Source: a virus. Taken from it: 20,850 nucleotides of DNA. Positions 1-20,850 of this stretch are shown piece after piece. The stretch covers positions 1 through 20,850 of the IMG/VR virus record IMGVR_UViG_3300019999_000023; one strand, written 5' to 3'. Both the position numbers and the translations under genes were made by a program. The notes below the pieces were generated by a model that saw only the letters and a list, made by a program, of their open reading frames with translations, was not told the DNA's origin and did no database searches. The number at the start of each line of letters is the position of its first letter. Position 1 is the first letter of the stretch.

Positions 1-2
1 AC

Positions 3-65
3 GCCGTTGGAGCGAAAAGCTTTGCCGAGATGTTCCCCGGTGCCGATCGCATCGTCATTCCATAA
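3..65 (+). CDS. 3' end of an upstream gene (partial, product unknown)
   Basis: An open frame enters from the left edge and stops at TAA 63-65. The 20 visible residues end in FAEMFPGADRIVIP. The next gene's Shine-Dalgarno (AAGGAG, 64-69) overlaps this stop, which is typical of the rest of the operon. In phages of this layout the gene before the cement protein is often a capsid maturation protease or scaffold, but too little is visible to name it. The call rests on frame, stop position and spacing only. Confidence 0.6.
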   Translation, partial: AVGAKSFAEMFPGADRIVIP

Positions 66-77
66 GGAGATCGACAA

Positions 78-527
78 ATGGGAAATTTTCAGACGGTAGT
101 TAACACTGTTCCAGGTGTTGGCGTCGCGGGCGATTGGGCCTCGGCCAACCACCACTGGTCAGTAGATGCCGGGCCTGGCGGCCTTATCGCCGGGGCCAGC
201 GGTGTCACGGTTGGGGCCTTTGCGTGGCTAAGCCAGCCGCTTGATGCGGACAGCGCTCCGGCAATTGCTAACAACTTTGGCTCGGGGCCAGTGGGCGGTT
301 TCGTCCACCGCGAGCAGCAGGGCCTGATCACGGCATTCCTCTCCGACGCGAGCATGCTTGTTCCGGCTGGGTTCCCCGTCACTCTCATGAATGACGGCAT
401 ATGCAAACTTCGCAAATGGTCTCGTTACATTTGCGGGGGCGGGCGCACCTACGACTGGCGCAACCCTGACGACGGCCACCATCGCGGCCGGCACTGCGGC
501 TACATTCACCGGTACTATTTCCGGTAA
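78..527 (+). CDS. Capsid cement/decoration protein, N-terminal part, frame-disrupted
   Basis: The first ~106 residues look like the N-terminal half of the phage structural cement (decoration) protein family: FQTVVNTVPGVGVAGDWAS, a glycine-rich segment, then the strongly recognisable GFVHREQQGLITAFLS and ASMLVPAGFPVTL. Such proteins bind the outside of the capsid lattice and stabilise it. After about residue 107 this frame gives a Cys/Arg/His-rich tail that does not resemble the family and stops at 525-527. The family-like sequence resumes in the frame one base ahead, in the ORF at 391-984. The start ATG 78 has a good Shine-Dalgarno (AAGGAG, 64-69). The expected segment around 'GDFW...GQK', recalled from homologues, is missing at the junction, so a deletion whose length is not a multiple of three, or a sequence error, is the simplest reading. 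The 78-527 frame alone is probably not a functional product. Confidence 0.75.
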   Translation: MGNFQTVVNTVPGVGVAGDWASANHHWSVDAGPGGLIAGASGVTVGAFAWLSQPLDADSAPAIANNFGSGPVGGFVHREQQGLITAFLSDASMLVPAGFPVTLMNDGICKLRKWSRYICGGGRTYDWRNPDDGHHRGRHCGYIHRYYFR

Positions 528-984
528 TATTCTCACGGCTGGAACGGTAACAAATACCATCTATCTGGGCGCGAGAGTTACGGGAACCGGTGTTGCCACA
601 AACACCCTGATTGTGTCTCAGCTAACCGGCGTTGCTGGCGCGGCTGGGACGTATGCCGTCAGCATTGGCGAGCAGACTGTTGCCTCTACGGCATTGACTG
701 CAACGCCATTTATTCTTGCTGGCACCGGTTCCGGCGTTGTCGTTGGACAGACGATCGTATCGTCCAGCGGCGCGAATGTCGGTGGCGTTATCGGCGCCTC
801 CGTGACGCAATTGAACCTGCCAAGCGCAGGAAGCTATCCGATCGCACCAGTTGGCGGCGTATCTCCTACCACTGCTGCTAGCGGCACGATTGTGCTCGGA
901 TCGAATATCGCGACTAAATGGGTGGCTATGTCCTCTGGCCTGGCTGGGGAACTTATCAAAATCAGCGATCACTTGCTGGGCTAA
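391..984 (+). CDS. Capsid cement/decoration protein, C-terminal part in shifted frame
   Basis: This frame opens with AYANFANGLVTFAGAGAPTTG and ends with TKWVAMSSGLAGELIKISD; both match the second half of phage cement proteins as I know them. Between these lies a Gly/Thr-rich module (nt 511-705, with TGTGVATNTLIVSQLTG and GTYAVSIGEQTVAST) that recurs in the neck terminator and sheath genes. The ATG at 391 has no Shine-Dalgarno and lies inside the N-terminal frame, so independent initiation looks weak. The part is most likely the 3' half of a gene starting at 78 and broken by a frameshift or deletion. Its reading frame has stayed open for 197 codons, so the break may be recent, an assembly artefact or bypassed in some way. 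The stop TAA 982-984 overlaps the Shine-Dalgarno of the capsid gene. Confidence 0.75.
   Translation: MTAYANFANGLVTFAGAGAPTTGATLTTATIAAGTAATFTGTISGNILTAGTVTNTIYLGARVTGTGVATNTLIVSQLTGVAGAAGTYAVSIGEQTVASTALTATPFILAGTGSGVVVGQTIVSSSGANVGGVIGASVTQLNLPSAGSYPIAPVGGVSPTTAASGTIVLGSNIATKWVAMSSGLAGELIKISDHLLG
511..705 (+). repeat. Gly/Thr-rich structural module, copy A (cement gene)
   Basis: About 65 codons with the pattern TGTxxG...GTGVxxxTxIxSQLTGxAGxxGTYxVxxxQTVAST. The same pattern occurs once in the gene at 4863 and twice in the gene at 5578. Similarity is at protein level; the DNA is clearly diverged. I recall similar modules in many phage structural proteins but cannot assign a Pfam name. Confidence 0.65.
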
Positions 985-997
985 AGGAGAGACTTAG

Positions 998-2104
998 ATG
1001 AATTTTCAGGAAGCAAGGCAGTCGTTTGAGTCTCACAAGGCTCATCTGATGCAGCAAGGCGTGAGCTGGGAGGAAGGCGTAGAGCCAAAGACGTACCTCC
1101 CATCCGGGTGGGCGTCAGATCTATCTCTGGCGGTTGATGCCCAGCCGGCAATCCAGACGGACCCAAACTCCGGTGTTCCGTGGATCTTCACCAACATGGT
1201 GGATCCGGTCGTATACCAGATCCTGTTCGCCCCGAACAAGGCGACCATGATATTCGGTGAGCAGCGCAAGGGAACCTGGATCGACGATACGGCTATGTTC
1301 CCGACCGTCGAGCATGATGGCGAAGTGTCCAGCTACGGCGATTATGCCAACAATGGCATGGTCAACGTCAATGCGATCTGGCCACAGAGACAGTCGTATA
1401 TCTTCCAGATCATCAAGAAATATGGTGAGCGGGAAGTTGCACGTGCAGGGGCAGCCAAGCTAAGCTGGATTAGCGAGATCGATAGATCCGCTGCGACCCA
1501 GCTGAACAAGTTCCAGAATCTGACGTACTTCTATGGTATTCAGAATCTGCAGAACTATGGGTTGTTCAACGATCCTAACCTTGCTGCCTCTCTTACGCCA
1601 GCTGCTAAATCGGAAGCGGGCCAGGGGAACCTGTGGTTTAACCCAACCACCGGTATCTTTGCGTCGCCGAACGAAGTCTATCAGGACATCCTGATTATGT
1701 ACGAGCAGCTTGTCCTCCAGACTGGCGGACTTGTCAGCGCAGACACGAAGATGGTTCTCTCCATGTCGCCTGCTTCTGAGGTGGCCTTGGCGTCGATCAA
1801 TTCGTTCAATGTCGACGTGCATGATATGCTGAAGAAGAACTTCCCGAGTCTCCGCATCGAAACAGCGGTGCAGTATGGGAAGCTCTCGACTGCGAACCCA
1901 CAAGGCGTAGCGGCAGGCAACTTCATGCAGCTGATCGCTGAAGAGTTGGAAGGCCAGGATACCGGCTACTGCGCATTCAACGAAAAGATGCGTTCGTTCC
2001 GGATTGTTCCAGAAATGTCTTCGTGGAAGCAGAAAGAGATGAGCGGCACTTGGGGTGCGATTATTCGCATGCCGGTCTGCTTTGTTAGCATGGTAGGTAT
2101 CTAA
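998..2104 (+). CDS. Major capsid protein (DUF2184 / encapsulin-like family)
   Basis: 368 residues, the usual size for this family. It forms the icosahedral head shell, presumably with an HK97-type fold. The stretch from WIDDTAMFPTVEHDGEVSSY through the YANNGMVNVNAIWPQRQSY segment to REVARAGAAKLSW is what I recognise as the DUF2184 major capsid family, and the C-terminus (WGAIIRMPVCFVSMVGI) is typical of the last strands of the fold. The start ATG 998 has a strong Shine-Dalgarno (AAGGAG, 984-989) overlapping the previous stop, fitting high expression. The next gene begins one base after the stop. The position after the cement gene and before a DUF4054-like adaptor supports the call. No oddities are seen. 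Confidence 0.92.
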   Translation: MNFQEARQSFESHKAHLMQQGVSWEEGVEPKTYLPSGWASDLSLAVDAQPAIQTDPNSGVPWIFTNMVDPVVYQILFAPNKATMIFGEQRKGTWIDDTAMFPTVEHDGEVSSYGDYANNGMVNVNAIWPQRQSYIFQIIKKYGEREVARAGAAKLSWISEIDRSAATQLNKFQNLTYFYGIQNLQNYGLFNDPNLAASLTPAAKSEAGQGNLWFNPTTGIFASPNEVYQDILIMYEQLVLQTGGLVSADTKMVLSMSPASEVALASINSFNVDVHDMLKKNFPSLRIETAVQYGKLSTANPQGVAAGNFMQLIAEELEGQDTGYCAFNEKMRSFRIVPEMSSWKQKEMSGTWGAIIRMPVCFVSMVGI

Positions 2105-2105
2105 C

Positions 2106-2600
2106 ATGCCAGGAACTGTGACGGTAGCATGCCGGATGCCAAATGGCCTCCGGCTCAGGATCTGGGACTTCCATGAAGTTGAAGATCAGGTCATTGGCGG
2201 CGGTGTGCGCACGCGCAAGCAGGCACATCGCAGCATCAAGCCCGGTAGGCCAGAGGAAGTTGTCCTGAAGGGGTTCGCTGTCCCATTAGGATATTCGGAT
2301 ACCCGGATCGTGGGTGGGTATGCCCTAACGTACAATGTCGATGCAGAGTTTATGTCGGAATGGTTCAGGCAAAACTCTGAAAGCGATCTCGTGAAGAACA
2401 ATATTGTGTTCTTCAATGATAAGGCCGAAGCTGTCGAGAAGAGGGCTAGGGATCACAAAAACACATTAAGCGGTCTTGAGCCTCTAAATACCGAGACGAC
2501 CTTCAAGAACAATATCGAGACGCAGGTTGACCCTCGCTGGCCCAAAAAAGCCAGCGCAGCCACGACGGCCATTCAGAAAGCATCGAGGGACTCGGCGTAA
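2106..2600 (+). CDS. Conserved phage protein of unknown function after the capsid gene
   Basis: 164 residues, start ATG 2106 one base after the capsid stop; the Shine-Dalgarno is weak, so it is probably translationally coupled. The N-terminal half is compact and beta-rich (LRLRIWDFHEVEDQVIGGG...VVLKGFAVPLGY, then ALTYNVDAEFMSEWF). The C-terminal half is charged and probably helical (DKAEAVEKRARDHKNTLSGLEPL) and ends in a Lys/Ala-rich tail. Proteins of this type follow the capsid gene in related phages, but I know of no assigned function. Position suggests a head or connector role. It overlaps the next start by one base (TAATG). Confidence 0.8.
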   Translation: MPGTVTVACRMPNGLRLRIWDFHEVEDQVIGGGVRTRKQAHRSIKPGRPEEVVLKGFAVPLGYSDTRIVGGYALTYNVDAEFMSEWFRQNSESDLVKNNIVFFNDKAEAVEKRARDHKNTLSGLEPLNTETTFKNNIETQVDPRWPKKASAATTAIQKASRDSA

Positions 2601-3046
2601 TGGGCGCAGTCGTAACGTTCAATTACCCTGCATGGGCGGCTAGATATCCGGAGTTCACCGGAGTCGATCCGACGCTTGTGCAGGCGTATTTTAACGAAGC
2701 GACGATCTATTGCCGCAATGATGGCGGCGGTCCCGTCAGCACAGACGCTATCCAGACAACTCTGCTTAATATGCTGACAGCCCATATTTGCCAGCTCAAT
2801 GCGGCGATAAACGGCCAGGACTCATCCCAGATTGTCGGGCGCATCAATAGTGCCTCGCAGGGCTCTGTTAGTGTGGGCACAGAGATGAATCTTCCTGGCT
2901 CGGCCGCCTGGTTTGCTCAGACTAAATACGGCGTCGCTTACTGGCAAGCTACCGCGCCATACCGGACGATGCGGTATATGCCAGGGCAGCAGCGACAGTT
3001 CGATCCATGGCGCTCGTTCGGGGGCGGTTCCTGGGGCAACAGGTGA
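2600..3046 (+). CDS. DUF4054-like head-tail adaptor protein
   Basis: 148 residues. The N-terminus (FNYPAWAARYPEFTGVDPTLVQAYFNEATIYC) and the following helix (LLNMLTAHICQLNA), then a serine-rich loop with GRINSASQGSVSV and a C-terminus rich in aromatic and arginine residues, are what I recognise as the DUF4054 family. Members resemble the gp6-type adaptor that sits under the portal and joins head to tail. The length is normal. The start ATG overlaps the upstream stop (TAATG) and its own stop overlaps the next start (TGATG), so translation is coupled on both sides. Confidence 0.85.
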   Translation: MGAVVTFNYPAWAARYPEFTGVDPTLVQAYFNEATIYCRNDGGGPVSTDAIQTTLLNMLTAHICQLNAAINGQDSSQIVGRINSASQGSVSVGTEMNLPGSAAWFAQTKYGVAYWQATAPYRTMRYMPGQQRQFDPWRSFGGGSWGNR

Positions 3047-3489
3047 TGGCCACGATCAAGGGTGGCAATATCTTCGCCAACTTTATACGAGGCGTTACCG
3101 AAGGCATGACAAAAGCGTCCGTGGTTGATGTTGGGTTCCTGGAAAATGCCAGTTATCCTGACGGGACGCAGGTTGCGCTTGTTGCGGCTGTCCAAGAATA
3201 CGGATCGTCGTCGCGCGGTATCCCGCCGCGCCCATTCTTCAGGCATATGATCGCCGCAAAGAAGGGCGAATGGCCAGATGCCGCTAGGCATCTGTTGGTC
3301 GACAACAACTACGATTCCACTAGGACGCTTCAGAAGATGGGCGAAGGCATTAAGGGCCAGCTGCAGCAAAGCATTGTCGACACCAACTCACCTCCACTTA
3401 AGTCATCGACGATCGCAGCCAAGGGCTTCGACAAGCCGCTCATCGACACAGGCCAGATGATCAATTCCGTAGACTATCGAGTCAAATAG
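3046..3489 (+). CDS. HK97 gp10-like tail completion / neck protein
   Basis: 147 residues from ATG 3046. An upstream in-frame ATG at 3007 exists, but 3046 gives the TGATG overlap used throughout this operon and a family-like N-terminus, so I prefer it. Visible family marks are DVGFLENASYPDGTQVALVA, the EYGSSSRGIPPRPFFR motif near the middle, the helix ending in GQLQQSIVDTNSPPL, and the C-terminal KPLIDTGQMINSVDY. This is the gp10-like / virion-morphogenesis pattern of proteins that complete the tail end facing the head. Its place directly after the DUF4054-like adaptor fits. Confidence 0.82.
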   Translation: MATIKGGNIFANFIRGVTEGMTKASVVDVGFLENASYPDGTQVALVAAVQEYGSSSRGIPPRPFFRHMIAAKKGEWPDAARHLLVDNNYDSTRTLQKMGEGIKGQLQQSIVDTNSPPLKSSTIAAKGFDKPLIDTGQMINSVDYRVK

Positions 3490-3502
3490 AAGGATTGGAA
3501 CA

Positions 3503-3904
3503 ATGCCATCAGCTACTTCTGTATGGTCGGGACAGATAGGCGACACGTCTAATGTTTCCGCAACGGTGATTACCAATAGCGTGTTGCCGGCCATCACCGC
3601 TGGCACGACGCACACGCTCGCCGGGGCGGTTCCGCTTACTGCGCAGATCAATGTTATCGCAGTCTGTGCCACGATCGCAGATGCCGTGGCTCTCCCATCT
3701 GCTGGTGCGGGGATGATCGGAGATTCGTTTATTGTTTTCAATAATGGCGCAGCTGCGGCAGCAGTATGGCCGCAGGCGGCTGATAAGATTGATGGTGGGA
3801 CAGCTGGGACCGCAGTAGTTTTGACACAGGCGAAGCGCTGTATCTATTATTGCACCTCTTTAAACAACTGGATTTCGGCCCAACTAGGTGTCGTTAGCGC
3901 GTAA
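3503..3904 (+). CDS. Small beta-rich virion protein, function unknown
   Basis: 133 residues, ATG 3503 with AAGGA at 3490-3494. The sequence is rich in Ala, Thr, Val and Gly, with short beta strands (GTTHTLAGAVPLTAQINVIAV, then IVFNNGAAAAAVWPQ, KIDGGTAGTAVVL and a final NNWISAQLG). It resembles small beta-sandwich domains often found in phage head or fibre proteins, with alternating strands ending in a 'WIS' strand. No signal peptide is seen. It lies between tail-completion genes, so it may be a minor head or neck decoration. The segment around NNGAAA shares 17 identical bases with the gene at 4527. Its stop overlaps the next start (TAATG). Confidence 0.75.
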   Translation: MPSATSVWSGQIGDTSNVSATVITNSVLPAITAGTTHTLAGAVPLTAQINVIAVCATIADAVALPSAGAGMIGDSFIVFNNGAAAAAVWPQAADKIDGGTAGTAVVLTQAKRCIYYCTSLNNWISAQLGVVSA

Positions 3905-4296
3905 TGAACCTTCACCAAGTCGTCTCCGGCAACATCCAGGCGATAAATCCTTACATTCGCCTGATCGTACAGGTCAGCACCGGATACACGACAAACCCAG
4001 ACGGATCACGCGTACCATCCTACGCGAACGCGCAGATAGTATTTGGGGATATCCAGGCCCTTCAATACACGGACGTCATGCAGCTTGATGGGCTAAACAT
4101 CCAAGGCGAGCGTCGCAAGATTTACATCAGCGGCCGTGTGGACGGTCTAGTTCGTGTGGATAATAAGGGCGGAGATCGCATCACTACGCCGGATGGATTT
4201 ATCTGGCAGGTCGCCATGGTCCTAGAATATTGGGCTGATTGGGTCAGCGTTGCTGTCACGCTTCAAGACCAAACAGATATGTGCCCGGGGAACTAG
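3904..4296 (+). CDS. Conserved neck-region phage protein (possible head-tail stopper)
   Basis: 130 residues. It has a Phe/Tyr-poor N-terminus (MNLHQVVSGNIQAINPYI), a beta-rich core (QVSTGYTTNPDG, IVFGDIQALQYTDVMQLDGLN, RRKIYISGRVDGLVR) and a C-terminal strand pair (GFIWQVAMVLEYWADWVSVAV). The pattern is familiar from contractile-tail phages, where it always sits between the gp10-like protein and the neck terminator protein; size and position fit a stopper or connector. I do not know an assigned function, so the role is inferred from context. Start overlap TAATG gives coupling to the upstream gene. Confidence 0.78.
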   Translation: MNLHQVVSGNIQAINPYIRLIVQVSTGYTTNPDGSRVPSYANAQIVFGDIQALQYTDVMQLDGLNIQGERRKIYISGRVDGLVRVDNKGGDRITTPDGFIWQVAMVLEYWADWVSVAVTLQDQTDMCPGN

Positions 4297-4305
4297 GGGT
4301 AATTC

Positions 4306-4524
4306 ATGCCGAATTTTTGGACGGAGGATCAGGCCGGCCCGGCTTATGATGAGCTTGGCGCGAGGGCCATCATGGATACTATCAAACTGAAGGCAAATGG
4401 CATTTCGAGCATCTTAGCGCCAGCTGTCCCTGCAAATGCGGCCGCGCTTGTGGCCGCCTACATCGCGACCGCGCCGGGCAAATCGGCGGATTTGACCGAA
4501 GCGAAGAAGCGCACGGGGAACTGA
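4306..4524 (+). CDS. Small hypothetical protein (72 aa)
   Basis: 72 residues, ATG 4306. It is mostly helical by eye, with FWTEDQAGPAYDELGARAIM followed by an Ala-rich stretch (ILAPAVPANAAALVAAYI) and a charged end (LTEAKKRTGN). It has no signal peptide or known motif. It fits exactly between its neighbours, 9 bases after one stop and 2 bases before the next start, in the same codon style, so it is probably real. No function can be assigned. Confidence 0.65.
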   Translation: MPNFWTEDQAGPAYDELGARAIMDTIKLKANGISSILAPAVPANAAALVAAYIATAPGKSADLTEAKKRTGN

Positions 4525-4526
4525 TA

Positions 4527-4859
4527 ATGCGGAAACTCATAGCTATCACCATCCTGATTGCGTGGCCTACCTGCGTTGTCTGGGCTAGCGTCAATGCGTC
4601 CGGGACAATCACGGTAACGGATACATTTCAGTCTGTATTTGCAGCCAATCCGACTCGTACAGGATGTAAGGTTCAGAATAATGGCGCAGCTGCAATGTAT
4701 GTATATTCTGGCCCCATAGCGAGCGCTACGAAGGATAGTAGCTATCAGATTGTGGCGGCTCAATCATCATTCGATTGTGCAATAGGCTTTGGGGTGCAGA
4801 CCGATCAGATTTCGATCACCGGAACTTCGACCCAGAAATTCTACGCGAACCAGTGGTGA
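4527..4859 (+). CDS. Small exported beta-rich protein with Sec signal peptide
   Basis: 110 residues starting at ATG 4527, two bases after the upstream TGA. Residues 1-20 form a clear Sec signal peptide: MRK, a hydrophobic core (LIAITILIAW) and a likely cleavage after VVWA. The mature part is about 90 residues of short strands (SGTITVTDTFQSVF, CKVQNNGAAAMYVYSG, DQISITGTSTQKFYANQW) with two cysteines. An exported protein between neck genes is odd. It could be a periplasmic factor made during infection, for example for exclusion or envelope change, or a virion protein that acquired an export signal. It shares 17 identical bases (the NNGAAA segment) with the gene at 3503, suggesting a common module. 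No named family is recognised. Confidence 0.75.
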   Translation: MRKLIAITILIAWPTCVVWASVNASGTITVTDTFQSVFAANPTRTGCKVQNNGAAAMYVYSGPIASATKDSSYQIVAAQSSFDCAIGFGVQTDQISITGTSTQKFYANQW

Positions 4860-4862
4860 AAC

Positions 4863-5576
4863 GTGGGATTCCTTCCTGTTCCATCGCAATCGCAGATACA
4901 AACGGTTCTGCGAAACTTCCTCATTGGAGTTCTCCCGTCAGGCGTGGATGTGATCCAAGGCCAGGACAACAACGTTCCTGAGCCTCAGCACGTTGACTTT
5001 GTCGTAATGACCACGATACGGCGCGAACGCATCGAAACCAATGTCGATACCCATAACGATTGTTCATTTATGGCATCGATAAGCGGCACGGTGATGACCG
5101 TCGCGAGTTCGATCCTGGGTCTGATTTCCGTTCCTAATATTCTCTTCGGGACGAACGTCACCATAGGCACGACGGTGCAATCCCAGACATCTGGTGCGCC
5201 TGGTGGCCCTGGGGTCTATACGATCTTTCCATCTCAGAATGTCGCCAGCGAGAAGATGGCATGCGGGACGCAGAACGATCTGCAGCCAACGCGCATAACA
5301 GTCCAGCTTGATGTTCATGGGCCAAACAGCGCCGACAATTCACAGACGATATCGACCCTGTTCAGGGACGATTTCGCAACCCTGTTTTTCTTTAAATCGG
5401 GGGTCGACGTTCGGCCACTCTATGCCGACGATCCAAAGCAGGTTCCGTTCCTAAACGCAGAGCAGCAATACGAGACGCGCTATATCGTCGAGGCCGTGCT
5501 GCAGGCCAATCAGGTGATCGCGCCACCGCAAGACTACGCAGATCAGCTCTTAGTGACTCTGGAAGAGGTTCTATAA
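4863..5576 (+). CDS. Phage neck terminator protein with inserted Gly/Thr module
   Basis: 237 residues from GTG 4863. The two flanks match the neck terminator (gp12-like) family: N-terminal QIQTVLRNFLIGVLPSGVDV, VMTTIRRERIETNVDT, and C-terminal TRITVQLDVHGPNSADNSQT, TISTLFRDDFA, VRPLYADDPKQVPFLNAEQQ, YIVEAVLQANQVI. Such proteins cap the tail tube and sheath at the neck. Between them, residues 69-133 are the Gly/Thr-rich module (SISGTVMTV ... VYTIFPSQNVASEKM) also present in the cement and sheath proteins, so this copy is longer than a protein made of the core fold alone. No strong Shine-Dalgarno is seen; the start lies three bases after the previous stop and is probably coupled. It is immediately followed by the sheath gene. 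Confidence 0.85.
   Translation: MGFLPVPSQSQIQTVLRNFLIGVLPSGVDVIQGQDNNVPEPQHVDFVVMTTIRRERIETNVDTHNDCSFMASISGTVMTVASSILGLISVPNILFGTNVTIGTTVQSQTSGAPGGPGVYTIFPSQNVASEKMACGTQNDLQPTRITVQLDVHGPNSADNSQTISTLFRDDFATLFFFKSGVDVRPLYADDPKQVPFLNAEQQYETRYIVEAVLQANQVIAPPQDYADQLLVTLEEVL
5067..5261 (+). repeat. Gly/Thr-rich structural module, copy B (neck terminator gene)
   Basis: Codons 69-133 of the neck terminator gene: SISGTVMTV, FGTNVTIGTTVQSQTSGAPGG, GVYTIFPSQNVASE. It aligns by eye with copy A (511-705) and with both copies in the sheath gene, and interrupts the family core between the DTHNDCSF and QPTRITVQLD segments. Confidence 0.65.
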
Positions 5577-5577
5577 A

Positions 5578-7530
5578 ATGGCCACGATTCCGGCATCAGC
5601 CGTTGTTAATGTCCTTCCGAGCGTTCTAAACGCAGGCGGTAATTCGTTATTCCTAAATGGCCTCGTCCTTACGTCGAGCACGCGAGTCCCAATGGGAACT
5701 GTGCAATCGTTCCCAGCTGCCTCGAATGTCTCGTCATATTTCGGGGCGCAGGCAACCGAAACCCTTGGCGCGACCGTCTATTTCAACGGCTACAGCAACT
5801 CGACGCAAAAGCCAGGCGCACTCCTATTCGCCCAATACAATTCGACAGCTGTTGCCGCTTATCTTCGGAGCGGCAACATCACCGCCGTTGGAGTGGCTGG
5901 TCTACAAGCCATGAGTGGCTCGCTTACGGTTGTCGTGGACGGCTATGCGCGCACGGCGGGCTCTCTGAGCTTAGCGGCGGCGAATAGCTTCTCTGCTGCG
6001 GCCGCGCTTATCCAGACCGGGTTGAATGCTACCCCAGTTGTTGGGGCGACCTCGACTGGCTCGATTGCCATCTCGACGGCGACTATAACCGGTTCGCTGA
6101 ATGACTTCATCTTGATAGTCACAGCCGCCAGCGGTGCCCCGATTGTCCCTGGCACTATCTTGGCGGGCACGGGTATCGTGGCCGGCACTAGAGTTACGAG
6201 CCAGCTAACTGGGCCAGCTGGAGGCGTCGGCACCTACGCATTCACCGCGTCTGCTCCGCAGGTCGTTGCCAGCGAGGCCATTACCGGCACCTACGGAACA
6301 ATGACCACCACGGCCGTGGCATCCGGAACACTTGCGGTTGGTCAGACGCTATCCGGCGGCACAACCACCGCAGGAACGCTGATCACTGGCCTTGGGACAG
6401 GCACGGGGCTAACCGGGACCTATTACGTCACGCCGTCCCAGACGGTCGTTAGCACGGCGATCACAGCATCTTCTACGCCTCTTACCGTGACATTCGATTC
6501 AGTGTCAGGTGCTTTTATCGTCCAATCTGCAGTGTTGGGGGCGGCCTCGACCGTCGCTTTTGCAACCGGCACCTTATCGGCTTCATTATTGATGACGTCT
6601 GTTACCGGCGCGGCATTATCGCAGGGGGCCGAGGCGGCAACCCCGTCCGCATTCATGACAAGCATATCCGGCCTCACCCAGAATTGGGCAACGTTCCTGT
6701 TTGCGTTCGATCCGGATTTTGGAACCGGAAACACGCAAAAGCTTGCATTCGCGGCATGGGCGAGTGGCCAGAATAGCCGTTATGCATTCCTTTGCTCTGA
6801 TACAGATATCTCTCCAACGCAAAGCACTTCGGCCACCAATAGCCTTGGCTATCTCATTGGCCCGAACGGCAACAATTATGCTGGCACGTGTCTTATCTAT
6901 GATCCTAACAACAGCTATTTAGCTTGGCTAGCGGCAGGATACGCGGCATCGCTTGATTTTGGCGCCACGAACGGGCGAACCACAGCAGCGTTCCGCAGCC
7001 AACCAGGCATTCAGGCGTCTGTCACGAACCAGACGGCTGAGGCCAATCTCGTGGCCAATGGGTACAACCTCTATGGCGCCTTCGCGACGGCCAACCAATC
7101 GTTCCTGTGGTTCTATCCAGGCTCGGTCTCCGGGCCATTCCAATGGCTGGACAGCTACGTCAATCAGATTTGGCTGAATTCTCAGTTGCAGCTGGCCCTT
7201 ATGGAGTTGCTGCAGAACATTCCATCGATCCCGTACAATGCGGCGGGCTACGCCATGATCGAGGCCGCGTGTTTGGATCCCATCAACGCGGGCCTTAATT
7301 TTGGTGCGTTCCGAACTGGTGTGCCATTATCGGATGCGCAGATCATAGAAGTGAATAACGCAGCTGGTGCCAACGTCGCGCCGATCCTAACGGTGCAGGG
7401 ATGGTATTTCCAGGTGCAGCCTGCGACACCGCAAGTACGTGAGGCTAGACAAACCCCGCCGATTTTCTTCTTCTACGTCGATGGGCAAAGCGTTCAGCAG
7501 ATCACAATCAACAGCATTGATGTTCAGTAA
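5578..7530 (+). CDS. Tail sheath protein (DUF3383 family) with tandem module insertion
   Basis: 650 residues, ATG 5578 one base after the upstream stop. The N-terminal 150 residues (SAVVNVLPSVLNAGGNSLFLNGLVL, MGTVQSFPAASNVSSYFG, GYSNSTQKPGALLFAQYN) and C-terminal ~290 residues (SISGLTQNWATFLFAFDPDFG ... WYFQVQPATPQVREAR, PPIFFFYVDGQSVQQITINSI) are DUF3383, the contractile sheath of these phages. The sheath polymer surrounds the tube and contracts on infection. Residues 168-298 are two tandem copies of the Gly/Thr-rich module (LAGTGIVAGTRVTSQLTG ..., then LGTGTGLTGTYYVTPSQTV). They sit in the outer-domain region where sheath proteins vary, so the module probably decorates the tail surface. The protein is longer than the ~450-500 residues I expect for the family; the insertion accounts for most of the excess. 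Confidence 0.88.
   Translation: MATIPASAVVNVLPSVLNAGGNSLFLNGLVLTSSTRVPMGTVQSFPAASNVSSYFGAQATETLGATVYFNGYSNSTQKPGALLFAQYNSTAVAAYLRSGNITAVGVAGLQAMSGSLTVVVDGYARTAGSLSLAAANSFSAAAALIQTGLNATPVVGATSTGSIAISTATITGSLNDFILIVTAASGAPIVPGTILAGTGIVAGTRVTSQLTGPAGGVGTYAFTASAPQVVASEAITGTYGTMTTTAVASGTLAVGQTLSGGTTTAGTLITGLGTGTGLTGTYYVTPSQTVVSTAITASSTPLTVTFDSVSGAFIVQSAVLGAASTVAFATGTLSASLLMTSVTGAALSQGAEAATPSAFMTSISGLTQNWATFLFAFDPDFGTGNTQKLAFAAWASGQNSRYAFLCSDTDISPTQSTSATNSLGYLIGPNGNNYAGTCLIYDPNNSYLAWLAAGYAASLDFGATNGRTTAAFRSQPGIQASVTNQTAEANLVANGYNLYGAFATANQSFLWFYPGSVSGPFQWLDSYVNQIWLNSQLQLALMELLQNIPSIPYNAAGYAMIEAACLDPINAGLNFGAFRTGVPLSDAQIIEVNNAAGANVAPILTVQGWYFQVQPATPQVREARQTPPIFFFYVDGQSVQQITINSIDVQ
6079..6471 (+). 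repeat. Two tandem Gly/Thr-rich modules, copies C1 and C2 (sheath gene)
   Basis: C1 spans about 6079-6285 (ATITGSLNDFILIVTAASG ... GTGIVAGTRVTSQLTGPAGG, GTYAFTASAPQVVASEAIT). C2 spans about 6286-6471 (TTTAVASGTLAVGQTLSGG ... GLGTGTGLTGTYYVTPSQTV, VSTAITA). They share the order strand, 'GTG/GGT..AGT', 'LTG/GTG', 'GTY', 'SQ.V.S' with each other and with copies A and B. Confidence 0.65.
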
Positions 7531-7543
7531 GGAGCCTACGTAA

Positions 7544-7975
7544 ATGGCATCGATCACTAGTGCGAACGCCGTCTATCTTCTCAGCATATCGGCGCTCTAC
7601 CCTATTCCGCAGCAGCTACAGGGCTTCTCAACCGATGAAATCTATGCAACCGACCCGCTAGAATCCGCCGAGATAATGATGGGCGTGGATGGTGTCTTGT
7701 CGGCCGGGTTCATCTTTGTGCCCATTATGCAGACCATCATGCTGCAGGCCGATTCTGTATCCAGTTCAGTCTTCGACACGTGGTGGGCTAATCAGCAGGA
7801 ACAGAAAGACGTATTCTTAGCCACCGGCAGCATCACTCTTCCAAGCATCAAACTGAAATACACCATGTCGAATGGGGTGCTGAAAACGTACCAGGCACTA
7901 GCTGACGCGGGCAAGACGTTGAAACCTAGGAAATACACGATCGCATGGCAGCACATCACGGCGGCGATCACGTAA
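7544..7975 (+). CDS. Tail tube protein
   Basis: 143 residues, ATG 7544 with a strong Shine-Dalgarno (AAGGAG, 7529-7534) overlapping the sheath stop, consistent with the high expression needed for a tube subunit. The content is beta-rich, with YLLSISALYPIPQQLQGFST, DEIYATDPLESAEIMMGVDG, FVPIMQTIMLQADSVSS, a short helix (FDTWWANQQEQKDVF) and a C-terminal RKYTIAWQHITAAIT. This size, strand pattern and place directly after a DUF3383 sheath are those of the tube subunit in related myophages (sometimes annotated 'phage tail fibre protein'). The identification is from context and pattern, not a catalytic motif. Confidence 0.8.
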   Translation: MASITSANAVYLLSISALYPIPQQLQGFSTDEIYATDPLESAEIMMGVDGVLSAGFIFVPIMQTIMLQADSVSSSVFDTWWANQQEQKDVFLATGSITLPSIKLKYTMSNGVLKTYQALADAGKTLKPRKYTIAWQHITAAIT

Positions 7976-7988
7976 GTAACGAGGACAG

Positions 7989-8510
7989 ATGGCACTCAAG
8001 ACATTAGACGTCATCATCGATGATGAGGGACGCGACAACGGCAAGCGGTTTAGAATTACGGAACTTCCCGCCATGCAAGGGGCCAAATGGGCCATGCGCG
8101 CTCTTTTCGCGCTCGGCAGGGTTGGCATCGATGTTCCGGAGGGCTTAAAAGGCGGCGGTATGGCGTCGATAGCGTACTTCGGTGCGCAGGTTCTCCAGAC
8201 TATGCGCTTTGATGATGCCGAGCCGCTCTTGGACGAGATGATGGGTTGTGTTCAAATTTTGCCTGACGCGCATCATCCTACCGTGATCAGGCCGCTCGTC
8301 ATGAACGGTACGGGTGATGACATTGAAGAGATGGCGACAATATTTCGCCTGCAAAAGGAAGCGATCGGTCTCCACCTAGATTTTTTTATACGCGGCGTCC
8401 CATCGACTGGGGGGACGTCGGAGACGCCGCCGGCCTCAAAGACTACGCCAACGTCCCCCGCTCAATCGGGTTCGTCGTCTCTTCGGGGAAAGCGACGCTC
8501 CACGAGTTAA
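7989..8510 (+). CDS. Tail assembly chaperone, short (unshifted) product
   Basis: 173 residues from ATG 7989 (Shine-Dalgarno GAGGA, 7981-7985). The first ~133 residues (LDVIIDDEGRDNGKRFRITELPA, KWAMRALFALGRVGIDVP, VLQTMRFDDAEPLLDEMMG, IEEMATIFRLQKEAIGLHLDF) form a compact domain typical of the gpG-like chaperone that binds the tape measure protein before tube assembly. After the T run at 8381-8387 the zero frame gives only a Ser/Thr/Pro-rich low-complexity tail, as expected for the unshifted product. Its place between tube and tape measure genes is the canonical one. The longer product is described separately. Confidence 0.85.
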   Translation: MALKTLDVIIDDEGRDNGKRFRITELPAMQGAKWAMRALFALGRVGIDVPEGLKGGGMASIAYFGAQVLQTMRFDDAEPLLDEMMGCVQILPDAHHPTVIRPLVMNGTGDDIEEMATIFRLQKEAIGLHLDFFIRGVPSTGGTSETPPASKTTPTSPAQSGSSSLRGKRRSTS

Positions 8511-8611
8511 GCACAATCTACGGCACCGAAGACATGTACGATCTTATCGAGATCGTAATGATTGACATCGCTAACCAGCGCATAATGGCCAAGCAGCAGA
8601 AGAGAGATTAG
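7989..8611 (+). CDS. Tail assembly chaperone, long product by -1 frameshift
   Basis: I read the -1 frame from the slippery run at 8381-8387. It stays open to TAG 8609-8611 and reads YTRRPIDWGDVGDAAGLKDY, then ANVPRSIGFVVSSGKATLHE, LSTIYGTEDMYDLIEIVMID and ending IANQRIMAKQQKRD. The 133 shared residues plus these 74 make a 207-residue gpGT-type protein. The extension contains LHEL..IYG.EDMYDL.EI, a pattern I know from the T part of such chaperones, has no start codon of its own in this frame, and ends at the base before the tape measure ATG (TAGATG). The long form is known in lambda-like phages to recruit tube subunits while the short form coats the tape measure. The joint is a reading-frame inference; no protein data are available here. 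Confidence 0.85.
8381..8430 (+). promoter_or_regulatory. Programmed -1 ribosomal frameshift signal
   Basis: The heptamer T TTT TTT (8381-8387) lies in the zero frame as X XXY YYZ, between the GAT and ATA codons. Four bases later a perfect 8-bp GC-rich stem, GCGGCGTC (8392-8399) with GACGCCGC (8423-8430), closes a 23-base loop. An alternative inner pairing CGTCCC/GGGACG (8396-8401 with 8412-8417) is also possible. Slippery run plus downstream hairpin at the G/T chaperone boundary is the classic tail-gene frameshift architecture. Confidence 0.85.
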
Positions 8612-10552
8612 ATGGCCACCATCATCGACTCTCTCTTTCTCGAACTAGGATTCGATACCACCAAAATTACCAAAGGCCAGAAGGAAGCTAATGCGGCTGT
8701 TAAGAAAACCGCCGAAGAATTTGATAAGCAAGGCAAGCTTATCGAGAAGCAAGCCGCCAAGTTTGGCGAAGCGGTTGGTAACTCGACGGTTAAGCTTTTA
8801 GGACTTTTCGCCACAATGCTCATGGGCGGAAAGGCAGCAAGAGAATTTGTCCAATACATTACGGACGCTGATGCCGCGCTTGGTAGATCAGCGCGGAACT
8901 TACAGGTATCGACAGACACCCTTTCCGAGTGGCAGAACGTCGTAAGGGAATCTGGCGGTAAGGCCGAGGACGCAACGTCATCGATTCAGGCTCTTTCGGC
9001 CAGCATTGCAAACGTTAAACTTGGGCATATTTCTGAGCAGTTTGCAGAGGGATGGTTCAAGATTGCTGCGCTAGGTGGCAAGGCGATGGATTGGAGCAAG
9101 CCGCTTGATCAGTCGATGTTCGATCTTTCGGACAATCTGAAGAGGATTTCCGATAAAGAAGGCCCGGCTGTTGCCCTCCAACTTGCCAAGATGATTGGCA
9201 TCAATGAAGCGCTGTTTAACGTTTTGGTGAGGGGGCGGGAGGTTAATAAGCAGCTGCTTGAACAGCAGAAACAGAGGGGCATCGCCGAGGCTGGGAATAT
9301 AGCTAATGCGCAAAAGTTGCAGAAATCTTACGCCGATACGGCGCAGTCTGGCAGCTATCTTGGGCGAGTGATAGGATCAATCCTAACTCCGGCCATATTG
9401 AGTGTTAATGAGTGGTTGCAACGATCAGCAACGAACTGGGGAAACTGGCTCGTTATAGGGTATGTTAAGTTCGATGCGTTCTTACACCAGGTAACGGCTG
9501 GCTGGCATAAACTGGTAGATATATTCGAGCCTGACTTTGCCTATGTCGATAATCATTGGCGTGAAATGCTTGATCAGATGGAGCACGCCTTCGGCGAGTT
9601 CGGCAATAAGATCGGGCAGTCTGGTTCCTTCTTGCTAGGCATGTTTCAGCAAGCATTCTCCAGTGTGTTCCTGTGGCTTAAGAAAAGCTTCAATGAGATA
9701 TGGGGAGCCGTTTTCGGCCATCCTCCTTTCGGCGATGCGGGCACAACTGGTGGCGCTATCGTTGAAGGTCTTGGCTATGGGTCGACGCCGAAGTCTACGG
9801 GCGGCGGCGAGTCTGGACGATATGGCAGTAATCGTAGCACGTCTTCAGGGAGAGATCGTGGTGGGTCATCGCCAGGAACGAGAGGATGGTGGACTGCTGA
9901 TAGGGTTTCACATGCAATTGAGAAATTACAGGCGGGAGGGGTGTCTGAGCTAGGTGCTAAGGCGCTCGTATCTAGGTGGATGAATGTTGAGGCTACAGGG
10001 GGGCCAACCGCTCAGAATGCAATAGGCGGCGGGCACTATGGGATTGGTCAATGGAGCCGCGCTAGAGCCGGAGCGCTATGGGGGAACCCAGACTTTGATG
10101 CTCAGCTTGATCATGCGGTCAAGGAACTGCACGGCCCAGAGGGTGCAGCGTTAAGCAAATTAAATGCTGCCAAAACAGCTGACGAGGCCGCAACCGGGGC
10201 CAGCATGTTCGAAAGGGCCGAAGGATACAATAGTGGAACTGGGCGAGATAACTTCACGGACAAAACGGCAAGAGGCATTGGTAGCATAGGCAAGGGCGGC
10301 GGCTCAGCGACAACGTCAGGCCAGACCGATCCACACAAGCCGGGCTTTGATCCGAACGCTGTTAAGTTCCATGACTATTTCCCAAAATCTGGCGGGTCTC
10401 CAAGCTCTAGCAATGCGACGACGAACAACTCGCATCAAGCGCATATAACTATTAACTCAAGCTCGGGTAATCCGCACGAAATCGCGAAAGCGGTCAAAGA
10501 TGCGATCGATCGGACAAGTTATGCTATGCATGGGAATTATAGCTTAGCTTAG
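8612..10552 (+). CDS. Tape measure protein with C-terminal tail lysozyme domain
   Basis: 646 residues. ATG 8612 follows the frameshifted chaperone stop directly. Residues 1-60 are charged and helical (coiled-coil-like), residues 60-370 are helix-rich with hydrophobic stretches (KLLGLFATMLMGG; LVIGYVKFDAF), and a Gly/Ser linker follows (390-425). Residues ~427-545 resemble the phage tail lysozyme family: WWTADRVSHAIEKLQAGG, LVSRWMNVEATGGP with the likely catalytic Glu460, HYGIGQW, LWGNPDFDAQLDHAVKEL and FERAEGYNSGTGRDNF. The tape part sets tail length; the lysozyme part would open peptidoglycan during DNA entry. The tape section is short, so the tail should be rather short. The last four bases overlap the stop of a - strand gene. 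Confidence 0.88.
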   Translation: MATIIDSLFLELGFDTTKITKGQKEANAAVKKTAEEFDKQGKLIEKQAAKFGEAVGNSTVKLLGLFATMLMGGKAAREFVQYITDADAALGRSARNLQVSTDTLSEWQNVVRESGGKAEDATSSIQALSASIANVKLGHISEQFAEGWFKIAALGGKAMDWSKPLDQSMFDLSDNLKRISDKEGPAVALQLAKMIGINEALFNVLVRGREVNKQLLEQQKQRGIAEAGNIANAQKLQKSYADTAQSGSYLGRVIGSILTPAILSVNEWLQRSATNWGNWLVIGYVKFDAFLHQVTAGWHKLVDIFEPDFAYVDNHWREMLDQMEHAFGEFGNKIGQSGSFLLGMFQQAFSSVFLWLKKSFNEIWGAVFGHPPFGDAGTTGGAIVEGLGYGSTPKSTGGGESGRYGSNRSTSSGRDRGGSSPGTRGWWTADRVSHAIEKLQAGGVSELGAKALVSRWMNVEATGGPTAQNAIGGGHYGIGQWSRARAGALWGNPDFDAQLDHAVKELHGPEGAALSKLNAAKTADEAATGASMFERAEGYNSGTGRDNFTDKTARGIGSIGKGGGSATTSGQTDPHKPGFDPNAVKFHDYFPKSGGSPSSSNATTNNSHQAHITINSSSGNPHEIAKAVKDAIDRTSYAMHGNYSLA

Positions 10553-10794
10553 CGACACTTATTCCAGCCGGTTTCTAGTTGGTAACAATACCCGTCTTTA
10601 CGCAGCGATTTAGAAATTATATTGCGTGCGTCGCAAGCGCGGTCTGTTGCCGGATCATCGCCATGGCCACCACGGCACCCTTCATCAAGTGAGTTATATA
10701 CGGCTATCATATCTTTTGACTTCTGTGACGAAGCGGCCAGAGCCGGGGCGGTTGTCAGGATCGTTGCGACGGCAAATAGAATTATCTTCCTCAT
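10549..10794 (-). CDS. Small secreted cysteine-containing protein (moron 2)
   Basis: 81 residues, read on the - strand from ATG at 10794; the frame extends further upstream to 10941, but the start at 10794 gives a perfect signal peptide (MRKIILFAVATILTTAPALA, cleavage after ALA) and has a purine-rich AGAGAGATAG before it. The mature ~61 residues carry four cysteines in the order EGCRGG, ACDAR, GYCYQ and WNKCR, which could form two disulfides in the periplasm. No named family is recognised; a remote link to small envelope proteins such as lysozyme-inhibitor types is only a thought. It is the second gene of a two-gene - strand cassette, 19 bases after its partner. Its stop overlaps the tape measure stop by four bases. 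Likely expressed independently of the virion operon. Confidence 0.78.
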   Translation of the reverse strand: MRKIILFAVATILTTAPALAASSQKSKDMIAVYNSLDEGCRGGHGDDPATDRACDARNIISKSLRKDGYCYQLETGWNKCR

Positions 10795-10813
10795 TTTATC
10801 TATCTCTCTACTT

Positions 10814-11041
10814 TTATGGGCATATCCATACACCATTAGCCCAGCAGTATACCGTGCCGCGCATGTTCGGATTTTCGGAATTTCCGTGCAGGAAGCCGTT
10901 CTGGTCCCGCCAGCCACGGAAGCCATCGTCACGGCCAACATTGTCGTCGTGGCGGTGATCGCGATTGCCGTGGAGCAGAGTGCCGTCTGCCATTGCTGGA
11001 AGGGCCATGACCACCGCGATTATAATGATTATCTTCCTCAT
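10814..11041 (-). CDS. Small secreted His/Asp-rich protein (moron 1)
   Basis: 75 residues on the - strand from ATG at 11041. The N-terminus is a signal peptide (MRKIIIIIAVVMALPAMADG, cleavage after AMA). The mature part is rich in His, Asp, Arg and Gly (LLHGNRDHRHDDNVGRDDGF, RGWRDQNGFLHGNSENPNMR) and ends with GTVYCWANGVWICP, a possible disulfide hairpin. The His/Asp content could bind metal, but this is speculation. The first 14 bases of the gene are identical to the first 14 of its neighbour at 10794. It has its own likely promoter upstream (11069-11097). Small exported proteins in this setting are often superinfection-exclusion or host-fitness genes, but no family is recognised. Confidence 0.75.
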   Translation of the reverse strand: MRKIIIIIAVVMALPAMADGTLLHGNRDHRHDDNVGRDDGFRGWRDQNGFLHGNSENPNMRGTVYCWANGVWICP

Positions 11042-11068
11042 GTTTATCGTTCTCTTTCTTCTAATCTA

Positions 11069-11097
11069 GATATGGGGCATTTGCCCCGCGCTGTCAA
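11069..11097 (-). promoter_or_regulatory. Likely promoter of the - strand secreted-protein cassette
   Basis: On the - strand a perfect -35 box TTGACA (plus coordinates 11092-11097) is followed 17 bases later by CATATC (11069-11074), a weak -10. It lies 28 bases upstream of the ATG at 11041. The -35 box overlaps the AAGGA Shine-Dalgarno (11096-11100) of the + strand gene at 11109. The weak -10 suggests dependence on an activator or control at the palindrome inside the spacer. Confidence 0.5.
11074..11087. repeat. Perfect 14-bp palindrome in the promoter spacer (possible operator)
   Basis: GGGGCATTTGCCCC is a self-complementary 14-mer (two 6-bp arms, 2-base centre). It occupies most of the -35/-10 spacer of the - strand promoter. 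There is no following T run on either strand, so it does not look like an intrinsic terminator. A repressor or activator site is the simplest idea. Confidence 0.45.
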
Positions 11098-11108
11098 GGA
11101 CAAATGTC

Positions 11109-11726
11109 ATGGCAACACTTCAGCTCATGACGGCTGACACGTTCACGTATTTCAGCAACGTCTTCCAAGAGCAATGGGGAATCTTCCAGAACGGCATCCC
11201 AGTTGTCACTGCGGACACTGTAGCCGCGTTCGAATATCGGCAGGAATGGGTACTCAGTGACTTCCCGGTCGAGGGCGGCGCGTTTCGGAGCTACGACAAA
11301 GTCTTTACGCCGTTTGATGCGAGATTCAGGTTTGTTGCCGGAGGTTCAGAAGCAAATAGGGCGGCGCTATTGGCGTCGGTGCAGGCGATAGCCGGTAACC
11401 TGACGTTGTATGACGCGGCCTCGCCAGAGGCTATTTATATCGGCTGCAACATCAAGCACTTTGATTATCGAAGGACCTCAACCAGAGGCGTTGGCTTGAT
11501 CGAAATCGATGTATGGCTTGAGCAGGTCATGGTGACCAGTTCATCTCAGAACAATACCGCACAGCCAAGCGGCGCTTCGCCGACGAATGACGGATCGATC
11601 CAGCCGATTGATTTGGGCACGGTGCCAGGAGTTACCGCAACTAACTCTATCGGGACTCTTGGTGGAGGCGCCGGACTACCGGGCGGTAACGCTGGCAATC
11701 TAGGTACATTTCCGGCGTTCACATAA
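11109..11726 (+). CDS. Distal-tail (Dit-like) baseplate protein
   Basis: 205 residues, ATG 11109 preceded by AAGGA (11096-11100). The N-terminal ~145 residues are beta-rich (FQNGIPVVTADTVAAFEYRQEWVL, FPVEGGAFRSYDKVFTPFDARF, RFVAGGSEANRAALLASVQAIA, IDVWLEQVMVT), with a 'defined strands then helix' order I associate with ring-forming baseplate or Dit-like proteins. The C-terminal 50 residues are low-complexity Gly/Pro/Thr (LGGGAGLPGGNAGNLGTFP), probably flexible. It is the first baseplate gene after the tape measure gene and the antisense insert. The product name is by position and fold impression only. Confidence 0.65.
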   Translation: MATLQLMTADTFTYFSNVFQEQWGIFQNGIPVVTADTVAAFEYRQEWVLSDFPVEGGAFRSYDKVFTPFDARFRFVAGGSEANRAALLASVQAIAGNLTLYDAASPEAIYIGCNIKHFDYRRTSTRGVGLIEIDVWLEQVMVTSSSQNNTAQPSGASPTNDGSIQPIDLGTVPGVTATNSIGTLGGGAGLPGGNAGNLGTFPAFT

Positions 11727-12104
11727 ATGCAGATAATCCCGCTCCAGGCAATTCCGTCGCAAACATTGGCCGTCTCACTCGGCACGCAGCAATGCACGAT
11801 CAATGTTTATCAAAAATTCTATGGGGTTTTCCTCGATCTCTATTCTACCAACGCAATTAGCGGTCCCCTTCCGTCGCTAATAATCGGCGGCCAAATATGC
11901 CAGAACATAAATCTGATCGTGCGCTCTCTATATCTAGGGTTCATCGGCGATCTTGCGTTCGTCGATACGCAAGGCACCTCTAATCCGATCTATACAGGGC
12001 TAGGGACCAGGTTCATGCTTGTGTATCTCACCCCAGAAGAAGTTCTGGCTGCGCAGGCGGCATATCAAGAAATGGCTGAAGGTGTAGCTGGCATTGTGAC
12101 ATAA
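11727..12104 (+). CDS. Baseplate plug family protein
   Basis: 125 residues, ATG 11727 immediately after the upstream stop. The sequence IIPLQAIPSQTLAVSLGTQQ, CTINVYQKFYGVFLDLYSTN, SLIIGGQICQNINLIVRSLY, LAFVDTQGTSNPIYTGLGTR, FMLVYLTPEEV matches what I know as the small baseplate plug family (the Pam3 gp18-like domain of minimal myophages). It should seal the lower end of the tube before contraction. The length is as expected. No oddities are seen. Confidence 0.78.
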   Translation: MQIIPLQAIPSQTLAVSLGTQQCTINVYQKFYGVFLDLYSTNAISGPLPSLIIGGQICQNINLIVRSLYLGFIGDLAFVDTQGTSNPIYTGLGTRFMLVYLTPEEVLAAQAAYQEMAEGVAGIVT

Positions 12105-12114
12105 GGCCGTTTTA

Positions 12115-12987
12115 GTGTCATTCACGCAGAAAGCCATCACGTACACCATTTCCCTGGCGAGTGGTGGCGGCATGACTACACATTCTGGCCTCCGATCCTC
12201 ATGCGAAATTACTGACGCCGGCGGCGTGTCATTTGGACATGCCCACATCTCGATATACGGAATGACGCTTTCAGAGATGAACTCTCTTACAACGTTGGGA
12301 ACGAATCTAAACGTCGTCCAAAATAACAAGATCAGCGTTCAGGCGGGGGACTCTTCTAGCAACATGTCCCTGATATTTCAGGGAACAATAATTGTAGCCT
12401 GGACAGACGCGCAGAACATGCCGGAAGTGTGTTTTAGAATTGATGCAATGGGTGGCGCATTTGAGGCCGTGATGCCGTCAAAGGTCACAAGTGTGCAGGG
12501 TTCCGGCGATGTAGCGACGATTGCGCAGCAGATTGCGAAGAAAATGAATCTGCAGTTCGAGAACAGCAACGTTAATGTTAAGTTATCTAACCTGTATCTG
12601 TCCGGATCCTACCGGCAGCAAATGCTGGAGTTAGCCGAGCACGCAGGAATTCAGTGGACAATCGATAAAGGTACGGTGGCTATTTGGCCAACGGGCCAAT
12701 CGCGACAAGAGGCGGCCGGATCGAACATAGTATCTAAGGATACTGGGATGGTTGGGTATCCGGCGTTTTTTCAAGGCGGGATAATTGTTACGATGCTGTT
12801 TAACCCATCCCTTAAGCTCGGTGGGAAAATCCAGGTGCAAAGCGAGCTTACTCCAGCCAATGGTAGCTGGACTATTACTAATCTGGTCCACGAGTTAGAC
12901 GCGGTAACCCCGCATGGCAGGTGGTTTAGCATAGTAAAGGCGTTCAACGCGAGTTCAATGGAACAGCCTCCTGGAGATCAGGCGTAA
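12115..12987 (+). CDS. Baseplate hub protein (gp27/gpD-like)
   Basis: 290 residues from GTG 12115, with AAGG (12103-12106) at good spacing. The N-terminal half is a beta-rich domain with RSSCEITDAGGVSFGHAHIS, IYGMTLSEMNSLTTL, VVQNNKISVQAGD and FQGTIIVAWTDAQNMPEV. The middle has VATIAQQIAKKMNLQFENSN and SYRQQMLELAEHAGIQWTID, which are typical of hub proteins forming the central trimer, and the C-terminus has GWT/ITNLVHELDAVTPHGRWFS. The hub joins tube, tape measure and spike. It is placed directly before the spike gene, as usual. The frame would start at GTG; no better ATG is seen. Confidence 0.8.
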   Translation: MSFTQKAITYTISLASGGGMTTHSGLRSSCEITDAGGVSFGHAHISIYGMTLSEMNSLTTLGTNLNVVQNNKISVQAGDSSSNMSLIFQGTIIVAWTDAQNMPEVCFRIDAMGGAFEAVMPSKVTSVQGSGDVATIAQQIAKKMNLQFENSNVNVKLSNLYLSGSYRQQMLELAEHAGIQWTIDKGTVAIWPTGQSRQEAAGSNIVSKDTGMVGYPAFFQGGIIVTMLFNPSLKLGGKIQVQSELTPANGSWTITNLVHELDAVTPHGRWFSIVKAFNASSMEQPPGDQA

Positions 12988-12988
12988 C

Positions 12989-14122
12989 ATGGCCGGCGCT
13001 GATACCGGTCAGATCGGGATCACTGACGACGGTTCCGGGTTCAATATGCATTATTTTCAGATGCGGCAGGTGGTAGGCCGCATCCGCACGATCATGGCAG
13101 CGAAGGTTGTAAAGTTTAATCCAGGCAAGGACGGACAAGCTGGCACTGTCGATGTTGAATTGCTTACTAATCAAATGGATGGAGGGGGTAAGGCGACCGA
13201 TCACGGAACTGTATACGGGCGGCCGTATATTAGGTTCCAGAATGGGCCGCATGCCCTGATTATGGAGCCAGCGGTAGGAGATATTGGATCTCTAATAATT
13301 CATGACCGCGACATAAGCTCGAATATAGCAAAGCGAGATAAGGCTAATCCTGCCAGCAATAGGCGCTTTTCGCCGAGCGATGGTATCTTCCATTCAGGCT
13401 ATCTCAACAAGAAGGCCACAACCACCAGAACGATGTCTGGGAACAGCATCGAGGACGTCGCCTCGCAACAGGACAAAACCGGCGGCAATATCACACATGC
13501 CGCGACCGGCGGGGATATGAAGCATTCTGCTACCAAGCAGAATAATCAGGGCGGATCGATATCCCATACGTCTGACGGGGATATGACGCATAAGTCCGGC
13601 GGAAACATCATCCGACAGGCCGTGCAGACTATCACAGATACGGCAACCAGCATTAGCCATAGCGGCAACACATCCGTCACTGGTACGCTGGGCGTATCAG
13701 GGCTTCTGTCTGGGCTTGGCGGCGCAGTTTTCGGAGCGGCATCGTTCGCGATCGATGCTCTTGGTAACCTTCTCGCGACATCATTCACATCGGGCGTGGT
13801 CACACCTGCGGTTGGCGATGTTCTCTATCGAGGCCCTACTAACTGGGATATCCTAGCGCCCGGCCCCATTGGCTATGTGTTCACGACAGAGGGGTCGGGG
13901 GTACCGCCAACATGGCAGGCGCCTGGCGGCGGCAGCGGTGGTGGCAACTATCTCGGCTTATTCGCCGTGGCTTCATTGCCTGTGGCACCGACCGCCGGTA
14001 GCACCGCAATGGCAACCAACGGCCTCAAGGTAGGCGAGCTGACTGGCGCTGGTACTGGGTGCCCAGTTTATTTTCAGGGTGTGTGGAGAGTTTTTTCCTC
14101 CGACCAGCCGGTTCAATCATGA
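12989..14122 (+). CDS. Baseplate spike protein with Gp138-like N-terminal domain
   Basis: 377 residues, ATG 12989, with GGAG at 12973-12976. Residues ~25-140 look like the Gp138-type OB-fold spike domain (RIRTIMAAKVVKFNPGKDGQ, GTVDVELLT, GTVYGRPYIRFQNG, PAVGDIGSLIIHDRDISSN, RRFSPSDGIFHSGY). Residues 165-205 hold a repeated motif: GGNITH, GGDMKH, GGSISH, DGDMTH, likely turns of an intertwined beta-helix needle. Residues 320-377 (LFAVASLPVAPTAGSTAMAT, LKVGELTGAGTGCPVYFQGV, WRVFSSD) are a small domain I know from many phage fibre proteins. The spike pierces the outer membrane during contraction; the regular histidines may bind metal, as in other spikes. Confidence 0.82.
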   Translation: MAGADTGQIGITDDGSGFNMHYFQMRQVVGRIRTIMAAKVVKFNPGKDGQAGTVDVELLTNQMDGGGKATDHGTVYGRPYIRFQNGPHALIMEPAVGDIGSLIIHDRDISSNIAKRDKANPASNRRFSPSDGIFHSGYLNKKATTTRTMSGNSIEDVASQQDKTGGNITHAATGGDMKHSATKQNNQGGSISHTSDGDMTHKSGGNIIRQAVQTITDTATSISHSGNTSVTGTLGVSGLLSGLGGAVFGAASFAIDALGNLLATSFTSGVVTPAVGDVLYRGPTNWDILAPGPIGYVFTTEGSGVPPTWQAPGGGSGGGNYLGLFAVASLPVAPTAGSTAMATNGLKVGELTGAGTGCPVYFQGVWRVFSSDQPVQS

Positions 14123-14129
14123 GGATGTA

Positions 14130-16844
14130 ATGAAATATTTTCTTGTAGCTCTTTTCCTTGCTCTTGCTTCGCCAGTTCGCGCGGCGTGTTCTGCTGGTAC
14201 CGCTCTTGCGATTATACCGATTTGCGTGCTTGGCGGCCCAGCATCTGCGGAATGTGCGTCCGGATATACGCCGGTCTCTGCGGTCTCGATTTGCGTGCCA
14301 AACGGCAGCGGCGTGACGGCTATCCCGGCGAACACTTTCCTCGGCTCTCTTGGGATGAACATTCACATCAGCCAGGGCTTCTCCGAGGCAGCTTATGAGC
14401 CAGAGTTCACCTTCACCGGCGTCCGCAACGCGCGCGACTACTACACTTCCACGAGCCTTGTAAATCTGCACAACAATACCGCATCTAGCACCTATCCGGG
14501 CGTCAAGATGGACATCCTCGCAGATGCTCCTTCGACGATCGTGTCTGAGGGAACCACGCTTAACACCGCCGGGGCGTTCATGGGCGCCGAAGGCCCGAAC
14601 GAGCCCAACAATTTCTCTATCACCTATGGCGGAAACGCCGGCGGTGACAGAATCACATGGGTTCCTGTCGCTCAATTCCAAAGGGATCTAGATACGGCCA
14701 TGAAGGGATCGTCGCTTAGCGCGTTCCCGGTCTTCAATGTGTCCGAAACTGGCGGCGAATTCAATAACGTTGGCCTTCAGTGCCTAGTCCTGAACAGCTC
14801 ATGCGCGGGTGCCTCGGCTGTGACGCTGATGGCGGCGAACACCGCTTATGCGGATTATGCGAACGTTCACAATTATGTGCAGGGCAACGGCTCGTGCGGC
14901 GTGTTCAGCTCCCGCGTAGCGAACCAGGCATGGCAGGCGATGGACCAGCTGCTCAACAGCTGCTGGGATGGGTTCTACGGCGATCAGATCGTCACCTGGA
15001 GCGGCCACTTCAACGGCTACTCGACCGGTCAGGCGCCGGGAGTGCCGCGCATTTCGTCGGAGACTGGCTGGGATAGTTCAACTACCGGCTCGACCGTCGA
15101 CTACCAAGGCAAGATCATCGAACTGACATACCTTGACGGATACAAGCGAGGCAACGCGTGGACGTTCATCTACGAGATGGTTGACGCGCAGGGATCGACC
15201 GGCAATCAGGGACTCTACGATTCCAATAATGTTGCGAAGCTCGGAGCAACCTACCTCCACAACCTCACCACTATTTTGCAAGACACGGGGAATTTTACGC
15301 CTGGATCGCTTGTCTACTCTATTGCAAGCGAACCATCGACCGTCCACGACATGCTCCTTCAAAAGGTCAATGGTGACTTCTATCTAGTCATCTGGGATGA
15401 ACAGACAACGTCGGGGACAACCGATAGCATCACCGTAACTCTCGGCAGCGCGGCGAACGTGGCGATGTTCGATACCACGCTTGGAACATCACCAGTATCG
15501 TTCACCGCTGGAACCTCTTCCATCCCACTGACACTGAGCGACCACGCCGTAATTCTTCAGATTTCGGCCGCACCGCTGGCTCCCGCCTTTTATGTCTCGA
15601 CGACCGGCAACGATTCCAACGCTGGCACGCTGGCCTCACCATTCCTGACGCTTCATCAATGCAAGGTGTCTATGGAGGCGAGTGGGACCAAAAAGACTTG
15701 CTATGTCCGGGGCGGCAGTTATGCGCCCGCTGCCGCCGACGCCTCTATCTGCAACGGGACGACCACTTGCGCGGTTGGCATGTCCTCAGCGGCCGGCGAC
15801 AATAACCTGACCTTTTCATACTACCCGCCGGATGGCTACGACAGTGCTGACATCACCGGCGGCGCGACCTCCGACTCGACCGGGCTATATGACATCTTCT
15901 TCGTCGGCAACACGACCGGTGTCACGATCAATGGCCTGAACCTTCATCATTTCCGCTATGCCGGGATATCGAGCGGCGGCGGCAACCACACACTGACGGT
16001 GACCAATAATATTGTCTCGAACGGGTTCTGCGTAGTGAACTCCGGCAATTGCACGAGTACGCAGAACGAGGCGGCCATTCAATGTTATGGATGCACCGGT
16101 GCGACGATCACGAACAATGTCGTTCATGACATGGCATCATTCGGCATCGCATTCACCAATGCGAACGGTGACCTGAACAATCTCGACATAGAGAACAATG
16201 TCGTCTACCAGACATGCGTCTCGCTACAGGATTGCGGCGCGATATATGTCGATGACTTGGCGCAGACATCGACGAACAAGCGGATCAAGAACAACTACGT
16301 TCACGACGGCGCCGTGTTCGATGCGGCGATATCCGGCTGGGGCGCGGCCATCTATATGGATGACTGCGACTCAAACAATACCGTCACGGGAAACGTCCTA
16401 ACCGGGAAGAATGGTGGCAATAACATCATGATCCACGGGGGCAGCCATAATGTCGTCTCTGGGAACTTGATTGATCTTGCCACGCTCGGAATGCCGATCC
16501 TGCGGGAGCAATCGTCAAGCTGCTCGACGGTGACCGGCAATTCATTCAAAAACAACATCGTCATCAGCAACGGAGCCGCCGGCGGCTACACCGGGACGAG
16601 CGGGACGGTGACCGTAGCGAACAATGCATATCACAATTACGGCTCCGGGACGCTCAGCACTTCCGGAGACAGCAGCCCAGTTTCAGAAGACCCATCACTT
16701 ACATGCTGGGCATACACGCTCGGGGCCGGGAGCCTGGCCGCGACTCCGCCGGTGACGTTTTCGGGCATCCCAGGCGTATGGGGCTATCCCGGCTTCACTC
16801 TTCCGCATACCGGCACCGTGCCGTCTAGTCCGCATACCTGCTAA
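14130..16844 (+). CDS. Exported two-enzyme spike: TIM-barrel glycoside hydrolase plus beta-helix
   Basis: 904 residues from ATG 14130 (GAGG at 14121-14124). An in-frame upstream start at 14079 lies inside the previous gene and would hide the signal peptide, so I reject it. Residues 1-18 are a Sec signal peptide (MKYFLVALFLALASPVRA). A Cys-pair module follows (ECASGYTPVSAVSICV, residues 41-56). Residues ~65-390 look like a clan GH-A TIM barrel: GPNEPN (155-160) with candidate acid/base Glu158 and RISSETGW with candidate nucleophile Glu311. A beta-sandwich follows (395-480), then a right-handed beta-helix (485-840) beginning FYVSTTGNDSNAGTLASPF, with repeated N-N-x-V/I turns (TNNVVHDM, ENNVVYQT, KNNYVHDG). 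It likely degrades a surface polysaccharide. The exact glycan is unknown. A signal peptide on a tail spike is odd. Confidence 0.78.
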   Translation: MKYFLVALFLALASPVRAACSAGTALAIIPICVLGGPASAECASGYTPVSAVSICVPNGSGVTAIPANTFLGSLGMNIHISQGFSEAAYEPEFTFTGVRNARDYYTSTSLVNLHNNTASSTYPGVKMDILADAPSTIVSEGTTLNTAGAFMGAEGPNEPNNFSITYGGNAGGDRITWVPVAQFQRDLDTAMKGSSLSAFPVFNVSETGGEFNNVGLQCLVLNSSCAGASAVTLMAANTAYADYANVHNYVQGNGSCGVFSSRVANQAWQAMDQLLNSCWDGFYGDQIVTWSGHFNGYSTGQAPGVPRISSETGWDSSTTGSTVDYQGKIIELTYLDGYKRGNAWTFIYEMVDAQGSTGNQGLYDSNNVAKLGATYLHNLTTILQDTGNFTPGSLVYSIASEPSTVHDMLLQKVNGDFYLVIWDEQTTSGTTDSITVTLGSAANVAMFDTTLGTSPVSFTAGTSSIPLTLSDHAVILQISAAPLAPAFYVSTTGNDSNAGTLASPFLTLHQCKVSMEASGTKKTCYVRGGSYAPAAADASICNGTTTCAVGMSSAAGDNNLTFSYYPPDGYDSADITGGATSDSTGLYDIFFVGNTTGVTINGLNLHHFRYAGISSGGGNHTLTVTNNIVSNGFCVVNSGNCTSTQNEAAIQCYGCTGATITNNVVHDMASFGIAFTNANGDLNNLDIENNVVYQTCVSLQDCGAIYVDDLAQTSTNKRIKNNYVHDGAVFDAAISGWGAAIYMDDCDSNNTVTGNVLTGKNGGNNIMIHGGSHNVVSGNLIDLATLGMPILREQSSSCSTVTGNSFKNNIVISNGAAGGYTGTSGTVTVANNAYHNYGSGTLSTSGDSSPVSEDPSLTCWAYTLGAGSLAATPPVTFSGIPGVWGYPGFTLPHTGTVPSSPHTC

Positions 16845-16854
16845 GAGGAACACA

Positions 16855-17427
16855 ATGAACAGACTTCTTATTTCTTTCATCGCATTTTTGGGGCTTACCA
16901 TCGCGGCAAATGCCCAATGCGCGACCGGCTACACGCAGCTCAGTAATGTCTTTGCGTGCCAATTAGTTGGGTTCAACGTCGGCTACACAACCACGCCAAC
17001 AGCAAGCGCAGAGACTCCGGCCCTCACCTATGTGCTTGCGAATGGCCCTTATACGATGCCGCAAGCGGGGGCTATTCAATCGGTATCTGTCTATCTAACT
17101 GGGGCTGTGACCGGAATCCTTGGTGTCTACGACGCCACCGGGAGCGGCGGTAAACCTGGTGCGCTAATTGCGACCACGGCTTCAACGTCACTTGTTGCCG
17201 GATGGAACACAGTTGCTACTACCACCCATCCGTCACTCACGAGTGGGGAGGTTTTCTGGCCTGTTGTGTTGGGTACGGCTGGAACTTCGGTGCCATTAGA
17301 AAGAGACTACGTCAGCGGAACTTACTACTACGATACATCAGGCAATTCAGTTCTGCCGTCTTCATATGGCACCGCAACTGTAGGAAATACTGGGGAGGCC
17401 TGGGGGCTGTACGCCACGTTCCAGTAA
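16855..17427 (+). CDS. Small exported beta-sandwich protein of the spike cassette
   Basis: 190 residues from ATG 16855 with AGAGGAA just upstream (16844-16850). Residues 1-20 form a signal peptide (MNRLLISFIAFLGLTIAANA), followed by the Cys-pair module CATGYTQLSNVFAC that also occurs in the spike upstream. The rest is beta-rich: VYLTGAVTGILGVYDATGSG, GKPGALIATTASTSLVAGWN, HPSLTSGEVFWPVVLG, TYYYDTSGNSVLPSSY. This resembles carbohydrate-binding or 'choice-of-anchor' beta-sandwich proteins. It may bind the glycan or attach the spike. No enzyme motif is seen and the family is not certain. Confidence 0.72.
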   Translation: MNRLLISFIAFLGLTIAANAQCATGYTQLSNVFACQLVGFNVGYTTTPTASAETPALTYVLANGPYTMPQAGAIQSVSVYLTGAVTGILGVYDATGSGGKPGALIATTASTSLVAGWNTVATTTHPSLTSGEVFWPVVLGTAGTSVPLERDYVSGTYYYDTSGNSVLPSSYGTATVGNTGEAWGLYATFQ

Positions 17428-17437
17428 GGCTCCTCTC

Positions 17438-20400
17438 GTGCCGCATCCCAGGGTTTTTGCCGCTTCATTCGCGGCGCTCCTTCTTTTGTCGCAAGGAGCG
17501 CTCGCCCAGGGCACAGCGCAATCGCCCAATCTCTTCTGGGCTACACCAGTTTCCGGAACAGGCTACCTGACCCTCCGAGCGATCGGAGTGGCAGATCTTG
17601 CGGGGACAGTATCTAACATCGCGGCCGATACGCTCCTTGGCAATCCAACCGGGTCTCCAGCTGCGGCAACGCCAATCACGATACTATCTCCGCTTGTGTT
17701 CTCGGGCACGACGCTTGGGCTATCAAGTGCGTCGACGACCGTCAATGGTGTCCTGTGCACGCTAGGCTCGTCTTGTACGGCTTCGGCGTCCGCACTGACC
17801 TTAACTGGCGGCGCTGTCCCTGTAACCCTTGGCGGCACCGGAGTTGGCACGTTCACGGCGAACCTGCCAATTCTAGGGAATGGCACTGGCAATCTTACCC
17901 AAGGAACGCGCTCTGGCAGCACGACAGTTTTTGGTACAGTTAGTGGCGCTCTTACAAATGGGCACTGCGTCTCCATCGGCGCGAGCTTGGATCTGGTGGA
18001 TGCTGGAGGCGCATGCACGATTGGTGGCGGCGGCGGCACTGTCAGCGCGGGAGCCCTAAACCAAATAGCCTATTACGCCGCTGCTGGCACGGTCGTGAGT
18101 GGCGAAACTCTGCTCCAAGCGGTGAATTTCCCTGCGCTTACGGGCGACATCACGACAGCTGGCGGTACTCTTGCCACCGTCCTGGCGACAGTGAATAGCA
18201 CCCCAGGATCGTTTGGCGGTTCAAACTCTATCCCCACGTTCACATCGAACGGCAAGGGACTAATGACGGCCTCGGGCGCCGTTACTCCGTCTATCCCTTT
18301 GTCTGAGATCACCAACCTTCCAAGGCTTTACGCAACAAACTACGGCGTCAAATGCGATGGCGTGACGGATGACACATCGGCACTTCAGACCGCTTTCAAC
18401 GCTGTTGTGGCGACGGGCGGCACCTTGGAGGCCCCAAGGGGGGTGTGTCTTGTTTCCTCCACCGTTGCCATAGCACCCAGCTCTATATCCGTCATTAATT
18501 TCATTGGCCAAGGCAAGGGGGTTGTGAGCACTTTAGGTACAGAGTTTTTGTGGACTGGCGCCTCGACCACCACGCCAATGTTTCGGATACGCAATCTTCA
18601 GCACTCCGTTTTCGAAGCGTTTAAAATTCAAGCGTCTGCTACCAATCCATTGGCGGTAGGTATCCAATCCGAGGCCGGGCCGTCAGGGTCGACGGGAACA
18701 AATACATATCGCGATATTATCATGAACGGGACTACATCGGCGATCGATAAGGGATTTGCCTTTGTTGAGGGCTCGGGTGGAATAGACGCCGGCAACGACA
18801 CGAGCCTTTTCGAGAAAGTTTTTATTACCAATTTTGGAACGGCTGCGTGGAGTTTTGAGCACGGCGAGTCGAAGGGGCATAATTTCTTCGATTGCTCCTA
18901 CAGCGCGGTTAGTGGCACCGGACTGTATGGCGTTACAACAGCGCTTGGAACCTCGACGGAGGGCGGCAGTTTTGCTTGGTATGGCGGCGGCGGGACAAAC
19001 GCTCATGAAGCTGATTTTTATATAGGCCAGCCAAACGATGTGCTTATTATTTCTGGTGGCAATTTTGAGGGCGGGAATAGGTTTGTAGAACAGCCGTCTG
19101 CCCTGTGGAACTCATCCGGATCTCCGGTGATGCTGATTGGGAATAGGTGGGCGAGCAATAATCTAAATGCTGATGGATATGCCGTAAAATGGTGGAGCGG
19201 CGGCCCCATTAATCTCATCGGAAATATAATAGGGCAGGATACAGGAAAGGCGCTTAAAATATTTCAAGCCGGCGGTCCGTCTTATGGTACGTCGATAGGA
19301 AATCTCTATACCTCCACTGACCCAAACGTCCTAGTCGGGCAAGCCGGACAGCCGTTTTATTGGGCGTCGACGCAAGACCTTCAGAACAACAACGGGACGA
19401 GAACGACACTTCAAAATATCTACGGGATTGGTGCGAACACCGTAACAGGCTTGACGACCTTGACGCCAACGATTGGCCAAGAGGTCATCATAACCGATCA
19501 AACAACGGCATGCCCGCCGGTGGGCGTGGCTTTCACAGGCGGCGGGAGCATAAAGTGCCTCGCATGGTTTAATGGAACGGCTTGGTCGACCGTTGGTGGA
19601 CCTGCTGCTGCTGCAGCAGCCGGCACGCTCACCGGCTCGATGCTCGCATCTGGCGTTACCGCATCATCGCTAACGAGCGTGGGGACTCTGGTAAATCTAG
19701 GCCTTTCTGGGCCTATCAACGAATCCCAGTCGATTGGGGCAATAAGCACGGACGGGCTGCTACTGGCAAACCCGACGGCAGCAGGCGCTGGCGCCCAGAA
19801 ATGGGCGCCGCGTGTGCATTGGACAGGGCAGGGCTGGAAGACAAACGCAACCGCAGGCAGCCAATCGGTCGATTTCATCGAAGAACTACAGCCGGTTCAG
19901 GGGGCGGCTAACCCAACTGGCAATCTGGTTTGGAGCGATTCGATAAACGGTGGCGCCTATGGCGTACTTCTCACTTTGCCTAGCGGCGGTGGGCTCAATC
20001 TTAATTCTGGTAATTATCAGATCGGCGGGGCGCAAATAGCGTTCTCCAATATTGCTGGGCTGGAAGCTTGCGCTCAGCTCCCGGCGCTAACAGGCGATAT
20101 CACAACTGCGTCAGGCTCTTGCGCGACGACGCTTGCGAACACGGCAGTAACCGCTGGATCATACGGCGATTCAACTCACATCCCAATCTTTACTGTAGAC
20201 GCCAAAGGGCGCCTAACCGCTGCTAGTTCGACGACTTTTTCTGGCGGTGGCGGCGGCACGGTTACCAACATCTTGGAACACGGAGGCAGGCTGACGCTGG
20301 TGGCAAGTGGCCCCGTAATGGTAGGAAACACAACCTCGGCCACATCCCTCTATTACGCCCCTTATGTCTCGCCGTTTGTCTCCATCTATAACGGCAGCAC

Positions 20401-20850
20401 CCAAGCGAACTACCAGTTCACGTCTGGTCCTACCGACACCGTCGGTCTAACGCTAGGGACGTGGGGGTCGGGGTGGTCGGCCAATAGCGTCTACGACGTG
20501 TTCGCCACTCTAAGCGGCGGCGTGCCGGTACTCTGCACAGGGCCTGCATGGACGGATTCTAATACAAGAACGTCCGCCGGGAGCCTTGCTAGATACAACG
20601 GCGAATACACGAACAGCAACGCATCGGCTATGACATGCAGAACATCAAATTCGGCGACGATAAACGTGGCACAATATGAGGCAACCTACCTTGGCACAAT
20701 AGCGACCGACGCTGCTGGAAAATTGGAGTTCACACCACAAACGTCAACAAGTTGCGGTGGTCCATGTGGCCCGAATTATCTATATGTTTGGAACGAATTT
20801 AATAGACACATGACATATGCCTATGAGTTCGACAACACGCCCGGCACCTC
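17438..20850 (+). CDS. Large exported tail spike with pectate-lyase-fold domain (partial)
   Basis: An open frame from GTG 17438 runs to the window edge with no stop (1137 full codons), eight bases after AAGG-type sequence at 17425-17429. The N-terminus PHPRVFAASFAALLLLSQGA ending LAQG is a signal peptide, supporting the GTG. Residues ~25-230 are Gly/Thr/Ser-rich repeats. Residues 232-285 (ALTGDITTAGGTLATVLATV ... SIPTFTSNGKGLMTAS) and 882-930 (ALTGDITTASGSCATTLANT ... IPIFTVDAKGRLTAASS) are two copies of a common tail-fibre repeat that bracket the enzyme. From ~300, YATNYGVKCDGVTDDTSALQ starts a pectate-lyase-superfamily beta-helix (glycan depolymerase fold). The C-terminal part beyond 930 is beta-rich with cysteines. 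It likely binds and cuts a surface polysaccharide. The 3' end is not in the window. Confidence 0.8.
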   Translation, partial: MPHPRVFAASFAALLLLSQGALAQGTAQSPNLFWATPVSGTGYLTLRAIGVADLAGTVSNIAADTLLGNPTGSPAAATPITILSPLVFSGTTLGLSSASTTVNGVLCTLGSSCTASASALTLTGGAVPVTLGGTGVGTFTANLPILGNGTGNLTQGTRSGSTTVFGTVSGALTNGHCVSIGASLDLVDAGGACTIGGGGGTVSAGALNQIAYYAAAGTVVSGETLLQAVNFPALTGDITTAGGTLATVLATVNSTPGSFGGSNSIPTFTSNGKGLMTASGAVTPSIPLSEITNLPRLYATNYGVKCDGVTDDTSALQTAFNAVVATGGTLEAPRGVCLVSSTVAIAPSSISVINFIGQGKGVVSTLGTEFLWTGASTTTPMFRIRNLQHSVFEAFKIQASATNPLAVGIQSEAGPSGSTGTNTYRDIIMNGTTSAIDKGFAFVEGSGGIDAGNDTSLFEKVFITNFGTAAWSFEHGESKGHNFFDCSYSAVSGTGLYGVTTALGTSTEGGSFAWYGGGGTNAHEADFYIGQPNDVLIISGGNFEGGNRFVEQPSALWNSSGSPVMLIGNRWASNNLNADGYAVKWWSGGPINLIGNIIGQDTGKALKIFQAGGPSYGTSIGNLYTSTDPNVLVGQAGQPFYWASTQDLQNNNGTRTTLQNIYGIGANTVTGLTTLTPTIGQEVIITDQTTACPPVGVAFTGGGSIKCLAWFNGTAWSTVGGPAAAAAAGTLTGSMLASGVTASSLTSVGTLVNLGLSGPINESQSIGAISTDGLLLANPTAAGAGAQKWAPRVHWTGQGWKTNATAGSQSVDFIEELQPVQGAANPTGNLVWSDSINGGAYGVLLTLPSGGGLNLNSGNYQIGGAQIAFSNIAGLEACAQLPALTGDITTASGSCATTLANTAVTAGSYGDSTHIPIFTVDAKGRLTAASSTTFSGGGGGTVTNILEHGGRLTLVASGPVMVGNTTSATSLYYAPYVSPFVSIYNGSTQANYQFTSGPTDTVGLTLGTWGSGWSANSVYDVFATLSGGVPVLCTGPAWTDSNTRTSAGSLARYNGEYTNSNASAMTCRTSNSATINVAQYEATYLGTIATDAAGKLEFTPQTSTSCGGPCGPNYLYVWNEFNRHMTYAYEFDNTPGT
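18131..18292 (+). repeat. Tail-fibre 'TGDITT' repeat, copy 1
   Basis: Codons from about residue 232 of the large spike: ALTGDITTAGGTLATVLATV, then GSFGGSNSIPTFTSNGKGLM and TASG. The second copy is at about 20081-20227. This repeat is common in phage tail fibres. Similarity is at protein level only. Confidence 0.6.
20081..20227 (+). repeat. Tail-fibre 'TGDITT' repeat, copy 2
   Basis: Codons from about residue 882: ALTGDITTASGSCATTLANT, then GSYGDSTHIPIFTVDAKGRL and TAASS. It follows the beta-helix region, so the two copies flank the enzymatic part. Confidence 0.6.

What the first reader, a model, noticed from the sequence alone, without database searches (positions are those of the whole stretch)
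10549..11097. Antisense two-gene secreted-protein cassette between tape measure and baseplate genes
Two small genes with signal peptides sit on the - strand in an otherwise one-strand operon. They share an identical 14-base start (ATGAGGAAGATAAT) and similar upstream bases, suggesting duplication of an expression leader with different mature parts (one four-Cys, one His/Asp-rich). Independent promoter and unrelated content fit a moron, possibly superinfection exclusion or envelope defence. I recognise no family.
Basis: partly seen in the sequence, partly recalled or inferred. Interest (0 to 1): 0.68.

Follow-up and report, generated by a model that had tools for sequence, protein, structure and literature searches.

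The report
Phage tail-lysozyme-linked secreted protein cassette
Tucked backwards into a phage's tail genes is a two-gene cassette for exported small proteins, one of which belongs to an unnamed family that different phages have repeatedly placed beside the tail enzyme used to drill through the bacterial cell wall, so it is probably an inhibitor that keeps rival phages out of the cell.

Summary
Two small - strand genes with signal peptides (B 10814-11041, then A 10549-10794) sit between the tape measure gene (TMP) and a baseplate gene. They have a near-consensus alphaproteobacterial promoter of their own and a duplicated leader.

B is an orphan. A (four Cys) is not: it is the minimal form of a secreted domain (CRGG-x-GDDP-x-T-x(3)-C...R...GWCYG...W-x(2)-C), represented only by phrog_25984 (unknown function). 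That domain lies in or beside the tail module of at least eight other phage types, in five of them antisense as here. Of 50 IMG/VR records with the motif, 40 carry the tail lysozyme PF18013 (9 of 14 independent groups of 20 kb or more), against 1 of 68 control records. The window's TMP has that lysozyme too. The domain also sits next to, and in one protein is fused to, the lysozyme-inhibitor domain LprI.

Best reading: a moron encoding a periplasmic inhibitor of incoming tail lysozymes, working like T4 Spackle but without detectable homology to it. Biochemistry is untested. A direct tape-measure (DNA-injection) block and a general envelope or peptidoglycan function remain rivals, and most chromosomal copies show no link to tail lysozymes.

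The parts
11070..11098 (-). promoter-like site of the cassette: CTTGAC-N17-CCATAT, one mismatch from the S. meliloti sigma-70 consensus
   Evidence: sequence only, no transcript data
11074..11087 (.). perfect 14-bp dyad GGGGCAAATGCCCC in the promoter spacer, possible operator (inference)
   Evidence: no second perfect copy in the window
10814..11041 (-). gene B, 75-aa exported protein, two Cys, His/Asp-rich, first gene of the cassette, no known relatives
10549..10794 (-). gene A, 81-aa exported four-Cys protein, minimal member of the CRGG-GDDP (phrog_25984 C-terminal) domain family; proposed tail-lysozyme inhibitor
11028..11044 (-). leader repeat copy 1 (start of gene B)
10781..10797 (-). leader repeat copy 2 (start of gene A)
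8612..10552 (+). tape measure protein gene (646 aa), convergent with the cassette, stop codons overlap by 4 nt
   Evidence: phrog_9570, E 2e-26
9977..10237 (+). Phage_lysozyme2 (PF18013) domain inside the TMP, proposed type of target when carried by an incoming phage
   Evidence: E 3.2e-7, over the curated cut-off; alignment keeps the Glu column in all four TMPs
11109..11726 (+). phrog_1830 gene of the baseplate region, right-hand flank; abuts the TMP gene in the relative L008

Best explanation
The cassette is a moron: a separately promoted, antisense two-gene insert in the tail operon of a contractile-tailed phage. Shown here: its place and strand, signal peptides by sequence, a near-consensus promoter, the family of gene A, and that family's repeated placement beside lysozyme-bearing tape measures and LprI genes. 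Inferred: both proteins are exported to the periplasm independently of late tail transcription; there the four-Cys protein A binds and inhibits the cell-wall lysozyme (PF18013 type) on the tail of incoming related phages, so that their tails cannot penetrate (superinfection exclusion), working like T4 Spackle. B would be a second envelope protein of a kind that is swapped between phages, with no assigned target.
For: Gene A matches phrog_25984 (E 9.2e-8), and its domain is found in 51 viral and 45 genomic loci, nearly always in exported proteins. PF18013 occurs in 40 of 50 motif-bearing viral records, against 1 of 33 random and 0 of 35 integrase-motif records; by independent group of at least 20 kb, 9 of 14 against 1 of 68, Fisher p about 6e-8. 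The domain lies within 4 kb of the lysozyme in 6 of 9 groups, P about 0.002. Window TMP has PF18013. The L038 TMP has another lysozyme (PF00959) followed by LprI and the A domain; L006 has lysozyme TMP, A domain, LprI; L093 fuses LprI to the A domain. Tail-adjacent copies are not one clade (AU p 0.016), so the position arose more than once. The precedent Spackle is a small helical periplasmic inhibitor of the T4 tail lysozyme (PMC7677548).
Against: No binding or activity data. No fold or sequence match to Spackle or LprI for gene A. In Rhizobiaceae genomes the domain and PF18013 co-occur no more than chance (4 seen, 2.8 expected), and most chromosomal copies have no tail gene nearby. Some phage copies lie outside the tail module (L011, L015, L025, L031, L047, L053). 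Viral controls are not matched by host genus. The window is a fragment and a temperate lifestyle is not shown.
Confidence: 0.42

Rival explanations
1. Superinfection exclusion by a different step: the secreted proteins bind the tape measure itself, or a host periplasmic or inner-membrane partner, and block DNA injection, like HK97 gp15 or TP-J34 Ltp. The lysozyme association would then only reflect that these TMPs carry lysozyme domains.
For: Position next to the TMP; HK97 gp15 and Ltp act at injection and their escape maps to tail tube/TMP genes (PMC10883804; PMC3952083). The L032 TMP beside an A-domain gene has no recognised lysozyme.
Against: Gene A has no predicted membrane or lipid anchor (by eye). 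The association follows the lysozyme, even when the gene is far from the TMP in the same genome (L015, L047, L058), and LprI co-occurrence points to lysozyme.
Confidence: 0.2
2. General lysogenic-conversion factor of the envelope: A protects the host against foreign lysozymes (predator, eukaryotic or T6SS) or tunes peptidoglycan turnover, and phages carry it to benefit the host rather than to exclude phages.
For: Chromosomal copies in many Alphaproteobacteria lie away from prophage genes; no genome-level link with PF18013 in Rhizobiaceae. LprI was first described as a lysozyme inhibitor and is proposed as T6SS immunity (PMC8867033).
Against: Among phages the link to tail lysozyme is strong and placement beside the TMP or baseplate recurs in several lineages.
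Confidence: 0.2
3. A and B are minor virion or assembly proteins (for example exported tail accessory proteins) and not morons.
For: They sit inside the tail operon; the same phage has other tail-region proteins with signal peptides (4527-4859, 14127-16844, 16855-17427).
Against: Antisense to the operon with its own promoter; absent from the same place in L008; relatives occur outside tail modules and in chromosomes.
Confidence: 0.07
4. Chance ORFs or decaying remnants without function.
For: Gene B has no relatives; the only IMG/VR hit for it (L003) lies in an ORF read antisense to a csrA-like gene.
Against: Gene A is a conserved family member with an intact signal peptide and all four Cys; promoter and duplicated leader.
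Confidence: 0.03

Closest known systems
T4 Spackle (Sp)
   Same: Small exported periplasmic protein of a phage, mainly helical with disulfide(s); the proposed target is the tail lysozyme of an incoming phage (PMC7677548)
   Different: No detectable sequence or fold match; Spackle is an early T4 gene product, whereas here the gene is an antisense insert beside the TMP; the target here would be a PF18013 lysozyme on a tape measure rather than gp5
LprI (PF07007) lysozyme inhibitors
   Same: Exported Cys-containing proteins; LprI genes are direct neighbours of the A domain beside TMPs (L006, L038) and one protein fuses both domains (L093)
   Different: Gene A does not match PF07007; it is a different and shorter domain
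phrog_25984
   Same: Gene A matches its C-terminal 48 positions (206-253 of 273); same tape-measure neighbourhood in Acinetobacter prophages
   Different: phrog_25984 proteins have an extra N-terminal region of about 200 aa; function unknown
HK97 gp15 and TP-J34 Ltp superinfection-exclusion proteins
   Same: Moron-type genes whose products act at the envelope and whose target maps to the TMP or tail tube (PMC10883804, PMC3952083)
   Different: gp15 is a predicted inner-membrane protein and Ltp a lipoprotein; sequences unrelated; Ltp lies in the lysogeny module

Membership tests
CRGG-GDDP domain family (phrog_25984 C-terminal domain) | CRGG-x-GDDP-x-T-x(3)-C motif, following Arg, two further Cys | tested here: met
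CRGG-GDDP domain family (phrog_25984 C-terminal domain) | Sec signal peptide or lipobox in front of the domain | tested here: met
   Gene A has a classical signal peptide by sequence (judged by eye; no predictor available)
CRGG-GDDP domain family (phrog_25984 C-terminal domain) | in phages: lysozyme-bearing tape measure in the same genome | tested here: met
T4 Spackle | sequence or fold relationship to Spackle | tested here: inconclusive
   No Spackle among profile or fold matches; absence from a fold list does not exclude it
T4 Spackle | small exported periplasmic protein | tested here: met
   81-aa precursor with signal peptide; export itself not shown
T4 Spackle | binds and inhibits a phage tail lysozyme | not testable with these tools
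   Only genomic association available
LprI (PF07007) | match to PF07007 | tested here: not met
   no PF07007 match for gene A at E<=1
LprI (PF07007) | lysozyme inhibition | not testable with these tools
   needs purified protein
HK97 gp15 / Ltp type injection blockers | membrane or lipid anchor | tested here: not met
   Gene A has a plain signal peptide, no lipobox Cys and no second hydrophobic stretch (by eye); some relatives are lipoproteins
HK97 gp15 / Ltp type injection blockers | escape mutations in the TMP or tail tube of the excluded phage | not testable with these tools
   needs phage genetics

The most novel reading that the evidence does not exclude
The CRGG-GDDP domain is a new, widespread family of periplasmic inhibitors specific for phage tail lysozymes (PF18013 and others), captured repeatedly from host chromosomes and placed, often antisense, next to the phage's own tail lysozyme gene as an immunity partner against kin phages.
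Probability: 0.4. Interest if true: 0.8.

Novelty: new variant of a known kind. Interest (0 to 1): 0.6.

Why it matters
Tail-lysozyme inhibition as superinfection exclusion is worked out for T4 Spackle. A second, apparently unrelated and widely spread family with the same logic would make cell-wall penetration a common battleground between prophages and incoming phages in Alphaproteobacteria and Acinetobacter. It would also give a function to phrog_25984 and to an unnamed chromosomal domain family. The claim is directly testable with small soluble proteins and isolated TMP lysozyme domains.

Tried and rejected
P0002 (gene B) relatives: none in INPHARED (weak Mycobacterium hits at E 0.5), PLSDB or 240 alphaproteobacterial genomes; the IMG/VR hit L003 lies in an ORF read antisense to a csrA-like gene and is taken as spurious. 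The single-sequence model of P0002 has pLDDT 53 and is uninformative.

Fold search for gene A: only generic helical hairpins, no E<=0.001, best VIA Z 6.8, within the background for helical models; no Spackle or LprI row seen, which excludes nothing.

Whole-genome association of the A domain with PF18013 in Rhizobiaceae: tested and absent. PF18013 in 19 of 44 A-domain genomes at E<=1e-5 looked striking but is confounded by prophage content and genome size, since 14% of Rhizobiaceae genomes have it.

A shared alphaproteobacterial promoter upstream of the A genes of other phages was looked for; only the window's stands out.

PADLOC: no match for gene A and only a chance-level one (E 0.085) for B. 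A Pfam lipoprotein signature for A (LPAM_1, E 0.13) was rejected: below cut-off and no lipobox Cys.

Selection bias: motif residues are conserved partly by construction of the DNA pattern; the later Arg, the GWCYG segment and the last two Cys are not. A combined distance test with every group counted gives only p 0.018, because three groups have the gene far from the lysozyme; the co-occurrence test is the stronger evidence. The group definitions were made by eye from sequence similarity.

Full report
WHAT IS THERE. The window is a 20,850-base IMG/VR virus record holding the head-tail operon of a contractile-tailed phage: major capsid protein, DUF3383 sheath, tape measure protein (TMP), a phrog_1830 protein, a Pam3_gp18-like plug and an E217 gp41-like hub, all on the + strand. 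Between the TMP (8612-10552) and the phrog_1830 gene (11109-11726) lie two - strand genes. Gene B (10814-11041, 75 aa) comes first, gene A (10549-10794, 81 aa) second, with 19 nt between them; A's stop codon overlaps the TMP stop by 4 nt. Both begin with a signal peptide (judged by eye).

Upstream of B is CTTGAC-N17-CCATAT, one base off the Sinorhizobium meliloti sigma-70 consensus (consensus from PMC2573895). It is the only match with up to two mismatches in the window, and its spacer contains a perfect 14-bp dyad. In the nearest relative found (L008, 47% identity in the phrog_1830 gene) the TMP and phrog_1830 genes abut with no insert. So the cassette behaves as a moron.

GENE A BELONGS TO A FAMILY. 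It hits the C-terminal part of phrog_25984 (273 aa, unknown function; E 9.2e-8) but no Pfam or NCBIfam model. Relatives beside tape measures in an unrelated phage (L002) and an Acinetobacter prophage (L006) led to a DNA pattern for C-R-G-x-x-G-D-D-P-x-T-x(3)-C. It found 51 viral and 45 genomic loci, nearly all in-frame in exported proteins or lipoproteins. The alignment shows four Cys, the GDDP motif, a following Arg and a GWCYG...W-x(2)-C end. AlphaFold with 46 relatives gives a helical hairpin followed by a beta hairpin (block pLDDT 83-96 from residue 21 on), without a convincing structural match. Gene A is the domain alone.

NEIGHBOURHOOD. Tail-adjacent settings: the window; Mesorhizobium phages (antisense between the plug and hub genes, in L010 with a second antisense exported gene); L013/L023 (antisense, next to the lysozyme TMP); L021 (antisense, overlapping the TMP stop by 4 nt exactly as here); the L039/L048/L049/L057/L059 group (antisense behind the hub); a Methylobacterium prophage, L163 (antisense behind the hub, with an antisense membrane-protein gene); two Acinetobacter types (sense, right behind the TMP or one gene on); and L002 (sense, right before the TMP). 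That makes eight types besides the window, five of them antisense. The copies in these settings are not one clade (AU p 0.016), so the position was gained more than once. Where there is a second gene of the pair, it differs each time.

LYSOZYME LINK. The window TMP carries Phage_lysozyme2 (PF18013, E 3.2e-7). So do the TMPs of L002, L006, L013 and L021. Over whole records, 40 of 50 motif-bearing viral records carry PF18013, against 1 of 33 random records and 0 of 35 records picked by a GC-rich integrase motif. Collapsed to independent groups of at least 20 kb, 9 of 14 against 1 of 68 (Fisher p about 6e-8). In 6 of 9 groups the two genes are within 4 kb (P about 0.002 for uniform placement). 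The L038 TMP has a different lysozyme (PF00959), and next to it lie an LprI lysozyme-inhibitor gene and the A domain. In L006-type prophages the A-domain gene is followed by LprI. In a Magnetococcales genome an LprI domain is fused to the A domain, with another LprI gene next door (L093).

LIMITS. In 297 Rhizobiaceae genomes the A domain (20) and PF18013 (42) co-occur only 4 times, 2.8 expected, and most chromosomal copies sit among ordinary genes. The association is therefore a property of phage copies, and the domain probably has a wider role, perhaps against other lysozymes. The viral controls are not matched for host genus. A stricter distance test over all groups gives only p 0.018. Nothing here shows that the window's phage is temperate.

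MECHANISM. The best-supported reading is a periplasmic inhibitor of incoming tail lysozymes. T4 Spackle is the worked example: 75 residues after signal cleavage, helical, periplasmic, inhibits gp5 lysozyme but not the endolysin (PMC7677548). LprI beside a predicted peptidoglycan-hydrolase T6SS effector is a proposed immunity pair with the same layout (PMC8867033). Shown: family, position, co-occurrence, promoter sequence. Inferred: export, lysozyme binding, exclusion. The main rival is a direct block of DNA injection through the TMP, as for HK97 gp15 and Ltp (PMC10883804, PMC3952083). Gene B is an orphan and its role is open.

VERDICT. Gene A is a new member of an unnamed but widespread family whose placement points to tail-lysozyme inhibition. 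As a Spackle-like activity in an apparently unrelated family it would be a new variant of a known kind. Literature searches for an inhibitor of this sort beside tape measures found only Spackle (open-licence PMC papers only).

Noticed in passing
window 14127-16844 (+): A protein of about 905 aa with a signal peptide and a right-handed beta-helix (PF13229, E 1e-8) downstream of the baseplate genes: a Sec signal on a likely tail-region protein is unusual.
   Followed up: partly
window 16855-17427 and 4527-4859 (+): Two more proteins encoded in the structural operon that begin with signal peptides (MNRLLISFIAFLGLTIAANAQ..., MRKLIAITILIAWPTCVVWA...); the second matches phrog_22789 weakly.
   Followed up: no
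window 5578-7530 (+): Sheath protein (DUF3383) whose N-terminal half carries a long glycine/threonine-rich repeat-like stretch; the best Pfam stretch starts only at residue 289.
   Followed up: no
L093 2546-4092: Magnetococcales chromosome: an LprI domain fused to the CRGG-GDDP domain, next to a second LprI gene.
   Followed up: yes
L038 5358-8152: Acinetobacter phage TMP with a PF00959-type lysozyme, followed by LprI and the A-domain gene.
   Followed up: yes
L031 9022-9551 and L054 1176-1705: The closest phage relative of gene A (49% identity) is also an antisense pair with a second exported protein, but next to a large gene that looks like a primase/helicase rather than the tail module.
   Followed up: partly
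L004 3944-4219 (Agrobacterium phage Atu_ph07 gp615): A jumbo phage also carries the domain (33% identity, E 2e-5) in a region of small hypothetical genes with no annotated tail gene nearby.
   Followed up: no
window 11074-11087: Perfect 14-bp dyad between the -35 and -10 elements of the cassette promoter, a possible repressor operator.
   Followed up: partly
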